Below are positions 1 to 64,000 of a stretch of 64,000 bases of DNA, piece after piece. The notes below the pieces were generated by a model that saw only the letters and a list, made by a program, of their open reading frames with translations, had not been told where the DNA came from and searched no databases. The position numbers were made by a program, and so were the translations under genes. Within the stretch, counting starts at the first letter, position 1, and each line of letters opens with the position of its first letter. This stretch comes from Prochlorococcus sp. AG-412-P08 (GTDB taxonomy: Bacteria > Cyanobacteriota > Cyanobacteriia > PCC-6307 > Cyanobiaceae), in assembly GCA_003214695.1 (NCBI GenBank), contig QCLI01000007.1, positions 1 through 64,000 on the forward strand, in the 5' to 3' direction.

Positions 1-591
1 GCTGTCGATAGCTAGGAAGTCAAATTGATGATTCCAAATCTGAGTAAGGTCAAGGTTGTAATTAACCTGACGTATCGCCTCTATAGCAGGGTCGTAGATA
101 CCGTGAATTCTGGCCCATTCAACAAACCATATGTTGGCTACACCGAAGAAAATTAAATGGTGTCCCAAGATAAATGTTTGGTTGTCTGGATTGTCCCATT
201 CAAGTTTGAACTTTTGAGCCTGAAGGACTTCAGAGTCTTGCATATCTCCTGCAAATAACACGGAATGCATAAGCCCTCCCGCGCCATAAACCATAGAGAG
301 AATTAAGTGAAGTATCGCGATATTGGCAACACCAACACCAGTCCAAACTCCAGCTGCATCAAAGCCAATACCGACAGATGCTAAATGTGCAAGAAAAAGA
401 GAACTCTGATGACCCATTGGTAAGGAAGGGTCAAATCCTGCTAGTTCAACAAGAGTGGCCGCACCACACCCAAAGGCAATTAGTCCTGTATGAGCAGCAT
501 GAGCTGCAATGAATTTACCTGAGCGGTTGGTGACTCCAGAATTACCAGCCCACCACCCGTAGGTGACATCTGGGTTTCCGTAGGTCTGCAT
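1..591 (-). CDS. pcb: Pcb chlorophyll a2/b2-binding light-harvesting protein, C-terminus cut by window edge
   Basis: Thylakoid antenna protein of the CP43/IsiA superfamily that binds divinyl chlorophylls around the photosystems. The 197 codons visible open with MQTYGNPDVTYGWW and contain helices I-IV with typical Pcb stretches such as GHQSS, NIWFVEWAR and HGIYDP. The reading frame runs off the window at base 1, so helices V-VI are not seen. It is a clear paralogue of the complete pcb gene at 1422-2480. The upstream region carries a TTGACA/TAACTA promoter. Two small plus-strand genes separate the paralogues. Which pcb subtype it is cannot be told without the C-terminus. Confidence 0.96.
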   Translation of the reverse strand, partial: MQTYGNPDVTYGWWAGNSGVTNRSGKFIAAHAAHTGLIAFGCGAATLVELAGFDPSLPMGHQSSLFLAHLASVGIGFDAAGVWTGVGVANIAILHLILSMVYGAGGLMHSVLFAGDMQDSEVLQAQKFKLEWDNPDNQTFILGHHLIFFGVANIWFVEWARIHGIYDPAIEAIRQVNYNLDLTQIWNHQFDFLAIDS

Positions 592-661
592 AATTTCTTT
601 TTGAGCGAAAAAGGCGCTATTCCCATGAACACTACATGGTGGTCAATTAATTTGGTCGGAA

Positions 662-690
662 TAGTTAAAGGTCTTAATTTTGTTTGTCAA
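662..690 (-). promoter_or_regulatory. Promoter of the first pcb gene with shared pcb upstream motif
   Basis: On the minus strand TTGACA (690-685) and TAACTA (667-662) are separated by exactly 17 bases, a textbook sigma-70 arrangement about 70 bases upstream of the pcb ATG. The -10 lies inside a 19-base sequence (657-675) repeated identically at 2542-2560, 61 bases upstream of the second pcb gene. The promoter call is inference from consensus and spacing. Confidence 0.6.
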
Positions 691-804
691 TGTAAGTAGA
701 CTTTTGCTCGGGGTTTGAAAGCTGATGTAAAGTCTGCATGCGCGGGCTTGGCACAGTGGCCACCTGGGTTATCTATAAACAAAACTTCCAATCCTTCCAA
801 TTCA

Positions 805-999
805 ATGATTGATCCAACTCATTTACTTGATTTCGCCACTCAACTACCACACCCATCTGATATTGGAATCATAAAGCCTTCAGGTGGTTTTAATTTCGTA
901 GCAGCTTTATGCGGTTTAGGTGCATTTTTTGGCGCTTCTCAATTCTTCTACTACTCAGATGACTCAAGAAGGATTGACCCTTGGGCCAAAAGAGATTAA
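805..999 (+). CDS. Small membrane protein, first of a tandem paralogous pair between pcb genes
   Basis: A 64-residue protein with no recognised family. I start it at 805, not at an earlier in-frame TTG, because from this ATG it aligns without gaps to its neighbour at 1149-1316. Both share DFATQLPHPSDIG, IKPSGG and one hydrophobic Gly/Ala-rich segment ending LGAFFGASQFFYY. This copy has a charged C-terminal extension (residues 56-64) that the second lacks. One short transmembrane helix is likely. It is divergent from the first pcb gene and 150 bases before the second small gene. The position suggests a thylakoid protein tied to the Pcb antenna, but that is inference only. Confidence 0.75.
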   Translation: MIDPTHLLDFATQLPHPSDIGIIKPSGGFNFVAALCGLGAFFGASQFFYYSDDSRRIDPWAKRD

Positions 1000-1148
1000 A
1001 GGATAGTTACTTTTATTAAAAACAAAACTCACATTTTTTCTTTCCACAATCCTTCCTCAAATATCTATTAATTTAATTTTTTAGAATTTAATGAAAGGTT
1101 TAAGGAAAATTGTCACTATATATAGACAAAAACAACACCAAAAAAACA

Positions 1149-1316
1149 ATGCCTGATCTAACTCATTTAATCGATTTTGCTACACAGCTTCCTCACCCAT
1201 CTGATATTGGCCTAATCAAACCATCTGGTGGTCTTAACTTAGGAGCAGCCCTAGCAGGCCTAGGTGCATTCTTTGGTGCATCTCAATTCTTTTACTATGC
1301 CAACTTAAAAGACTAG
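1149..1316 (+). CDS. Small membrane protein, second of a tandem paralogous pair between pcb genes
   Basis: A 55-residue paralogue of the 805-999 product, sharing THL-DFATQLPHPSDIG and the GLGAFFGASQFFYY hydrophobic end. The ATG at 1149 is chosen because similarity to the neighbour begins exactly there; an upstream in-frame start would add 13 unrelated residues. No strong Shine-Dalgarno is visible. The gene ends 47 bases before a 20-bp perfect inverted repeat that terminates it and the converging pcb gene. Function unknown. It does not match any photosystem small subunit I recognise (PsaI, J, K, M; PsbX, Y). Confidence 0.78.
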   Translation: MPDLTHLIDFATQLPHPSDIGLIKPSGGLNLGAALAGLGAFFGASQFFYYANLKD

Positions 1317-1362
1317 AGCCTACAAATTTTTCTTTTTAAAGTTAAGGAAAAAATTCTTGAAT

Positions 1363-1408
1363 TTGCAATAAAAAAGCCTCGCAACTAAGCGAGGCTTTTT
1401 TATTGCAA
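1363..1408. terminator. Bidirectional terminator, 20-bp perfect stem
   Basis: Arms 1363-1382 and 1389-1408 are exact reverse complements around a 6-base loop. The stem core is GCCTCGC/GCGAGGC, flanked by A6 on the left and T6 on the right, so it can terminate transcripts from both sides. It lies between converging genes: the small protein ending at 1316 and pcb ending at 1422. Confidence 0.9.
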
Positions 1409-1421
1409 ATTTCCTTAAAAA

Positions 1422-2480
1422 TCAGGAAGCTGTTGGCTCAGTAAGACCACCAATGGCTTTTGCTATACGTCTAAAGTCAAAGCCCATTGCACGCAATGCA
1501 TGCCATAAATGACCTTGAAGACAGAAGAATGCAAAATAATACTGAACATTTACCAAGGCTGCACGAGTTGTATGACCTAAGAAATACTGACAATCTGAGG
1601 TATCAGCAGTATCTGCCCAATAAGGCGAAATGCCAAACTTAAATTGCAATGGCTCTCCATACCACTCTGTAGGGTAAACAGTAGTGTTATTTGCTGCCCA
1701 GAAGGCTGCAACTACTCCCATTAGGAATAGACCTGCTAAGGACCAAGAAAGAATAGCTTCTGCTGAAAGAAGTCCGTCCCCTTTAAATTTGGTGTATTCA
1801 CCAACTTGTCTTGTTGCAATGTGGAACGCACCACCAGTTATCTGTAAGAAAGCTAAGAAGGCATGGCCACTCATAACATCTTCAAGACTATCAATGGAAA
1901 TGAAATCAAATTGATGACCCCAAACCATTCCAAAATCTCCATATCCAGGAAACACAGTTCTTACAGCCCCTAAAGCAGGATCGTAAATGCCATGTACTCT
2001 GGCCCACTCAACGAACCAGATATTAGCTACTCCCAAGAAGATTAGATGATGACCAAGGATAAAAGTCATGTTGTCTGGGTTGTCCCATTCCAACTTGAAC
2101 TTATCTACTCTGCCAATTGGTCCACCCTGAAGATCTGGATCAAAAAACAAAGAGTGAGCAAGGCCTGCTCCTCCATAAACCATGGAGAAGATCAAGTGAA
2201 AAATTGCAATTGTTGCAACTCCTGCTCCAGTCCAAATACCAGCCTCATCAAAACCTATGCCGAGAGAGGCTAGATGAGAAAGGTAAATAGAGCTTTGATG
2301 CCCCATTGGGACTGAAGGATCAAAACGAGAAAGTTCCCATAGACAACTTGCGCCAGTTGCGAAGCAAATAATTCCTGTATGCCCAACATGAGAACCGATA
2401 AAGCGGCCTGCTCTGTTGGTCACTACAGAATTACCAACCCACCACCCATAGGTGACATCTGGGTTTCCGTAGGTCTGCAT
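1422..2480 (-). CDS. pcb: Pcb chlorophyll a2/b2-binding light-harvesting protein, complete
   Basis: A complete 352-residue six-helix antenna protein of the CP43/IsiA superfamily. It opens with MQTYGNPDVTYGWW like the neighbouring copy. Conserved helix His residues that ligate chlorophyll are visible in GSHVGHTG, GHQSS, LGHHLIF and GHLWHALRAMGF. The length fits the shorter (about 350 residue) Pcb class, lacking the large lumenal loop of PsbC. Upstream it shares 19 identical bases with the first pcb gene but has no matching -35, so the two may be expressed differently. Subtype letter not assigned. Confidence 0.97.
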   Translation of the reverse strand: MQTYGNPDVTYGWWVGNSVVTNRAGRFIGSHVGHTGIICFATGASCLWELSRFDPSVPMGHQSSIYLSHLASLGIGFDEAGIWTGAGVATIAIFHLIFSMVYGGAGLAHSLFFDPDLQGGPIGRVDKFKLEWDNPDNMTFILGHHLIFLGVANIWFVEWARVHGIYDPALGAVRTVFPGYGDFGMVWGHQFDFISIDSLEDVMSGHAFLAFLQITGGAFHIATRQVGEYTKFKGDGLLSAEAILSWSLAGLFLMGVVAAFWAANNTTVYPTEWYGEPLQFKFGISPYWADTADTSDCQYFLGHTTRAALVNVQYYFAFFCLQGHLWHALRAMGFDFRRIAKAIGGLTEPTAS

Positions 2481-2541
2481 AATTTTAAAAAATGAGGACT
2501 AAAAACCTGATACAAGGATACAAGCCTCTCCTTAATATCTA

Positions 2542-2575
2542 CGGAATAGTTAAAGGTCTTTATTTAAATAAAAAG
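2542..2575 (-). promoter_or_regulatory. Upstream region of the second pcb gene with shared motif
   Basis: Bases 2542-2560 match 657-675 upstream of the other pcb gene over 19 bases, including the TAACTA -10 (2552-2547). At the 17-base spacing the -35 would read CTTTTT (2575-2570), a poor match, against TTGACA in the other copy. Conservation of position and sequence supports a real promoter element. Confidence 0.5.
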
Positions 2576-2601
2576 ATTGGCTCATTTCAAACCAGTTTGA
2601 A

Positions 2602-2748
2602 TTATTGGTCGTTTTTAGGAATAGTTGGCTGCTTATCAGTTAATTCTTGAAGAAATTTATATACATCAAGTCTGCTACAATTTGTTATTTTAATAATCTC
2701 CTGACAGAACTCTTCAATAGCTCGAGAATCATTTGACTTAAATGACAT
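2602..2748 (-). CDS. Small hypothetical protein, 48 residues
   Basis: Opens MSFKSNDSRAIEEF and ends QELTDKQPTIPKNDQ. The composition is soluble and helical (IEEFCQEIIKITNC, RLDVYKFLQEL) with two Cys, and looks protein-like rather than random. It is loosely similar in style to the 58-residue ORF at 10611-10787, which also has a C-S/K-V helix pattern. No clear Shine-Dalgarno. It lies upstream of pcb on the same strand. Function unknown. Confidence 0.45.
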   Translation of the reverse strand: MSFKSNDSRAIEEFCQEIIKITNCSRLDVYKFLQELTDKQPTIPKNDQ

Positions 2749-2908
2749 ACCTAGTAAAATTACGAGCTGGATTTAATCTTAATACAACTATTCCATTAGA
2801 ATAAACAAATACGAAATCTCTAGAAAAAAAAAGACGAAAATTCTCTACAAAAATAAAAAAGACCAAACAAACCAAATAGAAATATTGCTCACGAAAGCCC
2901 CACCCCCC

Positions 2909-2926
2909 TTTACATAGCTTTACACT
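2909..2926 (+). promoter_or_regulatory. HLR1-type direct repeat, candidate RpaB site for hli
   Basis: TTTACATA (2909-2916), two bases, then TTTACACT (2919-2926) fits the HLR1 consensus of two TTACA repeats two bases apart, known as the target of the response regulator RpaB in cyanobacterial high-light genes. A third TTTACA is at 2941-2946, and TTACAC/GTGTAA (2920-2934) forms an overlapping inverted repeat. It sits 36-53 bases before the hli ATG. Confidence 0.6.
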
Positions 2927-2961
2927 TCGTGTAACATTGCTTTACAAAATTTTCAACTATC

Positions 2962-3069
2962 ATGACCCCTGAAGCTGAGAAATTTAATGGCTGGGCAGCA
3001 ATGATTGGATTTATTGCTGCTTTTGGCGCATACGTCACTACAGGACAAATAATCCCTGGAATCTTTTAG
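2962..3069 (+). CDS. hli: High-light-inducible protein (Hli), 35 residues
   Basis: Single-helix member of the chlorophyll a/b-binding superfamily, which protects photosystems from excess light. The protein is MTPEAEKFNGWAAMIGF followed by GAYVTTGQIIPGIF. The E-x-x-N-G-x-x-A-M-x-G signature is present, with Trp where the classical Arg stands, as is usual in the very short marine forms. It is followed 10 bases later by a longer hli gene, probably in one transcript, and preceded by an HLR1-type repeat. Confidence 0.93.
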   Translation: MTPEAEKFNGWAAMIGFIAAFGAYVTTGQIIPGIF

Positions 3070-3079
3070 AAATTAAGAC

Positions 3080-3289
3080 ATGACTTCTTCAACTGAGGCT
3101 CAAGTCACTACTGAGTCAGGTAATCGCCAAAACATTTTCCCAATAGAAGCTCAACCTCGTCTTGTTGAAAACTATTCTGGATATGTTGAAGACGCTGAAA
3201 TAACGAATGGCCGATGGGCAATGATTGGATTCATTGCTTTATTAGGTGCATATATAACTACAGGTCAAATCATCCCTGGAATCTTGTAG
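3080..3289 (+). CDS. hli: High-light-inducible protein (Hli), 69 residues
   Basis: Thylakoid single-helix chlorophyll-binding stress protein. A polar N-terminal part of about 38 residues leads to AEITNGRWAMIGF, the intact Hli signature with Arg, and then GAYITTGQIIPGIL, nearly identical to the C-terminus of the upstream 35-residue Hli. The two genes are 10 bases apart in the same direction and likely form one operon under the HLR1-like site. Confidence 0.95.
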   Translation: MTSSTEAQVTTESGNRQNIFPIEAQPRLVENYSGYVEDAEITNGRWAMIGFIALLGAYITTGQIIPGIL

Positions 3290-3545
3290 AAATAGCAATT
3301 CTTGGAAAAACTTCCATGAATATCTAACTAGGAAAATATAGATAATAGATCCTTTACAAACAAGCCAAGCTCCCTATAAGCATATTTAAGTAACAATAGG
3401 GATTCTCATCACTTAACCATGTTTCTAAAAAGCGACAAAACCTTATAAATGGGTTCCTAGCGCTAAATACAGAGTTTTATTAGCTTTAGTTAGGATATCT
3501 ATTGCCTGCATTAGTTTAAGTAAATTACTTTTAGGGACAATTAAT

Positions 3546-3872
3546 TTGAACCTACAGACAAAGAATCGGATCATCGCCTCATCCTCTGGATGGGTAGCAG
3601 CATTACTAAACTTTCTTCCAGGTTTAGGGACAGGTTATCTCTATCAAAGGAGATGGAAACCCTATTGGATTACAACCATAACCTCTGCTGTATGGGTTTA
3701 CCTAGATTTAAGCAGGCAGTATTCAATTGACACATCTGATCCTGCATCCTTGCAAACAGATAACGCAGGCTTAATAGGGATCCTCGTGATCTCATCGGTA
3801 TCTGCTTACGAGGCCGCTATAAAAGTAAAAAAAGAACGCGAGCTGGTACTTACGAATCAAAACGAGGATTGA
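3546..3872 (+). CDS. Conserved hypothetical membrane protein
   Basis: A 108-residue protein from a TTG start. It has two to three hydrophobic segments: AALLNFLPGLGTGYLY near the N-terminus, a second around VYLDL, and a third at GLIGILVISSVSAYEA. The motif FLPGLGTGYLYQRRWKPYW resembles small TM2-like proteins with a Gly-rich turn between helices. The C-terminus is charged. Function unknown. About 250 bases of unassigned sequence lie on either side. Confidence 0.7.
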   Translation: MNLQTKNRIIASSSGWVAALLNFLPGLGTGYLYQRRWKPYWITTITSAVWVYLDLSRQYSIDTSDPASLQTDNAGLIGILVISSVSAYEAAIKVKKERELVLTNQNED

Positions 3873-4100
3873 AATAAAGACTTTTTAGAGGCAATACTCC
3901 TAATTATTACGAACAGAAACCTGATTTGTTTTCTAGAATTAAAGCCAACATAAAAAAATCACAACAACACAAAGAGATTTGTCCCCATGAAACTCTTCGG
4001 CTAAAGACCTTTAATGGCAATGCATTTCAACCTTAAAAAAACAACAAAATATATTAAATGCATTCTATAAAAAAATCGGCGAGGATAGATTTTGTAATCA

Positions 4101-4310
4101 TTGAGAGCTCTTTTGATAATTTTTGCCAGTTATCGTCTAAGATCTGTTGAATTTTTAAAGGATTGTCTTATCGAATACCAAGAATTATCTATAGCTTTTT
4201 CACTAGCAGTTATTTTTATTGCTTTTATAGTCCTTCAAGACAGTGGTGACGACGATGATCAGGGTGGTGGATTAATGCAACCTGTTTACCAAGGCTACAG
4301 AAATCATTGA
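4101..4310 (+). CDS. Small single-helix protein with acidic/Gly-rich tail
   Basis: 69 residues from a TTG start. A hydrophobic helix (SIAFSLAVIFIAFIVLQ) is followed by the acidic-glycine run DSGDDDDQGGG and then LMQPVYQGYRNH. A membrane anchor followed by a DDD-GGG linker looks like a recurring design of short marine picocyanobacterial proteins. A decayed sequence at 32323-32500 has the same layout. The N-terminal 20 residues may be over-called. Function unknown. Confidence 0.65.
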   Translation: MRALLIIFASYRLRSVEFLKDCLIEYQELSIAFSLAVIFIAFIVLQDSGDDDDQGGGLMQPVYQGYRNH

Positions 4311-4419
4311 GGGGACTCACTATAACAACCAATCCTATAGGAATATTACCGATCAAAATTTGAAAAGCATTAGGGCCATACCAGCAAAGAGTTAGAATAT
4401 AAAGAGAATCTAAAGCCTC

Positions 4420-4644
4420 ATGCGATTCCTTTCATGTCCTCCTAGTAAAGGCATGGAGATAATTGATGATTATCTTTCAAAGCGCATACAAGTGCTTAAG
4501 GGAAAGGATCGCGATGCAATCGTTCTGGAGTTTAAGGAATGGATACTAGAAGAGAATTCAGATGGAGACGAGATATGGACAATCCCAGATTTAACTGATG
4601 AAGGATTACTGGACTTCTTCATGAGAGCTATTTCAAGGAAATAA
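4420..4644 (+). CDS. Small 'EWI' family hypothetical protein
   Basis: 74 residues (63 if it starts at the ATG at 4453, which has a better AAAGG upstream). The core KGKDRDAIVLEFKEWI and IPDLTDEG matches the products at 15723-15923 (GKDQYALINEFAEWI, FPDMT) and 50666-50908 (SYAITQEFREWI). The three form a paralogous soluble family of about 65-80 residues. No function is known to me. Confidence 0.75.
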   Translation: MRFLSCPPSKGMEIIDDYLSKRIQVLKGKDRDAIVLEFKEWILEENSDGDEIWTIPDLTDEGLLDFFMRAISRK

Positions 4645-4697
4645 TTCTTCTACAAACAGTTTTGGGTTAAAACCTCAATCAGAAAACAACCAAAAAA

Positions 4698-4925
4698 TTA
4701 CAAATCTATCTTCGGTTCTGAAGCACTCTGAGCATTTTCAATCTCTTCATTTGATAAGGCCTTAACAAAATCGCTGAAATCGCATTTTTCCTTGCCATCA
4801 TCAGCTTGTATTCCATAACCAACTGCAACGCAAAGCTTATCTCCATTCCCGTCGAATTCTTGCTTATGTTTCTCTATATAAGAAGTTAGTTCTTTCCCTC
4901 TTAATTTCTCTATTTTTTTTGTCAT
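4698..4925 (-). CDS. Small hypothetical protein, 75 residues
   Basis: Charged soluble protein: MTKKIEKLRGKELTSYIEKH, then a central DGNGDKLCVAVGYG segment and an acidic C-terminus SNEEIENAQSASEPKIDL. The DGNGDKLC loop resembles an EF-hand-like Asp/Gly turn, but only one is present and I do not claim calcium binding. Function unknown. Confidence 0.65.
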   Translation of the reverse strand: MTKKIEKLRGKELTSYIEKHKQEFDGNGDKLCVAVGYGIQADDGKEKCDFSDFVKALSNEEIENAQSASEPKIDL

Positions 4926-5269
4926 TAAGTAGGGAATTCTTTATTTAAAATGGCAAAATTATTCGTGCTAGCTTCATTAAAGTAATATTTTTTAAGGAAA
5001 AGCTTATATTAGGCTTGGCAAAAAAACCAAGATTCAGTGGTGTTAGCTCAAAGCTTTTCTAATAAATTTAATAAAGGCAGTAGGCCATTGAGGCTAAATT
5101 GGAAAAGAAATGGCAACTATAAATTTTTGTGTTCATTAAACTCTAGTAATTATATGAGTATGAAACCAGTTCTTTCCCTATCATTATAATATCCCTATAA
5201 ATACTTGGATGACTCTATGTAGGAAAAGTTGGAATAATCACTAGAGAATTACTTCTTCCTGGAAAATAA
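4926..5269. other. Intergenic region without a supported gene
   Basis: 344 AT-rich bases between two minus-strand genes. A GTG-initiated frame of 49 codons on the plus strand (5040-5189) is the only long open stretch, and it is not convincing. No strong terminator or promoter is visible. Confidence 0.5.
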
Positions 5270-5536
5270 TTAATTTGGTATATCCTTTAACATTTTAACT
5301 AAAGTTCTGTGTGCATCCTTGCTATCTAAAAGAGTATGCTCAAAGGGAACATCAATTTTATCTCCATCTACTTCTATCGTCATATAACTTGAATTAATTC
5401 CCAACATTCTGACAACCTTAGGTTCTTTAATTTCAGAATAATGAATTACATATTTAAGAATCGAATCATTATGGTCTTGATTCATATGGTCACAGATCCT
5501 ATTGCTTACTGCTTTAGTTATAGGTTCTTTAGTCAT
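5270..5536 (-). CDS. DUF2470 domain protein
   Basis: An 88-residue stand-alone DUF2470 domain, the fold found at the C-terminus of HugZ-like heme-utilisation proteins. Visible family features are ICDHMNQDHNDSILKYVIHYS, the ML-GI-SSYMTIEV strand pair and the ending LLDSKDAHRTLVKML. It is 16 bases downstream of the DUF3386 gene on the same strand, so the two are probably co-transcribed. A role in tetrapyrrole or pigment metabolism is inference from the family. Confidence 0.82.
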   Translation of the reverse strand: MTKEPITKAVSNRICDHMNQDHNDSILKYVIHYSEIKEPKVVRMLGINSSYMTIEVDGDKIDVPFEHTLLDSKDAHRTLVKMLKDIPN

Positions 5537-5552
5537 AAGGAAATCTGATTAG

Positions 5553-6221
5553 TTAGTTACCAATTAAACTTAACTCTCTAAAAAAGAACTTTTCATTTTC
5601 TGAATCTATTCCTTCTAGATCAAACTTTTGAATAGTCCTGCTTTCAAGGACCCATTGTTCTTTTATACCTAAAGGAATAAACTTATCCTCGTACAAACAT
5701 TTGCCACTTTTAGCTTGTTTGGAAAAAGGATCAAAATATTGACTTTTATAAGAGATACTTAAGTATCCCTGACCAGTATCTTTAATTTCCTTAGTATGTA
5801 TATGAATCAAAGAACCATGCATATGTCTATTTACCATAGTTACAATATCATCTTTAATTCTATAACTATCTCCTTTACTCTGACCTCCTACCAATACCTC
5901 CAATCCTATATGATTAACATCTCCGCTGGTAAAAGTATTGGCACCATGAACATCTTCAAAACTTCTTTTAACTCTATGTATAGCAACTTCCCAAAGCTGA
6001 GATGATATTAATTTAGTAATTTTATCATCTTTAATATCCTTCACTTTAGGTTTAAAATCACTAGTAATAACGAATTGGCCCTTATATGTTGTAGAACCTT
6101 TTTGATAGATACAAGAACCCGAATACCCTTTAAAATCTTTATCCCAGGAATAACGGTTCTCATAAGCCCTTCTAAATAGGTTTTTGCAGTCAGTACCAGT
6201 TGTAATATCAGATTCAGGCAT
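5553..6221 (-). CDS. DUF3386 family protein
   Basis: 222 residues, matching the cyanobacterial DUF3386 family in its opening (DCKNLFRRAYENRYSWDKDF-GYSG) and in a repeated beta-strand architecture typical of a large lipid-binding-like barrel. No signal peptide or membrane helix is seen. It precedes the DUF2470 gene by 16 bases, and the two plausibly work together. Molecular function is unknown. Confidence 0.75.
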   Translation of the reverse strand: MPESDITTGTDCKNLFRRAYENRYSWDKDFKGYSGSCIYQKGSTTYKGQFVITSDFKPKVKDIKDDKITKLISSQLWEVAIHRVKRSFEDVHGANTFTSGDVNHIGLEVLVGGQSKGDSYRIKDDIVTMVNRHMHGSLIHIHTKEIKDTGQGYLSISYKSQYFDPFSKQAKSGKCLYEDKFIPLGIKEQWVLESRTIQKFDLEGIDSENEKFFFRELSLIGN

Positions 6222-6408
6222 TGACAGTGAGATACAGTATCAAGGCAAAAGGGTATAGCTAATACTAGTCATTTTTATGGTTTTTTCAATTAATAGGCTG
6301 TGGATCTAAATTTTGCTTAAATTAAATGAGTATTTTTTAAAATCAAAACTTGCTTTAACGGAATTGATAATATTGAGTTAAAATCGATATTATTTGGGAA
6401 TTTATTCT

Positions 6409-6618
6409 TTGGCAATCGAACCTGAGATTATTCCGAATAGCAGCAAAGAGGGAGAAACAGCTAAAGTTCTATACCCAAAATGGATTCAAATCTCTCTTCT
6501 TTTAATTCTATTCACAATATTAGTTTTTTCACTTAAAGCTATATTTACAGTTCTACTTATGGCTATTGGGCTAATATATATTTGGCGTCAGGCATCTAAG
6601 TTAATTGCTGAAGATTAG
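6409..6618 (+). CDS. Small membrane protein, 69 residues
   Basis: I choose the TTG at 6409, which has GGGA nine bases upstream, over an earlier TTG at 6394. The first 24 residues are polar (AIEPEIIPNSSKEG), followed by a long hydrophobic stretch WIQISLLLILFTILVF and a second segment AIFTVLLMAIGLIYIW, then a short charged tail. Two-helix inner or thylakoid membrane protein. Function unknown. Confidence 0.65.
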   Translation: MAIEPEIIPNSSKEGETAKVLYPKWIQISLLLILFTILVFSLKAIFTVLLMAIGLIYIWRQASKLIAED

Positions 6619-6638
6619 ACTTATAGAGAAAAATTATT

Positions 6639-6854
6639 TTAATTGTATTCTCCAGGTACATCATTTTTCTTTACTGTAACCTTACCAACCTTTTTACCAG
6701 AAAATCTAAGCAGCTCATCACCAGAGAATTCATATCCTAGCTTTAAAGCTATTTGGGCTACATCATCAGCTGTAGAGCAGGAAAGGACATTGCTTTTTAA
6801 AGATGGTTCTTCCTGCATTCTATGAAGGAAAGCCTTTAGTTGTTCTAATGTCAT
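6639..6854 (-). CDS. Nif11-domain (N11P-like) small protein
   Basis: 71 residues beginning MTLEQLKAFLHRMQEEPSLK and continuing with TADDVAQIALKLGYEFSGDEL, the Nif11/nitrile-hydratase-leader-like domain. In this clade the same fold provides leader peptides for prochlorosin lanthipeptides. Here the tail (SGKKVGKVTVKKNDVPGEYN) has no Cys and no GG/GA cleavage site followed by a core, and no LanM is nearby, so it is more likely a stand-alone Nif11 protein than a precursor. Confidence 0.82.
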   Translation of the reverse strand: MTLEQLKAFLHRMQEEPSLKSNVLSCSTADDVAQIALKLGYEFSGDELLRFSGKKVGKVTVKKNDVPGEYN

Positions 6855-7177
6855 AAATTTATTTTATCTCTTAATGGGTAGCTCTCCATAAAAAACTTTG
6901 GAATATTAATCAAAGATTGTGTATTAATGAAACACATACATTTTATTATTTAAATTGATTTATCTATTGTTAAAAGCTAAAAAAGTAAAATTTAGACCAA
7001 AGCAGGTAATATTCGGGGATAGATTTAAGAAAGTATTTATAGATCTAAATTTTATTTATTTCTAGAAATAAAAATAGCAATGCTATCAAAATAATTCACA
7101 TTAATAAAAATAGTCCATAAAGTCCTTTTGCTCACTCTTAACTCATGAGAGCATGGTTAAGAAAATATTTTTTTCTA
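6855..7177. other. Intergenic region before purT
   Basis: About 320 very AT-rich bases holding the divergent start regions of the Nif11 gene and purT. I see no small ORF, riboswitch-like structure or strong promoter consensus. An in-frame ATG at 7145 would extend purT by 11 residues. Confidence 0.4.
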
Positions 7178-8353
7178 ATGGTGATCTTCCCAAAAACATT
7201 GATGATCCTAGGGAGTGGTGAACTAGGGAAGGAATTATCTATAGCAGCCCAAAGTATTGGTTGCAAGGTTATCGCATGTGACAAGTATCAAGGTGCACCA
7301 GCCATGCAAGTTGCTGATGTTGGAATTGTTTTAGACATGAGTAATGAAAAAGAGCTTCAAAATGTAATTAGAACTTATCAACCAGATTTTGTTATACCAG
7401 AAATAGAAGCACTTGCAGTAGAAGCTTTAAAGGAAATTGAGAAAGAAGGCTTCAAGGTAATCCCAACAGCAAGAGCAACTGCCATCACAATGAATAGAGA
7501 TCAGATAAGAAACCTAGCCTCTGAAAAACTAGGCATCAAAACAGCCCGCTACGCATATGCCAGCAGCAAAGAGGAGTTAGCAGAGGTTTCTGAAATTATT
7601 AAATATCCTTTTTTAATAAAGCCTGTAATGAGTTCTTCAGGGAAAGGACAAAGTTTAGTCGAAACTAAGGAAAGTCTCTCTCAATCATGGGATCTAGCAA
7701 TTCAACAAGCCAGAGGGTATTCAAGTCAAGTAATTGTAGAAGAATTTCTAAACTTTGACTTAGAGATTACACTCTTAACTATCAAACAAGCGAATGGAGA
7801 GACACTCTTCTGTCCTCCAATTGGTCATGTGCAAAAAGATGGAGATTATCAATGCAGTTGGCAACCACAAGAACTCAAGGTTAAACAACTTGAAGAAATG
7901 AAATCAATAGCAAGAAAGGTTACGCAAGAATTAGGAGGTCAAGGTCTATTTGGGGTTGAGTTCTTTATTAGAAATGAGGAAGTTATATTCTCTGAATTGT
8001 CTCCTAGGCCTCATGATACGGGCCTTGTTACACTTATTAGTCAAAACATTAGTGAATTCGAATTACATCTAAGAGCAATCTTAGAACTACCAATTCCTCA
8101 AATCACTTGTGAGTCTCCTTCTGCTAGCAAAGTAATTCTCTCAACAGGCCAAATTAATAAGGTTGCTTATACAGGGTTAGAAAAAGCCTTGGAAATTGAA
8201 AATACAAAGATACTTCTTTTCGGTAAACCCAACGCAAAGAAGGGTAGGAGAATGGGAGTTGCACTATCAAAAGGAACGGATTTACAAGAGGCAATAAGAA
8301 AGGCCGAAGAAGCCTCAAAGGCTATAGAAGTTATAGAGAAACAAACAGAGTGA
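7178..8353 (+). CDS. purT: Formate-dependent phosphoribosylglycinamide formyltransferase (GAR transformylase 2)
   Basis: Catalyses the ATP- and formate-dependent formylation of GAR in purine synthesis. 391 residues from the ATG at 7178, close to the 392 of E. coli PurT; an upstream ATG at 7145 would add an atypical basic leader. The N-terminus FPKTLMILGSGELGKE is the PurT nucleotide fold. The ATP-grasp part shows FLIKPVMSSSGKGQS, VIVEEFLNFDLEITLL, GLFGVEFFI and the end of the active site ELSPRPHDTGLVT. Monocistronic by appearance. Confidence 0.97.
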   Translation: MVIFPKTLMILGSGELGKELSIAAQSIGCKVIACDKYQGAPAMQVADVGIVLDMSNEKELQNVIRTYQPDFVIPEIEALAVEALKEIEKEGFKVIPTARATAITMNRDQIRNLASEKLGIKTARYAYASSKEELAEVSEIIKYPFLIKPVMSSSGKGQSLVETKESLSQSWDLAIQQARGYSSQVIVEEFLNFDLEITLLTIKQANGETLFCPPIGHVQKDGDYQCSWQPQELKVKQLEEMKSIARKVTQELGGQGLFGVEFFIRNEEVIFSELSPRPHDTGLVTLISQNISEFELHLRAILELPIPQITCESPSASKVILSTGQINKVAYTGLEKALEIENTKILLFGKPNAKKGRRMGVALSKGTDLQEAIRKAEEASKAIEVIEKQTE

Positions 8354-8496
8354 ATTTTGCCAATTCTCCTATATTTACTTCGTATTAGATTGCTTAAAAA
8401 ATAGTTCGAGAAGATCTCTTAATGATCACTAAAGAAATATAAATCAACCTAGGCAGTGAGTTGATGGTATTTTTTATGTGATTTGACACACATATC

Positions 8497-8799
8497 ATGC
8501 TAACAAGTCTAAACCTCTGTTCAATATTAGAAAAATATTGCTATTCAAAAAAAATAACAGACAACGAGATTGATTTCCTAGAGAGAAATTGGTTTGATTC
8601 ATTAAATAGCATGCATTACAATAGGTATCCGGGGATTGCCCCGGCAATTGTTTGCGATGAAGTGGGTGTACCAAGGGGAAGTTATTGGATAACTTGTAAT
8701 GCAGCCTTGCTTGACAAGCTAAGACCACTAGAAGCAATTAAAAGCAGAAACGCTAGAGTCCTTGAGGTGCTTCTTCAATCTGGGCTAGTTGCTGCGTGA
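8497..8799 (+). CDS. Conserved-looking hypothetical protein, 100 residues
   Basis: Soluble protein with MLTSLNLCSILEKYCYSKK at the N-terminus and a central MHYNRYPGIAPAIVCDEVG-PRGSYWIT segment. The C-terminus is helical (ARVLEVLLQSGLVAA). Composition is typical of real coding sequence. No family recognised. No Shine-Dalgarno is visible before the ATG. Confidence 0.65.
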   Translation: MLTSLNLCSILEKYCYSKKITDNEIDFLERNWFDSLNSMHYNRYPGIAPAIVCDEVGVPRGSYWITCNAALLDKLRPLEAIKSRNARVLEVLLQSGLVAA

Positions 8800-9040
8800 A
8801 AACCTAATAGAGTTATTGTTAATGTTTTTAGTTTAATTTAATAATATTAATTTCATTAAAATTAGTGGTATTTCTATTGATAATTTAGAATAATAAAACT
8901 AACTTAGAAAAATTAATGCAATAGTAAATATCTGAAAAGATTAAATCCTTTTAAAATTATTTTCCAGAACTTCAATAAAAGCCACAATTATCGATATAGC
9001 CTGTTATATTTTTTTATTTATATCCAAGGAATTATCAAGC

Positions 9041-9160
9041 ATGGCAACTGAAGAAGGAGGTGGAATGGTACCTGGTCTTGCAGCAATTGCAGTTTCAGTT
9101 GTATTTGCTGCAGGCATAGGGTTGCTCATTCTACATTTTATACCAACAACACCATTTTAA
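9041..9160 (+). CDS. Tiny single-helix membrane protein, 39 residues
   Basis: MATEEGGGMVPGLAAIAVS followed by VVFAAGIGLLILHFIPTTPF. A good AAGGA lies ten bases before the ATG. The layout (short polar N-terminus, one helix) is that of photosystem, cytochrome or NDH small subunits, but it matches none I recognise, so no name is given. Its stop overlaps the end of the converging MBL-fold gene by four bases. Confidence 0.7.
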   Translation: MATEEGGGMVPGLAAIAVSVVFAAGIGLLILHFIPTTPF

Positions 9161-9891
9161 TTTATAGAATAAGATTTCCCAACCACTGGGTCAATAAATC
9201 TAACTCTATTCATAAGTTTCAAATTAGCCTCTTCTATTGAACCTTGAACAGAAATGAAATTATTAAGAAATCCAGTAAAGATAGCATCCCCACCTGTAGT
9301 GCTTGAAATTACAGTCTTTGGATTTAGTTCTTGAATAAGATCAGGCAGTACAGATTTACCTTTAATAAAGGAACCTGCCAAAGGTAGGCTTAGATTTACA
9401 ACAGGAGTTATAACAGTATCTATTTGGCGTGACTTAATATTTTTATCAAGATAGCCATGAGGTTCAATATAAAATGAAAAGTTTTCATTGGAAACAATAT
9501 ATCCATTCTCTATTGTTGGTACTCTTGCTCCTTCCGTTGCCTCAACATATATTGAGGCAAAATTAGTTACGTCACCAGGGACAAGTTGTTGTTTCCTCCA
9601 AAAACCTAATCGGTCAACAACTTTAAAAGCACTTGGAGAGCAAATAACAGAGACTGATCTGTTAAGAAGTTCTAAAGAAGGGGGATGGGCATGATCGGGT
9701 AAACCTTGAGTAAGAAGTAATAGATCAATTCTATCTGGGACAGGAATGTCTTTCGTTAGTTCTCCTTTTATTAGCCAAGGGCCTGGAGAAAAGACAAGGT
9801 CCCCTGTCAGCCAGGGATCAATGAGTATATTAAAGCCATCGAAATTAATAAACCAACCGCTTGAGCCATAATAGGTAACTGAAAATTTCAT
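9157..9891 (-). CDS. MBL-fold (UlaG-like) protein
   Basis: 244 residues from ATG at 9891; an upstream TTG would add nine residues, but the family begins near MKFSVTYYGSSGW. Beta-lactamase-like fold: YYGSSGWFINFDG, ILIDPWLTGDL, then LLLLTQGLPDHAHPPSLELL in place of the canonical HxHxDH, keeping Asp-His but lacking the first His pair. Metal binding and hydrolase activity are therefore uncertain. It converges on a small membrane-protein gene with a four-base overlap. Confidence 0.8.
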   Translation of the reverse strand: MKFSVTYYGSSGWFINFDGFNILIDPWLTGDLVFSPGPWLIKGELTKDIPVPDRIDLLLLTQGLPDHAHPPSLELLNRSVSVICSPSAFKVVDRLGFWRKQQLVPGDVTNFASIYVEATEGARVPTIENGYIVSNENFSFYIEPHGYLDKNIKSRQIDTVITPVVNLSLPLAGSFIKGKSVLPDLIQELNPKTVISSTTGGDAIFTGFLNNFISVQGSIEEANLKLMNRVRFIDPVVGKSYSIN

Positions 9892-10165
9892 TTCTATATC
9901 TAATGGAATCAAACTCAAAAAAATACTAGGAAGGGCATCTCCTAAATAGAAGGCATCGTAGGGAATAGCTTAAAATTGACTTTAAGATTTGGAGAGAGAT
10001 GAATTGATACAAGATTCATGGCTTCACAAAAACACACTTAAAGCCTAAAAATATTAATATCAAAAATACAGGTTGAATAAGCTTCACTCTCTTCATTAAT
10101 CCTTAATTGGCAAAGAAAAGAGACCTCAGCCAATTACCTTTATTGTTTCACCTAGTATTATTCCT

Positions 10166-10351
10166 ATGTCTTATGAATCTGGTAGCCTCGAGTGCAGAAG
10201 GCTTGTAGAAACAAAGGAAAATTTGATTCAAATAATGCAAGCACTAGACTGCTTAAAGGATGTGGACCATTTAAAAGGTAAATTGAAAGAGATTTATAAA
10301 GAGATAGAAGAAATGCATGAAAAAAGAAGGGTGCTTGAAAACGAAGAGTAA
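10166..10351 (+). CDS. Small helical hypothetical protein, 61 residues
   Basis: MSYESGSLECRRLVETKENL followed by a heptad-like charged helix (LKGKLKEIYKEIEEMHEKRRVLENEE), so a coiled coil is likely. It converges with the small membrane-protein ORF at 10367-10552. Function unknown. Confidence 0.55.
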   Translation: MSYESGSLECRRLVETKENLIQIMQALDCLKDVDHLKGKLKEIYKEIEEMHEKRRVLENEE

Positions 10352-10366
10352 TGCATCAAGAAAATC

Positions 10367-10552
10367 TTAATGCTTATTTTTCAACCCCAATCGACGTGTT
10401 TGATCATTCTTCAGTGTGGTATCAACAAGGTCCTTATACCCCCCTTGAGCAGAACTGATCAAAAAAAGAATAATAAAACCAAATCCAGCTATTAAAGAAA
10501 CAGCAAACTCAAGTTTAGTTAAATGCAATGCAAAAAGGAAAAGTGAGGGCAT
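10367..10552 (-). CDS. Small membrane protein, 61 residues
   Basis: One hydrophobic helix (FAVSLIAGFGFIILFLISSA) after a short N-terminal segment, then a basic tail (TLKNDQTRRLGLKNKH). Composition favours a real single-pass membrane protein. Function unknown; starts only 58 bases from the next minus-strand ORF (10611-10787). Confidence 0.5.
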   Translation of the reverse strand: MPSLFLFALHLTKLEFAVSLIAGFGFIILFLISSAQGGYKDLVDTTLKNDQTRRLGLKNKH

Positions 10553-10610
10553 TTTAATATTAATAAAGAGGTCTTACTAAAAAAAACTAATAAATTAATT
10601 ATAACTGATT

Positions 10611-10787
10611 TTAGGTATTGGAGACCTGTGAGTCATAAAATTCTATAACATTATTAAGCATCTCTATAACAACCTTATTTGAACATTTTGTCTTTTCTTG
10701 AAGGCGCATGCATGCTTCTTTGATATTTACAAAAGCATCCTCACAAACTTGATTTAGCTCGTCTTCATTGTAACTATTATTTCCCAT
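10611..10787 (-). CDS. Small hypothetical protein, 58 residues
   Basis: MGNNSYNEDELNQVCEDAF, then NIKEACMRLQEKTKCSNKVV and a C-terminal helix. Three Cys and a helical, acidic character. It lies upstream of the 61-residue membrane protein on the same strand and could share its transcript. No good Shine-Dalgarno. Function unknown. Confidence 0.5.
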   Translation of the reverse strand: MGNNSYNEDELNQVCEDAFVNIKEACMRLQEKTKCSNKVVIEMLNNVIEFYDSQVSNT

Positions 10788-11141
10788 GAATAGGAAGGTT
10801 TTGCTCTATTTGCTTAAATCATACTACAGTGTGGAATTTCAGGGTCAACATAAGGGTAATAATCATCAAAGGATCAGGATATATTAATAAATGATCTTAT
10901 GCTTAGTTATATTCTAGCCATGGAATATTAATCTACTTATAAAATTGAATAAAACAGTTTCATATATGGTATAGATAAATGATTTATAATATCATAGAAG
11001 AGATCAAACCTTTACAGAAGAAATTATCAAAAGCTATTATCCATAATTAAAACTACAACTTTTAGAAAAGATGATTTTCGAGATTAGTGTTATTAGAACT
11101 TACAGTGAACTTAGTATCAAGAGCTTTTAGTTCAGATTGTA
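10788..11141. other. Intergenic region, nothing recognised
   Basis: 354 AT-rich bases between two minus-strand small genes. No open frame worth calling, no clear hairpin with a U tail, no promoter consensus that stands out. Confidence 0.4.
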
Positions 11142-11339
11142 TTAAGCTTCCGATTCCAATAAATCATATTCATTAGAATCTAAAATGTCATAGTATGGAC
11201 GATCCTCGTAATCAGAATCGCTACAACATATATCAGCATAAATACTTTCTAAAAGATCATAAGCTTGTTCATATGTCTCAAACTCTCTAACAGTCACTTC
11301 ATCTTCAATACCATCATGACGTTTAACCCTGAACTTCAT
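11142..11339 (-). CDS. Conserved small acidic protein, 65 residues
   Basis: MKFRVKRHDGIEDEVTVREF, then YEQAYDLLESIYADICCSDSDYEDRPYYDI. The CCSDSDYEDRPYY block looks like a conserved family signature of marine picocyanobacterial proteins of this size. Soluble, very acidic, with a Cys pair. No function known. Confidence 0.75.
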   Translation of the reverse strand: MKFRVKRHDGIEDEVTVREFETYEQAYDLLESIYADICCSDSDYEDRPYYDILDSNEYDLLESEA

Positions 11340-11719
11340 TTCAATATTTTAATTGTCTACTATTCTAATACAAGCTCAGGAAAAGAATCCTTAATTTTAC
11401 TTTCTTGGAAAACAATTTCCATAATTTATTGAGATATTTAGCCAAGCGGAAAAACTAATTTATATAAATTAAATATATTAAATTATCACACCACTTCTCA
11501 AGCACCATGAAAGTATTCTTGCTTACATACAGCAATCAAGTTATTAGTTATACGACTTTATCCATAAGGTCAATGAAATAATTAGCTTATTATTTTCAAC
11601 TCGGATGAGATAAGGAAGAAAAAAAGCACAGCTCTGAAACACAAATTTATTGTGAAAAAATCCACATGTTTCAATTTTGACCTTTATAGTTGTGAATATT
11701 TAAAGATTGGAGCAAATCA
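11340..11719. other. Intergenic region, nothing recognised
   Basis: 380 bases. One 24-codon frame (ATG at 11508) is too short and uncharacteristic to call. GGAG at 11707 serves as the Shine-Dalgarno for the downstream TTG start. Confidence 0.4.
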
Positions 11720-12037
11720 TTGCTTAAGAAAGATGAAAAGAAGGCCCTTACACGCCTAGCAGTCCTTTCAATTGGCTGGGGCTTAGGGCTTGACCGCTTT
11801 TACGAAGGGCGTACAAAAGATGGACTACTTGCCATAGCTGGATGGGGTCTTGTTTTTGCGACACTTCTTTATCTCTCACCATGCCATGGTGTTGACTATA
11901 CAGATGGAGTGAAGAATTATTCAGAAATGAATTTCAATCCACTATCAATATTTCCACTTGGCTTTGGGATATATGGAATAATATTAGTTATACGTAAAGG
12001 CTTTAAATTACTCCGTTCATTTGAATCAGCAGAGTAA
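11720..12037 (+). CDS. TM2-like small membrane protein
   Basis: 105 residues from a TTG start, supported by GGAG about ten bases upstream. The N-terminal half (LSIGWGLGLDRFYEGRTKDGLLAIAGWG) has the TM2 layout of two helices joined by a Gly/Asp-Arg-Phe-Tyr turn. A third hydrophobic segment (LGFGIYGIILVIRKG) follows a polar loop. Function unknown. Confidence 0.72.
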   Translation: MLKKDEKKALTRLAVLSIGWGLGLDRFYEGRTKDGLLAIAGWGLVFATLLYLSPCHGVDYTDGVKNYSEMNFNPLSIFPLGFGIYGIILVIRKGFKLLRSFESAE

Positions 12038-12154
12038 CTGCAGATATAATTAATTATAAGAAAAAACATATATCTATTAGTACTAGTTTAGTATCAGGTA
12101 ATTTAAAAATTCCAGATTTTTATTTCTAAGCAAATCTAATCTTAATATTTTAAG

Positions 12155-14074
12155 ATGGCATTAATTACTCTTAGGAAAGCTTCAAAGGATTTTGGGTTAA
12201 GAACTCTTTTTAAAGATCTTGACTTATTTATAAGTAAAAATGAACGCCTTGGATTAATTGGACCTAACGGATCAGGTAAATCAACACTCTTGAAGATAAT
12301 TGCAGGGAAAGAACCTTTATTAACAGGAGATAGACAATGTTCCTCTTCAATACGTATATCATTAGTTAATCAAGAAGATTATTTAGACAAGGAAAGAACA
12401 GTTCTAGAAGAAGTCCTTAAAGGCTGTGGAAAGAAAAGAGACTTATTACTTAGATTCAATGAACTTACGAAGGAACTTGAAATAAATCCCCAACAAAGCA
12501 GTCTTCTAAAGCAATTAGGACAATTGAGTGAGCTAATGGATGACGCTAATGCTTGGAACATTGAACAGGAATGCAAAGAGATTCTGATGAGGCTTGGAAT
12601 ATTCGACATGCACAAAGCTATTAAAGAACTTTCTGGTGGATATATGAAAAGAATAGGTTTAGCCTCAGCATTAGTATCAAACCCTGATGTTCTACTCCTT
12701 GACGAGCCAACAAACCATCTAGATGCTTCTGCGGTTGAATGGCTTCAATCCTGGTTGTCAAAATATGAAGGTGCGCTAATCCTTGTGACTCATGACAGAT
12801 ACTTTCTTGACCAAATAACAACAAAAATGATTGAAGTTGATCACGGTAAAGTATCAAAATATTATGGTAACTACAGTGAGTATCTTCGCAAGAAGGTAGA
12901 GAATGAAGAATTGTCTGCTATCTCAGAAAAAAAATTTCAAGGCATATTAAGAAAAGAATTAAACTGGTTAAAGCAAGGACCTAAGGCAAGAAGTACTAAG
13001 CAGAAAGCAAGACTTCAAAGGATTGCTGAAATGCAAGCAAAATCCACATTTGAGCTCAAAAAAAATATTGAAATCAATTTTTCATCAAGAAGAATTGGGA
13101 AGAAAGTAATAGAAGCAAGTAATTTATATGTGACTATTGATGGGAAACAAAACACTTCTTATCTATTTAAAAATTTCAATTATAGCTTTACCCCAGAAGA
13201 TCGTGTAGGAATTATTGGGCCAAATGGAACTGGCAAATCAACTCTATTAGACCTTATAGCCGGCAGAAGAAAGCCTACTCAGGGATCTATTGAAGTTGGA
13301 GAGACTATACATATTGGTTATTTAGATCAACACACAAATGAATTGAAACAAGGAAAGGGGTTACAAAGAAAAGTAATAGATTTTGTAGAAGAAGCTGCTA
13401 CGAAAATTGAGATAGGAAACAAACAACTTAATGCATCAAAATTACTTGAAAGATTCCTATTCTCTCCATCTGAGCAACATAGTCCATTAGAAAAACTTTC
13501 AGGAGGGGAGAAAAGAAGACTAAGCTTGTGCAGAATGCTTATTCAAGCACCAAATGTATTACTCTTAGATGAGCCAACTAATGATTTAGATATAAAGACT
13601 CTTAGTGTATTAGAAGATTTTATTGAGGATTTTAAGGGATGTGTTGTTATTGTGTCACATGATCGATACTTCCTTGATAGAACAGTAGATAGAATATTCA
13701 ACTTTGAGAATCAACAACTAATAAGACATGAAGGTAATTACACTTCATTTATAGATTATAAGCAGTTACAAGCTAATAACCAAGAAGCAAAAGCAAGTCT
13801 TCTTGTAAAGAAGAATGAGACTCACAAAAAAGATACTCATTTAGGTCATGAGAAGAAGCGCAAAGGACTTCTCTTCAAGGAGAAAGAAGAAATTAAAGAA
13901 CTAGAAAAAACCCTGCATCAATTAGAAGAAAAGAAATTAATTCTTGAGAAGAGTATTTCTGAGGCTAGTTTTGAAGCCAATATCTCTTCTTTAAGTCAAG
14001 ACCTAGCAGACATCTCTGAAAAGATTCTAAGAAAAGAAGAAAGATGGCTATTTCTTAGCGAATTGGAAATTTAG
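12155..14074 (+). CDS. ABC-F family ATPase (Uup-like)
   Basis: 639-residue soluble protein with two ABC ATPase domains and no membrane part. Domain 1: Walker A GPNGSGKST (36-44), signature LSGGYMKR (about 158), Walker B LLLDEPTNHLD. Domain 2: GPNGTGKST (about 354), LSGGEKRR (about 448), LLLDEPTNDLD. The linker contains the basic helical segment expected between them. A coiled coil of about 90 residues ends the protein, as in Uup. ABC-F proteins act on ribosomes during stalling or nucleic-acid processing. The exact subfamily is inferred from length and coiled coil. Confidence 0.93.
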   Translation: MALITLRKASKDFGLRTLFKDLDLFISKNERLGLIGPNGSGKSTLLKIIAGKEPLLTGDRQCSSSIRISLVNQEDYLDKERTVLEEVLKGCGKKRDLLLRFNELTKELEINPQQSSLLKQLGQLSELMDDANAWNIEQECKEILMRLGIFDMHKAIKELSGGYMKRIGLASALVSNPDVLLLDEPTNHLDASAVEWLQSWLSKYEGALILVTHDRYFLDQITTKMIEVDHGKVSKYYGNYSEYLRKKVENEELSAISEKKFQGILRKELNWLKQGPKARSTKQKARLQRIAEMQAKSTFELKKNIEINFSSRRIGKKVIEASNLYVTIDGKQNTSYLFKNFNYSFTPEDRVGIIGPNGTGKSTLLDLIAGRRKPTQGSIEVGETIHIGYLDQHTNELKQGKGLQRKVIDFVEEAATKIEIGNKQLNASKLLERFLFSPSEQHSPLEKLSGGEKRRLSLCRMLIQAPNVLLLDEPTNDLDIKTLSVLEDFIEDFKGCVVIVSHDRYFLDRTVDRIFNFENQQLIRHEGNYTSFIDYKQLQANNQEAKASLLVKKNETHKKDTHLGHEKKRKGLLFKEKEEIKELEKTLHQLEEKKLILEKSISEASFEANISSLSQDLADISEKILRKEERWLFLSELEI

Positions 14075-14115
14075 TTTTTTAACCAAAAACAAGATATTCC
14101 TCAATATTCACGTTC

Positions 14116-14134
14116 ACATAAAAAGTTTTTATGT
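14116..14134. terminator. Candidate bidirectional hairpin between converging genes
   Basis: ACATAAAAA and TTTTTATGT are exact complements around one base, between the ends of the ABC-F gene (14074) and the RRM gene (14139). The stem is entirely A/T apart from two G-C pairs, so strength as a terminator is doubtful. Confidence 0.3.
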
Positions 14135-14138
14135 AACA

Positions 14139-14432
14139 TCACCTGCGATTCCTACCTCCGCCGTAGCCACCGCCGCCCCCTCTAGAGTCTCTACGAGGCT
14201 CAGCCTTATTAACACGAATATTTCGGCCCATCCATTCAACATCTTGTAAATCATCAATTGCTTTCTGCTCATCTTCCTGATTAGCCATATCTACGAATGC
14301 AAAACCACGCTTCCTGCCAGTCTCACGATCTAGTGGTATTTTACAATCTTTGACTTCTCCATAACTGCTGAAAACACCAATGATATCCTCCTGCTCAGCA
14401 TCAAAAGAAAGATTACCAATGAAAATTGTCAT
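14139..14432 (-). CDS. RNA-binding protein, single RRM with Gly-rich tail
   Basis: 97-residue cyanobacterial Rbp-type protein. RNP2 is IFIGNLSF at residues 3-10 and RNP1 is RKRGFAFVDM in the middle. The last 14 residues are Gly/Arg/Tyr rich. Such proteins bind U-rich RNA, are often cold-induced and some take part in mRNA localisation to thylakoids. The 5' leader region (14433-14530) contains complementary GATTGG/CCAATC segments that could fold, but this is weak evidence for regulation. Confidence 0.93.
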   Translation of the reverse strand: MTIFIGNLSFDAEQEDIIGVFSSYGEVKDCKIPLDRETGRKRGFAFVDMANQEDEQKAIDDLQDVEWMGRNIRVNKAEPRRDSRGGGGGYGGGRNRR

Positions 14433-14667
14433 AAAAATAAGGACCTAATTTAAGTTAGAAAAAGATTGGTCCTCAAGGAAGTTCATTAATTGCCAAAGCC
14501 TCTTGGGCTTAATCCAATCTAGAGAGCCATTTGGAGCAGTCATAAATAGTTTATTACAATACTGCCTTCAATCAAGAGACTTAATAAAGAATTTAATCAA
14601 AAGATTTCTCCAAAACATTTACTAACGCATACAAGATCAGTATCGTTAATTCAACTAAACCCATCAA

Positions 14668-15099
14668 ATGGCGAAAGCAATTGAATTCGGATCGTTTTAT
14701 AAACTTCTCCAAGCAGCAAGAGATGGTAATAAAGAAAAAAACAAAGAACTTGAATGGATGTTAGCTGAGTATGAACATGCGAAGGACGCAAAGAGTCCAT
14801 ATGACGAGTTAGGTCAGATATTTTGCCATCATGGAGTTATGGAGTTATATGATTATACTGGTACAGACGATATTAAATATATTCATAGCTTAAATAAGTC
14901 CGTTTGGGATTATCTAAACATAAGAATGAAGATAACTTTATCAGACTATATGATTAAATCTATGCTAAATCATGCAAAAGAACACAAATTAGCTAGTAAG
15001 ATGTCCAACAAATGGAGCTTATCAACTGATGAAATAGAAAGTAATTTAGAGGATTTAGCTAAATATGTAGTAGAAGGAATTGTCGAATTGATTATTTAA
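14668..15099 (+). CDS. Hypothetical protein, 143 residues
   Basis: Soluble, mostly helical protein beginning MAKAIEFGSFYKLLQAARDG with a recognisable FCHHGVMELYDYTG segment in the middle. No signal peptide or membrane helix. No family recognised. It is flanked by over 150 bases on both sides and so is likely monocistronic. Confidence 0.7.
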   Translation: MAKAIEFGSFYKLLQAARDGNKEKNKELEWMLAEYEHAKDAKSPYDELGQIFCHHGVMELYDYTGTDDIKYIHSLNKSVWDYLNIRMKITLSDYMIKSMLNHAKEHKLASKMSNKWSLSTDEIESNLEDLAKYVVEGIVELII

Positions 15100-15295
15100 A
15101 ATGATCTAGAAGCTAATCCCTGCAAACATTAATAGAAATTCAGATACTAGTTAATCATGGACTGAATAGAAGGTTACTAATTTAAAGCTTTTTAACCAAA
15201 TGCCAAAGCATCTATTGCTTAGGAAGGCTAAATTAGTAGGCCTATAAAGAAGAATCTAGTTAAATTGAGTAGTCTTTGAGCAATTTGACAGAAAG

Positions 15296-15556
15296 ATGTC
15301 CACTTCTTTCGACTTAGATACATTAGCTGCTATTACTCAAAGAATCTCAAAAAGGGGGCAGATGAGGACGGTGATTACCCAAGGCCCCAATGATGGCTGT
15401 AAAGGTAAACTTGCTCGATATCATTCACAGATTTTTTCAGTTCAGAGATCTTCTCTATTATTGACTGAGATTGGAATAGCCACTGACTCTTTAATCCATT
15501 TTTATTTCACATTTAACATTTTCAAAAAGCAATGCAAGCCCCACAAAGCCCTCTGA
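15296..15556 (+). CDS. Uncertain hypothetical ORF, 86 codons
   Basis: The first half (MSTSFDLDTLAAITQRISKR and RTVITQGPNDGCKGKLARY) looks protein-like. The C-terminal third (FYFTFNIFKKQCKPHKAL) does not, so the gene may be shorter, frameshifted or spurious. No good Shine-Dalgarno. Confidence 0.35.
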   Translation: MSTSFDLDTLAAITQRISKRGQMRTVITQGPNDGCKGKLARYHSQIFSVQRSSLLLTEIGIATDSLIHFYFTFNIFKKQCKPHKAL

Positions 15557-15722
15557 GGTTTAATGTTTTCAACTCATTAAACTTATGCATAGACAAGGGG
15601 ATGTCTAAGAGGCACTCTTCCTATGAGGCTCTCAAGACAAAGACTGCTTTAATTTTTATTCGTCTACAAATGAGTAGCTTTTAATACAAGTGTTAGGTAC
15701 TTTGAATTGAGTTGAAAAATTT

Positions 15723-15923
15723 ATGCAAGAAGTTAACTCAGCACTTGAATCACTTTCTCTTGCTGTTATTCATGTTTTGGATAGATCAAAACATCTAACA
15801 GGTAAAGATCAATACGCACTTATCAATGAGTTTGCTGAGTGGATTGTTGATTTACCGAGCTACGAGGATGTGATTGCATTCCCAGATATGACATGCAAAG
15901 ATTACGAGGAACCTATCTCTTAG
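15723..15923 (+). CDS. Small 'EWI' family hypothetical protein
   Basis: 66 residues. The core GKDQYALINEFAEWI and the following FPDMT align with the product of 4420-4644 (GKDRDAIVLEFKEWI, IPDLT) and more distantly with that of 50666-50908. Soluble and helical. It stands 70 bases before the 2OG-oxygenase gene on the same strand. No function known. Confidence 0.7.
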   Translation: MQEVNSALESLSLAVIHVLDRSKHLTGKDQYALINEFAEWIVDLPSYEDVIAFPDMTCKDYEEPIS

Positions 15924-15992
15924 TAGTCAATACACCAAGTAACAACAATTTCCTCCCGGCTTATATCAAAAACAGTAGGAGCCTCAAACGTT

Positions 15993-16625
15993 ATGAAATT
16001 AATTGGTAGTTATCATAATTCAGGCTTTGAAGCAGTTGCTGATGGAGTTATGGCATTCTTTGATAAACGCACTGACCTACAACAGAAGGGAATCGCTTTC
16101 AACACTGCAACACCTTCATCAAACAGTCAAGGCAAGATCTCTACTGATATAAGTCTTGTGTCTATTGACACTTCAGATGCAGAAGCATTTGCTCTCTCCC
16201 AAGTTATAGTTCGAGGGGTGAATGCTGGCCTCGAGAAATACCTTGCAGAGCGGCCTCTTTTAAGAGATTGCTGTCCAGAGAAATCATTGTTTATCAATCC
16301 AATTTTCAACTTGCAAAGATATGCTCCCAATGAAGGATTCAAACAATGGCATTGTGATTGGACAATTAGCAATGAAGCGACCGAGCCCATGTATAGAGTA
16401 TTAGCATGGATTCTTTATTGCAATGATATTGATTCAGCCGGAACAGAGTTCTACTGGCAACAACATCATGAAGAAGCAACTCGAGGAAAGCTCTTGATAT
16501 TTCCTGCTGGTTTATCTCATATTCATAAAGGTCGTGTAAGCAATACTTCAACAAAAACCATTGCTACTGGATGGATTAATGCTGGGAACAAAGAATCATA
16601 TATTACCCGCCTCGCAAATCAGTAA
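15993..16625 (+). CDS. 2OG-Fe(II) oxygenase superfamily protein
   Basis: 210-residue prolyl-4-hydroxylase-like dioxygenase. The iron ligands are visible as WHCDW (His120, Asp122) and SHIHKGRVS (His178), in the order H-x-D...H of the double-stranded beta-helix fold; FNLQRYAPNEGFKQWH is the strand before the first ligand. Family members oxidise protein or small-molecule substrates using 2-oxoglutarate and oxygen. The substrate is unknown, and the neighbours give no clue. Confidence 0.85.
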   Translation: MKLIGSYHNSGFEAVADGVMAFFDKRTDLQQKGIAFNTATPSSNSQGKISTDISLVSIDTSDAEAFALSQVIVRGVNAGLEKYLAERPLLRDCCPEKSLFINPIFNLQRYAPNEGFKQWHCDWTISNEATEPMYRVLAWILYCNDIDSAGTEFYWQQHHEEATRGKLLIFPAGLSHIHKGRVSNTSTKTIATGWINAGNKESYITRLANQ

Positions 16626-16660
16626 CTACCTATAAAGGAAGCACTTTTCCTCACAGAAGA

Positions 16661-16777
16661 ATGTCGAACTCAAGAAAAGAGGAAATATGTTTCTGTTTGA
16701 AGCAACAAAAAAAGGTGCGAAAAGCATCCATAGATGAGGGCAATTATTTCCTATATCAAGATTTCAAAAGAAATTAA
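16661..16777 (+). CDS. Possible tiny ORF, 38 residues
   Basis: MSNSRKEEICFCLKQQKKVR and a further 18 residues, basic and soluble with a C-F-C pair. It lies between the oxygenase and the next hypothetical gene on the same strand. Support is only an open frame and plausible composition. Confidence 0.25.
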   Translation: MSNSRKEEICFCLKQQKKVRKASIDEGNYFLYQDFKRN

Positions 16778-16861
16778 GTTCTGAAAAGAAAGAATTTATC
16801 GCATTTTGCTTTAATTCTTGTCATCGTGTTACTAATGAATCCCTTTTAGTTCAATTAAAAC

Positions 16862-17107
16862 ATGTCTACTCAAGAATTATTAGAGGATTCGCTTAAGGAA
16901 CCTGCAATAGGGCAAACATCTAAATTCCAATGGCATGCTACACCAATAGGGATAGCAGCCCTATGTAGACAAGATCTTACTTGCTCTTCTAAAGCCTTCT
17001 ATGAGGATGCTCTAAAAGAAGGCTTAGAAGTAGGTCTTGATCTCAGTAGAGAAGAAAGGGAATCACATTACTCAAAAAAAGGCTTGGTAATTCTCTTTTA
17101 CTCTTAA
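16862..17107 (+). CDS. Hypothetical protein, 81 residues
   Basis: MSTQELLEDSLKEPAIGQTS then WHATPIGIAALCRQDLTCSS, ending in a segment that is acidic and then hydrophobic. No signal peptide. An 11-bp perfect inverted repeat begins five bases after its stop. Function unknown. Confidence 0.6.
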   Translation: MSTQELLEDSLKEPAIGQTSKFQWHATPIGIAALCRQDLTCSSKAFYEDALKEGLEVGLDLSREERESHYSKKGLVILFYS

Positions 17108-17111
17108 CAAA

Positions 17112-17136
17112 TCAACTTAAAATACTTTTAAGTTGA
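17112..17136. terminator. Perfect A/T-rich inverted repeat after the 81-residue gene
   Basis: TCAACTTAAAA, loop TAC, TTTTAAGTTGA: an 11-bp perfect stem directly after the stop at 17107. It lacks a U tract, so it may be a processing or stabilising hairpin instead of an intrinsic terminator. Confidence 0.4.
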
Positions 17137-17261
17137 ATCATACAGACTTTTAAAGATATTCATTAGTCTGTTGTTATAAAGACCTTAAGATTTTCTCTAT
17201 ATCCTATTTCTATTTTAATAAGTAAGAACAGGTTTTTATTTGTCACATGAGTTGAAAGTTT

Positions 17262-17294
17262 TAACTACTTTCATCAGCATGATGAAAGTAGTTA
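17262..17294 (+). promoter_or_regulatory. 15-bp perfect hairpin directly before the Nramp-like start codon
   Basis: Arms 17262-17276 and 17280-17294 are perfectly complementary (TAACTACTTTCATCA) around the 3-base loop GCA. The ATG is at 17302, so the hairpin would cover the ribosome-binding region, where the only purine run is GAAAG inside the stem. It could be a dyad operator for a metalloregulator or a translational control structure. Confidence 0.7.
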
Positions 17295-17301
17295 TTCAAT
17301 A

Positions 17302-18609
17302 ATGACACTTTCAAAAAAAGGTATTGGAAAATCTTTAGGTCCTGGAATTATTTTAGCCGCAGCTTGTATTGGTGGTTCACATTTAATGTCATCTACAACA
17401 GCCGGTGCAAGATTTGGTTTTGCACTAATAGGTCTGATTTTGCTTACCAATTTATTTAAATATCCTTTTCTCTTAGTTGGCACTCGTTTCACAGCAGTTA
17501 CAGGTCTCTCACTGTTAGAGGGGTTCAAAGCTCGCAACCCTCTATATCTACCTTTATATTTAATCGTCGGATTGGTAACCGGAACATTAACTATTGCTGC
17601 GGTTAGTTTTGTCACAGCTCTTCTCTTAACAAATATCCCTATTTTCTCCGCCTTCCCACCAATGGATCTCGCAATTGGGGTTTTGGTTGTAAGTGGCATG
17701 ATTTTATTGTTAGGCCAATATCAAGCTCTTGATAGAATTTCAAAGGTACTTGTCTTCATACTTTCAGTTTTAACTAGTTTTGCATTTCTCTCACTCATAC
17801 ATCGTGGGGCTATTGGAAGCATTGACATCAACCTTCTAAACAGCACTCCAAGTCCTTGGAAGCTTGATAATTTAGCTTTTTTAATACCCTTAATGGGTTG
17901 GATGCCAGGCCCTGTTGAGTTATGTGTATGGCCTTCTCTCTGGATGTTTTCCAAGTCACAAGAGACTAAGTACGTCGCAAAACAAGAAGAAGCAGAGTTT
18001 GATTTTAACCTTGGCTATTCAATTACTGTCATTACTGCCTTGCTGTTTGTATCTCTAGGTGCATTCACAATGTATGGAAGTGGTGAAGCAATGATGTCAG
18101 GAAGTGGCGTATCTTTTGCTCAAAACCTTATTCATCTTTATACAGAATCAATAGGTGACTGGGCTAGATGGATCATCATCCCGGCATCAATTGCAGCAAT
18201 GTTTAGTACAACGCTGACATGTCTAGATGCTTACCCAAGGAGCATTTCTGCTATTCAAGGGCTCCTCCAACAAACAGACAGAGGAATAAATTCTTCTTCT
18301 TCAGAAAGTAGACGTTTAAGACTATGGATTGTTTTGCATATATGTGCTTCTTTAGCAGGCCTTCTAGTTGCAAGGTCTGGTGGGGTTACTGTAAAAGATT
18401 TTGTGTTTGGAGCTATGACGGGCAGCTTCTTAAGCGCACCAATCTTTGCATGGATGGCAATGGATACACTGAATAGTCCACTAGTTGGGCGCCAGTATCA
18501 TTTCGGTCCATTGATGAAATCCTTATGTTGGTTGGGATTATTTTTCCTTGGAGGGTTTAGTATCCTTTTCATTGCACACACATTTTTTGGGTTAGGAGTT
18601 GCAAGATAA
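17302..18609 (+). CDS. Nramp-related divalent metal transporter
   Basis: 435-residue integral membrane protein with about 11 hydrophobic segments. The N-terminus (SLGPGIILAAACIGGSHLMSS, then GARFGF) aligns with Nramp helix 1, but the metal-binding DPGN motif is replaced by GGSH. In helix 6 the usual MPH is MPGPVEL. This matches an Nramp-related subgroup with G-x-S-H in helix 1. Mn, Fe or Mg specificity cannot be read from sequence. A 15-bp hairpin ends seven bases before the start. Confidence 0.82.
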   Translation: MTLSKKGIGKSLGPGIILAAACIGGSHLMSSTTAGARFGFALIGLILLTNLFKYPFLLVGTRFTAVTGLSLLEGFKARNPLYLPLYLIVGLVTGTLTIAAVSFVTALLLTNIPIFSAFPPMDLAIGVLVVSGMILLLGQYQALDRISKVLVFILSVLTSFAFLSLIHRGAIGSIDINLLNSTPSPWKLDNLAFLIPLMGWMPGPVELCVWPSLWMFSKSQETKYVAKQEEAEFDFNLGYSITVITALLFVSLGAFTMYGSGEAMMSGSGVSFAQNLIHLYTESIGDWARWIIIPASIAAMFSTTLTCLDAYPRSISAIQGLLQQTDRGINSSSSESRRLRLWIVLHICASLAGLLVARSGGVTVKDFVFGAMTGSFLSAPIFAWMAMDTLNSPLVGRQYHFGPLMKSLCWLGLFFLGGFSILFIAHTFFGLGVAR

Positions 18610-18768
18610 CAATCGGTAAGAATAAATTTGATATATCACCTCATAGCTTATGAATATCTAAATCTCTAAAGAAATCCTACTCAGGACCTTTATTGAGAGC
18701 TGAACTATCTCATTTAATATAAACGTTCCTTTTGTGATCCATTATGAACTTACTAAATATGATCATTA

Positions 18769-18793
18769 GATTTCTTCCTTGAATGAAGAAATC
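18769..18793. repeat. 9-bp inverted repeat between converging genes
   Basis: GATTTCTTC, seven-base loop, GAAGAAATC, located in the 287 bases between the transporter end (18609) and the MIF gene end (18897). No U tract follows on either strand. Rest of the spacer shows nothing. Confidence 0.4.
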
Positions 18794-18896
18794 ACATAGT
18801 TAACAAAATTAAAATTCAGAAAAAGAACTACGCCTTATCCTCAAAGTAAAAAAATTAATTTCAAACAAAAATAATCTAAACTATTTATAGGTTATT

Positions 18897-19235
18897 TTAC
18901 CCAAAAGTCCTTCCGTCCCACCCCCAATCTTTTGCTGGTATATCTTCAAATCTAATATAGATACGATTACTGGGAATTCCCGTCTTACTAGAAACTATCC
19001 TGCAGAAAACTTCTGACATATCAGAAGGCTTAATTGCACCTATCGATTTAATTTCTATATAACAAGAAGGGTCTTTGGAACCAGAGAATAGCATTGGGAC
19101 ATCTGTTTCTAGTAAGGCCATAACATACTTTTCAGGTTTACCAGTCGTGACAGCCAATTCCCTAGAGAGTTCTCGAAGGAGAAGTTCTGGGTTTTCGATA
19201 CTAGAAACAGAAGTTCGAACATTAATAAGAGGCAT
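18897..19235 (-). CDS. MIF/tautomerase superfamily protein
   Basis: 112 residues, homologous to animal macrophage migration inhibitory factor. After Met removal, Pro1 (PLINVRTSV) is the catalytic base of this fold. Other family features are the SRELAVTTGKPEKYVMALLE helix, IKSIGAI, and IYIRFEDIPAKDWGWDG-TFG at the C-terminus. Prochlorococcus MIF homologues are known from the literature and have tautomerase but not the usual MIF oxidoreductase CxxC; none is seen here. The physiological role is unknown. Confidence 0.93.
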   Translation of the reverse strand: MPLINVRTSVSSIENPELLLRELSRELAVTTGKPEKYVMALLETDVPMLFSGSKDPSCYIEIKSIGAIKPSDMSEVFCRIVSSKTGIPSNRIYIRFEDIPAKDWGWDGRTFG

Positions 19236-19799
19236 AACTTCCTAAGCAGAAAATTAGTGTATGCCATATTGTCTAGCAATTAATCTAAAAAAAAACCGTT
19301 AAATCAAAACTAAACTTGCTTTCATCATTTCCTACGACTACATAGGTATTCCTACAAATTAGAAATGTCAACAAAATTTAGTTTTATTTCTCAGTTGCTT
19401 CTAACTTAAGAAAAATAGAATTCTTCTCTCAAGTTATTTTTTGGTTAATCTAAAGTAAGAAGCTTTCTTGATATCTACACAACTGAAGTGGTAAGACTTT
19501 TGAGTTTATAAATCATTGTAACTCTTGATACAGCCAAAGAAATTGAGAGTCCTGCTAAAGAAATACATAAAGAACAATGTGGAAAACCCATTTTTAAAGG
19601 ACTCAGGAAAGAAATCTAAACAAAGATCTAACAGACTAGCGCAAGATATTGGCAATTTAACGGGAAATCTTCGCCATTCTTTTCAATAAGCCTGCGGCTT
19701 TTTCTAGAAGTTCTCGACATAGGAATGAGCCGTGTTTTTTTAATAGAATTAGTAATTACAGTACAAATATCAAGATTCATGAGTAAAAGCCACCATTAG
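19236..19799. other. 564-base intergenic region
   Basis: No supported gene. A small GC hairpin AAGCC-TGC-GGCTT followed by TTTCT (19688-19704) could end a short plus-strand transcript. A plus-strand open stretch near 19526-19618 has no start codon. An unannotated sRNA is possible but not demonstrated. Confidence 0.35.
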
Positions 19800-20063
19800 C
19801 TAATTATTTAAGGTCTCTTTGGCACATTGCTTAGCAGAGTTTTCATCATTATTACCGTCATCTATAATTGCGCTTAGAGCACAATCACAGAAAGATTCAA
19901 GGGCAACCTCGGGGATACCAACAACTACAGGATTAGTTTTAACTGCAAGAACACATTCCTGATATTGATCCTGAGAATAGGCATCTACCCTTAGAGCAAG
20001 CGAAAAAGCAACTATAAGAAATGTCGCAAATAATCTAGAAAGATTAAATAAAAGTTTCTTCAC
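19800..20063 (-). CDS. Small secreted protein with four Cys
   Basis: 87 residues. A signal peptide is clear: MKKLLFNLSRLF, then a hydrophobic core ATFLIVAFSLAL and a likely cleavage after VDA. The mature part is about 60 residues, acidic, with Cys in ECVL, FCDC and QCAKE, suggesting two disulfides in the periplasm or lumen. Function unknown. Confidence 0.72.
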   Translation of the reverse strand: MKKLLFNLSRLFATFLIVAFSLALRVDAYSQDQYQECVLAVKTNPVVVGIPEVALESFCDCALSAIIDDGNNDENSAKQCAKETLNN

Positions 20064-20208
20064 AAGAACTAAATGGATAAAACAATCCCCTTACAAATAA
20101 GCAATAAGGAGATTCTAAATTTTAGTCATTTTTGAGTTAATTCATTGAGTATGTATGTTTTTCTATCTCTAAAAAGCAAGGCAAGAACAAAGCTGTTAGC
20201 GGAGAAGA

Positions 20209-21330
20209 TTATGTAGTTGAAAGCTGCTGAGATTTCCTATCCCAAAGAATATACTTGAAGCACCCTGGGATATCTCTAATGCTTAGATATCTTGCATTTA
20301 AAAGTAAGTGCTTGTTGCGATTATGACAATCACGCAAATTATAGTTAGGGATGCGATCACATAAGTGATGAATACTGTGATAGGAGATGTCTGCCAAAAA
20401 CCAGTTTAAGATCCAAGGTAAGTTCAAATTACTACTACCTTCAATTGCACCACGCAAAGAACTCCATTGAGCAGTTGCATTTGCATATGAACCTTTAAAG
20501 TTGTGTTGAACAAAAAAGATACAAATAAATATTGCTGCTGAGGCAGTCATAACTAAAGAATAGCAAGTTAGGAATAAGGCAAATCCAAGCCATCGACTCA
20601 TCAGAACCCAAGAGGTTATAACAAGTAAATTGTTAAAAAATAAATCCATATTCTCAGGGAGTGTATCGCCGTAACCCGTGTGATAGGTCTTGAATCTAGT
20701 TTTAAATCTAAAAAGATTCATAAAGTCTCTTTTAATGCAGGTATGTACAAATTCAGTTGATAGTGACCAGAGGAAATGAGTTGTTGCCATTAAAAGAGCA
20801 ACTCGAGGCTTAATAACAAGGTAAAAAAAGCCTCCAGGGAATAACATCAACCAATGACGACTAACTGAATACCAAAACTTATTTGTTCTCGACAATTCTT
20901 GGTAATTCTCGAGAGTAAGTACATCAATCGGGCCACGGTATATCTCCCAATCACCATTATGTCTATGGTGAAAGGCATGATCCCTTGACCAGGGGTGTTG
21001 TGGAATTGCATTTATTACTCCAAGGGAAAAACCAACTAATCTGTTAAGCCAACGGGTACGAAAAAGTGATCCATGTCCACAATCATGCATTAAAGAGAAA
21101 GTTCGTGATGAAAATAAAGTCAAAAGTACCAGAGAAGGTGCAATTTGCATGATCTTTAGAGCCTCGGATACCCCTGATTCAGATATAGATTCTATTAAAA
21201 TCCAAAGTCCTGCAATCGGTAGAATTGTAATTAAAACTTGCCAAGATGCCTTTGCATTACTCCTATGCAAATATGGAGTAATGATAAAATCAGACCTTTT
21301 AATTGTTTGATTCTTTGTAAGTTCTACCAA
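20209..21330 (-). CDS. Membrane fatty acid desaturase, bacterial DesA-like subfamily
   Basis: 373-residue membrane di-iron desaturase. His boxes: HDCGH, HAFHH (with RHNGDWE following) and HSIHH near the C-terminus. The first box context (HDCGHGSLF, then WLNRLVGF) and the ending RIPNYNLRDCHN resemble DesA-type acyl-lipid desaturases of bacteria. Regioselectivity cannot be read from sequence. A second desaturase of a different subfamily lies 1.8 kb upstream on the same strand (23123-24274). Confidence 0.88.
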   Translation of the reverse strand: MVELTKNQTIKRSDFIITPYLHRSNAKASWQVLITILPIAGLWILIESISESGVSEALKIMQIAPSLVLLTLFSSRTFSLMHDCGHGSLFRTRWLNRLVGFSLGVINAIPQHPWSRDHAFHHRHNGDWEIYRGPIDVLTLENYQELSRTNKFWYSVSRHWLMLFPGGFFYLVIKPRVALLMATTHFLWSLSTEFVHTCIKRDFMNLFRFKTRFKTYHTGYGDTLPENMDLFFNNLLVITSWVLMSRWLGFALFLTCYSLVMTASAAIFICIFFVQHNFKGSYANATAQWSSLRGAIEGSSNLNLPWILNWFLADISYHSIHHLCDRIPNYNLRDCHNRNKHLLLNARYLSIRDIPGCFKYILWDRKSQQLSTT

Positions 21331-21544
21331 GTTCTTCCAGCTACTTTATAAGTATCGCATTCAATTACCTCAAAAAAGTCTAAAGATCAATTCTTTCCTA
21401 CAATTATTTTCTTTGCCGGCCAACAGGGAAGATCAAAAGTTATCAATTTCTGATCATTGGTAACACCTCTTCAAAGATGAAAAAACTCAACAATAAAAAT
21501 CAATATTTGCTGGCCATCAAAAAAAACTAACGTTGAATCAACAT

Positions 21545-21793
21545 CTAAAACGTTTTAGTCTCTTTAACAACGAAACTACTCTTGGTCAAAAGTGAAGTTC
21601 CCTGAAGTTCTAACCCTTTCACACTAGAAATTTCCCCTTTAAGACCTTCTAATGTAAGTTGTTCAATCATTGATTGGATGACTTGGTCTTCCACTAACTT
21701 CTGATCAATCCTATCAGGTGTCATTTTCTCGAACAGCTTGCCTGCCTTAGCTTTTACTACTTCAGAGGCATTGGTTATCTTTAAAAGAATCAT
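21545..21793 (-). CDS. Hypothetical protein, 82 residues
   Basis: Soluble and charged: MILLKITNASEVVKAKAGKL at the N-terminus, then helical DQKLVEDQVIQSMIEQLTLE and a strand-rich C-terminus. No family recognised. It lies between the desaturase and the phosphoribosyltransferase on the same strand, with over 150-base gaps, so probably independent. Confidence 0.6.
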   Translation of the reverse strand: MILLKITNASEVVKAKAGKLFEKMTPDRIDQKLVEDQVIQSMIEQLTLEGLKGEISSVKGLELQGTSLLTKSSFVVKETKTF

Positions 21794-21948
21794 GTGAAGA
21801 AGTTTTCCTATAAGTTAATCGATTAACAAGAAAGAGTCTATATTCAATCAAACTTAGTCGTATCAATTCTATACCTCGTTTTACTTTCATTGCTGTGAGA
21901 GTTTACATAGCGAAGCTAGAAAATCAGCTTCTTTGATTAGTTTTACTA

Positions 21949-22341
21949 TCACAATTTACCTCGTCTAAGTTGAAAAGACTCTCTATCTTGCTCTGCTAGC
22001 AAAGGGTTCTCCCAGGGGAAAACAAGCCACTCTGAAGTATCACATACTTCTACAGCATTCCACCAGATTGGTTCAATTTTGCTAAACCAAACAAATGCTG
22101 TAACCCCAGAAAGCCTTTTGATTTTATTTAAAGTCAACCCTGTCTCATAAACATCATCTACTACTAATGAGTTAGGTATAGGCTCTCTGAGAAATGGAAT
22201 AGTCAATAAGTGACTTATGGCAACTGATAGGCAAAGACCTCCCCGAGGGAAACCATATACTCCTGAGAACTTCTTATACCTACATGCATAAGTAATCTGA
22301 TTTAAAGAAGAGTCAAAATCATCCCAACTAAGTTTTCTCAT
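21949..22341 (-). CDS. Phosphoribosyltransferase-like protein
   Basis: 130 residues of the type I PRTase fold. The PRPP-binding motif SLVVDDVYETGLTL is intact, and GVYGFPRGGLCLSVAISHLL is the upstream phosphate-binding loop. The ending FPWE(N)P resembles Gpt-type purine phosphoribosyltransferases, but the protein is shorter than E. coli Gpt (152). Substrate unknown. Purine salvage or a regulatory role are both possible. Confidence 0.82.
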   Translation of the reverse strand: MRKLSWDDFDSSLNQITYACRYKKFSGVYGFPRGGLCLSVAISHLLTIPFLREPIPNSLVVDDVYETGLTLNKIKRLSGVTAFVWFSKIEPIWWNAVEVCDTSEWLVFPWENPLLAEQDRESFQLRRGKL

Positions 22342-22491
22342 GGCATCTAAAAGGTAAAAAGATAATCATATTTATAGAAATCTAAAAGCTATTAGATTTT
22401 TAGGCTTTGAAAGTTTAAAGGCAGACATTTACATTTTAGTAACCAAGGTATCCACCTCAAAATAAAATTATTTTAATGAATTTTGCTAAAA

Positions 22492-22941
22492 TCAAGCTTC
22501 AAACAATCTAATGAAGAGCCCGAGCTCTGAGCGCTTAATAATAATTAGGTTGCCCTTCGTTGTTAGAAATGTCTTTTCACTAATAACACCACTCGTTAAA
22601 ATTATTTTCTCGACTTTTCCAGTAAATCTTCCACGAGTCCAATCAATCCTTCTTTCAATCATGCTCCTCCAATTCTTCTCTAAAACTCCTGCTAAATTTA
22701 AAGAGCTTAAAAAAATTGCAATGGTTCCCCTCAACGCTATAGGGAAAGATTCATCTGAAGACTCAGAAGGAGTTTGCCCAGCATTGAGTTTCATGGCTGT
22801 AGGACTCTTCTCAATGCTATGAAATTTTGAATAAACTTGTTCTTGAATTAACTCATAAGTTAATTCTAATTGATCTCTAACCATATGAAATTTAGAGCTA
22901 ACATCTCTTTTTTGATTCCTGAGATAAGTGCCAACAGTCAT
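22492..22941 (-). CDS. Hypothetical protein, 149 residues
   Basis: A charged N-terminal helix (MTVGTYLRNQKRDVSSK), then a low-complexity Ser/Glu segment (PSESSDESF), a hydrophobic stretch IAIFLSSLNLAG and a basic C-terminal half that looks beta-rich (VEKIILTSGVISEKTFLTTKG). No family recognised. It may be peripheral to membrane. Confidence 0.62.
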   Translation of the reverse strand: MTVGTYLRNQKRDVSSKFHMVRDQLELTYELIQEQVYSKFHSIEKSPTAMKLNAGQTPSESSDESFPIALRGTIAIFLSSLNLAGVLEKNWRSMIERRIDWTRGRFTGKVEKIILTSGVISEKTFLTTKGNLIIIKRSELGLFIRLFEA

Positions 22942-23122
22942 TCATGTTCAAAATTACTAAGCTTTTTCTAACAGCTTGAGAACTAATTTCAATCCTTGTA
23001 GTCAAATATCCCTTCCTTTCGTTATAAAACAATCTTTTTCAAAAAATTAGTTAAATTAAAAATCAACATATTTTTTACTTCCTAAAAATCTATAAAGAAG
23101 AGATGACTCAAGGGGAAGCTAT

Positions 23123-24274
23123 CTAAAGCTTTTGCCAAAGATATCTAAAGCTTCCTTTCTCAGCTTTAACAGCAACACAATTACTTGCGATCATCCACAG
23201 AGCTCTATGTATAGGAGTGGGGTTGAAAAGATAAATCTTTGGGAAACCCTCCTTAATCGCACGAGTTGCCTCCTTTGCATGATAATGAGGGACTGATGGT
23301 GCTATGTGATGAATCACATGAGTAGAGCCGATATGATGATGAAGAAAATTCAAAATTTTCCCATAAGGTCGGTCAATTGAAAGAAATGCTCCACGCATAA
23401 AAGAAAAGTCTGAGCCAGATAAATGTGGAACATCGGTATCAGTATGATGCAACCATGTGTAGACAACCAACCAGCAATTAACTACTAGCAAAGGTGCAAA
23501 GTAAATAGTCACAACTGACATTATGCCAAAATTCCATCCCCAAAAAAATAATACGCATAAGAAAATTCCTATTCCAAAATCTGACATCCAAACTTTCTTA
23601 GACCAGTTTCCAGGCCACATTGTCTTAGAAAAAGGTGCCCTTGGCCAAAAGTGATTCGAGAGTCCATACTTAGGTCCACCAGTTTTACCAGCCATTAAAT
23701 AGGCAGGCCACCCCAGCAATAAGTGAAGAATAAGCTGCAAAACACCAAAAGTTGTCTTCCCAATAGATTGAGAATAGGCTATTTCTTCATCACCACCAGC
23801 CTGTTCACTAATGCCATTAGCTCCAATCACTAAAGGAACATGTGTTTCACCATCTGTTATGTGATTAGTAAATCTATGATGGATTGAATGGGACCTTTGC
23901 CAGGAGAAGTAAGGCACTAAAAGAATCGTGTGCAAAAAGTACCCAATAACTGTCTCTAACCTTCGATTATTTGAGAAAGCACCATGACCACACTCATGTG
24001 CTATAACCCAAAAACCCATAGCAGTAGTTCCTGAAATCATTGCATATAAAATCCATACCAAAACCATTGATAGCTTTAGAGGTATAGAAAAACCAATTAC
24101 AACTACAATTGCCTGTATGAAAATTGACTGGCACAGATACGCCAGAGATGTAAGTGTTTGACGTGTAAAGCATCGATTTGGGACGACACTGGCAATATCT
24201 GACATGCTTGGTATGTCAGTCATCTTCACTGCCAAAGCCTGACCATTAAGGCCAGAGAGAAGAACGTTTTTCAA
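23123..24274 (-). CDS. Membrane fatty acid desaturase, FAD2-like subfamily
   Basis: 383-residue membrane di-iron desaturase (about 366 if it starts at the internal Met of MTDIPSMSDIASV). His boxes HECGHGAF, HSIHHRFTNH and HVIHH are in the order and spacing of the plant FAD2/omega-6 and omega-3 type. YFSWQRSHSIHH is very plant-like. Likely adds a double bond to membrane lipid acyl chains; delta-12 versus delta-15 is not decided by the sequence alone. Confidence 0.9.
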   Translation of the reverse strand: MKNVLLSGLNGQALAVKMTDIPSMSDIASVVPNRCFTRQTLTSLAYLCQSIFIQAIVVVIGFSIPLKLSMVLVWILYAMISGTTAMGFWVIAHECGHGAFSNNRRLETVIGYFLHTILLVPYFSWQRSHSIHHRFTNHITDGETHVPLVIGANGISEQAGGDEEIAYSQSIGKTTFGVLQLILHLLLGWPAYLMAGKTGGPKYGLSNHFWPRAPFSKTMWPGNWSKKVWMSDFGIGIFLCVLFFWGWNFGIMSVVTIYFAPLLVVNCWLVVYTWLHHTDTDVPHLSGSDFSFMRGAFLSIDRPYGKILNFLHHHIGSTHVIHHIAPSVPHYHAKEATRAIKEGFPKIYLFNPTPIHRALWMIASNCVAVKAEKGSFRYLWQKL

Positions 24275-24612
24275 ACTGTTGGGCTAGAAGAGGAAAGTTT
24301 TTTCTAATTTAGAACCAGGAACGGTTAACTTAAGCTGTTTTTCTCAGAATCTAGATGTGAGAGCAGGCAAACCTATAGCTCAAGTCTCAGAAAACTGTGC
24401 AAAAAGAGAATATTTATACTTAATTCTAGAAAAAAGAAATCCTCATCAATGGAGTTAATGATCTGTGAGTATTAATAACTAAAACTAGGCTATAGCTGTA
24501 GAATATAGCTGTTTTTATGACTTTTAATTAAGTCTCATAAAGAACTCTAAACGTAATAGAACTTTTACTTAAAGCATGATCTATTTATAACCAAAACAAA
24601 TATGTTGTCACG
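24275..24612. other. Intergenic region between divergent genes
   Basis: 338 bases between the divergent desaturase and the 67-residue membrane protein, presumably holding both promoters. I see repeated TATAGCTGT (near 24490-24510) but no certain promoter or ORF. Confidence 0.35.
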
Positions 24613-24816
24613 ATGAACCACTCCCTCAGCCTTCTTCTATATGCTTGCGGATGGGTAATAGCGTGGTTTGTACTCAGCTCAATTATTGATTATGGGCTGG
24701 TAGTAACGAACGTCTACGAAGCAGGCGAGAAAGGTAAATTCATAACTTATTCACTTGGGGCTGTAATATCTTTTGCCGGGGCTTTTTCATTGTATAAGGA
24801 AGTTTTCCCTGAATAG
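24613..24816 (+). CDS. Small two-helix membrane protein, 67 residues
   Basis: MNHSLSLLLYACGWVIAWFV begins the first helix. Then a polar loop YEAGEKGKF leads to a second helix SLGAVISFAGAFSLY and ends KEVFPE. Codon use and layout favour a real protein. Function unknown. Confidence 0.7.
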   Translation: MNHSLSLLLYACGWVIAWFVLSSIIDYGLVVTNVYEAGEKGKFITYSLGAVISFAGAFSLYKEVFPE

Positions 24817-25068
24817 TTTTTTTGATGATCGGTATTTCATTTAGAATTAGCATGAACTAATTGCTAAATATTCTCATTCTATAAAAAAGTAATGCTGTAA
24901 CAAGAGCGCAATAGGCTTAATTCTTAATTGTTAAAGAAGGTTTTTTATAAGTTTCACTGTTTGCTTGAATATTTTTCGAGGAAGTTTTCACAAGTCATGA
25001 ACGGATATATCTGAGTTTCTGAACTTCCTATCAGAGAAAAAAACCGTTACATTTTTCGACGTATAGAG

Positions 25069-25218
25069 ATGGCCCCACTAACTACTCAAAGTCCTATGGA
25101 TACAGGAGGAAGGATCAGAAAGAGAACATAACAGTCAGTGATATCAGAAGAATGGCTTGAAGAACAAAAAATAAGCATTAGAATAAAAAAAAATGAATTT
25201 GATGTATCAAAAACCTAG
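25069..25218 (+). pseudogene. Interrupted small ORF with an in-frame stop
   Basis: ATG at 25069 opens MAPLTTQSPMDTGGRIRKRT, stops with TAA at 25129-25131, and the same frame continues QSVISEEWLEEQKISIRIKK and NEFDVSKT to a TAG at 25216-25218. Both halves look protein-like, so a single nonsense change in a 49-residue gene is the simplest reading. A sequencing error is also possible. Confidence 0.35.
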
Positions 25219-25369
25219 GCATAGGAAAAATTCAAGCAACCTTTTCGATCCTAATATCCAAGGCTTGTCTACTTATGACCTGACGTACATAACTTCAGTT
25301 CAAAATAGAATCAAGAATGAAGAATTGCTTCTAAAATCTGAAAATAGACAGGTGTCAAGAAAGAGCTAA
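25193..25369 (+). CDS. Small basic hypothetical protein, 58 residues
   Basis: MNLMYQKPRHRKNSSNLFDP, then LSTYDLTYITSVQNRIKNEE and a Lys/Arg-rich end. It overlaps the following ORF as TAATG, a classic arrangement for translational coupling, which supports both. Its first 26 bases overlap the end of the interrupted ORF. Function unknown. Confidence 0.5.
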   Translation: MNLMYQKPRHRKNSSNLFDPNIQGLSTYDLTYITSVQNRIKNEELLLKSENRQVSRKS

Positions 25370-25566
25370 TGGTTTTCCCCATACTAAGATCAATGACAGA
25401 ACTCCTGCTACAAGTCAAGCAGGAAGAAAAAAGGAAAGCAGAAAAAGGTTTTGCCAACAGGGATGCTATGCACAGATATATCAAGTTGACGGAGGAAATG
25501 AACAAGAGTGTTAAACGTAAAAGGGCAAGAAAGCTTCTCCAACAGTCTCAGAAAAAAGCCGCCTAG
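25369..25566 (+). CDS. Small basic helical protein, 65 residues
   Basis: Start chosen at 25369 because it shares an A with the upstream stop (TAATG); an internal ATG at 25393 is the alternative. The sequence is a long Lys/Arg/Glu helix (LLLQVKQEEKRKAEKGF and MNKSVKRKRARKLLQQSQKK), with a net positive charge suggesting nucleic-acid contact. Function unknown. Confidence 0.55.
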   Translation: MVFPILRSMTELLLQVKQEEKRKAEKGFANRDAMHRYIKLTEEMNKSVKRKRARKLLQQSQKKAA

Positions 25567-25752
25567 GGAAATCTGGCAATTATCATTACCAGCAAGGCCA
25601 AAAGATATATCTACAGTGAAATTTCTGTGGAAGATTAAGTATATCGATTCTTATGAAGTTTTCATTGGCAGCACGGTTGTCTCCTAAAAATAGAGCTTGA
25701 GTTGAGTAAGGCCCCTTTTTGTGGTAGATATTACTATAGGTGATTTTTATCG

Positions 25753-26253
25753 ATGTCTCAATTAACCATCAAGCTCAGTGCAAAGGCAGATGCCTTAATT
25801 GCCCAACTTCAAAAGGAAATCTTCAACCGGCGTCGTAAAAAAATCACTGCTGCAGGAGTAGTAGAATCCTTAGTTGAGAGTGGTGCAAAGTCACAGTCAG
25901 ACAAGCGATATGCTTCTTCCTGGAGCAATCTAATTAAAGATATCGAAAAGGCAGCCAAAGTTTCTGAAGCTCATGGCAACAAGCCAGCAAATATTACTGC
26001 CGATGAATGGGCCCTAATATTAAGCCATCGAACTCGTAAGGGAACAAAAGCTGCTAAGCCGGCATCTGACAAAAAAGTCACCAAGGCAAAGAACACAAAG
26101 ACCAAGGCTTCTACTGTTAAGAAGGCAAGCTCAAATAAAAGTGTTGCAGCAAAGCCATCGCCTAATAAAAAAACTATTGCAGCCAGGCCGGCTAGACGTG
26201 CAAGGCGTGCAAAGAGTGCTCCTAAAGCAACAACCTCACCAGCTCAAACTTAG
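25753..26253 (+). CDS. Histone-H1-like Lys/Ala-rich protein, paralogue 1
   Basis: 166 residues. An N-terminal domain of about 98 residues starts MSQLTIKLSAKADALIAQLQ and includes FNRRRKKITAAGVVESLVES and SDKRYASSW; it is nearly identical to the protein at 36205-36699. The C-terminal 65 residues are Lys/Ala/Ser/Thr rich, like eukaryotic H1 and bacterial Hc1-type tails, so non-specific DNA binding is likely. A 47-base strong hairpin follows the stop. The N-terminal domain has no family I recognise. Confidence 0.82.
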   Translation: MSQLTIKLSAKADALIAQLQKEIFNRRRKKITAAGVVESLVESGAKSQSDKRYASSWSNLIKDIEKAAKVSEAHGNKPANITADEWALILSHRTRKGTKAAKPASDKKVTKAKNTKTKASTVKKASSNKSVAAKPSPNKKTIAARPARRARRAKSAPKATTSPAQT

Positions 26254-26279
26254 ACGTAAGACAATTCAAATAGTCAGTT

Positions 26280-26326
26280 CTCAAAAGCGGGTTAGGAGAT
26301 CGAAGATCTCTCAACCCGCTTTTGAG
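26280..26326. terminator. Long hairpin after the H1-like gene
   Basis: CTCAAAAGCGGGTT pairs with AACCCGCTTTTGAG (14 bp), with an inner GAGATC/GATCTC stem and GAA loop. It begins 27 bases after the stop. There is no long U tract, only ATTT, so it may terminate or stabilise the mRNA. It is the strongest hairpin in this region. Confidence 0.65.
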
Positions 26327-26377
26327 ATTTAAAATGCTCAATATATAAAAAATTGTTTGTGGTATTAAAAAATAGAA

Positions 26378-26808
26378 CTAATCCTTTATTCTGCTTAAAA
26401 AACGAAAAAGAAGGCATCCTAAAATAATGCCTGTGAGATGTGCCGACAAACTGATCTCTGGAGGGAGGAAAAAACAAAAACCTAAACTAGCTAAAAAAGA
26501 CATCTCGTTTTTCAAGAGATATATGTCTACTAGCATTGAAGGAAAGAATATAAAGGGACAAGAACAAGAAAAGGGTATGCGTACTAAGTTTTAATTCCTT
26601 CAAGAAGTATCTAGCTCCAACTATTCCAAAAACATTAGATATTAGGTGACTTAGGTCAAAATGAAGAAGATGAGAAGTCAATCCTCGGTATGGCTCTAAT
26701 AAAAGGCGGACTGAAAAATATACCAATCAATCTTATCTAAAGTTCTAAAAATTCAGTCCAAATAAAAATAAAAACTATCGCAAAAATAGGTACAAGGTAT
26801 TGCCAATC
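26378..26808 (-). pseudogene. Relic of a rhomboid-family intramembrane protease
   Basis: Reading the minus strand in shifting frames gives a degraded rhomboid. DWQYLVPIFAIVFIFIW (26808 onward) ends at a TAG. The next frame has GLTSHLLHFDLSHLISNVFG, the typical rhomboid H-x-x-x-H-L-x-x-N region. Another shift at a T6 run gives LASLGFCFF and SLSAHLTGIILGCLLF, the C-terminal AHLxG helix. The catalytic GxSG is absent. At about 143 codons it is shorter than intact members. At least two frameshifts and one stop. Confidence 0.6.
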
Positions 26809-26842
26809 AATTTTCTCAATTTAAAAAGTCATACTCTCATTT

Positions 26843-27322
26843 TCATGAAGCCAAAGCAACCTCAATTGCTGCGACAAGTTCCTCATCCGAGGGCTGAATA
26901 CCTGGTTGAAAACGTGCGATGACGTTTCCATCCTTACCTACTAAGAATTTCTCAAAATTCCAGCTTACATCTCCAACAGGTTCAGTCTTATTGAGTGTTG
27001 TATAAGGCTCAGTAGTTGAACCTTTTGCATGCACCTTATTGAAGAGTTCAAAATTAGCTCCATATTTTAATGAGCAAAACTCTTTAATTTCATCAAGAGA
27101 CCCTGGTTCTTGCTTTCCAAAATCATTGCAAGGGAATCCAAGAACAGCAAACCCCTGAGCCTTATATTTATCTTGGAGTTTCTGCAAGCCTGAATACTGT
27201 GGTGTATTACCACAACGGCTCGCCACATTAACAATCAGCAAAACTTTCCCGGTGTACTCCCCAAGACTCTTCTTTTCACCCATTGCTGTTTCAACGATGG
27301 TGTCCGTAATGTTAACCAGCAT
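26843..27322 (-). CDS. Glutathione peroxidase family protein
   Basis: 159-residue thiol peroxidase that reduces hydroperoxides. The peroxidatic Cys37 sits in NVASRCGNTPQYSGL (Cys, not selenocysteine). The other catalytic residues are Gln72 in FPCNDFGKQEPGS and Trp122-Asn123 in SWNFEKF. FPCNDF carries a further Cys that may act as resolving residue as in thioredoxin-dependent forms. No signal peptide, so cytoplasmic. NTRC elsewhere in the window is a possible reductant route, which is inference. Confidence 0.95.
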   Translation of the reverse strand: MLVNITDTIVETAMGEKKSLGEYTGKVLLIVNVASRCGNTPQYSGLQKLQDKYKAQGFAVLGFPCNDFGKQEPGSLDEIKEFCSLKYGANFELFNKVHAKGSTTEPYTTLNKTEPVGDVSWNFEKFLVGKDGNVIARFQPGIQPSDEELVAAIEVALAS

Positions 27323-27535
27323 GACGATGTAGTTTGATCTTTATAAAAAGTTAGCATTTATCACATTAATCAATTGCCGTTTTTTCTCAACTCCGCATAA
27401 AAAGTCTTATTGATCATACAGATTATTATGACTCTTAAGAAATATCAGGATTTTGGAATGTCCATTTTTCTAAATTAACTTTAAAAGAGCAGGTTAGTTT
27501 CTTAGAGTATGGACTTAAGAGAAAAAGATTTATGT

Positions 27536-27757
27536 TCAAACTTCTCTGAGGAAAACTTTTCTCGAAGTCAAAGAACCACCTTGAGAACGAAGAATAAAGA
27601 AAAGTGGTTGACCTATAACTAAAAGGATTACAAATGAAAGAATTATATTTATAGTAACACTGTTGACTCCCAGTTCAGAAGAAGCAAGAGCAAATAAACT
27701 TGATAACATTTCACTCACAAGAGATATGGGCTTCTTCAATATATACATAAATAACAC
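27536..27757 (-). CDS. Small membrane protein, 73 residues
   Basis: MYILKKPISLVSEMLSSLFA (starting at the second Met) then a polar turn and a helix IILSFVILLVIGQPLFFILR, ending in a basic SLTSRKVFLREV. One or two membrane segments. Function unknown. Confidence 0.5.
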   Translation of the reverse strand: MLFMYILKKPISLVSEMLSSLFALASSELGVNSVTINIILSFVILLVIGQPLFFILRSQGGSLTSRKVFLREV

Positions 27758-27870
27758 ATTGTAATTAACAAAGACTTACTTAATCATAGTCTAATTGATA
27801 CACACCAATAAATCATTGATCAGCTAAGAAGAGAGCCATCGCTATAAAATTAATTATTGATACTTATAAA

Positions 27871-28478
27871 ATGGCATCAAAAGAAGACAGCAATCCTAAC
27901 TATAAAGAAATCATTGAATCAACAAATGATTGAAATGTAGAGGACAATTTATTACCAGTAGAGAAGGCCTTTGATGCAGAATCAACTATGGTCAAAAAAG
28001 AATAGGAATTAAATAAGAAATTTCTTGAGCTTGCAGACAAAGCAACCTTAAGCATCGAGAAAAGCCTGACCCCAAAAAAACTTATCTAAAAAAAGAACCT
28101 AATGTCAATGAAATCTTCAAAGCTATAGAAGCAGGGTTCCCAAAGGAAAGCAAAAATAAGCAATACATCTTTCCACATCCAAGGTATTGGATTGGTGCAA
28201 GATTCATTGCTCTTTGGGCTTCACCTATACTTTTAATAAAATCATTTAGTAACATAATAAGATCAGCTAACCCAGTCAAACCTTGTCAAGGGATGGACTA
28301 CATAATAAACAAATCAGAAACAATCTACACCTCAACAAAAAAAGCAATTAATGGTACTAATTCAATGAGATTCTTTGGTGTGCGTTTTATAACTATTTGG
28401 GTGCTACCACTTGCAATTACTGGAATCTTTATGGAATATCTTTTTATAAGCCCTATTACAGGTAGAGTCCCATTTTGA
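27871..28478 (+). pseudogene. Decayed membrane-protein gene, two stops and one frameshift
   Basis: ATG at 27871 opens MASKEDSNPNYKEIIESTND, then TGA. The same frame resumes NVEDNLLPVEKAFDAESTMV, a TAG, then ELNKKFLELADKATLSIEK. Around 28050-28095 the frame shifts and runs open to 28478 through NVNEIFKAIEAGFPKE, YIFPHPRYWIGARFIALWAS and two hydrophobic helices (FITIWVLPLAITGIF). The total is about 200 codons of what looks like one ancestral protein with a soluble N-terminus and membrane C-terminus. Family not recognised. Confidence 0.55.
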
Positions 28479-28510
28479 TAAGTCTTTTTGATTCCAAAAT
28501 CTTAATTAAT

Positions 28511-28639
28511 TCATTCTTTTCGCCCTCTCTGAATACCCGTATACAAAGCAACAATAAAAAAAATGCCAATGGCTAAATAAACTAGCCTTTCTATTAAAAG
28601 TGATAAGGGGTTGCCAACAGTTAACGAATTAAGTTCCAT
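28511..28639 (-). CDS. Tiny membrane protein, 42 residues
   Basis: MELNSLTVGNPLSLLIERLV, then one helix LAIGIFFIVALYTGI and a basic end QRGRKE. Its ATG overlaps the stop of the upstream 64-residue gene as TGATG, supporting translational coupling and a real gene pair. The size and single helix recall photosynthetic or respiratory complex small subunits, but no name is justified. Confidence 0.55.
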   Translation of the reverse strand: MELNSLTVGNPLSLLIERLVYLAIGIFFIVALYTGIQRGRKE

Positions 28640-28833
28640 CAATTTTCGTAGCGATATTTAACTTTTCCATCTTTCCGCCTAAATGGCTTTGAATAGAGAA
28701 CTCTTAACAAGTTCTCAACATCCATATTCTTACTTGTGAGAAAAAAAGAGATGAAAAAGAATAACCCCATGATAAAAAGTAATGATATAGCTAGAGGGCT
28801 TAATCCCATCTGAGATAGAGTAAGTGCGAACAT
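28639..28833 (-). CDS. Small membrane protein, 64 residues
   Basis: N-terminal hydrophobic stretch LAISLLFIMGLFFFISFFL followed by a basic, polar tail with SKPFRRKDGKVKYRYEN. One or two helices. The stop overlaps the start of the 42-residue gene by one base (TGATG), so the two are probably translated together. Function unknown. Confidence 0.6.
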   Translation of the reverse strand: MFALTLSQMGLSPLAISLLFIMGLFFFISFFLTSKNMDVENLLRVLYSKPFRRKDGKVKYRYEN

Positions 28834-29034
28834 GGCCGCAAACTTGATGCCTTAGAGGTTCAACAGAAATATTCTAACCTGCTATAAAATAAGATCTCAA
28901 TCACTACTTGATTTTTCGTATTCACTGCAAAATCCTATACATCCTTAATAGAAGGGATTGCAACATTGCATTGAATTAGATCATCTTTCCTACTAATAAA
29001 TTCAACTTCAACAAAGTTCTTCGAGTTTAAACAA

Positions 29035-29436
29035 ATGCAAATTCAACTTAGACCGATTCTTGCTGTTGAAGACTTTGAGAAAGCAATGGGAAGTGCCAGA
29101 TTATCTGAGAGTGATCAAGAATTAATCGAATACATAAGATATATAGGTGTTTTTTCACAACCAAGCATTATTAGAGATTTGAGGATCAAATCAAAGCCTC
29201 CTGTTTTATCTACTCTTTGTGAGATATGTAGAAAAATTGGGGCTCAAGTTCCAGAACATTTCACAGCAATCCGCCTATGGTCCAAATCAATAAGTGCGCA
29301 TGATGTGCATTGGGATGGTGATCTCATTTGCAGTACTGCTCAAAACATTGATGGTATTCCTTTAACTCCCGAAGCAGGGACTACTCCTTACGAAACTCTT
29401 GTCGTTCACAAAGAACTCTTTACGGGACTAGGTTAA
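29035..29436 (+). CDS. Hypothetical protein, 133 residues
   Basis: Soluble protein. MQIQLRPILAVEDFEKAMGS starts it; later segments are LSTLCEICRKIGAQVPEHFT, WSKSISAHDVHWDGDLICS and TPEAGTTPYETLVVH. Composition and regular secondary-structure pattern support a real gene. No known family. A C-x-x-C (CEIC) is present, but there is no second one. Confidence 0.7.
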   Translation: MQIQLRPILAVEDFEKAMGSARLSESDQELIEYIRYIGVFSQPSIIRDLRIKSKPPVLSTLCEICRKIGAQVPEHFTAIRLWSKSISAHDVHWDGDLICSTAQNIDGIPLTPEAGTTPYETLVVHKELFTGLG

Positions 29437-29472
29437 ATCATTAGTATTATTCTGACTTCCTTCCTTGAAGGT

Positions 29473-29769
29473 TCATTTAAGTTCATGAAGAACTTGGAAA
29501 GACTTTTTCTTTTTACTAAAAATTAGGACTTTATTTGAACCAAAAAGAGATATACCTGTCTGCTCTCTTAAAGTACTAAAGGTAGTCAATCCTACACCAC
29601 AAGTCTCCATAAATAAGATTGGCAAAGTGCCTTCTACACCATTCATTGCTTGTAAATCAATCGCTTGTCTCACGGCCTTACTAGCTTTCTCTAGTCCTAA
29701 AGTTTCTGAAAACTCTGCCCACAAGTCATTAACTGGTTCGCAATTCGAAAGATCTAAAAAATGTCTCAT
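29473..29769 (-). CDS. Hypothetical protein, 98 residues
   Basis: Soluble: MRHFLDLSNCEPVNDLWAEF, then a helix LEKASKAVRQAIDLQAMNG and ILFMETCGVGLTTFSTLREQ, with a strongly basic C-terminus. It is divergent from arfB with a five-base gap between starts, which would need overlapping promoters. Function unknown. Confidence 0.6.
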   Translation of the reverse strand: MRHFLDLSNCEPVNDLWAEFSETLGLEKASKAVRQAIDLQAMNGVEGTLPILFMETCGVGLTTFSTLREQTGISLFGSNKVLIFSKKKKSFQVLHELK

Positions 29770-29774
29770 GAAAA

Positions 29775-30206
29775 ATGGATTTAATTGTCAATCCTGTTTT
29801 AGTAATTCCATCCAATGAACTTCATTGGCGTTTTTCACGCTCTTCCGGATCGGGTGGTCAAAACATCAACAAGACAGATACTAGAGTAAATCTCTCTTTC
29901 AATATTGAAAAGTCCAAGGCTTTAACTTCATATCAAAAGCATCAAATAACAAAACAACTTAGCGAGCAAATAGTAAATGCCACGATTACAGTTATCACGC
30001 AAGAGCACAGAACTCAATATAGAAACCGAAAATTAGCCCTAATGAGACTAGGGATACTTTTAGGAAAAGCGTTAGAGCCAACTCCTAAAGCAAGAAAAAC
30101 CACCAAGCCTACGAAATCCTCACAAAGAAGGAGAGTTAATTCTAAGAAAAAGCATGGAGAAAAAAAACAAATCCGTGGGAGAAAAACAATGATTGAGGAG
30201 TTCTAA
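29775..30206 (+). CDS. arfB: ArfB-type peptidyl-tRNA hydrolase (ribosome rescue)
   Basis: 143 residues with a class-I release-factor catalytic domain: RSSGSGGQNINKTDTRVNL contains the GGQ (residues 27-29) that hydrolyses peptidyl-tRNA. The C-terminus is a basic tail (KKKHGEKKQIRGRKTM) that in ArfB/YaeJ enters the empty mRNA channel. It has no codon-recognition domains, so it rescues stalled ribosomes instead of terminating at stops. Slightly longer than E. coli YaeJ (140). Confidence 0.93.
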   Translation: MDLIVNPVLVIPSNELHWRFSRSSGSGGQNINKTDTRVNLSFNIEKSKALTSYQKHQITKQLSEQIVNATITVITQEHRTQYRNRKLALMRLGILLGKALEPTPKARKTTKPTKSSQRRRVNSKKKHGEKKQIRGRKTMIEEF

Positions 30207-30308
30207 CAAAAAATGCTGAGATGAAGTTCAGAGGATAATTTATAAAGAAAAAAGCTGTGAATTTATTAATTTCAAGGTAAAAAATGGTATCACCAATAAA
30301 ACTGGTTT

Positions 30309-30452
30309 TTATCTATCTAACTTCTTCTGAGACAAATCTGTTTCATAATTACTCCTAAGGTCATCAAACATTGCTTCCAGAATTGCTTCTTGAGCATTGT
30401 CTACATCCTTAAGATGTTCCTTAATAGCTTCAATCTCATCATGGGTAGGCAA
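30309..30452 (-). CDS. Possible small hypothetical protein, 47 residues
   Basis: Frame open from a TTG at 30452: LPTHDEIEAIKEHLKDVDNA, then QEAILEAMFDDLRSNYETDL. Strongly helical, acidic, protein-like. The only AGGA is 24 bases upstream of the TTG, so the true start is uncertain. Confidence 0.4.
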   Translation of the reverse strand: MPTHDEIEAIKEHLKDVDNAQEAILEAMFDDLRSNYETDLSQKKLDR

Positions 30453-30581
30453 TTGAAGAAATCTAATTCTTAGATCCTTTCTAAAGGTTTAATTAAAAGT
30501 GTCAATAGATTTTATCAAATAGCTTCTTATTGAGCATCAACTATATGAAACAGAATCAATCTCAAACAAATAAGGGCTCCA

Positions 30582-30884
30582 TTAATTTTTAACATTAGAA
30601 GTAACACTAGGTACTTTTTCTCTGAAAGATTGAAGACGATCAGTCCGGCTATTTACTTTCAAAGTTGTATAAATACGACTTACACCCAATCGATGAACTT
30701 CATGATGACATTCTTTAACGCACTTAAATACACTTTCCCAGTCCCCTTCAATTGCTGTGCCATTTGGGCCCAATTCATGTTCTAACCCATTCTTTTCAAT
30801 AATCTCCTTACAGGCTCTTATATATGGAGAGAGGGAAACACCTGCCCCAACAGGAACAAGAGACAGATCAATACTTACCCACAT
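30582..30884 (-). CDS. MTH1187/YkoF-type thiamine-binding protein
   Basis: 100 residues of the UPF0045 family. Visible: MWVSIDLSLVPVGAGVSLSP, YIRACKEIIEKNGLEHELGP, GTAIEGDWESVFKCVKECHH and RIYTTLKVNSRTDR. Members have a ferredoxin-like fold, form tetramers and bind thiamine or its precursors. Role in the cell is uncertain. The C-terminal tail is a little longer than usual. Confidence 0.88.
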   Translation of the reverse strand: MWVSIDLSLVPVGAGVSLSPYIRACKEIIEKNGLEHELGPNGTAIEGDWESVFKCVKECHHEVHRLGVSRIYTTLKVNSRTDRLQSFREKVPSVTSNVKN

Positions 30885-31050
30885 AAAGGCAACATAAGGC
30901 TTTATTTATAATGACAGCTCCAAAACAAAAGCTTTATTGTCGATGCGAGTATTCACTAAACTCTTAATCATTCTAAGCTTTTTCAATTATCTTGTAGGTA
31001 GATTTATACCAAGCTAATTTTACTGCTAGTGTCCGATTTCGAATTCATAG

Positions 31051-31293
31051 ATGAACATAAAGCCTATATTGAAGAATTCTTTAACATCATTAGATAGCGC
31101 CTGTCATTTTCTTCAAGAAGAAACTGATTGTCCTGACGAAGCAATAAATCAGTTGCTTGGTGAGGCTATTGGGACCTGGCAGCTACCAAATATTGAACAA
31201 TTGGATTTAGCATTAAGAAATGCAAAATCCTTTTGCACAAGATTAAAGGGTCCTCTAAGAGTCTTCACAAAACAACAGGGTCAGACAAAATAG
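31051..31293 (+). CDS. Hypothetical protein, 80 residues
   Basis: MNIKPILKNSLTSLDSACHF, then ETDCPDEAINQLLGEAIGTW and a basic, helical end RLKGPLRVFTKQQGQTK. It is 28 bases ahead of the DUF938 methyltransferase gene and probably co-transcribed. Function unknown. Confidence 0.6.
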   Translation: MNIKPILKNSLTSLDSACHFLQEETDCPDEAINQLLGEAIGTWQLPNIEQLDLALRNAKSFCTRLKGPLRVFTKQQGQTK

Positions 31294-31321
31294 GTTTATA
31301 AACAAAACCTTTGGGTCTTCA

Positions 31322-31939
31322 TTGGACGAGAGACTATTCTTTCCCGCAACACTTCGAAATCGGTCAGTTATTGGAGAAGTCCTTGACGAATTCTTGCCAC
31401 AACATGGAATTACACTTGAAATAGCAAGTGGGAGTGGAGAGCACGGAGTAACATTTCAGAAAAGATTCCCAAATATTATTTGGCAAACTAGCGATTCAGA
31501 TCAATCTTGCAGGAGAAGTATTAATTCATGGATCAGGCATGAGAGGTTAACTGAAACAATGCCCTTAGCAATCGATTTAAGTGTTGAGAAGACTCCATGG
31601 CCTTTAACCAATACATTTATATCCAATCTAAGTTCCATTGTCTGCATCAATCTGATCCATATAGCGCACTGGGATTGCACGCGATTCTTGTTTAAAGAGT
31701 CAGGGAAGTATTTAAAATGTGGTTCACCATTAATCCTTTACGGGCCATTCAAAAGGGAGAATATTCATACAGCTGAAAGCAATGCCATTTTCGATAAATC
31801 GTTAAAGAGTCGCAATAAGCACTGGGGAATTAGGAATCTCGAAGCAGTAGATGAAATAGCCAAGAGTTCTGGCTTTAAAAGAAGCAAAGTAATTAAAATG
31901 CCTGCAAACAATTTTTCCGTAATATTCAATCGCGCCTAA
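31322..31939 (+). CDS. DUF938 family SAM-dependent methyltransferase
   Basis: 205 residues from a TTG start (FFPATLRNRSVIGEVL). The SAM-binding glycine motif is LEIASGSGEHGVTFQ. Next come the acidic TSDSDQS loop, DLSVEKTPWPL, INLIHIAHWDCTRFLFK and LILYGPFKREN, which match the DUF938 class-I methyltransferase-like family. Substrate unknown. Confidence 0.88.
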   Translation: MDERLFFPATLRNRSVIGEVLDEFLPQHGITLEIASGSGEHGVTFQKRFPNIIWQTSDSDQSCRRSINSWIRHERLTETMPLAIDLSVEKTPWPLTNTFISNLSSIVCINLIHIAHWDCTRFLFKESGKYLKCGSPLILYGPFKRENIHTAESNAIFDKSLKSRNKHWGIRNLEAVDEIAKSSGFKRSKVIKMPANNFSVIFNRA

Positions 31940-32508
31940 AAACAAGCTCACTTCCTTCTTTTTACTATCAAGTCAAAAGACACTAGGCTGTCTCATTTAG
32001 TTCAACCTATATTTAAGAAAAAATCTGAGGATTAAAAACCAAAGGAACACCTCATTCAAAGAATTAAGTTACTAGAATTCTTTACTAAGAAAAGTATTAG
32101 GAGTCAAAGGAGGAAAAGTATATTCGATAAGAGGGCTTCCTATCTAAGAAACCTAGATTAAGGTCTTTTGCAAAGCTTTATAATTGAACTATTGATTCTC
32201 AATTAAATATAGATAGAGGGCTCTGCCACGGAATAATTCCAAGATAAATTAAAGCCATCGCAGTTTGTACTAGGAGCTATTATGATAGCTTTATAAATAT
32301 AAAATTAATTAATGTATTTTAGTCAACACTAGAAAATCTTACAGCTTTTGTCGCTATCGTTTGTTTTTACCCAATCGTTGTATTAGCTTCCGTAGAGTTA
32401 TTTCAAGATTATTAGATGATGACAAGGGTGGTAGCACAATAGCCCCATTGCTAAATGCTCCCAGGGCTAAATCAATTTATTTTACTAAAGCAGACTTAAT
32501 TCTTTTTC
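31940..32508. other. 569-base intergenic region with a small-gene relic
   Basis: Bases 32323-32415 are open without a start codon and read LENLTAFVAIVCFYPIVVLA, then ELFQDY and a stop. The next frame continues LLDDDKGGSTIAPLLNAP. This helix plus DDD-GG layout resembles the protein at 4101-4310, so it may be a frameshifted relic. The rest shows nothing. Confidence 0.35.
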
Positions 32509-32961
32509 ATGGCATTAAAAGTAGGCGATCAAATACCTGAATTCTCTTTGTTGGATCAATCAGGAAAATTAAGAAGCAATAAAGAATTCGCAGGCAAGCC
32601 TCTTGTCCTTTTCTTTTATCCAAAAGACGATACCCCTGGCTGTACAGTAGAAGTTTGTGGCTTTCGGGATAAGTATGATCTCTTTAAAATCCTAGGCGCA
32701 AGAATATGCGGTGTAAGTAATGGAGGAGAGGAAAGTCATCTACTCTTTTCTAACAAGCATAAGCTCCAATACCCATTGCTTTGTGATGAAAAGAATTCGT
32801 TAAGAAAAGCATTTGGAGTCCCAAAGTTCCTAGGAATGGTTGATGGCAGAGTGAGCTATATCATTAATGCAGAAGGTAAGATCTGTCATATTTTTGAAGA
32901 CCTCCTCAATGGTCCTGCTCATATCAAGGAAGCAATCCGAGTATTGAAAGAAATTCAATAA
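32509..32961 (+). CDS. prxQ: Peroxiredoxin, BCP/PrxQ type
   Basis: 150-residue thiol peroxidase reducing H2O2 and alkyl hydroperoxides with thioredoxin. The motif YPKDDTPGCTVEVCGFRD gives peroxidatic Cys45 and resolving Cys50, five residues apart as in PrxQ. Length matches the family. Cytoplasmic (no leader). With the NTRC at 51044-52399 and the glutathione peroxidase at 26843-27322 it forms part of the peroxide defence visible in this window. Confidence 0.95.
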   Translation: MALKVGDQIPEFSLLDQSGKLRSNKEFAGKPLVLFFYPKDDTPGCTVEVCGFRDKYDLFKILGARICGVSNGGEESHLLFSNKHKLQYPLLCDEKNSLRKAFGVPKFLGMVDGRVSYIINAEGKICHIFEDLLNGPAHIKEAIRVLKEIQ

Positions 32962-33285
32962 TTTAAACAGAATGTTATTAAAGCCAGCAAATATACCTTT
33001 TCATATTCAGAATACGTTCGGCTATGTGTCTTACCAAGTCAAAGTCTAGGTCGATTGTCTCAAGAAAAGTTCTAACAGCCAAGCTAAAGGCTAGAAGAGT
33101 TAACCAATACCATCTCTAGGTTCCATCATATACAGGGACGTCTTAAATTCCTGTCTAGGAATTTTCTTTAAAAGCTTAGGGAAGTGGATCTTTCACATGG
33201 TTTTCCGAGTTAGTCTTTATACGATCTGCTTGCTGTAACTAAAACAAATACCAAAAGCCTCATTCTCAAAACATTCACAATAGAA
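32962..33285. other. Intergenic region after prxQ
   Basis: 324 bases. AAATTCCT-GTCT-AGGAATTT (33145-33164), followed by TTCTTT, is a fair intrinsic terminator for a plus-strand transcript such as prxQ. No ORF stands out. Confidence 0.4.
33145..33170 (+). terminator. Candidate terminator downstream of prxQ
   Basis: 8-bp perfect stem AAATTCCT/AGGAATTT with a four-base loop and a U-rich tail (TTCTTT). It is 184 bases beyond the prxQ stop, far for a simple monocistronic transcript. Confidence 0.4.
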
Positions 33286-33816
33286 TTAATTGAATTCACA
33301 ATTAAGAATTGCCAATGCTTCATTAGGTAAGCCAAGAAAGATGTCCAGCAATTGACTACCAGTAGGCGGCACAACTGCAATGCCTACAAGCTTAATCCTA
33401 CCGTTTTCATTGATTACCATACCTTCCTCCTCAAAGTATTTACTAGTTACTTTCCCAGTAACAAGTGACGTCTTGACATGAAGATTAGGGAAACTAAAGA
33501 TTGAGAAAATAGAAAAAACAAACCTCGACTCAAAATCAAGTGAAATCTCACCTGTTGTTAAATTCAAGGTTCCTTCAAGTTTATCCATAAGCATCTCTAT
33601 CTTCAGTCCAGGAGGGATAGGGAGGGATAGGAACCTTGTATTCCTCCAAGTAAGAGGAGGTATTAAAAATGTACTAGAGTCAAATCTCAGGTATTTAATT
33701 TTTGACTGCTCTTTCAAGCAAACAAAAGCCAGTCCACCACCACTTGTTGCATCATAATCAAACGGTGGGTATGAACCGATTCTCAAACAACATTTATCAA
33801 GACTTTTTAAATACAT
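33286..33816 (-). CDS. Conserved cyanobacterial hypothetical protein, 176 residues
   Basis: A beta-rich protein. Features are FDYDATSGGGLAFVCLKEQ, PIPPGLKIEMLMDKLEGTLN, LTTGEISLDFESRFVFSI, and the C-terminal LVGIAVVPPTGSQLLDIFLG then LPNEALAILNCEF. These blocks look like a conserved cyanobacterial family of unknown function. No signal peptide or transmembrane helix is clear. Confidence 0.75.
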   Translation of the reverse strand: MYLKSLDKCCLRIGSYPPFDYDATSGGGLAFVCLKEQSKIKYLRFDSSTFLIPPLTWRNTRFLSLPIPPGLKIEMLMDKLEGTLNLTTGEISLDFESRFVFSIFSIFSFPNLHVKTSLVTGKVTSKYFEEEGMVINENGRIKLVGIAVVPPTGSQLLDIFLGLPNEALAILNCEFN

Positions 33817-34111
33817 GAAATTCTAAATGAGAAATGAACACATTTTTTCTTTATAAAGGTCGCTTTATTAGTCAATTCTTTTGAAAGAAGTAAGCACCTA
33901 AGAGTTATTAGAGCAAAGTGATGAGTTTGTGCTTATCTCCCTTTTAAAAATAATTATTCTTATTAATTGATTATCCCATAATTGCACGAAAGCAATTGAA
34001 CCAGTGTATGTCTACTTATATCCGCAAACGTATTCACAGCTAGTTATTATACAATTTCACAAATGTCAGAGAAAGCAGTTGCACCTCTCTAGACGCTAGT
34101 ACGGTCTGACT

Positions 34112-34228
34112 TTAAGCAAGTGTAGAGGCTGTCTTAGCAAGTGAACTCTTTGTAAGTCTAGCCTTTATGGGCTTAGCTGTTGTGGCTGGTGCAGCTTTCT
34201 TAGCAACTGCTTTCTTAACAGAAGTTTT
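34112..34228 (-). pseudogene. C-terminal remnant of a histone-H1-like gene
   Basis: Minus-strand reading gives KTSVKKAVAKKAAPATTAKP then IKARLTKSSLAKTASTLA and a TAA at 34114-34112. This aligns with the tail of the 36205-36699 protein (KKAVAKKDAPSTTAKPRKAR and LAKKTAKLA-stop), also at DNA level. No N-terminal domain is found upstream, so it is a broken third copy in opposite orientation. Confidence 0.7.
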
Positions 34229-34734
34229 TCCAGTTTTTTATAGAAACACTCAGCTATTACTACAGCAAGCACTACCTCTTCCATATCTCTTACAAAACAG
34301 CCTCGTTCTACCGAGGTTAATCAATACTCCGCATAAAGCGTCGTCATTCTCGCGGTCAATAACAAGTTTTTAGTAATCAGTCAGCCGCTAATTCAAGCAA
34401 TATTGAATGTGCAGCTCATAGGAAAAAGTCAAAGCAAACCAAGTCTTTAGAAGGAATCACAGGGTTTTCATCAAGGGAAATTAATTAGTGAATGATTTTG
34501 AGTGCCAACTTTAGAGGAGATAGCTCTATCAATCGCATTCTCAAAAAAAAAAGGGGGGGGCTCTATCAAATTACTTTTACTTTGGTTTTCTGAAATTCGA
34601 TCTTTTTAATTTTCTGGCGATAGATAGAAATTTTTGGATTGAAAATTAATTATTACTTAAGGCTTAAATGTACTAAAAAGGCTAGTTGTTATGAAAAAAT
34701 CTAATTATAAATTATTCACACCAGGTAAAGGCAA
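34229..34734. other. 506-base region with homopolymer tract, no gene called
   Basis: Contains an A10-G8 tract (34543-34560), flanked by a short direct repeat GCTCTATCAA. Earlier codons of the H1-like remnant cannot be followed here. A 29-codon ATG frame at 34691 is not convincing. Confidence 0.4.
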
Positions 34735-34857
34735 GTGGCCGCAGCTACAAAGGAACAGTCAAAAAAGGATTCTGCTATAGAGCTGAAATACGACAGTGCT
34801 GAAGCTATGAGAATCTCAAGAAGATTTGCTCAGGAAGCAAGGAAGAACTGGCTTTGA
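34735..34857 (+). CDS. Small helical protein, 40 residues
   Basis: GTG start (34735) opens MAAATKEQSKKDSAIELKYD and continues SAEAMRISRRFAQEARKNWL. The ELKYDSAEAMRISRRFAQEA helix looks like genuine protein. The stop is three bases before the ATG of the next small gene, implying a shared transcript. The start is uncertain; an ATG at 34691 lies in another frame. Confidence 0.5.
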   Translation: MAAATKEQSKKDSAIELKYDSAEAMRISRRFAQEARKNWL

Positions 34858-34860
34858 ATA

Positions 34861-35004
34861 ATGACGCAAGTCCCAAAAATACATTGTGAGCTTTGCAAGA
34901 TAGATACTCTAAGAACCTTTTGGACAAAAAAGGGAATGACATTGTGCCTCGATTGCAAAAAGAAATTGGACCAGTTAGCGACGAAAGAGGAGATTGCAAG
35001 TTAG
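34861..35004 (+). CDS. Small zinc-ribbon-like protein, 47 residues
   Basis: MTQVPKIHCELCKIDTLRTF, then WTKKGMTLCLDCKKKLDQLA. Cys9-x-x-Cys12 and Cys29-x-x-Cys32 make a treble-clef/zinc-ribbon pattern with a 16-residue spacer, followed by a basic helix. DNA, RNA or protein binding is likely by analogy. It follows the 40-residue gene by three bases. Confidence 0.6.
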   Translation: MTQVPKIHCELCKIDTLRTFWTKKGMTLCLDCKKKLDQLATKEEIAS

Positions 35005-35277
35005 AACTGATATTGATCCTTAATTAGGGTGAACATAAGCTCTATTCCTTGCACTTACATTGCTGTCAATGCGCAAATAGATCATTGCTTACAATATCTC
35101 AGTAGCTAGAAGCTTTGGTCATAAATCCTAGTAAATTCAATACCATCTTCTCATTAACCAAAAGGGTTTTTCTAAATGAAGATAGTTGAAAGATCATGCA
35201 AAATAGCTCCTTCTACCGCTCACCTAATGAATAAAAATTCCGAACGTGTACTAACCCTAATCATTCAGAAGCATTCG

Positions 35278-35439
35278 TTAGCCATTGTGGATAAGAGGGC
35301 ACTCATGTTCATCCCCGGATAGTTTCTTTTTTATTGATCTTGCTTCCTTATAAAGATCCATCGTCTCTCTTCTCCCTGAAGCCTTGACAGCTTGCAGCAT
35401 TACGTCTGCATACTCCTTCTTTAATTCTGTTTTTGTCAT
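35278..35439 (-). CDS. Small hypothetical protein, 53 residues
   Basis: MTKTELKKEYADVMLQAVKA, then SGRRETMDLYKEARSIKKKL and an ending with HECPLIHNG. A strong Shine-Dalgarno AAGGAG is placed correctly before the ATG, the best of any small gene here. Helical, charged. An opposite-strand frame (35176-35322) overlaps its 3' part and is rejected. Function unknown. Confidence 0.65.
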   Translation of the reverse strand: MTKTELKKEYADVMLQAVKASGRRETMDLYKEARSIKKKLSGDEHECPLIHNG

Positions 35440-35570
35440 CAAGACTCCTTGTGATTTTCTTGTTTTAATGAATTGGACTTTCCAATATCACTTCTGCTGA
35501 GAGGTCTATCTCTAGCTTAATCTCGTCCGAGATCTAGGAACGCTAGCACATGTCCGTCCTTTTGCACGTC

Positions 35571-35600
35571 TTGACAACTATCAAACCGTTTAGCTAGTAT
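35571..35600 (+). promoter_or_regulatory. Sigma-70-like promoter
   Basis: TTGACA at 35571-35576, 18 bases, TAGTAT at 35595-35600 (TATACT overlaps at 35598). It faces the Cys-rich gene starting at 35707. Called on consensus only. Confidence 0.45.
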
Positions 35601-35706
35601 ACTTGTACTACTACAGACGAGACATGGCTTCAACCTCCTCACCTTATGCAATATTCCGTGCATCTGATTGGAGTCCTGTAGTAGCCCAACCAATCGGACT
35701 AAGGCA

Positions 35707-35937
35707 ATGCTTAAGAATTCAGCCCAAAAAGTATTACCCAAAAAGCGATACCCAGAAGAAGAAGGCTGGTACTATCTCGAAGAAGACAGGCTCAAGTTGT
35801 CATGTTCAGCTTGCGTTCGCATGACGTGTCGTGCTCACGCATGTCTTATCCCTCAAGGTTCTCATCTAACAAGTAGATGTCCTCAATGGCATAAGAATTA
35901 CGAAAACAAGTTTGCTATTTATCCTGAAGCTGCTTAA
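35707..35937 (+). CDS. Small Cys-rich protein, 76 residues
   Basis: MLKNSAQKVLPKKRYPEEEG, then WYYLEEDRLKLSCSACVRMT. Five Cys (33, 36, 41, 46, 58) with CSAC, TC, HAC and RCPQWH suggest a zinc site with Cys/His ligands. I prefer the ATG at 35707; an in-frame ATG at 35668 would add 13 residues. The next gene starts four bases after the stop. Function unknown. Confidence 0.6.
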   Translation: MLKNSAQKVLPKKRYPEEEGWYYLEEDRLKLSCSACVRMTCRAHACLIPQGSHLTSRCPQWHKNYENKFAIYPEAA

Positions 35938-35941
35938 CACA

Positions 35942-36118
35942 ATGACCAAAGATCAACTCGCCCTCAAGATCGCTTTAGCAATGCACAAACCACCTCATGC
36001 ACAGGTGGAAAGCATGGGTGCATATCTCAATACCTATAAGTGTTTATGCAACTACTTTCAAGAACTTTCATTAGAAGATATTGCTGGAATTGGTAATAGA
36101 TACGGAGTCACGATTTAG
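35942..36118 (+). CDS. Small hypothetical protein, 58 residues
   Basis: MTKDQLALKIALAMHKPPHA, then QVESMGAYLNTYKCLCNYFQ and ELSLEDIAGIGNRYGVTI. The last block resembles a short helix-turn segment. It follows the Cys-rich gene by four bases and precedes the H1-like gene by 86 bases. Function unknown. Confidence 0.6.
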   Translation: MTKDQLALKIALAMHKPPHAQVESMGAYLNTYKCLCNYFQELSLEDIAGIGNRYGVTI

Positions 36119-36204
36119 ACCTCTGACATGACAGAGGGTCGATCTGCAATTTGATTTTTACCTCTTCTGTATGGTAGAGATGGAGATAAGGAATTAACTA
36201 CCCA

Positions 36205-36699
36205 ATGTCTCAATTAAAAATTAATGTCTCTGCTAAGGCAGAAGCAATGATTGCTCAGCTCCAGAAGGAGATCTTTAACCGTCGTCGTAAAAAAATCACT
36301 GCAGAAGGTGTAGTTGAGTCTCTAGTCGAAAGCGGTGCAAAGTCTCAGTCTGACAAGCGTTATGCATCTTCTTGGAAGAATTTAATCAAGGACATTGAGA
36401 AGGCTGCTAAGGCTTCTGAAGTGCATGGCAATAAGCCAGCTAACGTCACTGCAGAAGAGTGGGCAATGCTAGTTGCAATGCGTACCCGTAAAGGTACTTC
36501 TGCTAAAAAAACAGCTTCAAAGAAGGCAGTTGCTAAGAAGCCTGCAGTAAAAAAAGCAGCGTCTAAAAAGCCTGCAGCAAAGAAAGCAGTAGCTAAGAAA
36601 GCAGTAGCTAAGAAGGATGCACCTTCAACAACAGCCAAGCCAAGAAAGGCTAGACGTGCAAAGAAAGCTCTAGCTAAGAAAACAGCTAAACTTGCTTAA
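36205..36699 (+). CDS. Histone-H1-like Lys/Ala-rich protein, paralogue 2
   Basis: 164 residues. The N-terminal part (MSQLKINVSAKAEAMIAQLQ, FNRRRKKITAEGVVESLVES, SDKRYASSWKNLIKDIEKAA, GNKPANVTAEEWAM) is nearly identical to the protein at 25753-26253. The tail repeats K-K-A/P-A-V-A-K units (AVAKKPAVKKAASKK), as in H1 or Hc1. Chromatin-like DNA compaction or nucleic-acid binding is inferred. An intrinsic terminator follows. A relic of a third copy lies at 34112-34228. Confidence 0.85.
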   Translation: MSQLKINVSAKAEAMIAQLQKEIFNRRRKKITAEGVVESLVESGAKSQSDKRYASSWKNLIKDIEKAAKASEVHGNKPANVTAEEWAMLVAMRTRKGTSAKKTASKKAVAKKPAVKKAASKKPAAKKAVAKKAVAKKDAPSTTAKPRKARRAKKALAKKTAKLA

Positions 36700-36735
36700 A
36701 GTCAATTTATTTTTCACTTGATCTACGGCTCTCTT

Positions 36736-36770
36736 AAGCCACTCTTGAATGAGTGGCTTTTTTATTTTTT
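36736..36770. terminator. Intrinsic terminator between converging genes
   Basis: AAGCCACTC, loop TTGAAT, GAGTGGCTT followed by TTTTATTTTTT. A 9-bp stem with U tract ends the H1-like gene transcript; the A-rich left side could serve the converging SemiSWEET gene. Confidence 0.85.
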
Positions 36771-37028
36771 ATAGATCAACTTCAAAATTAGAATGGTCAC
36801 ATTCAATATAAAAGTAATGATATTGGCAATTAATACTGGAAGAGCGTTTGTTTGTATCGCATAAATTATCCAGAACAAAAGTCCAGCTATAAAAAGGAGC
36901 AACATCACGATCGACACATCTTCTGCTTTTCTTGTTCGCCAAGTTTTGATTACTTGAGGCAAGAAGGCAATCGTGGTCAAAGCTGCGGCTATGAAACCAA
37001 AATCGTCGGGACTAAAAAGTGGCAACAT
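36762..37028 (-). CDS. SemiSWEET-type PQ-loop sugar transporter
   Basis: 88-residue membrane protein with three helices, the half-transporter unit that dimerises to move sugars. The PQ motif is in TTIAFLPQVIKTWRTRKAED (residues 24-25). Helix 2 is MLLLFIAGLLFWIIYAI and helix 3 is IANIITFILNVTILILK. Length equals typical bacterial SemiSWEETs. Substrate unknown, possibly glucose or sucrose. Confidence 0.92.
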   Translation of the reverse strand: MLPLFSPDDFGFIAAALTTIAFLPQVIKTWRTRKAEDVSIVMLLLFIAGLLFWIIYAIQTNALPVLIANIITFILNVTILILKLIYKK

Positions 37029-37269
37029 TTAAAATGTTTTTTCCTATGTTGAACATCTAATAGAAAACACAACTGATATTTCTCGTTCAAAAAAGTTTTT
37101 CATCTGAAAATTTACCACATTAATAGTAATCATTTAGAGCATTTTTATAGCGAAGAGATTGTGATCTAGCACCTGGCTCCGCCGTCTTATTGAAGATGGT
37201 AGGCATTCAAAGCAAAATCTTAGCCTAAATCATAATCTAACTTGGACAAACCAGCAAAGAACTGGTAAG

Positions 37270-38361
37270 TCAGACATTAAACAAGAACTCCATAACATCT
37301 CCTTCATTCACAACATATTCTTTTCCTTCACTTCGAATCCAACCATTATTCTTTGCTTCTGTTAAAGATCCAGCTTCCAACAGCTTTGCATAATTAATTG
37401 TTTGAGCACGAATAAAACCTCTTTCAAAGTCAGTATGTATTACACCTGCTGCTTGGGGGGCAGTCATTCCTGAGTTAATTGTCCAAGCTTTAGTTTCCTT
37501 CTCTCCTGTAGTGAAGTACGTTCTCAATCCAAGCAAGTTATAAGATGCTCTTATTAAACTCTGCAAACCACCTTCTTGAACGCCAAGACCTTTTAGGTAA
37601 TCAAATCTTTCACTTTCTTTTAACTCAATAAGTTCAGCCTCTACTTGTGCAGAGATTTTGATACATTCAGCAACTTCACTCTTAGCTAAATCCACAACAT
37701 TACTTGAGTATGTATTCCCTGAAGAGAGTTCATCTTCACTGAGATTAGATGCATATATTATTGGTTTAGCTGTTAAAAGGCCTAAGGGAACTACTAACAT
37801 ATTCTCTTCATCAGTTAAAGATATGCTTCTAGCCGCTCCTCCTTGTTGAATTTCTAAATTAATTTTTTGCAAGATATTGTCTTCAAGTTGACTTTCTTTA
37901 TTGGTCCGAATTTGTTTCTTTAAACGTTCTCTTCTCCTTTCTATTTGAGCAATATCTGACAGACCAAGTTCTAGATTGATAATCTCGATATCTCTTAATG
38001 GATCAACTGAACCTGATACATGAATAACATTCTCATCATCAAAACAACGAACAACATGCACAATCGCATCTACTTCACGAATATTAGACAAAAATTTGTT
38101 TCCTAATCCTTCACCTTGGCTAGCGCCTTCAACCAAACCAGCGATATCCACAAATTCAATTCTAGTAGGGATTAATGCTTTGCTCTTACTTAGAGATCCA
38201 AGTAAATGCAATCTGTCATCAGGGACTGATACAGTTCCTACATTTGGTTCAATCGTGCAAAATGGGAAATTAGCTGCTGTTGCTTGGGCATTCGCAACTA
38301 GAGCATTAAACAAGGTGGATTTTCCAACGTTGGGGAGTCCAACTATTCCTACTTTCAGCAT
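37270..38361 (-). CDS. ychF: Redox-regulated ATPase/GTPase YchF (OLA1 family)
   Basis: 363 residues from MLKVGIVGLPNVGKST; an in-frame extension of 33 codons upstream is not conserved in this family. P-loop GLPNVGKST (residues 8-16), G2/G3 VDIAGLVEGASQGEGLGNKF and the TGS-like C-terminus (KAWTINSGMTAPQAAGVIHT, DFERGFIRAQ, YVVNEGDVMEFLFNV). YchF hydrolyses ATP as well as GTP and is linked to ribosomes and oxidative stress. Divergent from the HlyD-like gene. Confidence 0.97.
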   Translation of the reverse strand: MLKVGIVGLPNVGKSTLFNALVANAQATAANFPFCTIEPNVGTVSVPDDRLHLLGSLSKSKALIPTRIEFVDIAGLVEGASQGEGLGNKFLSNIREVDAIVHVVRCFDDENVIHVSGSVDPLRDIEIINLELGLSDIAQIERRRERLKKQIRTNKESQLEDNILQKINLEIQQGGAARSISLTDEENMLVVPLGLLTAKPIIYASNLSEDELSSGNTYSSNVVDLAKSEVAECIKISAQVEAELIELKESERFDYLKGLGVQEGGLQSLIRASYNLLGLRTYFTTGEKETKAWTINSGMTAPQAAGVIHTDFERGFIRAQTINYAKLLEAGSLTEAKNNGWIRSEGKEYVVNEGDVMEFLFNV

Positions 38362-38481
38362 CGGAAAAAATCTAAAAGCTACATTCAAGGGTTTATTCTG
38401 ACAAGTTAATCGCTCTAGCGTTTTTAAACCAGCCAAAGAAAGAAACCTAAATCGACTCAAAAAAAGATCCTTCAGAAACCA

Positions 38482-39546
38482 ATGCCAGGTCTAAATCAAA
38501 AACCAATTCTCATTCTCTTTGCTTTTGTCTTAGTTCTCACTGGCTGCAATATTCTTGGGAATGAAAGATCTGACAAAAATAAGAAGAAAGATTTATCCTT
38601 GTACACCATTATGGTTAAAGAAGGAACACTTCCTTCTTTAATTACATCAAGTGGGGAATTACAAGCAGAAAGGAGTTTAAACGTAAATCCTTTTCGGCAA
38701 GGAATAATAGAAGAAATCTATGTATCAGAAGGGGATGAAGTGTTAAAGAATCAATTACTTGCAAAAATAGAAGGGCGCGACATTCAATTCAGATTAAATA
38801 TAGTTCAGACAGATTTTGAAAATTCAAAGGCTGCTTTTCAGCGTAGAGAACAATTATTTTTAGAAGGAGGGCTAAGCAAAGAGAAGTATGAAGAATTTCG
38901 AAAAGCTTTTCTTATTAGCAAAGCAAAGCTTAATCAAGTACAAGTAGAAGAGAAAGAACTATTTATAAGATCACCTTTAAAAGGAATAATTACAGCTCGG
39001 TATGCTGAGCCTGGAACATTTGTCTCTCCCAATTCATCTTTCTCAAATAGCGAAAACTCTGGTAAAAGTTCAGTCGTTGAGATTTCACAAGGATTAGAAG
39101 TTATTTCGAAAGTACCTGAAAGTGATATTGGTCGAATTCAAATTGGTCGAAAAGGTACTATTCAAGTAGAGGCTTTCCCAGATGAGCGCTTCGATTCTAT
39201 TGTTACTGAAATAGCTCCAAGGGCAATCAGAAAAAACAATGTAACTTCATTTGAAGTAAAACTATCACTTGTCGATCCTCCAAAAAAACTACGTATTGGA
39301 ATGACCGCAGACATAGAATTTCAAACCGGCAATTCAGGTTTTAGAACAATTGTTCCAACGGTTGCGATAGTTACGGAAAATGGAACACCTGGGGTTCTAG
39401 TAGTTGACAAAAACAAAGAGCCCTTTTTCCAGAAAGTCGAACTTGGGTCCAGCAGTGGAGATAAAACAGCCATTTTAAATGGTATCAACCCAGGTGAAAA
39501 AATTTTTATTGACATCCCTCCATGGTCAAAGAAAAAACGTAAATAA
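38482..39546 (+). CDS. HlyD-type membrane fusion lipoprotein of an efflux system
   Basis: 354 residues. A lipoprotein signal (ILFAFVLVLTGC, Cys22) anchors it. Then there are a beta-barrel/lipoyl region (GIIEEIYVSEGDEVLKNQLL), a helical hairpin (about residues 105-155), the second lipoyl half (IRSPLKGIITARYAEPGTFV) and C-terminal barrels. This is the periplasmic adaptor of RND or MacA/ABC exporters. No partner transporter is adjacent; the next gene is polA. Confidence 0.9.
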   Translation: MPGLNQKPILILFAFVLVLTGCNILGNERSDKNKKKDLSLYTIMVKEGTLPSLITSSGELQAERSLNVNPFRQGIIEEIYVSEGDEVLKNQLLAKIEGRDIQFRLNIVQTDFENSKAAFQRREQLFLEGGLSKEKYEEFRKAFLISKAKLNQVQVEEKELFIRSPLKGIITARYAEPGTFVSPNSSFSNSENSGKSSVVEISQGLEVISKVPESDIGRIQIGRKGTIQVEAFPDERFDSIVTEIAPRAIRKNNVTSFEVKLSLVDPPKKLRIGMTADIEFQTGNSGFRTIVPTVAIVTENGTPGVLVVDKNKEPFFQKVELGSSSGDKTAILNGINPGEKIFIDIPPWSKKKRK

Positions 39547-39579
39547 ATCAGATTACAGAAACATCTAATTAAATAAGCT

Positions 39580-42552
39580 ATGTCTCAACAAAAAGAAAAA
39601 CCTATTTTGCTTCTTGTTGATGGGCACTCACTTGCATTTAGAAGTTTTTATGCCTTCAGCAAAGGTGGAGAAGGGGGGCTTCAGACCAAAGAAGGAATCC
39701 CAACAAGTGTGACGTATGGATTTCTAAAAAGCCTTTTGGATAATTGTAAATTACTCGCTCCTCAAGGAATAACCATTGCTTTTGATACAGCTGAGCCAAC
39801 TTTTCGTCACAAAGCAGACCCTAACTACAAAGCAAATCGTGATGTTGCTCCAGAAATATTCTTCCAAGACCTAGAACAACTTCAACAAATACTTAATGAC
39901 GATCTCAATCTTCCGATTGTCACAGCACCTGGGTATGAAGCAGATGACGTTCTAGGAACACTAGCCCAAAAGGCTTCCGAAGATGGATGGAGAGTCCGCA
40001 TCCTGACTGGTGACCGAGATCTCTTCCAATTAGTAGATGATGATAGAAACATAGCCGTCCTGTACATGGGTGGAGGTCCATATGCAAAAAGTGGGAGTCC
40101 CTTACTTATAAATGAAGAGGGAGTATTGAAAAAACTTGGAGTAATTCCAAAGAAAGTAATAGACCTGAAGGCTCTAACAGGAGACAGTTCTGACAACATT
40201 CCTGGAATTAAAGGAGTTGGTCCTAAGACAGCTATTAATTTACTAAAAGAGAATGGTGACTTAGATGGAATCTTCAAATCTTTAGAATCCTTAGAAGAAA
40301 AAGGAGAACAAGCAACTCAAGGGGCTATAAAAGGTGCAGTAAAGATAAAATTACAACAGGGGAAGGAGAATGCCTACCTCTCAAGAGAATTGGCGGAAAT
40401 AATAATTCAAGTTCCAATAAAAAGTCCAAAAAAATTAGAACTATCTGAAATCAATAAAGAGAGTTTAGCGACATCGCTTAAAAGACTTGAACTCTTTTCT
40501 CTTATTAATCAGATCCCAAGCTTTGTAGCTAGCTTTTCTAATGGCGGGTATAAGGCAAACAAGCGGAGAATTTCTACTAATCAGTCACACTCGAAAGTCA
40601 CCGAGAAAAGAATTGAGGGAGTGAAGCTTGATGAAAATAATTCGAATCAACTTCCTAAAATAACCCCACAAATCATCGGGGACCCATTTGAACTTAAAGA
40701 ACTTGTAGATCGCCTATTGAAATGTAATACCCCCTTATCTCCAGTCGCTGTTGATACAGAAACAACTGATTTAAATCCATTCAGATCTGAGCTTGTTGGT
40801 ATTGGTTTTTGCTGGGGAGAAGGTCTAGATCAGATCGCCTATATACCTCTTGGGCATAATGCCCAAGAAGAATTAAATTTAAATGGGAACAAGCGCCTCA
40901 ACAATCAGTTACCCCTTGCTCAAGTTATAAAAGCTCTTATACCTTGGCTGAAAAGTTCTTCACATCCAAAAGTTCTTCAAAATGCCAAGTATGATCGTTT
41001 AGTTTTCCTCCACAATGGAATTCCTCTGGAAGGTGTTGTGATTGATACTCTGCTTGCAGATTATCTTTGTAATTCAACTAATAAGCATAGCCTCGAAGAA
41101 ATAACCAAAAGACAATTCGGATATACTCCTACAAGCTTTAAGCAACTTGTAGGGAAAGGACAAACTTTTAAAGACGTTGATATTAAAGATGCAAGTATCT
41201 ACTGTGGCATGGATGTATACCTAACAAGAAAGCTTTCTTTTGTAATTAAATCTCAACTTCAAGAAATGGGATCAGAGTTGATCGGACTTTTAGAAAATGT
41301 AGAGCAACCTCTTGAGCCAATCCTTGCAGAAATGGAAGCAAGGGGAATCTGTGTAGATATTCCTTACCTAGCTGAATTATCAAATGAATTGCACCAGAGA
41401 CTAAAGAAACTAGAAAACCAAGCTTATAAAGAAGCGGGCATTGAGTTTAACCTTAATTCTCCTAAACAACTTGGTGAAATTCTTTTTAACACGTTGGCTC
41501 TTGATAAGAAAAAGTCTCGCAAAACAAAAACCGGCTGGAGTACAGATGCAAATGTTCTCGAGAAGCTTGAAAAAGACCATCCTTTAATACCACCATTAAT
41601 AGAACACCGGACACTTAACAAGCTTGTGAGCACTTATGTAGATGCGCTTCCCCTTTTAGTTGAGAAAGAAACCGGCAGAGTTCATACAGATTTCAATCAA
41701 GCAGTAACTGCAACAGGTCGTTTAAGTAGTAGCAACCCAAATCTTCAGAATATTCCTATCCGAACTGAATTTAGTAGGCGTATAAGGAAGGCATTCCTTC
41801 CCCAAGAGAACTGGAAACTAATAAGCGCAGATTATTCTCAAATTGAATTACGAATCCTTGCTCATCTTTCAGGCGAAGAAATCCTTCAAGAGGCCTATAA
41901 GAATGGAGACGATGTTCATACTCTTACGGCAAGAATCCTCTTAGACAAAGAGTCCATTACCCCTGAAGAAAGACGATTAGGCAAAACAATTAATTTTGGT
42001 GTGATATATGGAATGGGAGCTCAACGTTTCGCAAGATCAGCAGGTGTTAGCTCTTCAGAAGCAAAAGATTTCTTAATCAAATACAAAGAACGGTATCCAA
42101 AAGTCTTCGGATTCCTAGAACTTCAAGAGAGACTTGCCTTAAGCAAAGGCTACGTAAAAACCTTGCTGGGAAGGCGTAGACATTTTTCTTTTGACAAAAA
42201 TGGACTAGGGCGCCTACTTGGTAGTGATCCTATGAGCATAGACCTTAAGGTTGCGAGACGTGCAGGCATGGAAGCGCAACAACTTAGAGCAGCTGCAAAT
42301 GCTCCTATTCAAGGTTCTAGTGCCGATATTATTAAGATAGCCATGGTGCAACTAGCTACAAAGATCAAAGAGAATGGTTTCCCTGCTAATCTCCTCTTGC
42401 AAGTTCATGATGAATTAGTTTTAGAAGCCGATCCAACTGTCGTAAAGGAAGTTAAAAGTTTAGTCGTCACTACAATGGAAAAGGCTGTATACCTTTCTGT
42501 TCCACTAGTTGTACAAGCAGCTATTGGAGATAATTGGATGGATACAAAATGA
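39580..42552 (+). CDS. polA: DNA polymerase I
   Basis: 990 residues with three domains. The 5'-3' exonuclease (FEN-like) spans about 1-330 with GYEADDVLGTLA and TGDSSDNIPGIKG. The 3'-5' proofreading domain has an intact AVDTETTDLNPF. The polymerase domain carries motif A SADYSQIELRILAHL, motif B RRLGKTINFGVIYGM and motif C LLQVHDELVLEAD. It fills repair gaps and replaces RNA primers. Slightly longer than E. coli Pol I (928) because of linker insertions around 320-370. Confidence 0.98.
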   Translation: MSQQKEKPILLLVDGHSLAFRSFYAFSKGGEGGLQTKEGIPTSVTYGFLKSLLDNCKLLAPQGITIAFDTAEPTFRHKADPNYKANRDVAPEIFFQDLEQLQQILNDDLNLPIVTAPGYEADDVLGTLAQKASEDGWRVRILTGDRDLFQLVDDDRNIAVLYMGGGPYAKSGSPLLINEEGVLKKLGVIPKKVIDLKALTGDSSDNIPGIKGVGPKTAINLLKENGDLDGIFKSLESLEEKGEQATQGAIKGAVKIKLQQGKENAYLSRELAEIIIQVPIKSPKKLELSEINKESLATSLKRLELFSLINQIPSFVASFSNGGYKANKRRISTNQSHSKVTEKRIEGVKLDENNSNQLPKITPQIIGDPFELKELVDRLLKCNTPLSPVAVDTETTDLNPFRSELVGIGFCWGEGLDQIAYIPLGHNAQEELNLNGNKRLNNQLPLAQVIKALIPWLKSSSHPKVLQNAKYDRLVFLHNGIPLEGVVIDTLLADYLCNSTNKHSLEEITKRQFGYTPTSFKQLVGKGQTFKDVDIKDASIYCGMDVYLTRKLSFVIKSQLQEMGSELIGLLENVEQPLEPILAEMEARGICVDIPYLAELSNELHQRLKKLENQAYKEAGIEFNLNSPKQLGEILFNTLALDKKKSRKTKTGWSTDANVLEKLEKDHPLIPPLIEHRTLNKLVSTYVDALPLLVEKETGRVHTDFNQAVTATGRLSSSNPNLQNIPIRTEFSRRIRKAFLPQENWKLISADYSQIELRILAHLSGEEILQEAYKNGDDVHTLTARILLDKESITPEERRLGKTINFGVIYGMGAQRFARSAGVSSSEAKDFLIKYKERYPKVFGFLELQERLALSKGYVKTLLGRRRHFSFDKNGLGRLLGSDPMSIDLKVARRAGMEAQQLRAAANAPIQGSSADIIKIAMVQLATKIKENGFPANLLLQVHDELVLEADPTVVKEVKSLVVTTMEKAVYLSVPLVVQAAIGDNWMDTK

Positions 42553-42585
42553 AAATTATTTCCATCAAAACCTCTAAATAGCAAA

Positions 42586-44088
42586 GTGTCTTTAAAGCTA
42601 ACAAACTCCCTCACAAGGAAACTAGAAACTTTCAGGTCGCTAAATCCAGGTGAAGTAAGTATTTATTGTTGCGGAGTTACTGTTTACGATCTTTGTCATT
42701 TAGGTCATGCACGAAGCTATATCGTCTGGGATGTTTTAAGACGGTTCTTAATTTCACAAGGCTATCAGGTCACTTTCATACAGAATTTCACAGACATTGA
42801 CGACAAAATTCTTGCTAAAGCTTCAAAGGAAAACTCAACAATGACTCAAGTTAGTGAGAAGAATATTAAAGAATTCCATCAAGATATGGATACTCTGGGC
42901 ATTTTGAGGCCAAGTCGTATGCCTCGAGCAACAAGATGCCTTGATGGTATCAGAAAGATGATTCAGAAATTAGAAGAGAAAGGAGCGGCTTATTCAGTTG
43001 ACGGAGATGTGTATTTTGCTGTTATGAAACATAGCGAGTACGGAAAGCTAAGTGGTCGTGACTTATCTGAGCAGCAGCTAAATGCCGATGGGAGAATAGA
43101 TAAAAAGGAAGGAGCCAGAAAAAAACACCCCTTTGACTTTGCACTTTGGAAAACAGCTAAAGAAGGAGAGCCCAGCTTTTCTTCACCATGGGGGCACGGT
43201 CGTCCTGGCTGGCATATTGAATGCTCCGCAATGGTGCTCCAAGAACTCGGTGAAACTATAGATATTCATCTTGGTGGATCTGATTTAATCTTTCCACATC
43301 ATGAAAATGAAATTGCTCAGTCAGAAATAGCTAACGATAAAAAACTAGCAAACTATTGGCTTCATAACGGAATGGTCAACGTTGGAGGTCAGAAAATGAG
43401 TAAATCACTAGGGAACTTTACAACTATCAGATCTCTCTTACGAGAGGGGATATCTCCTATGACTCTTAGACTATTCATTCTTCAAGCTCACTACAGGAAA
43501 CCTTTAGATTTCACAAAAGAATCTATTGAAGCTGCTTCAACAGGTTGGCAAAGACTCAACAGTGCTCTTTGTCTAGGGTTGATTAGTCATCAGAAACTCA
43601 AATGGCCAAAGCCAGTTGCTCAACAAAAGACTATTAGCTACCTCAATTCATATGTCTCTTCCGAGAGTATGTTTTCTAAAGCTTCTCAACAATTTAAAGA
43701 TGCACTAGAAGATGATCTAAACACTTCAATAGCAATATCTGTATTATTTGACCTTGGCCGACCTCTAAGATCACTAGCCAATCAAATCGAAAGAGGTGTA
43801 TCAGATTTAGGGACAGAAAAAAATAATAAAAAGCTTCACTTAAGGTGGATGTTGCTAGTAAGCCTTGCAAATATTTTAGGCCTTCAACCTGAACTACCCC
43901 AAGGGAGAGAACCTAATCAAGGTCATGTATGTAGTGAGTCCGAAATAATAGTGGCAATAAAAGAACGTAAAGCTGCCAAATTGTCTAGGAATTTTACTAA
44001 AGCCGATAACATAAGAAAAGAGCTAAAAGATAAAGGGATTGAATTGATTGATAAGAAAGATGGCGTAACAGATTGGATTAGAAAGTAA
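42586..44088 (+). CDS. cysS: Cysteinyl-tRNA synthetase
   Basis: 500 residues from GTG at 42586. Class I synthetase: HLGH (38-41) is the HIGH motif and QKMSKSLGN the KMSKS loop. Zn ligands come from IYCCG, ECSAM and [21 protein letters not shown] is typical. The C-terminus has the DALRSON anticodon-binding region with [19 protein letters not shown]. It starts 33 bases after polA and may share its transcript. Confidence 0.97.
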
Positions 44089-44168
44089 GTTATCTCTACA
44101 TTAAATTCGCAGATCATTAACTTTTTCGCCTGAATCAAACCATCAAGTGAGAGACTAATGGAAACTGT

Positions 44169-45431
44169 TTGAACATCGTGAAAGCAATCAGTGTACTGGG
44201 ATCCACTGGTTCGATTGGCACCCAAACTCTCGAAATAGCCCATGAGTGCCCAGATCAATTCAAAGTAGTTGCTTTAACAGCAGGCAATAATCTTGATTTG
44301 CTTATTGATCAAATCAAAAAGCACCAACCAGAGGTAGTTGCACTTGCTGAGAGTAAAAACTTACCTGAACTCCAAAAGCGCTTACAAAATTTACCTAATA
44401 AAGAAAAACCTAAAGAGATTCCTCACTTAGTAGCTGGGAAAGAAGGCCTGCAAATAGCAGCTTCATGGGAGACAGCAGACCTTGTTGTTACTGGAATAGT
44501 AGGTTGTGCAGGACTTTTACCAACTCTAGCTGCAATAAAAGCAGGCAAAGATATTGCACTAGCAAACAAAGAAACCTTGATTGCAGCTGGCCCAGTTGTG
44601 CTACCAGCACTAAAGAAAAGTGGTAGTCGATTACTCCCAGCTGATTCAGAACATTCAGCGATATTCCAATGCTTGCAAGGGACTCCTTTTACAGACACCG
44701 CGCGCCTCTCAACTGGAGTTCCAACACCTGGTTTAAGGAATATTCAACTGACAGCTTCTGGAGGAGCTTTCCGTGACTGGTCTACAGAAGCTTTGAAAAA
44801 TGCCACTGTAAAAGATGCTACTAGTCATCCAAATTGGAGCATGGGGAAGAAAATCACTGTTGATTCAGCCACACTAATGAATAAAGGTCTTGAAGTAATA
44901 GAAGCACATTATTTATTTGGCCTTGATTACGACCACATAGAAATAGTTATTCACCCTCAAAGTATTATTCATTCAATGGTTGAATTAACTGATTCATCCG
45001 TTCTAGCTCAAATGGGTTGGCCAGACATGAAGCTTCCAATCTTATATGCCATGAGTTGGCCAAATAGAGTTGAAACAAAATGGAAAAGACTAAAGCTGCC
45101 AGAAATAGGACAATTAACTTTCCGTGATCCAGATACATCAAAATATCCATGCATGCAACTTGCTTATTCTGCTGGGAAAGCTGCCGGTACAATGCCAGCT
45201 GTTCTTAATGCAGCCAATGAAGAAGCAGTTGCTCTTTTTCTAAAAGAAAAAATCCATTTTCTAAATATTCCAAAAGTAATTGAAAAGACATGTGAGAAGC
45301 ACAAACAAGATCTAAAAGCAGACCCTCAACTAGATGATGTAATTGAAGTAGATACATGGGCTCGGCAAGAAGTCAAGTCTCTAGTAGAAAAAGGTACTGA
45401 TGAGATCACAATGTCTACTATTGGAGAATGA
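44169..45431 (+). CDS. dxr: 1-deoxy-D-xylulose 5-phosphate reductoisomerase
   Basis: First committed step of the MEP isoprenoid pathway, needed for carotenoid and chlorophyll side chains. 420 residues from TTG, or 417 from GTG at 44178. NADPH site [29 protein letters not shown]; catalytic loop and metal site in [14 protein letters not shown]; and later [29 protein letters not shown]. The following ferredoxin-like gene overlaps its end by four bases (ATGA). Confidence 0.97.
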
Positions 45432-45826
45432 ACCTTCAAGTAAGTCACCATCTCTTACTATGTGTACCACAGAAAGCATCATCATTATGTTGTGACCCAG
45501 AGGAAAGCAAACAGAGTTGGGAACAACTTAAACTAATTTTAAAAAGACTAAAGCTCGAGGATCCTAAACGACCAGAAGGAATTGTTTTACGTAGCAAGGT
45601 TAATTGCTTAAGAGTATGTAAGTCTGGGCCAATTCTTTTAATCTGGCCAGAAGGGATCTGGTATCAGTACGTTTTTCAGGATCGAATTGAAGCAATAGTC
45701 AAAAGCCACATCATAGAGGGAAAACCAAAAAAAGAATGGCTACTCAAAAGAACTCCACTAAAAGGTTTAGGCTACAAGTTTGATCAGCCAACTCCTCACA
45801 ACTTCATCGCCCCAACATCCATTTAA
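45428..45826 (+). CDS. Thioredoxin-like [2Fe-2S] ferredoxin domain protein
   Basis: 132 residues. Four-Cys pattern with Cys12 (LLLCVPQ), Cys21/22 (SLCCDP), Cys60 and Cys64 ([20 protein letters not shown]) is that of NuoE-like thioredoxin-fold ferredoxins. Start overlaps dxr as ATGA, so translation is coupled; MEP-pathway enzymes downstream of Dxr need ferredoxin electrons, which makes a link attractive but unproven. The last 60 bases overlap the converging hydrolase gene. Confidence 0.85.
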
Positions 45827-46879
45827 GCCATGAAAGCCATTATGCCCCCCATAGCTAGTTAATAAAATATCTGAAGTAGGAGTTATCTTTTTATTTTTTA
45901 TTTGTGCAAGTAAATCCTCGATAGATTGAGAGGGGACCCATGGATCGTCCATGGAATGTAAAAACAGTGTCTTTGGAATACTTTTAAAACCATTTGTGAG
46001 AAAAGAGTTTATAGGGGAAGACTGTTTATAGTAGTCATCAACATTTTCAAACCCCCATCTTGGAGCAGTTATGGATGAATCAAATGCTCGTATAGATGAG
46101 GTAATTGAAAGCTTCCAAGGATTTCTTTGTTCTAAAAACTCTCTTTCGAACTCTGTCAACCCAAATGGGTCTTCGAGAGTTTGTTGAATTAATCTCTTCA
46201 ACAACCATGCCTGATAAAAACTATTACGAGGTCTCTCAATAGATGCGCTACACGCTTCTAAATCTAATGGACTACTAATACAAACTAATGCATCTAAAGC
46301 AACCTCTCCTTCATAAGATTCAAATCCCAAACAAGCATTTAATAAAATAGTTCCCCCTAAGGAAAGACCTACTCCAAAAAGCGGAATCGGTCCATTTGAA
46401 CAACCCAAGTTATTCCCTAGCAAATTACAAATTTCTCTAGCTTTCTCTATACAAGGAAGTAAGTCAGCATTGCAATTGGCTGAATATGTTCCTGAAGCAA
46501 ACTTCCGACCAGGATCAGCTCCCCGGAGATTCAATCTCAAGACTGCAAAACCTGAGTTCAGTAATTTAGAAGCCATGCGTCGAAGTCCTCTTCTTCGACT
46601 TGAACCTCCCAATCCATGAAGCATTAAGATTAAGCCTTTAGGGCGCAAGGAGTTTGAAGGTCTATTTAAGAAAGCAATTAGATGCTCTTTTTCTTTACTC
46701 CCAGAGCATTTAGAAGGTACCTCTATTAGAACAAGTTCTCCATTTTGAAGGAATAAATTCTCATCAACAAAAGTGTCTCTTAAAGTTTGAAGATCTCCTC
46801 CAATCCAAGGGAAACGCTGTTTAAAAGGGTTAGCCCCTGTACATTCAAGAGTATGTATAGAATTTTCAGTTCTTACCAC
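45767..46879 (-). CDS. YheT-family alpha/beta hydrolase
   Basis: 370 residues. N-terminal NPFKQRFPWIGGDLQTLRDT matches the YheT opening. The fold shows LILMLHGLGGSSRR, nucleophile elbow GVGLSLGGTILLN and catalytic His in TSYGGHNGFHG; Asp likely in HSMDDPWVPS. Esterase-like, substrate unknown. It overlaps the pntB end by 14 bases on the same strand and the converging ferredoxin-like gene by 60. Confidence 0.92.
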   Translation of the reverse strand: MVRTENSIHTLECTGANPFKQRFPWIGGDLQTLRDTFVDENLFLQNGELVLIEVPSKCSGSKEKEHLIAFLNRPSNSLRPKGLILMLHGLGGSSRRRGLRRMASKLLNSGFAVLRLNLRGADPGRKFASGTYSANCNADLLPCIEKAREICNLLGNNLGCSNGPIPLFGVGLSLGGTILLNACLGFESYEGEVALDALVCISSPLDLEACSASIERPRNSFYQAWLLKRLIQQTLEDPFGLTEFEREFLEQRNPWKLSITSSIRAFDSSITAPRWGFENVDDYYKQSSPINSFLTNGFKSIPKTLFLHSMDDPWVPSQSIEDLLAQIKNKKITPTSDILLTSYGGHNGFHGLNGCWGDEVVRSWLIKLVA

Positions 46880-48305
46880 TAATACCTAGTTCTTTAAGTT
46901 CCACCAAAAGATCACCTAAGACTTTTTTTGCATCACCAAACACCATAGATGTATTGGCTAAGTCGAACAAATCATTCTTAATGCCTGAGTACCCGGCACT
47001 CATGCCTCTTTTAATAACAAATACAGTACGTGCCTCTTGAACATCAAGTACTGGCATCCCATATAAAGGAGAACTAGGGTCATTCTTAGCTTGAGGATTA
47101 ACAACATCATTAGCTCCTAATACAAGAACAACATCTGTCGCAGGAAATTCAGGATTAGCAACATCCATTTCCTTTAATTGTTCATATGGAACATCTGCCT
47201 CTGCCAAAAGGACATTCATATGTCCGGGCATTCTCCCAGCCACAGGATGAATAGCATAGGTCACATCAACCCCACTACCTTCCAAAGCTCTTGTTACTTC
47301 TCTCAGTGTATGTTGAGCCTGAGCTACAGCCAAGCCGTATCCAGGTACAATCACAACTCGTTCTGCCGCTTCAAGTGTCAAAGCACACTCTTCGACGCTG
47401 CAACTAGTAATATTTAAATAATCTCCTGAGCCAGACGAGTCTGTGGCAACAGTAGCGCCAAGTGCACCTCCAAATAAAACTGAAACTAGAGACCTATTCA
47501 TGCCATTGCACATCACTTGAGTAAGAATCAATCCAGCAGCCCCTACCATTGCTCCAGCAACTATGAGCAATTGGCTCCCTACAACAAATCCCGCTGCTGC
47601 AGCTGCTACACCTGAATAGCTGTTCAAAAGTGAGATAACTACAGGCATATCAGCACCGCCAATAGGAAGTGTCACACCAACACCCAGAAAAGCAGAACTG
47701 ATCACTAATAACAACAGTCCACTATCACTCCCATTCAAAAGGGAACTAATAGATACAAGTGAGATAACCCCTAGTCCAATATTTATAAAATGACGTATCT
47801 TGCTTTGCATCCATGCAGGAGTAGGTAACCATCCTTGCAATTTGGCCATAGCAACTATTGATCCAGTAAAAGTTATAGACCCAACAAAAACAGAAATTAC
47901 AATTGAAATCTTTTCAACTAGGTCCATATTCAAGGTCTCTTCGGGACTACTTAGCGGGAAAATAGCCACAGCTAAAGCAACCAACAAAGATGACATCCCT
48001 CCACATCCATTAAAAAGAGCTACCGTCTCCGGCATGGCAGTCATGGCAACTTTTTTAGCTACTAATGCTCCCAAGAAGGTGCCTACGATCGAACCTGCAA
48101 TTATCCAGAACCATGAATTAAAAGGAATTCCAGAGTCCCCTAAAGACTCAACAAAAACACCTACTGCAGCAAGCGTCATTGCAATTGCTGCTAGTCGATT
48201 AGCCTCACGCGCTGAACGAACCTTGGATAAGCCTTTAATACCTAGGGCCAAAAGAAAAACAGCTAAAAGATCAATCGAAAACTTCAGAATCTCAAAAAAG
48301 TTCAT
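46866..48305 (-). CDS. pntB: NAD(P) transhydrogenase subunit beta
   Basis: 479 residues. Membrane domain with eight to nine helices up to about 290, then the NADP(H)-binding domain with VVIVPGYGLAVAQAQHTLRE, YAIHPVAGRMPGHMNVLLAE, VLVLGANDVVNPQA, DVQEARTVFVIKRGMSAGYS. With PntA it couples hydride transfer from NADH to NADP+ to proton influx. Third gene of a pntA1-pntA2-pntB operon, 12 bases after pntA2. Confidence 0.97.
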   Translation of the reverse strand: MNFFEILKFSIDLLAVFLLALGIKGLSKVRSAREANRLAAIAMTLAAVGVFVESLGDSGIPFNSWFWIIAGSIVGTFLGALVAKKVAMTAMPETVALFNGCGGMSSLLVALAVAIFPLSSPEETLNMDLVEKISIVISVFVGSITFTGSIVAMAKLQGWLPTPAWMQSKIRHFINIGLGVISLVSISSLLNGSDSGLLLLVISSAFLGVGVTLPIGGADMPVVISLLNSYSGVAAAAAGFVVGSQLLIVAGAMVGAAGLILTQVMCNGMNRSLVSVLFGGALGATVATDSSGSGDYLNITSCSVEECALTLEAAERVVIVPGYGLAVAQAQHTLREVTRALEGSGVDVTYAIHPVAGRMPGHMNVLLAEADVPYEQLKEMDVANPEFPATDVVLVLGANDVVNPQAKNDPSSPLYGMPVLDVQEARTVFVIKRGMSAGYSGIKNDLFDLANTSMVFGDAKKVLGDLLVELKELGISGKN

Positions 48306-48317
48306 TAATAAATCTCC

Positions 48318-48611
48318 TTATTTACGTGTGGATTTACGACTGAACATTGCAAGCATCCTGTCTGTTACAAGGAAGCCTCCAACAACATTGAAAAGAGCAA
48401 ATCCCAAAGAAACCGATCCCATAACTAACAATGGAAGATTATCTCCGGCTTTTATTATCAATGTAAGAGCAGCAATCATTGTTATTCCAGAAATTGCATT
48501 TGCTCCACTCATTAGAGGAGTATGTAAAGTAGGCGGAACTTTTCCTATTAATTCCAAGCCTAAAAGACTTCCTAGCAAAAGCACCCAAAACGCTTCACTT
48601 AAAAAAGACAT
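48318..48611 (-). CDS. pntA2: NAD(P) transhydrogenase subunit alpha part 2
   Basis: 97 residues containing three to four membrane helices (WVLLLGSLLGLELIGKVPPT, LHTPLMSGANAISGITMI). In E. coli this segment is fused to PntA; here it is separate, as in other bacteria with a split alpha subunit. Overlaps pntA1 by one base and precedes pntB by 12. Confidence 0.95.
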   Translation of the reverse strand: MSFLSEAFWVLLLGSLLGLELIGKVPPTLHTPLMSGANAISGITMIAALTLIIKAGDNLPLLVMGSVSLGFALFNVVGGFLVTDRMLAMFSRKSTRK

Positions 48612-49765
48612 TAATTTAATCCTCCTGAATTCATTAATTGATTTTGACGAATAAGACCATCTTTGCTTATCAACGCTCCTTTTATTAATTCATCTTCAGC
48701 ATCCAGGACAAGATGTCCATCATTAATTAAAGGGCTAATTAAAGCAAACAAATTTCTAGCATATAAAGAGCTTGCGTGATTAGGGATAGTGCAAGGCAAA
48801 TCAGAGGCCCCTATAAGCTTTACCCCCTTTCGTAAGATAGTTTCCCCAGGTCGAGTCCCTTCGCAATTTCCTCCTTGGGCAACAGCAAGATCTACGACAA
48901 CTGCTCCTACCCTCATTTGATCTAGCATTTCTTCATCAATAAGACGAGGCGCCTTCTTCCCTGGTACTTGAGCAGTACAAATAGCCACATCAGCTTCCGC
49001 TAACTGAGAGACAAGTTGCTTTCTCTGAGAAGCAAGAAAAGCCTGTGAAACCTGATTCGCATACACAGCAGATCCAGAAGGTTCATCTTTAACTTCAGGA
49101 GGTTCAATAAATCTGCCCCCTAAGGACTCAACTTGTTCCTTGACTGCTGGACGAATATCGCTCACATAAACAACAGCTCCTAAGCGCTTAGCTGTTGCGA
49201 CTGCCTGCAAACCTGCAACACCAGCTCCTAGTACAACTACTTTGGCAGGCTGCACAGTCCCAGCAGCTGTCATAAGCATAGGGAAATATCTATCAAGAGC
49301 ACTTGCCCCTAACAAGACTGCCTTATAGCCCGCAATATTAGCCTGAGAAGAAAGTGCATCAGCAGCCTGAGCTCTGCTAATTCTTGGTAAAAGTTCTAAA
49401 GATAAAGCTGACAACTCTCCTTTCTCTAAATTATTAGCAAGGGTTTGGTTGCCATATGGGGCCAATAACCCAACTAATAAAGTTCTAGGCTTAAGCTTTG
49501 ACAAAAAGTCTTCGCTAGGAGAATTAACACATAGGACTAAATCAACGTTCTGATAAGAATCTTCACCTGCATCAGAAAACGAATCAGCTCCAGCATTGAA
49601 ATAACTATCATCGAGGAAACCAGCAAGGGCTCCTGCTCCTTGCTGAATAGAGACTTTGAAACCAATGGAAATTAATTTCTTAACAGTCTCCGGAGTTGCT
49701 GCGACACGGGTTTCGCCTAAGGCAGCCTCAATTGGAATTAAAATTCTTGGCAAGTTAAAAACCAT
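48611..49765 (-). CDS. pntA1: NAD(P) transhydrogenase subunit alpha part 1
   Basis: 384-residue soluble NAD(H)-binding domain of proton-translocating transhydrogenase. Motifs: ILIPIEAALGETRVAATPET at the start, VVLGAGVAGLQAVATAKRLG for NAD binding, and AEADVAICTAQVPGKKAPRL. First gene of the operon. Start fixed by the family N-terminus. Confidence 0.97.
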   Translation of the reverse strand: MVFNLPRILIPIEAALGETRVAATPETVKKLISIGFKVSIQQGAGALAGFLDDSYFNAGADSFSDAGEDSYQNVDLVLCVNSPSEDFLSKLKPRTLLVGLLAPYGNQTLANNLEKGELSALSLELLPRISRAQAADALSSQANIAGYKAVLLGASALDRYFPMLMTAAGTVQPAKVVVLGAGVAGLQAVATAKRLGAVVYVSDIRPAVKEQVESLGGRFIEPPEVKDEPSGSAVYANQVSQAFLASQRKQLVSQLAEADVAICTAQVPGKKAPRLIDEEMLDQMRVGAVVVDLAVAQGGNCEGTRPGETILRKGVKLIGASDLPCTIPNHASSLYARNLFALISPLINDGHLVLDAEDELIKGALISKDGLIRQNQLMNSGGLN

Positions 49766-49884
49766 TTACCAAATCCAGATTAAGACTGAAAAGGTTTGAA
49801 GACCACGATTTTTGTTGAAAAAACCTTTTCCTTGCTCAGGATTGTGGCTAACAAGAAATAAGAACCTAAACACTTAGGAAGAAT

Positions 49885-50463
49885 ATGAGCCTAAAAGCAA
49901 TCGAATGTCCAGACGGTGTATGTCATAGCCATCATGGTGGGCATGCTGTACCTCGCACGGCAATGAAGCAAAACTTGCAAACTCATGGGAGAGAATGGTG
50001 CGAGCGTCTTGCAGAGAGAATTTATGAAATGTCAGTAGATACATATTCTCAGACTGTAATGCCAAGCTTGCATTCATCTGGATGGCAAAGAAGACATTTA
50101 GATTGGGAATTCAAGCTCGCAGACAAAAATTCCGAGCCAGATGAAACTTTAGTTGAAGGAATAATCAACGCAACAGAAAGTTTCCTTCGTAGTAGTGAAG
50201 TTCATCGTTTATTTATTCAAGAACTCGTCCAGGGAACATTTGACGAAGCCACTGAAGATCACCTCAGATCCAAAGCTGTCAAATCACTAATCGAGGAAGA
50301 AATCATGGTGATGCTTGACAACAGGGAAGAAGAGCTTCTAGATCGTTTAACTAAAAAGCTTATAGATGGATCTAAAGGAGATTTAAATCTTGCAAAGCAG
50401 TCTGCTTTAGAAGGAATCTCAGAAGTAAAAAAATTACTTTTAAATCACGCTGAGTCAATTTAA
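49885..50463 (+). CDS. Conserved cyanobacterial hypothetical protein, 192 residues
   Basis: Starts at ATG 49885 with AGGAAG eight bases earlier. The N-terminus has a His/Cys-rich stretch (CPDGVCHSHHGGHAVPRTAM) that could bind metal, followed by a largely helical body with GREWCERLAERIYEMSVDTY, WQRRHLDWEFKLAD and a charged C-terminal half. No recognised family. Divergent from pntA1. Confidence 0.8.
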   Translation: MSLKAIECPDGVCHSHHGGHAVPRTAMKQNLQTHGREWCERLAERIYEMSVDTYSQTVMPSLHSSGWQRRHLDWEFKLADKNSEPDETLVEGIINATESFLRSSEVHRLFIQELVQGTFDEATEDHLRSKAVKSLIEEEIMVMLDNREEELLDRLTKKLIDGSKGDLNLAKQSALEGISEVKKLLLNHAESI

Positions 50464-50645
50464 AAAGAAAAACACTACTCAAATGGTGTAACAACAGATA
50501 TATATATTTTTTCTTAAGATTCCCAAAACCCCAGTAAAGACGTTCGATATATAAAGACTTTATTAAGACAATAATTCTATTTGTGCAGAAAACGCCTTCT
50601 TGTATAAATAGCACACTAATAAGAGTGGCTGCCATGCAAAGGTAA

Positions 50646-50665
50646 CCTCGTCTCGAGGAAATCAA
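50646..50665 (+). promoter_or_regulatory. Hairpin covering the ribosome-binding site of the 80-residue gene
   Basis: CCTCG, loop TCT, CGAGG (50646-50658). The right arm contains GAGGA, the Shine-Dalgarno for the ATG at 50666. Folding would hide it, suggesting a translational switch. The stem is only five pairs. Confidence 0.35.
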
Positions 50666-50908
50666 ATGGAACAACCTCTAGAAAGACGAATAAACATTTC
50701 TAGCTGTTGGGCATCTAGCAGGATTTCACTTTTAGATAGCATTGAACGCTATGAAGATAGTTATGCAATTACTCAAGAATTTCGCGAATGGATAATTTGC
50801 TTAGAAAGTAAGTCAGCTCACTTAGAGGATTCATTGCTTAAAGTTCCCAACTCATTTATTTCCTTAAAAAATGCAACAAGTGAAACAGATGAATTACTCG
50901 AGTTTTAA
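50666..50908 (+). CDS. Small 'EWI' family hypothetical protein
   Basis: 80 residues. SISRYEDSYAIT-like core: SIERYEDSYAITQEFREWII followed by an acidic C-terminus. It matches the F-x-E-W-I core of proteins at 4420-4644 and 15723-15923, though the later P-D-[LM]-T motif is missing. Good Shine-Dalgarno, partly buried in a hairpin. Function unknown. Confidence 0.7.
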   Translation: MEQPLERRINISSCWASSRISLLDSIERYEDSYAITQEFREWIICLESKSAHLEDSLLKVPNSFISLKNATSETDELLEF

Positions 50909-51043
50909 GAAAGAAAATACTAAGATTTTTTATTAGCTAATTATATATTTTCAATTAAAAAAATATCCTCAGGTAATTTTTTTGGAAATTAATTATACCA
51001 AAAATCATATAAGATAACTTCATATTTTTAATCGCAGAAAGAC

Positions 51044-52399
51044 TTGTCTATTGAAAACCTTGTGATAATTGGATCAGGTCCTGCAGGTTATACAGCTGCA
51101 ATTTATGCAGCTAGAGCAAATCTCCAACCTTTATTAATAACAGGTTTCGAACGAGGTGGCATCCCTGGAGGTCAATTGATGACAACAACATTTGTAGAGA
51201 ACTACCCAGGCTTCCCTGATGGAATTATGGGTCCAGATTTAATGGATTTAATAAAGGCTCAGGCTTTAAGATGGGGTACTAACCTTTTAGAAGTCGATGC
51301 CGAACAAGTTGAACTCAATCAAAGTCCTTTCAGGATTAAGACCTCAGTTAAAACAATAACTTCTCACGCCTTAATAATCGCAACTGGAGCAAAGGCCAAT
51401 AAATTAGGTCTCCCAAGCGAAAAAAAATTTTGGAGCAATGGGATTAGTGCCTGTGCAATATGCGATGGAGCTACTCCTCAATTTAGAAATGAAGATTTAG
51501 CAGTAGTTGGAGGAGGAGACTCTGCATGTGAAGAAGCTGTTTACTTAACAAAATATGGAAGCCATGTTCATTTAATAGTTCGGTCTGATCACCTGAAGGC
51601 AAGTAAATCAATGTGTGACCGCGTTGAAGCTAATAAAAGTATTACTATTCATTGGCAAACGGAACTTATTGATGTTGAAGGCGAAAGCTGGGTTCAGAAA
51701 CTAAAAGTCAAGAAATTTGGCTCTGACAATAAAGAATCAATCAACGTAAAAGGTCTTTTTTATGCCATTGGCCATACTCCCAACACTGATCTATTTAAAG
51801 GACAGCTTTCAATCAATAGTCATGGCTATATCAAAACTGATGCCGGAAGACCCGAGACATCTGTAAATGGGGTTTTTGCAGCAGGTGATGTAGCCGATCA
51901 AGAGTGGCGCCAGGGCATAACGGCTGCAGGAAGCGGATGTAAAGCTGCCTTAGCTGCTGAGAGGTGGCTTTCCCGCAACAATCTCTCCTCACTTATCCAA
52001 AGAAAAAACTTAGAGCCTAAAAAAGCGCAAAAACCAGATGAATTAGTTACTTCATCAAAGGAGAACTTCCAGATTGATAGCCTATGGCAAAAAGGAAGCT
52101 ATGCATTAAGGAAGCTGTATCACGAGAGTTCAAATCTAATTTTAGTTGTTTACACATCCCCAAATTGTGGGCCATGTCATATTCTTAAACCTCAGCTAAA
52201 AAGAGTCATCCAAGAACTTAAAGGCAGTGTCCAAGGCATTGAAATCGATATTGACGAAGAACACGATATCGCCAAGCAAGCAGGTGTTAATGGAACTCCA
52301 ACAGTCCAACTATTCCAAAAAAAAGAGCTTAAGGCTCAATGGAAAGGAGTAAGGCAAAGGAGTGAGTTTAAGAAGGAAATAATTAGCCTTTTAAAATAA
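51044..52399 (+). CDS. trxB: NADPH-thioredoxin reductase with C-terminal thioredoxin (NTRC)
   Basis: 451 residues from TTG. The flavoprotein part (about 1-315) has GSGPAGYTAAIYAARANL, the redox motif CAIC (about 138-141) and the NADPH fold VVGGGDSACEEAVYL. A thioredoxin domain (about 345-451) follows, with CGPC at about 375. NTRC delivers electrons from NADPH to 2-Cys peroxiredoxins and to chlorophyll-synthesis and Calvin-cycle enzymes in chloroplasts and some cyanobacteria. Domain fusion confirmed by one uninterrupted frame. Confidence 0.96.
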   Translation: MSIENLVIIGSGPAGYTAAIYAARANLQPLLITGFERGGIPGGQLMTTTFVENYPGFPDGIMGPDLMDLIKAQALRWGTNLLEVDAEQVELNQSPFRIKTSVKTITSHALIIATGAKANKLGLPSEKKFWSNGISACAICDGATPQFRNEDLAVVGGGDSACEEAVYLTKYGSHVHLIVRSDHLKASKSMCDRVEANKSITIHWQTELIDVEGESWVQKLKVKKFGSDNKESINVKGLFYAIGHTPNTDLFKGQLSINSHGYIKTDAGRPETSVNGVFAAGDVADQEWRQGITAAGSGCKAALAAERWLSRNNLSSLIQRKNLEPKKAQKPDELVTSSKENFQIDSLWQKGSYALRKLYHESSNLILVVYTSPNCGPCHILKPQLKRVIQELKGSVQGIEIDIDEEHDIAKQAGVNGTPTVQLFQKKELKAQWKGVRQRSEFKKEIISLLK

Positions 52400-52416
52400 T
52401 GCACAAACAAATATAT

Positions 52417-52698
52417 TTATCTTCTACGAGGTCCCCCAGACTTATTTCCACCTGGTCTATTTCCTTGTCTTGCCCCTCCTGCACCTGCATTTCTTTCTCT
52501 ATAGGTAATGCGTCCTCGAGTTAAATCGTACGGACTTATCTCCACAAGAACTTTATCTCCTGCTAATAATTTAATCCTAAATTTAGTAAGCTTCCCTGCC
52601 GCTCTGCATAAGCATTGGTGACCCTCAGGTTGTTCAAGTGTGACTAAATAAAAGCCATTTCCTTGCTCTTTCTCTATAACTCCTGATGTTTCAATCAT
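52417..52698 (-). CDS. infA: Translation initiation factor IF-1 with Gly/Arg tail
   Basis: 93 residues. OB fold: MIETSGVIEKEQGNGFYLVT, GHQCLCRAAGKLTKFRIKLL, GDKVLVEISPYDLTRGRITY. The last 23 residues form a Gly/Arg/Asn-rich extension (GGARQGNRPGG) beyond the usual 72-residue length. IF-1 occupies the ribosomal A site during initiation. The tail seems to be a lineage feature and may add RNA contacts. Confidence 0.95.
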   Translation of the reverse strand: MIETSGVIEKEQGNGFYLVTLEQPEGHQCLCRAAGKLTKFRIKLLAGDKVLVEISPYDLTRGRITYRERNAGAGGARQGNRPGGNKSGGPRRR

Positions 52699-52767
52699 TC
52701 GGGTAAGACTACTTTTAAAAGATAATAATAATTATATTCAAAAATCACCATTAATTAATCATCGTTA

Positions 52768-52983
52768 CTAGCTCAGGACTTCTTGTAATTCTCTAACTGT
52801 CTGCAATTGTCCATAATAATAGTTGGCAAGAGCCCTTCTATCCGAATCATTAAGACCATCAAAGGCTTCAAATCCAATATTCTTCCATAATTCACTTCCA
52901 CATGCTCTATCAAGCTCTTTAGTGGCCTCAGAAGCAAGATTTTCTAATCTTCTATTTAAATTCTTAACTTGAACTGCAGACAT
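52768..52983 (-). CDS. Conserved-looking small hypothetical protein, 71 residues
   Basis: Start at ATG 52983 (MSAVQVKNLNRRLENLASEA); an upstream in-frame start adds four residues. Helical, with WKNIGFEAFDGLNDSDRRAL and NYYYGQLQTVRELQEVLS. It lies between infA and ycf39 on the same strand. Function unknown. Confidence 0.72.
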   Translation of the reverse strand: MSAVQVKNLNRRLENLASEATKELDRACGSELWKNIGFEAFDGLNDSDRRALANYYYGQLQTVRELQEVLS

Positions 52984-53044
52984 AAAAAAAACCAATCACA
53001 ATAAGATAGTACAAACAAACTATAAAAAATCAAGCTTTTGTCTC

Positions 53045-54007
53045 TTAAAAGGGAAGTTTTTTCCTCTGTTCTCTATTAAGGTCTGCTTCCATCTCCCGAA
53101 GTCGCTTAAGTATTACGTCGTAATACTCCTTTATGTATACATCTAATGTTGTTGTATTGGAAGGGTCTAAGCCGAAAGTTTTATATGTTTCTTCCATTGG
53201 GGCGTCTAGTCTTACTCCACTGCCACTGACATCAGCAAAGTCAAGGCGTTCAGCAACATTTAAACTTGCTTGAAAGAAAGAAACTAAAGTCTTAGCGACG
53301 CCGATCAATGCAGGGGAGACTCTAAGAATCTTTGCTTTCTTATCACTGACCCTCTCACACAAGCTTGCTACCTCTTCGCTCTTCCAGGCTTTAGGGCCAA
53401 CTACTGCATAGGTTCCTCTAATTGTTTGAGGTCTATTCAAAGCTGCAATAACAAAAGCGGCCATGTCCTCTGTATTCATATAAGCAATCTCACTTGAATT
53501 ACCACTAATCCATACAGGTTGACTATCCAAAATTGGAATAGCAAATTGCCCAATCACGCCTTGCATAAAAGCAGCCCCTTGCAAAATAGTGAATTCAAGC
53601 GAAGAGTCTTGAAGCAATCTTTCTGTGCAATATTTAATATCCATCAATGGAACATTTCTAAATTTTTCAGCAGCCAACAAAGAGAGAAAAACAACTCTTT
53701 TAACTCCTGCAGCATCACACGCTCTATAAAGATTTAATTTTCCGTCCCAATCTGTTTCATAAACACTTCTTGAATCATCTGGTCTACTCGTAGCTGAATC
53801 TATAACAGCATCTACTCCTTTCAATGCATATTTAATATCATCTGGGTTCAACAAATCTCCTTGGGTTAACTCGCACCCCCACTCCTGAAGATAGGAGGCT
53901 TTACGAGGTCTCCTGACCATGCATCGCACTTGAAAACCCGCATCAATAGCCTTTTTGGCTATCTGTCTTCCAAGTGTTCCCGTGCTGCCAATAATTAATA
54001 CCTTCAT
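53045..54007 (-). CDS. ycf39: Ycf39/HCF244-type PSII assembly factor
   Basis: 320 residues from MKVLIIGSTGTLGRQIAKKA; an earlier in-frame ATG adds six. Atypical short-chain dehydrogenase (NmrA-like) with GSTGTLG NAD(P) motif, GFQVRCMVRRPRKASYLQEW, KGVDAVIDSATSRPDDSRSV and ILQGAAFMQGVIGQF. Ycf39 binds with Hli proteins to early PSII (D1/D2) intermediates and helps chlorophyll delivery. hli, psbD and psbC are in the same window. Confidence 0.95.
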   Translation of the reverse strand: MKVLIIGSTGTLGRQIAKKAIDAGFQVRCMVRRPRKASYLQEWGCELTQGDLLNPDDIKYALKGVDAVIDSATSRPDDSRSVYETDWDGKLNLYRACDAAGVKRVVFLSLLAAEKFRNVPLMDIKYCTERLLQDSSLEFTILQGAAFMQGVIGQFAIPILDSQPVWISGNSSEIAYMNTEDMAAFVIAALNRPQTIRGTYAVVGPKAWKSEEVASLCERVSDKKAKILRVSPALIGVAKTLVSFFQASLNVAERLDFADVSGSGVRLDAPMEETYKTFGLDPSNTTTLDVYIKEYYDVILKRLREMEADLNREQRKKLPF

Positions 54008-54065
54008 CCCAGATGTCATCCCCAATCAGAAGCATAATGGTAAGAATTGAAAAACGTGAAAAGAA

Positions 54066-54164
54066 TCATTTGCCCTGAAGCTTAAGCAAAAGCGCTCCTC
54101 CAAGAAGCCCTGCAGGAATTAACACCCAGAAAATTGCAGCTGTTCCAAAAATTTCTGAAGCCAT
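54066..54164 (-). CDS. petM: Cytochrome b6f complex subunit PetM
   Basis: 32 residues, [20 protein letters not shown] then [12 protein letters not shown]. This is an almost perfect match to cyanobacterial PetM, the small single-helix subunit VII of cytochrome b6f. Located 58 bases upstream of ycf39, in the same direction. Too short for ORF callers with a length cut-off. Confidence 0.96.
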
Positions 54165-54390
54165 TTAAAAGTTTTAAGTCATGACATAATTTAAACCCCT
54201 GGAATATAAATACCAAAGATATTTGGACTAATAGCAATAAATCCCTCACAGCAGGTAAGCCTGCTTAAATCGTTTTTATTCCCTAATAAATTCTATTTAT
54301 CCATATTTATTTTCATGAAAAATTGAAAAATTAGGAAATATCGTGGGTTTTGTTTAGCCTAACTTTTAACAAAAATAAATTCCTTTCCCA

Positions 54391-55383
54391 TTGGATTCAA
54401 AACAACCTAAAGGGAATCAAAAGAATTCCTCAAACATTAATGCTCAATGGGGTAAAGCAAATTATTGGAAATGGGGTAAATTTTATTGTCATTGGAAAGT
54501 TCTTGGCGAAGAAGGCAAACGAGCTATAGTTTTCCTTCATGGGTTTGGAGCAAGTAGCTCTCATTGGAGGTTTAACGCAAATTATTTTGCCAAACGTGGC
54601 TTTAGAGTATATGCAATCGATCTCATTGGATTTGGTGAATCCGAGCAACCAGGTCCCAGCAAAATTAAGAAATTAGACAATTGCTTTTGGGCTATCCAAG
54701 TAGCAGCCTTTTTAGAAGAGATCGTGTATAAAAAGAATTCCGGGAAAGCAATCCTAATAGGTAACTCACTTGGAGGTTTAGTTGCTATAACAACTCAAGC
54801 ACTATACCCAGGTCTTGTCAGTGCTGTCGTAGCAGCACCTTTGCCAGATCCTGCATTGGCTCAATCCATACAAGTATCCTTGCCTAATTGGCTTGAAAAA
54901 TTCAAGAACAAATTAATTCATATATTCTTTAATTTAATACCATTAGAGTTATTAATTCCAATAATTTTAAAAACAAAGTTAATTAATATTGCCCTTCAAT
55001 CAGCCTATTTCTCTTCAATAAAGTACGATTCAGAGCTTTTGGAAATAGTAGTTAAACCTGCTCTAAGAAATTCAGCTCCAAGAGCACTTAGAGCAATGTG
55101 CATAGGCATGTCAACTCGTAAAAAAACTTGTACTGCGCCATTTTTAATCAACAAAATTGAAACCACCCAAAATCAGCCTCAAATTCTTATTGCATGGGGA
55201 AGAAAAGATAACTTTGTTCCACTGAGCATTGGCAAGAAAGTAATAAATCAATTTCCTTGGATAAAATTTTTCATTTTTGAAACCACTGGTCATTGTCCTC
55301 ATGATGAATCTCCAAGCGATTTCAACCAATACGTTTTAAATTGGTTGAGAACCAATCTGAGAGAATCTATACAAAAACAATGA
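54391..55383 (+). CDS. Alpha/beta hydrolase fold protein
   Basis: 330 residues from TTG. Oxyanion region [18 protein letters not shown], nucleophile elbow [13 protein letters not shown] (Ser), and catalytic His in [34 protein letters not shown] is typical of the 2-hydroxymuconate-like/PPH hydrolase group. Substrate unknown; a chlorophyll- or lipid-related role is possible. Stop overlaps the ilvN start as ATGA. Confidence 0.9.
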
Positions 55384-55910
55384 AGCACACTCTTTCCGTA
55401 TTAGTAGAAGATCAATCAGGAGCACTTAGCAGAATTTCTGGATTATTTGCTCGCAGAGGTTTTAACATCGACAGTCTTGCAGTTGGACCTGCTGAAGCAG
55501 CTGGCATTTCACGCTTAACAATGGTTGTTGAGGGAGATGATCGAGCACTTCAACAAATGTCAAAACAATTAGACAAATTGCTTAATGTACTCAATGTAAT
55601 TGATCTGACAACATTGCCTGCAGTAGAAAGAGAGCTGATGCTTTTAAAAGTTTCGGCAACATCTGAAAACCGAGCAGGTGTTCTTGATCTAGTCCAAGTC
55701 TTTAGAGCCAAAGTAGTCGATGTTTCAGACGAAGCTCTAACACTAGAAGTGGTAGGAGATCCAGGCAAACTTGTAGCATTAGAAAAGCTTTTAAAGCCAT
55801 TTGGAATACTTGAGATAGCAAGAACTGGAAAAGTTGCCTTGGAAAGAGCTTCTGGTATTAATACAGAGATGTTGAAATCATCTTCAAAAAGAACAAATAT
55901 TCCAGCTTAG
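55380..55910 (+). CDS. ilvN: Acetolactate synthase small (regulatory) subunit
   Basis: 176 residues from ATG 55380, overlapping the upstream stop by three bases; an earlier frame start at 55341 is inside the hydrolase gene. N-terminal ACT domain [40 protein letters not shown], and the C-terminal domain with [20 protein letters not shown]. It mediates valine feedback control of branched-chain amino acid synthesis. The catalytic subunit is not in the window. Confidence 0.96.
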
Positions 55911-55947
55911 GGTTGAATTAATTTGAGGGAATTTATACGAAACAAAA

Positions 55948-56637
55948 TTAGTTTTTAATTACTTTCATATTTAGTATTAGATCACCTTCATTCAAAGAAT
56001 CAACAACATTCATACCATCAGCCACTCGTCCAAAAACAGCATACCTTCCATCAAGCTCAGGCAAATCTTTCAATGATATATAAAACTGAATACTAGCTGA
56101 ATTCAACAATTGTGATCTAGCCATTGACAAGGCACCACGCAGATGATTCAACTCAATTCTGTTAAAGTCATCATACTTAGAAATAAGCTTATTATACCTA
56201 GGTTTATCCTCTCCCTTTAGTTTAATCTCTAAAGGAATCTGATTTATGCTAAAACTCTCTTTTTTCTTTATATAACTCTCATCTTTAGATTTTAGACTAG
56301 ATTCTAAATTATATGCTAAATCCTTGTAGCCACCTTGAATTATAAATGGGTAAGGCCTTCTTATAACTCTGTTAAAAATTGTTCCTTTATAAAATCCTTT
56401 CTCAACAAGAAACAAGAAGTTTGAAGCAGTTAAAGGAGCAAGTTCAGCATTTAACTCTAAGATAATTTCACCCTTACTAGTATACATTTTAATTTTTATA
56501 ATTTTATTAATGCAATTATCATTCAGCAAGGTAAGACACAAATCATCAGGTGTTTCACTTAATGGCTTATGACAACCAAAGAGACTTAAAGAGATCATTA
56601 AACAAGCAAGGAAGCTTCTATTAAATAAGAAACTCAT
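55948..56637 (-). CDS. Cyclophilin-type peptidyl-prolyl isomerase, lipoprotein
   Basis: 229 residues. Lipobox SLFGC after a hydrophobic signal (FLACLMISLSLFGC, Cys22). The cyclophilin domain shows MYTSKGEIILELNAELAPLT, FNRVIRRPYPFIIQGGYKD, GALSMARSQLLNSASIQFYI and DGRYAVFGRVADGMNVVDSL. The canonical F-H-R is F-N-R, so catalytic efficiency may differ. Probably folds proteins in the lumen or periplasm. Confidence 0.92.
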   Translation of the reverse strand: MSFLFNRSFLACLMISLSLFGCHKPLSETPDDLCLTLLNDNCINKIIKIKMYTSKGEIILELNAELAPLTASNFLFLVEKGFYKGTIFNRVIRRPYPFIIQGGYKDLAYNLESSLKSKDESYIKKKESFSINQIPLEIKLKGEDKPRYNKLISKYDDFNRIELNHLRGALSMARSQLLNSASIQFYISLKDLPELDGRYAVFGRVADGMNVVDSLNEGDLILNMKVIKN

Positions 56638-56657
56638 CTTTCTCTTATTAATAGAGT

Positions 56658-57239
56658 CTAACTTGATAGTCCTTCAAGATTAACTTTTAGAAAACGTGCT
56701 AGTTCTGCTCCCTCCTGCTCCAATACTAAAAGAGGCTGAGGCCCTCCAACCTCACTAATAGGAAGATCTTTCCTTCCCTGCAGCCTTAGGCAAATTCTTC
56801 GTCTAGGGTTAAACCCTTCTCGAATCTCAAGCTTTACTGCCTGAATATCTTTAATCGGAACCTCAATTAAAATTCGCTTGAAATAACCCTGCCTAGAAAG
56901 CTCTAGCGACCCTTTTCCTTTATCAAAACGATTAAAACCAGAGCCATAATCAACTTTAATCAAAGCCCACAAATAGCAAGCCATAATCGTTCCGAGTAAT
57001 CCATAGAAAGCCATGAATAAGCCTTGGGGAACAAAGATTAAAGTTGAGGCACTACCAAAAGGCAAAAGTTCCCTGCCGAAAAAACTTGATAATGCGGCCA
57101 AGGAGAAACCAATCCCACCAATTGTCAACATTCCAGCAACTAAATAATTTGAAGTTTTCCTTGAACCTTTAACAATTTGTTCAAGAAATTTTTCAGAAGT
57201 TTCAACAGACGCTTGGGACTCCGGGAGATCAGCTGACAT
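56658..57239 (-). CDS. ycf4: Photosystem I assembly protein Ycf4
   Basis: 193 residues. Two N-terminal membrane helices (NYLVAGMLTIGGIGFSLAAL, TLIFVPQGLFMAFYGLLGT) then a soluble half with GSGFNRFDKGKGSLELSRQG, DIQAVKLEIREGFNPRRRIC and LRLQGRKDLPISEVGGPQPL. These are characteristic Ycf4 sequences. It divergently precedes psbD, with 176 bases for both promoters. Confidence 0.96.
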   Translation of the reverse strand: MSADLPESQASVETSEKFLEQIVKGSRKTSNYLVAGMLTIGGIGFSLAALSSFFGRELLPFGSASTLIFVPQGLFMAFYGLLGTIMACYLWALIKVDYGSGFNRFDKGKGSLELSRQGYFKRILIEVPIKDIQAVKLEIREGFNPRRRICLRLQGRKDLPISEVGGPQPLLVLEQEGAELARFLKVNLEGLSS

Positions 57240-57400
57240 AACAGGTCACAACTGAAACTATTGTCCATTATAGAAGCTCAAAAAACATAAAAAGGTATTT
57301 GTTTGTTTGATTAGCAATACAACAACGGATTTCATCTGATAAAAATTTCCCCCGTCTTGCCTTGGTAATTGTTAAAGTCTCGGGCGTATCCCAAAAGCTC

Positions 57401-57412
57401 AGCAACGTTGCT
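57401..57412. promoter_or_regulatory. 12-bp perfect palindrome just before the psbD start
   Basis: AGCAACGTTGCT is self-complementary and ends three bases before the psbD ATG, where a Shine-Dalgarno would normally be. No Shine-Dalgarno is present. It may bind a dimeric regulator or shape initiation; this is inference. Confidence 0.35.
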
Positions 57413-57415
57413 CTC

Positions 57416-58492
57416 ATGACGATAGCTGTTGGTAGCGCCCAAGATAGAGGATGGTTTGACGTCCTCGATGACTGGCTTAAGCGCGACCGATTCGTATTTG
57501 TTGGTTGGTCTGGTCTTCTTCTCTTCCCTACTGCCTATTTGGCTATCGGTGGATGGTTTTTAGGCACAACCTTCGTAACTTCCTGGTACACCCACGGTGT
57601 AGCCAGCTCCTATTTAGAAGGATGTAATTTCCTTACTGCTGCTGTTAGTACTCCTGGCGATGCCATGGGTCACAGCCTTTTGTTCCTATGGGGACCAGAG
57701 GCTCAAGGCAGTCTTGTTCGCTGGCTTCAACTAGGCGGACTATGGAATTTCGTCGTTCTTCATGGTGCATTTAGCCTGATTGGCTTCATGCTGCGTCAGT
57801 TTGAAATCGCAAGACTTGTAGGCATTAGGCCTTATAACGCTTTAGCTTTTTCTGCTGTTATAGCTGTTTTCTGTGCATGTTTCCTTATTTATCCATTAGG
57901 GCAACACAGTTTTTTCTTTGCTCCATCTTTTGGGGTTGCAGCTATTTTCCGCTTCATCTTATTTATTCAAGGCTTCCATAACATCACTTTGAATCCATTT
58001 CATATGATGGGTGTTGCAGGAATTCTTGGCGGTGCTCTTCTTTGTGCAATTCACGGGGCAACAGTTCAAAACACCCTGTATGAAGACACCAGTATTTATA
58101 CAAACGGTAAGGTTCAAAGCACTACTTTCAGAGCTTTTGACCCGACTCAGGAAGAAGAAACTTACTCCATGATTACTGCAAACAGATTTTGGAGTCAGAT
58201 CTTTGGTATTGCTTTCTCAAACAAACGTTTCCTTCACTTCTTAATGCTCTTCGTACCTGTTATGGGTATGTGGTGTGCTGCTATAGGTATCGTTGGACTA
58301 GCTCTAAACCTTAGGGCGTATGACTTCGTTAGCCAAGAAATCAGAGCAGCTGAAGACCCTGAGTTTGAAACTTTCTATACCAAAAACATACTTTTGAATG
58401 AAGGTATGAGAGCCTGGATGTCTTCTGTGGACCAACCACACGAAAATTTTGTATTCCCTGAGGAGGTACTCCCACGTGGAAACGCCCTTTAA
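57416..58492 (+). CDS. psbD: Photosystem II D2 protein
   Basis: 358 residues from ATG 57416 ([20 protein letters not shown]). Reaction-centre protein binding P680 chlorophylls, QA and non-heme iron. Five helices; His ligands seen in [33 protein letters not shown] and the C-terminal part VLPRGNAL. A frame extension of 18 codons upstream is not D2-like. The last 17 bases overlap psbC, the usual cyanobacterial psbDC arrangement. Confidence 0.98.
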
Positions 58493-59858
58493 TAGTCTTC
58501 TAAAAGCTCCTAATCAGAGTATTGATGAAACAGGATATGCCTGGTATGCAGGTAATGCTCGTTTAATCAATTTATCTGGAAAATTATTAGGAGCTCATAT
58601 TGCTCACACAGGACTAATGGTGTTCTGGGCAGGAGCAATGATGCTATACGAGGTGAGTCATTTCACCTTTGACAAGCCAATGTGGGAGCAAGGTTTAATT
58701 CTTCTTCCTCACGTTGCAATGTTTGGCTATGGCATAGGACCTGGTGGAGAAGTAGTCGACATCATGCCTTACTTCCAAGCAGGTGTGGTTCATCTAGTTT
58801 CTTCTGCAATTCTTGGATTTGGTGGTATTTATCACTCTCTAGCCGGACCTGACAAACTAGAAGAGGAGTTCCCCTTCTTCTCCACCGATTGGAGAGACAA
58901 AGATCAAATGACAACCATTCTTGGTCGTCATTTATGTGTCCTTGGATTAGGTTCATTAGCTTTTGCAATTAACTGGCAGTTCCTTGGTGGTCTTTATGAC
59001 ACATGGGCTCCAGGTGGTGGAGAGGTTCGCTTAATCACTCCAACAACAGATCCTGGAATTATCTTTGGATATCTTTTCCAAACCCCTTGGGGTGGTGGTG
59101 GAAATATGGTTGGTGTTAACTCTGTCGAGGACATTGTTGGCGGACACTATTACTTAGGAATCATTGAACTCTTAGGTGGTCACTTCCATATGCAAACAAA
59201 GCCATTTGGCTGGGCACGTAGGGCATTTATTTGGAATGGAGAAGCATTACTTAGTTATGCACTAGGTGGTTTATGTGTAGCAAGCTTCTATGCATCTACC
59301 TTTGTGTGGTTTAACAACACAGCTTATCCATCTGAATTCTATGGACCAACCAATGCTGAAGCCTCTCAGGCACAAAGTTTCACGTTCCTCGTTAGAGACC
59401 AAAGGATAGGAGCAAATGTTGGCACCACTATGGGTCCTACAGGTTTAGGAAAATACCTAATGAGATCTCCTACTGGAGAAATCATATTTGGTGGTGAAAC
59501 AATGCGTTTCTGGGATTTCCGGGGACCTTGGCTTGAACCGCTAAGAGGAGAAAATGGATTAAGTCTAGACAAGATCCAAAACGATATTCAGCCTTGGCAA
59601 GTTCGTAGAGCAGCTGAATACATGACTCATGCACCAAATGCTTCTATTAACTCTGTTGGTGGAATCATTACTGAGCCAAATGCTGTTAACTTCGTTAACT
59701 TGCGCCAATGGCTTGCATCAGCTCATTTCTTCCTAGGCTGGTTTACCTTTATTGGCCATCTTTGGCATGCTGGAAGAGCAAGAGCAGCTGCAGGTGGATT
59801 TGAGAAAGGTATTGATAGAAAAACTGAGCCAGCACTTTCTATGGCTGACTTAGATTAA
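58476..59858 (+). CDS. psbC: Photosystem II CP43 protein
   Basis: 460 residues from GTG 58476 with a strong Shine-Dalgarno GAGGAGG inside psbD; an upstream ATG at 58449 would lie deep in psbD. Opens [14 protein letters not shown]. Large lumenal loop between helices V and VI present, including the [20 protein letters not shown] segment that contributes Glu/Arg near the Mn cluster. Core chlorophyll antenna of PSII and homologue of the Pcb proteins at the other end of the window. Confidence 0.98.
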
Positions 59859-59874
59859 TCAATTATCTTTGATT

Positions 59875-59907
59875 AAAAAAGCTCCCTTTAATTGGGAGCT
59901 TTTTTTT
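59875..59907. terminator. Intrinsic terminator of psbDC, bidirectional
   Basis: AAAAAAGCTCCC, loop of seven, GGGAGCTTTTTT and a further T run. It is 17 bases after psbC; the A tract upstream also allows use by the converging maf gene. Confidence 0.9.
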
Positions 59908-59940
59908 GTCTCAAAAGATTCCAGATATCTGAACAATCTT

Positions 59941-60585
59941 TTAGATAAATGATATTGAAGCTTTAACTAAAGCTTTCCTAAGCCAAGGGAGACTAAGACC
60001 TACAACATTGCTGTAACATCCATCAATAGTTTCTACAAAAAAAGCTCCCTTCCCTTCTATAGCAAAGCCACCCGCACAATTCATTGGTTCATCAGTGTCA
60101 ACATAAGCTGCTATTTCAGGAGATTCTAATTTTGCAAAATGAACTTTAGTGCTTATGACCTCACTAATTATTCCATCAAAATCTCTATTTCTAAAATCGT
60201 TGTGGCCAATATGACTCCTATACATTAAAGAATGTCCAGTATGGAGCTCACCAGACTCTGAGGACATCCTTCTCCACCTATTGAGAGCTTCTTCTTTGCT
60301 ACGAGGTTTTCCAAAAATTTCACCTTTAAATTCAAACAAAGAATCACACCCTAAAACAGCTTCTACCTTATTGTTAGAGTTACATTCCTCACTGTTCGAT
60401 AAAATCTTCAAGACAACAGCTTCAGCTTTTTTATAAGAAAGCTTCTTAACTAAACTCTTTGCATTTCTATCTGTGATTTTATCCTCATCAAAGTTACTTA
60501 CAATTACTTCAAATTCAATTCCTGAGCGCTGAAGTAACTCTTTTCTACCTTTTGATCTAGAGGCAAGTATCAACACAAGATTCAA
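59941..60585 (-). CDS. maf: Maf-like nucleoside triphosphate pyrophosphatase
   Basis: 214 residues. LILASRSKGRKELLQRSGIE is the Maf opening (usually S-x-S-x-x-R), with VLGCDSLFEFKGEIFGKPRS and WRRMSSESGELHTGHSLMYR following, and GGFAIEGKGAFFVETIDGCY, NVVGLSLPWL at the end. Maf proteins hydrolyse non-canonical or canonical NTPs as house-cleaning enzymes. Five bases separate its start from the divergent gene. Confidence 0.95.
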   Translation of the reverse strand: MNLVLILASRSKGRKELLQRSGIEFEVIVSNFDEDKITDRNAKSLVKKLSYKKAEAVVLKILSNSEECNSNNKVEAVLGCDSLFEFKGEIFGKPRSKEEALNRWRRMSSESGELHTGHSLMYRSHIGHNDFRNRDFDGIISEVISTKVHFAKLESPEIAAYVDTDEPMNCAGGFAIEGKGAFFVETIDGCYSNVVGLSLPWLRKALVKASISFI

Positions 60586-60589
60586 TCAA

Positions 60590-60964
60590 ATGGACCTTAT
60601 AGATAAGCATATTATTAGTAGAAGTACTAGTGCAATAAGATGCCTTCCACTAAACTCAGATTTTTATAAAGACATTCAAATATCTGGATTATCAGCAGAA
60701 CAGGTTTTTAATCTGAAAGGAAGGTACATTTCAAAAAAATTCTTTAAATTGAAAAATGCTGAAGAGGTAGAGATGCACTTCCTTTGGCTAATAAAAATTG
60801 GTGTTCTAAGAAGAGAAGTTGATGGGCAAGGTTTAACTTCTAAAGTCCGTCTAACACCTCTAGGGAGACTTGTCTTAGAAAATGATCAAAAGCTTCCTAA
60901 TCAAAAAGTCTCATTATTTGAATTAGTTAAACACTCGCTTTATAGATTTTTCATTCTTCCGTGA
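60590..60964 (+). CDS. Npun_F0494-like family protein
   Basis: 124 residues. [20 protein letters not shown], then a helical winged-helix-like part ending [20 protein letters not shown] style ([20 protein letters not shown]). Family placement rests on recalled similarity to a cyanobacterial protein family of unknown function. It overlaps cobQ by four bases (GTGA), so it is translationally coupled to it. Confidence 0.75.
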
Positions 60965-62490
60965 ACCCACAAACATCAAAGTCTAATACTCTAATGATCC
61001 TTGGGACTTGCAGTGGAGCAGGTAAATCCCTAATAACCACGGCTATTTGTAGATACCTTTACCGGAAAGGAGAAAACCCTATTCCATTTAAAGGTCAAAA
61101 CATGAGCAACAATGCCTGGGTAGATAAAAACAATGGTGAGATGGCATATTCTCAGGCTGTTCAAGCCTGGGCTGCAGGAGCAGAACCTATTTCTGCAATG
61201 AACCCAGTTTTGTTAAAGCCTCAGGGAGATTGCACTAGTGAAGTAATTCATCTGGGTAAAAGTGTCGGAATCTCAAAAGCGGCAACATATTATGAAGAGT
61301 GGTTCGTATCAGGGTGGAATGCAATTAAGCATGGTTTAACAGAACTCAACTCTGTCAATAATTTCACTCGGCTCGTTCTTGAGGGTGCTGGAAGTCCAGT
61401 TGAAGTCAACCTGCAGCATAGAGATCTAACAAATTTAAGATTAGCAAACCACTTAAAGGCAAACTGTGTTCTAGTTGCAGATATTGAAAGAGGAGGTGTA
61501 TTTGCTCAAATAATAGGGACACTTGCTCTTCTTAAGCCAAATGAAAGAGATCTAATAAAAGGGATAATTATAAATAGATTTCGAGGAGACATTGCTTTAT
61601 TTGATGAAGGACGCAAATGGATTGAGAATGAAACGAAAAAACCTGTTTTAGGTATCCTGCCTTGGTTAAATGAGATTTTCCCCCCAGAAGACTCATTGGA
61701 TTTATTAGAGAGAAAAAGCATAAAGTCCAATACTGAAATTAAGATTGTGGTAATAAGGCTTCCATCTTTAAGCAACTTCTCTGATTTAGACCCCCTTGAA
61801 GCCGAGCCTTCTGTTCAATTGATCTGGATTGCTCCAGGCGAGCAGTTAGGCAATCCCAATGCAGTGATCATTCCTGGAAGTAAGCAAACTTTGAAAGACT
61901 TAGAGAAAATTCAAGCAAGTGGACTTGGGGAACAAATAAAAGCTTTTGCAACTTCCGGAGGAATTGTCTTTGGAATATGCGGAGGTCTTCAAATGCTTGG
62001 GAACGAGCTAGAAGACCCATTAGGACTTGAGAATTCTTTACAAGAAAAGTTAAATTATAAATTCTCTGGACTCAGGCTCCTATCAATAAAAACTATTTTC
62101 GAACGTAAGAAAACCTTGGCTAGGAGAAATGTAATTGCTCAATGGCCTAAGAAATCAGAGGTTTCAGGGTTTGAATTACATCACGGAAAAAGTTTGCTAA
62201 ATAAGTCCTTAGAGAATGACCTTTCGCCTCTTCCAATGTTTAATACCCCTGATTTAGGATGGAGTAGTGCTAAAAAAAGTCATTTAAATGTAGCAGGATC
62301 TTATTTACATGGAATCTTTGAGAATGGAGAATGGAGAAGATTGTGGCTAAACGAAGTAAGGAGGAGTTCAAAGCTCAAGGGCTTGCCAATTATTAACTAC
62401 AATCACAGCGAAAAAAGAGAAGAAATCATTGAACGATTAACAGATGTTCTCGAAGAAAACATTAATCTAGCACCACTAATTAACAGCTAA
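60961..62490 (+). CDS. cobQ: Cobyric acid synthase
   Basis: 509 residues from GTG 60961. Amidates four side chains of adenosylcobyrinic diamide in B12 synthesis, using glutamine. N-terminal dethiobiotin-synthetase-like ATPase [30 protein letters not shown]; class-I glutamine amidotransferase part with [22 protein letters not shown] (nucleophile Cys), and GFELHHGKS. Prochlorococcus makes pseudocobalamin, so the in vivo product may be that. Confidence 0.97.
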
Positions 62491-62501
62491 ATATTTTTAA
62501 T

Positions 62502-62732
62502 ATGAAAATAAATTGGCCAAATGGTATTAGCTCAAAAGTAACTGTTGGAGCTGATTGGTTAGAAGAAGCTAAAAAAGCAGGTATTGATATCCCAACAGGT
62601 TGTCTCAATGGTAGCTGTGGCGCATGCGAAATTGAAGTGAATGGTAAAGTGATTCGAGCTTGTGTTAATACAATTAAAGGTTCAAAGAAAAGTGAACTTG
62701 AGGTTAAATTCTTTTATGATCCATTCTGGTGA
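62502..62732 (+). CDS. Plant-type [2Fe-2S] ferredoxin, short
   Basis: 76 residues. Cys34, Cys39, Cys42 and Cys54 in PTGCLNGSCGACEIEV and IRACVNT give C-x4-C-x2-C-x11-C, a shorter last spacing than photosynthetic PetF (x29). This is typical of small bacterial ferredoxins or ferredoxin domains. It follows cobQ by 11 bases and could serve corrin or another redox pathway. Confidence 0.9.
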   Translation: MKINWPNGISSKVTVGADWLEEAKKAGIDIPTGCLNGSCGACEIEVNGKVIRACVNTIKGSKKSELEVKFFYDPFW

Positions 62733-62820
62733 AAGGTTCTTGATTACTTCATAATGATAGACATAGTAAAATAAACAGTTCTTTCTTTCAATAACTCTAA
62801 AGCTACCTAATTTTAATCTT

Positions 62821-63174
62821 CTACCACATATCTTCTTCCTTAGAATCTTTTTCGTTTTTTCGCTTTTCCAATAAATTCTTTCTTTTCTCTAATTCTTCTT
62901 CTTCAGGGGTTAATTGCTCTATTTGATTTCCTTTTCTGACAATAAGAATCTTATCTTGGAAATCATCCTTAAAAAATTCCTTCATTTCCAACCAAGCCTC
63001 TTTCTCCTCCTGATTACCTACAGTACCTTTGATTTGATCATCAATTGAAATCCTAACGAAATTTCTCAGATCATCTTCCGACATATTGTTTAAACGACTT
63101 TCCACATATAGATCCTTTAATTTATCTAATTGCAAATCATTTAAATCCTTAAAATTAATTTCTTCGTTAGACAC
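62821..63174 (-). CDS. Acidic hypothetical protein, 117 residues
   Basis: Highly charged soluble protein: DLNDLQLDKLKDLYVESRLN, MSEDDLRNFVRISIDDQIKG, KEAWLEMKEFFKDDFQDKIL and a Glu/Lys-rich C-terminal helix (EEEELEKRKNLLEKRKNEKD). Conserved-looking in the first 80 residues. Function unknown. It converges on the ferredoxin gene. Confidence 0.75.
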   Translation of the reverse strand: MSNEEINFKDLNDLQLDKLKDLYVESRLNNMSEDDLRNFVRISIDDQIKGTVGNQEEKEAWLEMKEFFKDDFQDKILIVRKGNQIEQLTPEEEELEKRKNLLEKRKNEKDSKEEDMW

Positions 63175-63457
63175 TAATCTTTACTGATATTATTTAATTA
63201 ATATAATACTACCTCAAGATGAGAGAAATGCTTGGTAAGGTTTTGATCTAATTCATAGGTTAAAATTAATAAGATAAATCAGGCTTAATAGCGGCTAACT
63301 CAAAATCAAGTCTTAAGAGGTCTTTACAGAATTAGTCTCTGTTTCTTTTAGGGTAAATTTGTGCGAAGTACTAAAAATAAGAAAGGGCCACTATTCCATT
63401 TCGTCAAAAAGGGCTTTTAAAGAATTGAGTTAATGGTTTAAACGGGTTGAGTTCCAT

Positions 63458-63565
63458 TTAGAAAATTCCTGGGATAATTTGCCCAGTCAATACATAGGGA
63501 CCTACAGCTGCAACAAAGCCTATCATTGCTGCCCAGCCATTAAATTTCTCTGCCTCAGGTGTCAT
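63458..63565 (-). CDS. hli: High-light-inducible protein (Hli), 35 residues
   Basis: MTPEAEKFNGWAAMIGF followed by GPYVLTGQIIPGIF. It has the same length and N-terminal 17 residues as the Hli at 2962-3069, but GPYVLTG replaces GAYVTTG. Single helix, thylakoid, photoprotective by family. No HLR1-like repeat is obvious upstream, unlike the other copy. Confidence 0.92.
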   Translation of the reverse strand: MTPEAEKFNGWAAMIGFVAAVGPYVLTGQIIPGIF

Positions 63566-63846
63566 GAGTATTTTTAGGATATGAAGGAAATATAAAATAT
63601 CCATCTAAGATTCGTGGCTTTTAATGGATAAAGACCATTCAGGAAAAGTTATTAGAGAGATTAGAAAGTCAAATCTATTAAAATCAATTATTCCCTTGAC
63701 AAATAAAATAGCTATCGAGAGGAGAGGGATTTAGAAACAACTTCTAGGCTAAAATTTGACTTTATCTAGGATTCCTAGGGAGCATTTTTACTCTGGTTTT
63801 TATAATAATAGAAAGATAAGATAAGAAGAGTTAGCTTAATTCTCAA
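63566..63846. other. Intergenic region between divergent genes
   Basis: 281 bases holding the promoter regions of the hli gene (minus) and the small membrane protein (plus). AAGACCATT and related TTTAATGGATAAAGACC sequence near 63617-63635 loosely recalls the pcb upstream motif. No ORF seen. Confidence 0.3.
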
Positions 63847-63984
63847 GTGAGTTATCCAGCAACTCAGATTTACCAAATAGGTATTTTTACATTATGTTTT
63901 TTAGCTGGTAGCATAGTCTATGCATACATTAGAAAAGTCGACTTTAGTAAGTTTTTCGAGTCTTTAACAAAGGATGAATTGTGA
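63847..63984 (+). CDS. Small membrane protein, 45 residues
   Basis: GTG start. SYPATQIYQIGIFTLCFLAG, then SIVYAYIRKVDFSKFFESLT ending KDEL. One membrane helix and a charged tail. The stop overlaps a possible GTG start (63981) of a following frame cut by the window end. Function unknown. Confidence 0.5.
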   Translation: MSYPATQIYQIGIFTLCFLAGSIVYAYIRKVDFSKFFESLTKDEL

Positions 63985-64000
63985 GATTATTTCGAAAAAA
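63981..64000 (+). CDS. Possible start of a further gene, truncated
   Basis: GTG at 63981 overlaps the previous stop (GTGA) and opens M-R-L-F-R-K before the window ends. Only six codons are visible. Confidence 0.2.

Follow-up and report, generated by a model that had tools for sequence, protein, structure and literature searches.

A multicopy family of small, predicted single-span membrane proteins tied to the Pcb antenna genes of low-light Prochlorococcus

The stretch analysed here, referred to as the window, comprises the first 64,000 nucleotides of contig QCLI01000007.1 of Prochlorococcus sp. AG-412-P08, a photosynthetic bacterium of the ocean. Near its left end, two ATG-initiated ORFs lie on the plus strand, encoding small putative membrane proteins of 64 aa (type A, positions 805-999) and 55 aa (type B, 1149-1316). 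A preliminary description had taken them for paralogues placed between two pcb antenna genes. Both ORFs were found intact, with 80% identity between their products across query residues 2-52 (51 residues) and with both common motifs present, and the minus-strand pcb genes at <1-591 and 1422-2480 do flank the plus-strand pair. The gene at 1422-2480 (TIGR03041, 7.5e-159) is a PcbH orthologue, 94% identical to the SS120-type gene assigned PcbH, and positions 1-591 hold the 5' part of a PcbB-type gene, cut at the contig end and 95% identical to the SS120-type gene assigned PcbB. These and all later class names were inferred by mapping the eight SS120 Pcb accessions listed previously (PMC2644788), in numerical order, onto the genome order of G010, an SS120-type genome with eight pcb genes; the same work distinguishes PSI-type and PSII-type Pcb groups (PMC2644788).

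An intrinsic terminator hairpin (1362-1409; 20 pairs, with a T tail on the plus strand) separates the small genes from the convergent pcbH. A conserved element, GACCTTTAACTATTCC, read from the sequence, precedes both pcb genes of the window on the minus strand, at 658-673 upstream of the PcbB-type gene and at 2543-2558 upstream of pcbH. Just past pcbH, at 2962-3289, are two hli-like genes (35 and 69 aa), which are kept beside pcbH in related genomes. The left-hand pcb gene is apparently split between the contig of the window (C7) and contig C4 (C4 start: L003, L186), so that the assembly break falls inside the cluster of pcb and small genes. Its remainder is probably the start of C4, from the same genome, where it adjoins another small gene and another pcb gene; joining C4 to the window would give the order pcbD, small type C, pcbB, small type A, small type B, pcbH. 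The same order is found in G010, with one extra type D gene between pcbB and pcbH. The source genome carries two further copies of the family, each adjoining a pcb gene.

The two proteins belong to a multicopy family, of which about 130 distinct proteins were collected. Type A proteins end in ...YYSDDSKRIDPWAKRD, type B proteins are 55-56 aa long, type C proteins end in ...HWYARDCNDPEKFEGTERQKLSR or ...RFQR, and type D proteins (about 50 aa) do not have the FATQLPHPSD segment; a small intermediate group was also distinguished, together with type E, mostly of 90-106 aa with two predicted helices (overall pLDDT 64.6). For the one-helix proteins, AlphaFold2 run with 44 family sequences gave a short N-terminal helix at residues 5-13 and one confident helix at residues 31-51, also the position of the helix in the type A protein (block pLDDT 89-94; whole model 73.9), with the hydropathy maximum at residues 31-49. 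One short transmembrane helix, a trait of the low-molecular-weight photosystem subunits, is thus predicted in the small proteins, pointing to a membrane location. The proteins also have a conserved stretch, FATQLPHPSDIGLIKPSGGF; His16 is near-invariant and His6 common in the family. The two-helix members (90-106 aa; for example L121:4696-4968, L126:5737-6021, L128:5182-5466 and L133:6130-6450) occur in several low-light lineages, often as a single copy far from pcb, and may represent the ancestral form.

The ORF pair is more than a chance occurrence, since the same arrangement recurs in many genomes and non-synonymous changes are far outweighed by synonymous ones. In a set of 159 distinct coding sequences of six types, the median pN/pS, computed for five of them, ranged from 0.06 to 0.22 by type, and the type A and type B genes of the window differ with a pS of 0.69 and a pN of 0.10. 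The small genes are therefore under strong purifying selection.

That the proteins fit no known small subunit of a photosystem or cytochrome complex, as previously suggested, was borne out in Pfam, NCBIfam, PHROGs and PDB sequences. No family in the first three libraries matched either small protein, and no credible sequence match was obtained in the PDB with single sequences or with profiles; identity with a known small subunit was rejected on these grounds. The PDB search also showed no solved Prochlorococcus Pcb supercomplex. A phage-borne origin was likewise rejected, as a pattern scan of IMG/VR contigs found no relative, and phage records gave no match for the 64-aa protein and only weak, unrelated matches for the two-helix form. 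Searches of the open literature, the 2000 paper on SS120 pcb apart, turned up no account of the family, whose sequences may well be present in databases as hypothetical proteins. To our knowledge, no such tiny single-span subunit of the Pcb antenna has been reported; what is new here is a group of related, very small membrane proteins with a single span, linked to that antenna.

Three known groups of proteins invite comparison. The low-molecular-weight photosystem subunits (PsaI/J/M/X, PsbX/Z/J and others) are also tiny proteins of photosynthetic cells with one membrane helix; however, the family described here matches no curated family or PDB chain in sequence, is multicopy and linked to pcb, and in its core form was found only in low-light Prochlorococcus-type genomes. 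The high-light-inducible proteins (Hli/ELIP type) are small, with one helix, and hli-like genes lie just beyond pcbH, but the Chloroa_b-bind domain is absent from both small proteins (the nearby 69-aa hli-like protein does match PF00504) and the family goes with low-light rather than high-light genomes. The Pcb/IsiA antenna proteins share the gene neighbourhood and the same lineage-wide gain and loss, but have about 350 residues, compared with one helix (two in some members) in the small family; the antenna models TIGR03041 and PF00421 matched the flanking gene only.

Linkage to pcb extends well beyond the window. In eight complete genomes, a pcb gene lies within 1 kb of 18 of the 21 one-helix copies and of 18 of all 26 copies, compared with an expectation of 0.28 for the 26 under random placement, a contrast that indicates strength rather than a formal p-value, because the genomes, being related, are not independent samples. 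A pcb gene lies within 1.5 kb of 91 of 130 distinct sequences, and many of the others come from short loci where none could be seen. The linkage arises at several separate sites (the pcbD-B-H cluster, pcbE and pcbF), and arrangements differ. Under the order-based naming, the neighbours within 1.5 kb belong to classes B, H, E, D and F, and once to A; in no case is C or G, presumably the PSI-type Pcbs of SS120, the closest class. A PSI-type partner is thus disfavoured. Upstream of six distinct type C genes, at 45-46 bp and in the same orientation, lies a PcbE-type gene; so short a gap has little room for a separate promoter and makes co-transcription with the pcbE-type gene likely. Counting against an antenna role, pcb is distant from most of the two-helix members and from a few of the one-helix ones.

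The distribution of the family points in the same direction as the linkage. Of 300 genomes of the taxonomic family, 74 had matches to the 55-aa query and 78 to the two-helix profile, including 32 of the 197 near-complete ones. The antenna model TIGR03041, which also picks up CP43, CP47 and IsiA, was run on the same 300 genomes: at least 7 matches were counted in 31 of the 32 near-complete genomes with the small family (the remaining one has 6) and in 0 of the 165 without it. An expanded pcb set therefore accompanies the core family in all 32 near-complete genomes that carry it and in none of the 165 others. Genera g17 and g29 do not carry the core family; we take g17 to include the high-light strains MIT9312 and MED4, and g29 to include MIT9313, so that the high-light strains and the two-pcb MIT9313-type genome are both without it. 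A wider presence in the phylum Cyanobacteria was rejected, as profile A1, searched against 386 of its genomes, returned only nine family genomes and one marginal match (E 9.4e-4, with a stop inside). The association first noticed at a single locus thus recurs elsewhere: homologues are widespread in many-pcb genomes, co-occur with the expanded set and cluster with pcb, as expected of a Pcb accessory subunit. The pcb set is reported to have expanded at the LLVII grade, to have been kept in later low-light clades and to have been lost in the high-light ancestor (PMC11559063). The core small family follows this pattern and adds a second component to that history.

Strict confinement of the whole family to low-light strains is weakened by weak profile matches in high-light genomes, which lead to proteins of 41-46 aa whose helix begins with a common [ST]I[AT]xGGFxPxAAxxG-like motif; the claim consequently holds for the core pcb-linked types only. 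Examples of these one-helix proteins are encoded at L190:2269-2394, L197:2472-2597, L188:2515-2652 and L191:2467-2604. Profile A5 finds them widely in g17, with E-values that are inflated and circular for high-light genomes because two of these proteins are among its seeds. They possibly represent distant relatives of the core family, as the common motif weakly suggests, but differ in not having the FATQLPHPSD segment, in their low copy number and in their position away from pcb, no pcb gene being found nearby in the stretches read.

Many copies outside the pcbE tandem are also preceded by conserved non-coding DNA. A promoter-like block of the 64-aa gene at 723-779 on the plus strand, GATGTAAAGTC ... 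TTGGCA-N16-TATCTA, aligns across diverse genomes; TTGGCA-N16-TATCTA is sigma-70-like by eye, and a consensus promoter scan did not list it. Each of five genomes has a single occurrence of the 27-bp core of the block (up to 3 mismatches allowed), in every case ahead of a small gene, and the reversed control has none. A second form, TTTTCAAGATGCAACAGAG, has five occurrences in three genomes, each 60-100 bp before a small gene, and also precedes unlinked paralogues 166 kb apart in G031. Such blocks, common to family members even when unlinked, were seen at 723-779 of the window and upstream of small genes in L118, L120 and L135. As both forms were found only before small genes, the family shares promoter-like signatures of its own that differ from the GACCTTTAACTATTCC element found ahead of pcb. 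A role as leader peptide for pcb was rejected for small genes that diverge from pcb and are closed by their own terminator. In SS120 treated with azaserine, the levels of PcbD and PcbE increase along with those of PSII and cytochrome b559 subunits (PMC5451487), which indicates that these Pcbs can be co-regulated and has no bearing on the small proteins.

The preliminary description had proposed an accessory subunit of Pcb rings or of their attachment to PSI or PSII. Linkage to pcb and co-occurrence with the expanded pcb set uphold this idea in part, while the partner is not pcb in general and a PSI-type partner is disfavoured. In its narrower form, that the small proteins serve the PSII-type Pcb antennae (PcbB, D, E, F and H) as accessory subunits or in assembly, the proposal is the simplest and most likely of the explanations considered, and we hold it to be an even call. 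It is backed by the linkage at several sites, the co-occurrence, the class specificity of the neighbours, the pcbE tandem and the selection, as well as by the upstream blocks found only before small genes and the one confident helix; the preference for PSII-type over PSI-type antennae comes from the neighbour classes. Under this reading, they would be very small thylakoid membrane proteins, with a short N-terminal helix, the FATQLPHPSDIGLIKPSGGF stretch and one transmembrane helix, that could sit at the contacts of one Pcb subunit with another or of Pcb with the PSII core, or could alternatively act as assembly factors for PcbB, D, E, F and H, with different small paralogues matched to different Pcb paralogues. 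Both binding to Pcb and specificity for PSII are putative. Further points count against the antenna reading: most copies have their own promoter-like region, in the direction opposite to pcb, the possible high-light relatives are placed away from pcb, and the linkage could be partly due to duplication together with pcb. A more elaborate version, in which the family forms a dedicated set of linkers or attachment proteins, each paralogue matching a Pcb paralogue, for mixed, enlarged PSII-Pcb antennae, gained during antenna expansion and with its core lost as the high-light lineages arose, is tentative and rather doubtful. Low-light Prochlorococcus have up to eight Pcb antenna proteins, and we know of no settled account of how multiple Pcbs are sorted and attached to the photosystems; the small family provides concrete candidates for Pcb supercomplexes and for cryo-EM density.

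The small proteins could instead be supernumerary PSII core subunits (or subunits of cytochrome b6f or NDH) of low-light strains, their position near pcb reflecting a common response to low light. Their size and single helix fit the low-molecular-weight photosystem subunits, most copies have a promoter-like block of their own, and an ndhS-like gene is found close to some two-helix copies. However, the close linkage to specific pcb types, the pcbE tandem at 45-46 bp and the many paralogues paralleling many pcb genes favour the antenna over a single core and make this explanation unlikely. Somewhat less probable again is a non-structural role towards Pcb, as factors for insertion or chlorophyll loading, as protease adaptors or as small regulators. 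Small single-helix proteins often work in this way, the small genes have a promoter-like block apart from that of pcb, and the near-invariant His16 and common His6 could touch chlorophyll; nevertheless, no known assembly factor or Hlip proved homologous, and copy number and divergence look more like those of paralogue-specific parts. That the linkage is purely historical, local duplications having carried along a small gene whose function is unrelated to the antenna, is improbable given the several separate pcb sites with differing arrangements and a presence that tracks pcb expansion, even though genomes of one clade do not give independent evidence of linkage and the two-helix members and high-light relatives sit elsewhere.

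Elsewhere in the window, Rfam called the isiA antisense RNA IsrR (132 bits) at 58890-59073 on the minus strand. As the call lies opposite a CP43-like ORF at 58449-59858 on the plus strand, the homology of psbC and isiA, rather than a real IsrR gene, probably accounts for it.
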